Below are positions 1 to 7,774 of a DNA stretch of 7,774 bases, in pieces. The DNA is from an uncultured Actinomycetes bacterium (lineage in GTDB: Bacteria > Actinomycetota > Actinomycetes > Nanopelagicales > Nanopelagicaceae). Location of the stretch: contig CAINSH010000165.1 of assembly GCA_903852955.1 (NCBI GenBank), positions 1-7,774 on the forward strand. The letters are read 5' to 3'. Position 1 is the first letter of the stretch. Every line of letters starts with the position of its first letter. Both the position numbers and the translations under genes were made by a program. The notes under the pieces were generated by a model. It made no database searches and was not told the origin of the DNA. It worked only from the letters and a program-made list of their open reading frames with translations.

Positions 1-68
1 GCCATGTGCAACTTCTTGCCATGAACTTCACTTCGCCATGTGCAACTTCTTGCCATGAACTTCACTTC
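1..68. repeat. Tandem repeat, 34 bp x 2 (perfect)
   Basis: Two identical 34-bp copies, each starting gccatgtgcaacttcttgcc, lie at 1-34 and 35-68. The array may continue beyond the window edge. On the minus strand each unit looks internally doubled: two related 17-mers that both end in CATGGC. The unit length is not a multiple of three and the array lies downstream of smpB, so it is probably intergenic or at the start of the next gene. Confidence 0.9.
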
Positions 69-226
69 TCTACGGATAACGCTAATTAACCGAAGTTAAT
101 TCCAACGCTTCCCGTGTGCGAATCGTCGCTGAATCGCACCCAAAAATTGGGCGAACTAGGCGGCGGTGCGTTAAGTGTAAGACATAAAACTGACTAGCCA
201 TAATCCAAGAAATTAAAGCTGGGGCA
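69..226. other. Intergenic region downstream of smpB; small inverted repeats, no gene seen
   Basis: No credible coding sequence or tRNA is visible. A tmRNA gene often lies next to smpB, but I found neither its usual 5' end nor an Ala-Ala tag reading frame here. Three small dyads are visible: aattaac/gttaatt around CGAA (84-101), which as minus-strand RNA is a C(UUCG)G tetraloop hairpin; GTGCGA/TCGCAC (116-139, 12-nt loop); and CCCAA/TTGGG (139-151). None is followed by a T tract on the minus strand, so none is a canonical intrinsic terminator. Confidence 0.5.
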
Positions 227-742
227 CTACTCCTCGTAACGCTTAGAAGCGCGCCCACTTTTGCCGGATGAGCCTCGAGAAACCACGCGCGCTACTTCTC
301 GATCGGCCTCACGAGACTTAATTGCTTCACGCTTATCATGAGCTTTCTTTCCGCGAGCAACGGCAATCTCTACCTTGGCTTTGCCATCTTTGAAATAAAG
401 TGAAAGCGGAACCAACGTAGTGCCCGAATCTTTTAACTTACCAATGAGCTTATTGAGTTCATTTTTGTGAACAAGAAGTTTTCGGTCACGTCGTGGCGTG
501 TGATTAGTCCACGTTCCTTCAGTGTATTCAGGAATGTGAACACCACTGAGCCAGAGTTCGCCATCAGTGATCATGGCAAAACCATCGATTAGTGACGCTC
601 GACCGAGTCGTAGTGATTTAACTTCTGTGCCAGTCAAAACCATTCCGCACTCAAAGACGTCATCAATTGAATAATCATGACGAGCCTTTTTATTTTGGGC
701 GATGACTTTACGGCCAACTTCTTTAACCATAACCGCAATCAC
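227..742 (-). CDS. smpB: SsrA-binding protein SmpB
   Basis: SmpB binds tmRNA and brings it to stalled ribosomes for trans-translation, which releases the ribosome and tags the nascent peptide for degradation. The 171-residue product shows the family landmarks in order: QNKKARHDY (about 16-24), [13 protein letters not shown] (38-50), the HIPEYTEG turn (69-76), [10 protein letters not shown] (84-93), TLVPLSLYF (109-117) and the GKKAHDKRE stretch (131-139). It ends in the long basic tail that reaches into the empty mRNA channel. I chose the GTG start at 742 because AAGGA lies 6 nt upstream; the ATG at 730 would start four codons later with poorer spacing. It follows ftsX after a 222-nt gap, so it may have its own promoter, although I saw no convincing -35/-10 pair. 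The family assignment is secure; the exact start is less so. Confidence 0.96.
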
Positions 743-760
743 CGCCCTTCCTTATTTGAA

Positions 761-783
761 AGATTTTGGAAAACTCAAAATCT
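761..783 (-). promoter_or_regulatory. Perfect 8-bp inverted repeat just upstream of smpB
   Basis: AGATTTTG and CAAAATCT form a perfect 8-bp stem with a 7-nt loop, ending about 18 nt upstream of the chosen smpB start. In minus-strand RNA the hairpin is followed by only a short run of T. It could be a weak terminator between ftsX and smpB, an RNA fold affecting smpB translation, or chance in AT-rich sequence. Confidence 0.3.
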
Positions 784-932
784 CTGTGCGCTAATCGATT
801 ACAGGGGTAATTCTCTCACTAGTTACTCCGACTAAGTCACGAATGTGGACTTCTAACATGAAACCACGTTTGATTCGGCGCAAGTTTGGCAATAAAAAGA
901 CTCTGGAACCCGACCTCGTGTATTAGGTAGAG

Positions 933-982
933 GAGAGATTTAGACACTCAGGTAGCCGAGAGATTTAGACCTTTAAGTAGCG
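933..982. repeat. Imperfect tandem repeat, 25 bp x 2, spanning the ftsX stop codon
   Basis: The copies at 933-957 and 958-982 share gagagatttagac and then diverge slightly before ending gtagc. The right-hand copy holds the real ftsX C terminus (codons for YLKV and the TAA at 965-967). The left-hand copy repeats this out of use as YLSV-stop, and a fainter third echo follows at about 921-932. The unit is not a multiple of three, in keeping with its position across and beyond a stop codon. Confidence 0.75.
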
Positions 983-1867
983 GCGAAGCGTAATTACGGA
1001 CGCAACAGTGGATACGAGTAGGCCGGTAGCTAATAAATATGCTGATGAAACCCAAACTTCGCCCCAACCAAAGAACTTTGTAAAGGAAAGAAGTGGCGCA
1101 ACTTTTGAATCAATCACACTCTTTAATGCGGCCAGTAGTCCGGTGGCAAGAGCCCAACCCACGATTGCTGAAATAATTCCTTCAAGAAGGAACGGAAGCT
1201 GAATTGACCAAGAAGATGCGCCAACAAGTTTCATAACGCCAGTTTCACGGCGCCGATTAAATGCAGCAATTCGTAGAGTGTTACTAATAAGCAATGCAGC
1301 TGTGAGTACTGAGGCTAAACCAACAAGAAGTGCACCATTTCTCAGAACACCTAATAGCTTAAAGAATTTCTCCAAAATACTTCGTTGGTCTTGGACTACA
1401 TCAACTCCTGGGCGACCAGAAAACGCACTAACAATTACAGCAAACTGAGTTGGGTCCTTTAATTTCACTCGAAACGATTCTGGCAATTGATCAGCAGTCA
1501 CGTTTGCCGCAATTGCTGAATCCTTGAACCGTTCTTGGAAGCGTGCATAAGCCTGTGATTGTGATTCATAAAATACAGATTCCACAACTGACATATCCTG
1601 AAGATCCTGCTGAATTGATAGTCGTTGATCAGACGAAACTAGTCCGCCTGCACATGAAGGTGAATCCGAGAGTGAGCCACAGAGAAAGACTGAAACTTCA
1701 ATCTTGTCGTACCAATAATCTTTCATCGCACCGACCTGCGCATTTGAAAGCAGGCCGATACCAAGCAAGGACAGTGAGATTGCTGTTGTGACGATGACTG
1801 CAAATGTCATAGTCATGTTGCGTCGGAGACCGATACCAACTTCGCTTAAGAGAAACCGTGCGCGCAT
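965..1867 (-). CDS. ftsX: Cell division protein FtsX
   Basis: FtsX is the membrane subunit of FtsEX, which sits at the division septum and switches on peptidoglycan hydrolases through its extracellular loop when FtsE hydrolyses ATP. The 300-residue protein has the standard layout: cytoplasmic N terminus, first membrane segment (about 20-41), a large extracellular domain (about 45-165), then three membrane segments (about 178-200, 224-248, 272-296) and a short basic end. The cytoplasmic loop RRRETGVMKLVGAS (205-218) is typical of the family. Cys63 and Cys72 in the extracellular domain could form a disulfide, as I recall for actinobacterial FtsX. The ATG at 1867 is preceded by AGGGAG and lies 11 nt after the ftsE stop, so the two genes are surely co-transcribed. 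The stop codon lies in an imperfect 25-bp tandem duplication. Confidence 0.97.
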   Translation of the reverse strand: MRARFLLSEVGIGLRRNMTMTFAVIVTTAISLSLLGIGLLSNAQVGAMKDYWYDKIEVSVFLCGSLSDSPSCAGGLVSSDQRLSIQQDLQDMSVVESVFYESQSQAYARFQERFKDSAIAANVTADQLPESFRVKLKDPTQFAVIVSAFSGRPGVDVVQDQRSILEKFFKLLGVLRNGALLVGLASVLTAALLISNTLRIAAFNRRRETGVMKLVGASSWSIQLPFLLEGIISAIVGWALATGLLAALKSVIDSKVAPLLSFTKFFGWGEVWVSSAYLLATGLLVSTVASVITLRRYLKV

Positions 1868-1878
1868 TCTTACTCCCT

Positions 1879-2568
1879 CTAACCGGTGTACCCATAGACA
1901 CCACGAACTTGGTCGCGGATTACATGGCCTAAATCTAACTCGATAACGCGCTTTCGCATTTGATCCACAATTCCTGCATCGTGTGTTGCCATCAAGACCG
2001 TAGTTCCCTCTCGGTTAATCCGGTCAAGAAGTTTCATAATTCCAACTGAAGTTGCTGGGTCAAGGTTTCCTGTTGGTTCATCCGCAATCAAAATTGGCGG
2101 ACGGCTTACGTAAGCACGAGCAATAGCCACGCGCTGTTGTTCACCACCTGAAATCTCTGAAGGCAATCGATCGCCCTTATCTTCAAGCCCAACAAGTTCT
2201 AGCACTTCTGGAACTTCACGATTGATTTCTTTTTGTGAATGTCCAAGCACGTGGAGTGCAAAAGCAACATTTTCAGTAATAGTTTTATTTGGAAGTAAGC
2301 GGAAATCTTGGAAAACAGTTCCAACTTGACGGCGAAGTTCAGGAACTTTGTGTGCGGCAAGAGTTCCTAAATCTTTTCCGGCCACATGGATTACTCCAGT
2401 TGTCGGACGTTCTTCACGCAAAATTAGACGAAGAAAAGTAGATTTACCTGAACCAGAAAGTCCTACTAGGAAAACAAACTCCCCTTTTACGATTTCTAGA
2501 TTGACGGTATCAAGTGCCGGTCGATCTTGACCTGGGTAGATCTTTGTGACGTTCTCAAAGCGAATCAT
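1879..2568 (-). CDS. ftsE: Cell division ATP-binding protein FtsE
   Basis: FtsE is the cytoplasmic ATPase partner of FtsX; ATP hydrolysis is transmitted through FtsX to cell-wall hydrolases during division. The 229-residue product is full length for the family. Visible motifs are Walker [10 protein letters not shown] (36-44), Q-loop Gln87 in [12 protein letters not shown], the ABC signature [14 protein letters not shown] (139-152), Walker [13 protein letters not shown] (159-170) and the H-loop His196 in ATHD. Leu37 in Walker A replaces the Pro or Ala often seen there, without touching the catalytic Lys42. I took the ATG at 2568 because GGGAG lies just upstream and [13 protein letters not shown] matches the usual FtsE beginning. 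A 20-residue upstream extension to 2628 is open, but it has no ribosome-binding site and does not look like FtsE. The 267-nt gap after prfB contains a repeat array and a dyad. Confidence 0.97.
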
Positions 2569-2624
2569 GTAAATCTCCCATTGCATCTGCAAGTCGGATA
2601 TCGGGGAACCCGCTCTTGGCCTGC

Positions 2625-2658
2625 CCATAGTTTATGTAAAACAGCGCGAAAACTATGG
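2625..2658 (-). promoter_or_regulatory. Candidate ftsE promoter region with a 9-bp operator-like dyad
   Basis: ccatagttt (2625-2633) and aaactatgg (2650-2658) are perfect inverted repeats separated by 16 nt. Read on the minus strand, the downstream arm contains TAAACT, which fits the actinobacterial -10 pattern TAnnnT and lies about 60 nt before the ftsE start. No good -35 is seen at the matching distance. The dyad could be an operator around this promoter, a hairpin, or coincidence. Confidence 0.3.
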
Positions 2659-2714
2659 ATGCGAGGGGGACTTAAGCGTAAGAAAATCGTGAGATTGTTC
2701 GCAAATGCACCCTT

Positions 2715-2802
2715 TCGGTAATTATCTCCAGGCAAATCGGTAATTATCTCCAGGCAAATCGGTAATTATCTCCAGGCAAATCGGTAGATAGGTTCAAGAA
2801 AA
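2715..2802. repeat. Tandem repeat, 22 bp x 3 perfect plus one decayed copy, prfB-ftsE gap
   Basis: Perfect copies beginning tcggtaattatctccaggca lie at 2715-2736, 2737-2758 and 2759-2780. A decayed copy (tcggtagatagg...) follows at 2781-2802, and a fainter echo (ttggtaggtatttcc) after it, on the prfB side. The unit is not a multiple of three, which fits a non-coding location. No obvious dyad or promoter lies inside the unit. Confidence 0.92.
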
Positions 2803-2835
2803 TTGGTAGGTATTTCCGCGGACCATTACTGGAAA

Positions 2836-3936
2836 TTAGGAGCTTCGGCGCCAGCGGATTCCCGCTTCGATGAATTCATCGATTTCACCATTTAGAACTG
2901 CTGATGTATTTCCTGTTTCAAAATCAGTGCGCAAATCCTTAACCATTTGATACGGGGCTAAAACATACGAACGCATCTGATTTCCCCATGATCCAGAGTT
3001 GTCACCTTTAAGTGCGTTGATCTTTGCTTGTTCTTCTTGGCGTCGACGTTCAAGTAATTTTGATTGCAGTACTGCCATTGCGGTTGCTTTATTTTGAATT
3101 TGAGAGCGTTCATTTTGGCAAGAGACAACAATGCCTGTAGGTATGTGCGTTAAACGCACGGCGGAATCAGTTGTATTCACACCCTGCCCACCGGGACCTG
3201 ATGAACGATAAACATCCACTCGTACTTCTTTTTCATCAATTTCAACGTGATCGCTTTGATCAACGACCGGTACAACTTCAACACCTGCAAAAGATGTATG
3301 ACGGCGACTTTGACTATCAAATGGCGAAATTCTCACTAACCGATGTGTGCCTTGTTCTACAGACAAAGTGCCGTAGGCATAAGGAGCGGTTACTCGAAAA
3401 GTTGTTGATTTAATCCCAGCTTCTTCTGCATAAGAAGTTTCAAGTACGTCAACTTTGAAATTATGTCTTTCGCAGTAACGTAAATACATGCGCATAATCA
3501 TTTCGGCCCAGTCGGCCGCTTCAACCCCACCCGCTTCAGAGCGAATAGTTATGAGCGCATCACGATCATCATATTCACCGTTAAGAAGTGTTTGAACTTC
3601 TAGTTCACCAATTGATTTCTTAACAGCATCTAGTTCTTTTTCAGCATCGGCGATTCCTGATCCATCCGGTTCACTTGCCGCTAATTCAAAAAGAATTGGC
3701 AGATCTTCGACACGTTGACGCAGACTTGAGAGTTTTGCAATTTCGGATTGAACCCGTGAAAGCCGACTTGTTATCTTTTGCGCACTCTCCGGGTCGTCCC
3801 AAAGATTCGGAACCCCTGCCTCTTCCTCTAACTCTGCCGCTTGTTTACGCAGCTTAGGAAGATCTAAAACCTTCTCAATAGATACAAGGGTGGCATCAAC
3901 TTCGTTAATCTCTAATTGATATTCACGCGCCGCCAT
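2836..3936 (-). CDS. prfB: Peptide chain release factor 2 (RF2)
   Basis: RF2 recognises UGA and UAA in the ribosomal A site and triggers peptide release. The 366-residue protein has a helical N-terminal domain (about 1-110), the SPF anticodon-like tripeptide at 204-206 in [15 protein letters not shown], and the catalytic GGQ at 249-251 in [20 protein letters not shown] separates it from RF1, which has PxT. The frame is open from the ATG at 3936 with no in-frame UGA near codon 26, so the programmed +1 frameshift that autoregulates prfB in E. coli is absent. No Shine-Dalgarno precedes the ATG. Instead TATCCT ends 6 nt before it, as expected for a leaderless transcript. The gene starts 18 nt after the TadG-like gene and heads the conserved prfB-ftsE-ftsX-smpB order. 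Confidence 0.97.
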
Positions 3937-3942
3937 GAGGCA

Positions 3943-3948
3943 AGGATA
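3943..3948 (-). promoter_or_regulatory. Candidate -10 element for leaderless prfB transcription
   Basis: On the minus strand TATCCT (a TAnnnT -10) is followed by exactly six bases and then the prfB ATG. Transcription would therefore begin at or next to the A of the start codon, the leaderless geometry common in Actinobacteria. The absence of any Shine-Dalgarno supports this. The -35 region lies inside the end of the upstream gene and is unconvincing (GAATTC at 17-bp spacing). Confidence 0.4.
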
Positions 3949-3954
3949 GCCGAA

Positions 3955-4587
3955 TCAGTGAAGGCGAATTCCAAAGAGGTAGAAACCCTCTTGTACTTGA
4001 TTAGTGCTTGCCGCTGAAGAAGTAAGAAGCGCTGAATTCATTGAAGAAAATGGGAGTGTGAATGGAAAGATCACCTTGGCATTTGTAGAAATCGAAACAG
4101 ATGTGCCATCACATGAAAAATCAGTCAATGAAATCCTTTGTAGTTCGTGCCGCTTTAAAGCCGTGTCATCCTCACTCCAGTTCTGAAGTTCTAGAAGCAC
4201 ATCAAAACTAGCTTGCTGGCAATCGATTGGAATGGCCGGGTGGTCTCGCTTATTTAATAGAGCTAAAGGAGTAGTGAGCATTGATCCTTTGCCGGTGTAA
4301 TAAGAATCTCGATCTAAAGTATGTACTCCCCGCATCACAGCTGCCTCTGTTGCCTGAGCTAAAGAGCGCTTAGCCACCATTATGGCTGACACGTCAGTCA
4401 TTACCATTAGGGAAGCAACGGTAATAACGAAAAGAGCAATAATTACTACGCTCAATGATCCATCTTCTTCTCGGAAAGCTTGTAAACATTTTTTCTTAAA
4501 GATTCTTCGCATAACGCTTTCGCGATGACCGTTGATCATACTTATTTGGATGGGCTGAGTTATTTCCATGGGCTGAGTTATTTCCAT
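3955..4587 (-). CDS. TadG-like pilus assembly / secretion pseudopilin
   Basis: This is probably a minor pseudopilin of a Tad (Flp) system, anchored in the membrane with an exported C-terminal domain. Counted from the ATG at 4587 (210 residues) it has a basic leader ending REEDG (39-43), a hydrophobic segment (about 44-65), then MVAKRSLAQATEAAVMRG (70-87), which resembles the post-membrane helix of TadG-like proteins, and an exported domain with two cysteines (Cys123 in IPIDC, Cys159 in DFSC) that may pair. The start is uncertain. Codons 1-12 are the duplicated hexapeptide MEITQP, and methionines at 17 and 26 (MRRIFKKK) are alternatives that still precede the leader. The ATG at 4587 overlaps the upstream stop by 10 nt, which favours translational coupling. 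The gene closes the cassette and ends 18 nt before prfB. I recognise the family broadly but cannot give a proven function. Confidence 0.75.
   Translation of the reverse strand: MEITQPMEITQPIQISMINGHRESVMRRIFKKKCLQAFREEDGSLSVVIIALFVITVASLMVMTDVSAIMVAKRSLAQATEAAVMRGVHTLDRDSYYTGKGSMLTTPLALLNKRDHPAIPIDCQQASFDVLLELQNWSEDDTALKRHELQRISLTDFSCDGTSVSISTNAKVIFPFTLPFSSMNSALLTSSAASTNQVQEGFYLFGIRLH
4552..4587. repeat. In-frame tandem repeat, 18 bp x 2, at the TadE/TadG gene overlap
   Basis: Two perfect copies of gggctgagttatttccat lie at 4552-4569 and 4570-4587, with decayed echoes on both sides. On the minus strand each encodes MEITQP in the TadG-like frame, giving two stacked in-frame ATG codons. In the other frame the upstream copy contains the stop of the TadE-like gene. 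The unit is a multiple of three. Confidence 0.85.
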
Positions 4588-5198
4588 GGGCTTATATTTT
4601 CTTGCGCCGATGCCTGCACTCTTCGTTGAGTTTGTGAGTCGACATATGAAATTGTCAATCGAATTCGGCTATTTGCCGATAAACAAGGTAGGCGCGAACA
4701 TTCATACGTCGCTGAAAGAGTTTGTAACTCTTCTTCAGAAAGGCCAAGATGTTTAGCAATTAGCTGAACCGCCTGTTGTGAAACGACTCGTCCTGCATAG
4801 TCGTTATCGCTTGCGACATAGGCGCGCACGCCTTCACGTGCAAGAGTTCGAATCACGGCTTCGTTTCCACTTAATGAGGCAAAACTGTTGAGGTAAATAA
4901 AGATTGGTATAAAAAGTGGGATCGCCAGGGCGACGAACTCCACTACAGCGCTACCTGATTCATCGCGCAATGAGTTATGTGCCGGAAGGAGTAATCGTTT
5001 AGCGCAGGCAGTAAGAGATTTAACGCAAGCAGTAGGAGATTTAGCGCAGGCAGTAAGAGATTTAACGCAGGCAGTAAGAGATTTAATGCAGGCAGTAAGA
5101 AATTTGCTCAGAGCGGTAAAACAATCGAGGCAAAGGGTCTGCGTGTTAATCCAACCGCTATACAAGTTCCTTGCCAGCTTAAATTTGTGATGGTTCAT
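4578..5198 (-). CDS. TadE-like pseudopilin with a long cysteine-heptad leader
   Basis: The C-terminal 125 residues form a TadE-like pseudopilin. RDESG is followed by SAVVEF, the class III prepilin pattern with cleavage after Gly82 and Glu at +5 (Glu87). Then come a membrane segment (about 85-105), a helix with LAREGVRAYVAS, and an exported part with two cysteines (CSRLPC). TadE proteins are minor pilins needed for Tad pilus or related secretion. The leader is unusually long, about 82 residues, and contains five repeats of the form LTAC(V/A/I)KS (about 34-68), encoded by a 21-bp tandem array. The ATG at 5198 has AAGGGCG a few bases upstream and lies 21 nt after the previous stop. No ATG occurs between the repeats and the TadE domain, so the repeats are probably translated unless a GTG or TTG is used. 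Leader function is unknown and may be nil. Confidence 0.78.
   Translation of the reverse strand: MNHHKFKLARNLYSGWINTQTLCLDCFTALSKFLTACIKSLTACVKSLTACAKSPTACVKSLTACAKRLLLPAHNSLRDESGSAVVEFVALAIPLFIPIFIYLNSFASLSGNEAVIRTLAREGVRAYVASDNDYAGRVVSQQAVQLIAKHLGLSEEELQTLSATYECSRLPCLSANSRIRLTISYVDSQTQRRVQASAQENISPWK
5002..5106. repeat. In-frame tandem repeat, 21 bp x 5, in the TadE-like leader
   Basis: Five near-identical copies, typified by gcgcaggcagtaagagattt plus a, run from 5002 to 5106. Decayed copies are visible on both flanks (4981-5001 and 5107-5127). On the minus strand each encodes seven residues of the form LTACxKS. Differences between copies are single bases, several changing V, A or I and one L to P. 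The unit is a multiple of three, so copy number can change without breaking the frame. Confidence 0.93.
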
Positions 5199-5219
5199 AT
5201 ATCGCCCTTGAATTTCGCA

Positions 5220-5624
5220 CTAGTTCAAATTTTCCACAACGGCCGCCCCGTTTACTTCAACAATTGCTTTGCCGCCAAGTAGGGCTAACAGCCCAGGGAC
5301 TAGTTGAGGCAATGTGTCTTTGCGACGGGAGATTAAAACCTTCATGTGCGCAAAAGGGTCTGGTGAATCTAATTCGATAATCTGATCGGAACTTGCAAAC
5401 TGTCCACTAATTGCACGCACAGTTGCATCGGCCTGGGCCAAAGAAAGATCAGCATTTCGAAGATTAGTGGCGACGATTACTTCAATTGCCATCAGAAATA
5501 GAAGTAGTAAGGGAATTAGCACTAATGCACTCTCAACATTTCCATCTTCTTCCCGCAATCTCTTATTCATTGCGCCGTCCCGCAATCTCTTATTCATTGC
5601 GCCGTCCCGCAATCTCTTAATCAT
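5220..5624 (-). CDS. TadE-family-like pseudopilin (second, shorter)
   Basis: This short exported protein (134 residues) has a basic leader ending REEDG (24-28), followed by NVESALV and a hydrophobic segment (about 34-53). This resembles actinobacterial TadE-like pseudopilins, although the acidic residue is Glu at +3 rather than +5. The remainder (LRNADLSLAQADATVRAI onward) is small and lacks cysteines. An upstream extension in this frame reaches 5744 but overlaps the pilin gene completely, so I start at the ATG at 5624, only 2 nt after the pilin stop. Three in-frame ATGs at codons 1, 10 and 19 arise from a 27-bp repeat; the first or third could be used, and none has a strong ribosome-binding site. 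Translational coupling to the pilin gene is likely. The role is inferred from the leader and neighbours, not from a recognised domain. Confidence 0.72.
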   Translation of the reverse strand: MIKRLRDGAMNKRLRDGAMNKRLREEDGNVESALVLIPLLLLFLMAIEVIVATNLRNADLSLAQADATVRAISGQFASSDQIIELDSPDPFAHMKVLISRRKDTLPQLVPGLLALLGGKAIVEVNGAAVVENLN

Positions 5625-5626
5625 TG
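5552..5626. repeat. In-frame tandem repeat, 27 bp x 2.8, at the start of the second TadE-like gene
   Basis: Two perfect 27-bp copies (5552-5578, 5579-5605), each starting cccgcaatctcttattcatt, are followed by a partial copy with one mismatch (5606-5626). On the minus strand the unit encodes MNKRLRDGA, and the first copy reads MIKRLRDGA. The array stacks three in-frame start codons. The unit is a multiple of three. Confidence 0.93.
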
Positions 5627-5860
5627 TTAGCGAATGCCATTCATGGCATCTAGTGAGTTTTTCAAAATGGCAGTCAGACGTGGTGCGGCTATTGTCCAGA
5701 TCGCGGTTACAAGACCAGTAGTCATCAATACAACTAAAACCCAACCGGGAACGTCGCCTTGTTCATCGCTGAATTTTCCATGGAACTTCTTGGTTAGACC
5801 TGATAGTCCAGTTCGAAAACCGATCTCTGCCTTCACGTAGGTTTTGATTATCTGCTTCAT
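5627..5860 (-). CDS. Small pilin-like membrane protein (GDVPGWV type)
   Basis: This is a 77-residue protein with a basic N terminus (about 1-30), the motif SDEQG (31-35), then GDVPGWVLVVLMTTGLVTAIW, a single membrane segment (about 38-58), and a short C-terminal helix. I know this GDVPGWV family from actinobacterial Tad-type loci next to TadE-like genes, so it is probably the major pilin or a structural pseudopilin, processed after Gly35 by analogy. It lacks the Glu at +5 of classical Flp pilins (Trp is there), so cleavage is not certain. The start is strongly supported: AAAGGAGA lies 5 nt upstream of the ATG at 5860. It heads the cassette and its stop is 2 nt before the next gene. High expression relative to the others would fit a major pilin and the strong ribosome-binding site, but this is inference. 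Confidence 0.75.
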   Translation of the reverse strand: MKQIIKTYVKAEIGFRTGLSGLTKKFHGKFSDEQGDVPGWVLVVLMTTGLVTAIWTIAAPRLTAILKNSLDAMNGIR

Positions 5861-5878
5861 TACTTCTCCTTTTTCTAA

Positions 5879-5924
5879 TTGATTCTTAGGTTTAGTTCTA
5901 TTTGATTCTTAGGTTTAGTTCTAT
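5879..5924. repeat. Tandem repeat, 23 bp x 2 (perfect) plus decayed copy, upstream of the pilin gene
   Basis: Perfect copies beginning ttgattcttaggtttagttc lie at 5879-5901 and 5902-5924, with a decayed third copy (ttgactttgagattttt...) up to about 5948. The array ends about 8 nt before the pilin ribosome-binding site, so it would lie in the 5' leader or promoter of the pilin cassette. The unit is not a multiple of three. Confidence 0.9.
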
Positions 5925-6026
5925 TTGACTTTGAGATTTTTAATGTATCCGGTGATTATTGATTTCAATTCTGCTTCTATCTTGATTAAATAAAGATCCC
6001 GAAAATTTTTTTGTGCATATCTGTGT

Positions 6027-7319
6027 TTAATTGTTTTGATCACTTGCCGGCCAGAGGCATTCGCAATCTGGGTGTTGTGGAAATCTTCGAAGTTGTGGTT
6101 TAAAAGCATCAAGAAAATCCACAGTCACTTGTGCGGCAAGTAGGTCACTCTCTCCGGTGTCTATAAATTTCAAAGCTGCATGGGCCGCCAAAGCAGCTAC
6201 CTGGTGTGCAATGGCAATTGGAAGTTCATCACTAGTTCCTGGGGCGATAGTTAAATCATTTCCGCCAACTTGTGCGGCCTCAAGCAGATAAAGACATTTA
6301 CTACAGGGCGTATTGCCTGGTTGGACAAAAGGGCCAATGGTTGCTGAGTGACCTGGTGCTCGGTTTACGAAGAAGTGATCATGCCCATCTTTAAGCAAGT
6401 GTTCGACATATTGTGAATCGAAAATTCCACAAATAATGCGGAGGTTCTTCTCCGGGATCATTGGTTTTTTTGCCCCACGTTGCGCAAGTGCATAAGTCGA
6501 AGCAACTGGAAAAAGTGACCACTCACGAGAAAGTTCCTCGAGACGATTCTTAAAATTAAGCCCTAGATCACTTGTTCGTAGAGAACCTGTGCCAAGATCG
6601 CCATCCACAACCGTTGGGTGCTTGTAAGAAGCAGATAATGAAAGCCTGGTATTGGTTACACCGCTTGCAAGTAAAATTGAATACAACAAAGTTGCAGTCC
6701 TAGAATTTCCGATAATTTCTACGCCAAAATTCTGTCGAGCTGTCATAACTGCAACACCTCCATCACACACGCCGTCAATCCATGTGGCTTGGCTTAATTC
6801 AGGCGCGAGTCTTTTTTGGAGCTGACTAAAAGCGGCGTCATTGCTTTGATCGCTTGTGTGTGCTGCCCTTGCCGCAATTGTTGATTGAAAACGATTGTTG
6901 AGTTTGATTGAATTTCGCTGAGTATCAATGAAATTCACATTACGCAGTTGTCTAATAATAGTTTCGATAACCGATGATGAAACTTCAATCTTGTTTGATA
7001 TCTCTTGGACACTTAGCACTCCGCTGAATTGATCAATGATTTCTCTAGCTTTCAGATGAGAAATTGTGATTCCATGAAATGAAGTCGCAATAATTACCGA
7101 TTTTTCACCGCTTGATTCGACCGAGCTGACGTAAACACCATTTTTTAATCGAGGAAAAATCATTTCATCAATCTGTAAATCGTTGTTGGAATCGATGTTG
7201 AGTTTTAAATCGTTGTTGGAATCGATGTTGAGTTTTAAATCGTTGTTGGAATCGATGTTGAGTTTTAAATCGTTGTGGGAATCGATGTTGGGCGAATTTG
7301 GGCTTGTATTTATTTTCAT
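6027..7319 (-). CDS. ThiF/E1-like protein, cyclodehydratase or leader-peptide-binding type
   Basis: This 430-residue protein resembles the E1/ThiF-like partners of YcaO enzymes (the 'bacteriocin biosynthesis cyclodehydratase' family), which bind precursor peptides. Residues about 53-135 (from MIFPRLKNGVYV) look like the N-terminal winged-helix peptide-recognition part. Residues about 198-300 form the Rossmann-like part. CSKC (339-342) and CEC in HPDCECLW (416-423) are the likely zinc cysteines. The glycine-rich ATP loop is degenerate (IIGNSRTAT, 203-210), so adenylation activity is doubtful. Actinobacteria carry similar orphan copies whose role is unknown to me. Residues 11-50 are four copies of NIDSNNDLKL, absent from the family as I know it. 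I chose the ATG at 7319 because AGGTGA lies 10 nt upstream; a TTG at 7343 would add eight residues. The gene follows a terminator, so it needs its own promoter. No YcaO or precursor gene is in the window. Confidence 0.72.
   Translation of the reverse strand: MKINTSPNSPNIDSHNDLKLNIDSNNDLKLNIDSNNDLKLNIDSNNDLQIDEMIFPRLKNGVYVSSVESSGEKSVIIATSFHGITISHLKAREIIDQFSGVLSVQEISNKIEVSSSVIETIIRQLRNVNFIDTQRNSIKLNNRFQSTIAARAAHTSDQSNDAAFSQLQKRLAPELSQATWIDGVCDGGVAVMTARQNFGVEIIGNSRTATLLYSILLASGVTNTRLSLSASYKHPTVVDGDLGTGSLRTSDLGLNFKNRLEELSREWSLFPVASTYALAQRGAKKPMIPEKNLRIICGIFDSQYVEHLLKDGHDHFFVNRAPGHSATIGPFVQPGNTPCSKCLYLLEAAQVGGNDLTIAPGTSDELPIAIAHQVAALAAHAALKFIDTGESDLLAAQVTVDFLDAFKPQLRRFPQHPDCECLWPASDQNN
7171..7290. 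repeat. In-frame tandem repeat, 30 bp x 4, at the N terminus of the ThiF-like gene
   Basis: Four copies lie at 7171-7200, 7201-7230, 7231-7260 and 7261-7290. The two middle copies are identical, while the outer ones carry a few substitutions (QI for KL, His for Asn). On the minus strand the unit encodes NIDSNNDLKL, a polar, Asn- and Asp-rich decapeptide immediately before the conserved domain. The unit is a multiple of three. Confidence 0.95.
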
Positions 7320-7643
7320 GGCTGCAGATTCACCTATAGCCAACGCAAGCTCGGCACGGGACAGTTTCTCTGTGGAATCAGTACTAATAAAATTACGCCT
7401 TGTAATGATTTGTACGGCTGGAGAGAAAATGCCCAGATGAGGGTTCTTCCTTTGCAGATTTTCGCCCTAAACCATCTACGGACCTCAAGATTGCTCTTAC
7501 TTATTTCGCACAAGGAAAAACCCCCAGCTCCATAATGGAACTGGGGGTTTTAACGCTAGACGTTTATATTCCTTTAAATCTCACTCCTGCCAGATCTCGG
7601 CAAAGAAATCTCGAAGGCTAAATTAAAGTTAAACGAAATTTAA
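7320..7643. other. Intergenic region between the DUF5679 and ThiF-like genes
   Basis: It contains the terminator at 7517-7551 and the AGGTGA ribosome-binding site of the ThiF-like gene (7330-7335). The minus-strand frame of the ThiF-like gene stays open for roughly 110 bases upstream of its ATG, but offers no good start. No convincing promoter, tRNA or further gene was found. Confidence 0.5.
7517..7551 (-). terminator. Rho-independent terminator after the DUF5679 gene
   Basis: AAAACCCCCAG (7517-7527) and CTGGGGGTTTT (7541-7551) pair perfectly over 11 bp, and the stem continues past one mismatch with TCCA/TGGA around a 3-nt loop. Read on the minus strand it ends in TTTTT, correct for transcription coming from the DUF5679 gene. 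The plus-strand side ends in TTTT, so it may also work in both directions. Confidence 0.92.
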
Positions 7644-7774
7644 TTACTGTGCTTTGCCAAGGATGCGATTGACCTTGGTGCCACACACTGGGCAGATGCC
7701 CTGTGCCATGCGACGACCAGAGTCAGAGACCTTTACGGTTCCCTCGAAATCACGCTTCTCTTTGCACTTAACGC
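7644..7774 (-). CDS. DUF5679 zinc-ribbon-like protein (3' part; start lies outside the window)
   Basis: The last 42 residues are visible, beginning VKCKEKRDFEGTV and ending NRILGKAQ before the TAA at 7644-7646. The pattern KCKEKRDFEG ... DSGRRMAQGICPVCGTK is that of the small actinobacterial DUF5679 family, about 55-60 residues in all. CPVC and an upstream cysteine pair, of which the second Cys (KC) is visible, would make a small zinc ribbon. The function is unknown. In Actinobacteria I recall this gene near ThiF-like or cyclodehydratase, WhiB and UvrD2 genes, which agrees with the neighbour seen here. The gene is cut by the window edge, not broken. It is followed by its own strong terminator at 7517-7551. 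Confidence 0.85.
   Translation of the reverse strand, partial: VKCKEKRDFEGTVKVSDSGRRMAQGICPVCGTKVNRILGKAQ

Follow-up and report, generated by a model that had tools for sequence, protein, structure and literature searches.

Bacterial VNTR or minisatellite loci, used in MLVA typing, consist of short units with a strain-variable copy number, situated between genes or in frame within them, while the MIRUs of Mycobacterium represent one sequence family that occupies gene junctions and touches start and stop codons. In the Borg extrachromosomal elements, according to Schoelmerich et al. 2023 (PMC9879509), virtually all tandem-repeat units are unique, those within open reading frames (ORFs) are divisible by three and the intergenic ones mostly are not, the copy number varies within populations and is rarely conserved between close relatives, and the repeats are enriched in A; they are scattered over the whole linear element, with a conserved hotspot region, and are rare in host genomes. 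The bacterial locus described here is a chromosomal stretch that, averaged over species of a freshwater actinobacterial group, has about nine times more non-ORF arrays per gene than the sampled rest of their genomes, and we consider it probable that these arrays arise by recurrent slippage and are kept only where selection tolerates them.

The window (the whole stretch of 7,774 nucleotides that was analysed) has all its features on the minus strand: a thiF-like gene (6027..7343), four small genes that are probably of the Tad type (pseudopilin-like; 3955..5860), prfB for release factor 2, RF2 (2836..3936; PF03462, PF00472), ftsE (1879..2568; PF00005, ABC_tran), ftsX (965..1867; PF18075, PF02687) and smpB (227..742; PF01668). 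The ftsE start at 2568 is our choice in an ORF that extends to 2628, and the gene was named from its adjacency to ftsX. The thiF-like protein matched TIGR03882 at 27.6 bits, under the cut-off of 36.9, and found no match in a PDB search. No Pfam or NCBIfam match was found for the four Tad-type genes; T2SSE/T2SSF genes lie upstream of them in strain IMCC26077, and PF13400 was present in 2 of the 120 listed homologues of the gene 3955–4587.

The first array, 34 x 2.0 at 1..68, comprises two perfect copies truncated by the contig end, and lies downstream of smpB at the position taken by tmRNA in relatives; a sister genome (locus L024) has three copies of its unit. A 25-bp array (25 x 2.0, 83% match; 933..981) spans the stop codon of ftsX, one copy being the ftsX 3' end and the second lying past the stop. 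The prfB/ftsE spacer holds a 22-bp array (22 x 3.3; 2715..2802) of three perfect copies, to which Tandem Repeats Finder (TRF) assigned 2715–2786, and one decayed copy that reaches 2802. Within the Tad-type genes, an in-frame 18-bp array (18 x 2.8; 4542..4592) duplicates the start codon of the gene 3955–4587 (MEITQP MEITQP), and five copies of a 21-bp unit (21 x 5.1; 4998..5105) lie in the open frame upstream, or in the leader, of the gene 4578–5198. The 27-bp array (27 x 2.8; 5551..5626) adjoins the stop of the gene 5627–5860 and repeats the start region (MNKRLRDGA) of the gene that follows, and the 23-bp array (23 x 2.4; 5873..5928) lies upstream of 5627–5860 and stops 13 bp short of its start. 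Finally, four in-frame copies of a 30-bp unit (7171..7290; 30 x 3.8 at 7176–7290 by TRF) fall within the N-terminal coding region of the thiF-like gene.

The first-pass annotation had reported eight arrays of independent origin, nearly all at gene junctions, in under 8 kb, with the bodies of prfB, ftsE, ftsX and smpB free of them, and this description proved correct. TRF recovered all eight as head-to-tail copies in the unit range of roughly 10–60 bp typical of minisatellites, with slightly shifted ends, and placed none in the four bodies; 500 simulated windows (first-order Markov, with the composition of the window) gave a mean of 0.028 arrays and a maximum of 2. The nearest gene boundary was at 159, 0, 50, 0, 22, 0, 13 and 26 bp (permutation P 0.004), and no array was in a gene body with a 60-bp margin against 4.6 expected (P 0.0013), both tests depending on gene ends that we chose, in particular on the start of the gene 4578–5198, put downstream of its array, and on the 30-bp array, which falls within the thiF-like ORF, close to the start of that ORF. 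Under the ORF rule alone, three of the eight lie within an ORF; the periods of all three are divisible by three, as against one of the five outside.

No 12-mer was shared between any two of the eight arrays. Among 115 arrays a common 12-mer linked only four pairs, two of them at the same conserved gene ends, and the one sequence family at many sites that distinguishes MIRU-, REP- and other dispersed repeats was not encountered. The junction location would suit a dispersed family, being that of the MIRUs, yet with units so rarely related, some of them plainly copied from local sequence, and with RNA folding in six of the eight window arrays similar to that of their shuffles, a single dispersed MIRU-, REP- or CRISPR-like repeat is extremely unlikely. 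Arrays 1–68 and 5551–5626 did fold better than shuffles (z -3.0 and -3.3). The copies in the window directly abut one another, with none of the unique spacers of a CRISPR array, and promoter- and terminator-like sites were below the shuffle counts (8 vs 11.5 and 6 vs 8.3, respectively).

The assembly of the window consists of 253 contigs. Twenty-five of its other contigs (167 kb, approximately 12% of the genome outside the window; 25 were readable of 40, and the 15 left out read as N) contained eight arrays, as many as the 7.8-kb window (0.48 vs 10.3 per 10 kb; Poisson P 7e-9), and none of those eight was outside ORFs (one under an alternative ORF rule). Misbinning of the contig was considered and rejected: three of five other contigs match the sister genome G017 at 96–97%, one at 91% over 3.3 kb, and one has no match in this 62%-complete genome. 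Identity to the sister is 97.0–98.2% in two aligned pieces of the window and 91–97% on the four other contigs; substitution divergence is thus not raised at the window, which argues against general hypermutability.

The locus (thiF-like, Tad-type genes, prfB, ftsE, ftsX, smpB) is array-rich in many species of acI/Nanopelagicales. At 78 prfB loci there were 77 non-ORF arrays per 792 ORFs, compared with 12 per 1107 ORFs elsewhere (other genomes contributed 12 in 1.02 Mb; Fisher P 1.8e-19 for 76 of the 78 loci), and the excess held clade by clade (39/500 vs 5/564 and 38/292 vs 7/543). The enrichment belongs to many loci and not to all, 43 of the 78 having no non-ORF array; among five complete genomes, only IMCC26077 has locus arrays, and G014, G015, G068 and IMCC26103 (L063) have none. 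In the 600 kb sampled from IMCC26077, four of the eight non-ORF arrays lie within 7 kb of prfB, and its far regions have two in 460 kb. The position profile showed a second rise 20–35 kb upstream (8 non-ORF arrays in 118 kb), and the hot region therefore lacks sharp bounds.

The 78 loci are L025–L102, from which the 76-locus count also omits the array-free L047 and L101; the sister locus L024 and a Streptomyces locus (L103; 74% GC, 9 arrays in 13 kb) stand outside both counts, and junction and body counts used L024–L102 without L101. The far sample, partly picked for a rich locus, came from 15 genomes of the group and the window's own, with 57 of the 59 listed stretches readable. It leaves out the prfB-contig stretches of G067 and G074 (L178, L180, L184–L191), the near stretches of G076 and G015 (L192–L197, L169–L172) and L223 (four arrays, all inside ORFs); L224–L243 served the position profile only, with L243 (G060) excluded even there. 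As ORF rules differed among analyses, non-ORF counts vary slightly.

These counts bear on the genome-wide tandem-duplication process proposed in the first-pass annotation, for which a scan revealing the window as an isolated case had been named as one possible refutation. Arrays do occur elsewhere, mainly in ORFs and with a period divisible by three in 37 of 39, but the sampled part of the window's own genome is array-poor, as are the stretches sampled far from the prfB locus in other species with a rich locus, and a rescue would need the remaining 87% of the assembly to differ greatly. The genome-wide reading, now highly improbable, failed on the sampled part, yet the isolated place recurs in relatives.

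Within the locus, junctions, counted together with the adjoining 60 bp of either gene, held 39 arrays in 110 kb and the trimmed bodies of prfB, ftsE, ftsX and smpB two in 194 kb. Another possible explanation, one we regard as unlikely but worth weighing, is that duplication occurs at a uniform rate and the locus simply retains the copies, either through weak constraint on spacer and leader length or through variable, contingency-like spacers that tune Tad-type expression. It would fit the greater number of gaps of at least 80 bp at the locus (297 per 792 ORFs vs 216 per 1107), the leader arrays of a relative discussed below, and the tadB-tadA junction, the richest of six with nine arrays in 8.6 kb. 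However, the enrichment holds per gap of this size: 50 of 297 gaps hold an array at the locus and 8 of 216 elsewhere, at similar mean lengths (291 vs 263 bp), so gap length is not the explanation. Arrays also lie away from the Tad-type genes (four at ftsE-ftsX, eight at prfB-ftsE, seven at ftsX-smpB), and in-frame units are unable to switch a frame on or off.

The arrays turn over. The 22-bp unit, threefold in the window, is single-copy in sister L024, where the lone unit has TCG on each flank; the homologous site carried a single unit copy in 4 of 12 listed pairs and no clear single copy in the other eight. In a relative, a 24-bp leader array has 2, 3, 4 and 5 copies in 7, 13, 3 and 3 of 26 protein clusters, respectively, and the protein bodies behind it are 97.7–100% identical across these classes; copy number thus differs between close relatives, as in VNTR loci. 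The duplication followed by drift suggested earlier fits these observations and the shorter homologous sites. The 30-bp thiF-like array is absent from a protein with 370 of 376 body residues identical; the thiF-like N-terminus was rejected as a recurrent array site, an array being flagged in 7 of 102 anchor-bearing homologues among those listed (18 of 120 lacked the anchor and were unscored). In the relatives, periods are divisible by three in 29 of 30 arrays inside ORFs and 27 of 77 outside.

An assembly or amplification artefact, also raised by the first-pass annotation, might be suspected from the fragmented assembly and the 34-bp array at a contig end, from the sequencing of IMCC26077 after MDA with short reads (PMC5301498), and from the fact that no array-bearing locus of the set is known to rest on long reads. 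It is nevertheless very unlikely, because the locus carries arrays, each time with other units, in assemblies from different species, the complete IMCC26077 genome among them; moreover, the 25-bp and 34-bp arrays are common to the window and its sister, the 24-bp copy classes were seen in several sources and contigs, and an artefact would not respect the reading frame.

Taken together, the locus reads as the site of a locus-specific, ongoing duplication process, with selection as a filter. The first duplication may proceed via short flanking identities, such as the TCG on either side of the sister's 22-bp unit, and replication slippage on local sequence would then expand the array. Purifying selection would clear gene bodies, and coding survivors would persist in ends that are probably dispensable, i.e. 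the probable Tad-type leader peptides and the thiF-like N-terminus. More tentatively, and with the odds somewhat against it, we propose a cis-acting hotspot fixed to the prfB-ftsEX-smpB-ssrA/Tad neighbourhood that has persisted through the diversification of Nanopelagicales, generating new, unrelated minisatellites in the same junctions lineage after lineage. Proximity to the replication terminus was not supported as a cause, dnaA being approximately 250–280 kb from the locus in G015, G068 and G076 and approximately 175 kb in G014. Loss of NucS mismatch repair was likewise rejected: 17 of 20 genomes had no NucS match and two were over the cut-off, and its absence, common to array-rich and array-poor species, cannot explain their difference.

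In a streamlined genome, surplus DNA would be expected to disappear, but here a single housekeeping region acquires it again and again. If the cause acts in cis, the locus would offer a natural system for uneven duplication rates along a bacterial chromosome and a route to how Borg-like tandem repeats arise; the arrays are also possible strain markers for abundant freshwater bacteria.

Compared with the systems introduced above, the arrays resemble VNTR and minisatellite loci in their short units, variable copy number and intergenic or in-frame location, but differ in that unrelated arrays keep arising in one region throughout a bacterial order, for which our searches of the open-access literature gave no precedent. 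Like MIRUs, they sit at junctions and touch start and stop codons; unlike MIRUs, they belong to no single sequence family. The likeness to Borg repeats includes units unique to each region, the frame rule, copy numbers that vary within populations, arrays seldom shared by close relatives and a conserved hotspot region. Any A excess here would be milder, at 32% vs 28% (A 0.322 and T 0.210 in 33 arrays on the coding strand vs 0.281 and 0.272 in the non-ORF background, uncorrected for start-proximal composition). Unlike the Borg repeats as described there, the arrays are concentrated in one chromosomal region among housekeeping genes, the sampled rest being poor in them.

All eight tandem arrays that the first-pass annotation had described in the window were recovered by TRF at the places named, with slightly shifted ends and with periods of 34, 25, 22, 18, 21, 27, 23 and 30 bp; 500 simulated windows with the dinucleotide make-up of the real one gave a mean of 0.028 arrays and a maximum of 2. 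The units are independent of one another, as had also been proposed, with no 12-mer common to any two of them. The proposed placement at gene junctions holds in that no array is farther than 159 bp from a gene end, but the ORF rule alone puts three of the eight within an ORF, close to the start; when a 60-bp margin and gene starts of our own choice are used, none falls in a gene body. The arrayed stretch comprises, all on the minus strand, the thiF-like gene, four Tad-type small genes, prfB, ftsE, ftsX and smpB, the last being followed by tmRNA in relatives. The 25-bp array is a copy of the ftsX end continued past the stop codon. Between the thiF-like and DUF5679 genes, a T-ending inverted repeat (7517–7551; 91% self-match on the opposite strand) is probably an intrinsic terminator, though absent from the output of the terminator scan. 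The thiF-like protein (6027–7343) had 456 matches in a protein search and a weak TOMM leader-binding match below the cut-off, and a PDB search with it found no relative.

The genome-wide duplication process suggested at first reading is contradicted by the sampled part of the source assembly (1.36 Mb, 253 contigs, 79.9% complete). Forty of the 253 contigs were taken, and the 25 that were readable (166,943 bases) contained eight arrays, a density of 0.48 per 10 kb, whereas the window has 10.3. All eight are inside ORFs, one being placed outside by an alternative ORF rule, and three sit on a single contig, C45, which maps approximately 6–18 kb past the smpB side of the locus by its placement in the complete genome G015. 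The closest prfB relatives of the window are actinobacterial records, some of them named Candidatus Planktophila or Nanopelagicaceae, names that would place it in the acI/Nanopelagicales, and the window matches a sister genome, G017, at 96%. Among five other contigs of the assembly, three match this sister at 96–97%, one at 91% over 3.3 kb and one has no match; because the window and other contigs match the same sister, we consider the window contig to belong to its bin.

The enrichment is local in relatives too. A single scan of GTDB contigs with prfB yielded 80 loci, and, mapped on gene order, arrays at the locus junctions are present in many species and absent in others. The 78 loci of relatives (L025–L102; 728 kb) hold 107 arrays. 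Of these, 77 lie outside ORFs; at least one such non-ORF array is present in 35 loci and none in 43. Away from the locus, 57 stretches (1.02 Mb) from 15 genomes of the group, 14 behind the 78 loci plus G015, contained 43 arrays, 12 of them outside ORFs. Per ORF, non-ORF arrays amount to 77/792 at the locus versus 12/1107 elsewhere (the window's own contigs included in the latter), with 39/500 versus 5/564 in the nearer clade and 38/292 versus 7/543 in the farther one. Their density was greater at the locus in 12 of 14 relatives, in a far sample whose genome choice was biased toward rich loci (the 78-locus figure is independent of that choice); the two exceptions, G060 and G068, are array-free at the locus. 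Six homologous loci taken from other parts of three genomes (82 kb) were array-free. Five loci (L047, L048, L053, L060 and L065) come from MAGs titled Bifidobacterium breve or Streptomyces griseus; their prfB is 86–91% identical to the acI sequence of the window and adjoins ftsE and ftsX, and these names look wrong.

Among complete genomes, IMCC26077 (600 of 1,552 kb sampled in 30 stretches) had 35 arrays, of which eight were not inside ORFs, four of these within 7 kb of prfB; the excerpt of its description consulted gives MDA amplification and 2 × 300 reads (PMC5301498). In the four others (G014, G015, G068 and IMCC26103, locus L063) the locus is free of non-ORF arrays. Across nine long-contig genomes, the 180 kb lying no more than 10 kb from the prfB start contain 18 non-ORF arrays, compared with 13 in the approximately 547 kb farther out, where numbers rise again 20–35 kb upstream of prfB (8 in 118 kb); the region is therefore broad and without sharp bounds.

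Within the locus, the trimmed bodies of prfB, ftsE, ftsX and smpB (78, 75, 70 and 64 loci, respectively) contain 2 arrays in 194 kb, and the six junctions, extended by 60 bp into each flanking gene, 39 in 110 kb, tadB–tadA being the richest (9 in 8.6 kb). Periods are divisible by three in 29/30 arrays inside ORFs at the locus and 37/39 elsewhere, against 27/77 and 4/12 outside ORFs, as expected for a frame-blind process filtered by selection. We favour, with moderate confidence, a reading in which frame-blind duplication, which we infer to be of the slippage type, would recur at a local hotspot with a presumed cause in cis, and selection would remove the duplications that break genes. What the data show directly is the local enrichment, the independence of the units, the frame rule and the variation in copy number.

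Origin by local duplication can be read directly in few cases only, since a clear single copy of the unit was not found in 8 of the 12 pairs compared. The sister locus (L024) has a single 22-bp unit, with TCG on either flank, in the position occupied in the window by three perfect copies and one decayed. A 42-bp unit present in 2.3 copies in L051 is represented in L056 by a single stretch of approximately 15 bp, 16 bases over the ftsE stop are repeated in L065 and occur once in L072, and a 30-bp unit present twice in L058 has one diverged copy in L061.

Copy number varies in proteins as well. A homologue of the thiF-like protein, P0001, shares 370 of 376 body residues with that of the window and lacks its four-copy 10-residue array, in place of which it carries an apparently related short repeat, NNDLQLNNDLQ. 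For the Tad-type protein at 3955–4587, a tandem repeat precedes the conserved core in 28 of the 120 homologues listed (of 756), and none of the 120 has one in the body. One 8-residue (24-bp) unit is common to 26 clusters, proteins of a relative approximately 57–68% identical to that of the window, and is present in 2, 3, 4 and 5 copies in 7, 13, 3 and 3 clusters; their bodies are 97.7–100% identical, and some pairs differing in copy number agree in all 176 body residues. The Tad-type small genes of the window had no Pfam or NCBIfam match. The leader repeats precede a hydrophobic core, in a segment that, judged by its motif, we read as the leader cleaved from pseudopilin-type proteins, which would account for their tolerance. 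In the main rival, a tentative one, arrays would be born uniformly and retention alone would differ. Against it, gaps of at least 80 bp, of similar mean length in both settings, carry an array in 50 of 297 cases at the locus versus 8 of 216 elsewhere.

As to what would make the locus hot under the recurrent duplication that we prefer, neither position relative to dnaA nor NucS status accounts for it. Substitution divergence is not faster there, given 97.0–98.2% identity to the sister in two pieces of the locus versus 91–97% on four other contigs. In G014 (contig C1, approximately 1154 kb) the locus is on the opposite side of dnaA to that seen in G015 and on the same strand, so that its orientation to replication may differ. 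NucS_C (PF01939) was without a match in 17 of 20 genomes (that of the window and 19 relatives) and above the cut-off in two; on this sequence evidence, most of the group seems to lack non-canonical mismatch repair.

A search of the open-access literature on tandem repeats in Nanopelagicales and Planktophila found, among the papers listed, no report of such an array-rich locus; one of them, PMC8612252, mentions both tandem repeats and Planktophila. The nearest parallel is with the tandem repeats of Borgs, which, in the part of the source consulted (PMC9879509), occur all along linear extrachromosomal elements and are rare in the host; we therefore do not claim Borg membership for the present arrays. 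The likeness, within that same part (PMC9879509), lies in the unique units, the frame rule, the variation within populations and a conserved hotspot, to all of which the arrays of the window and its relatives have counterparts.
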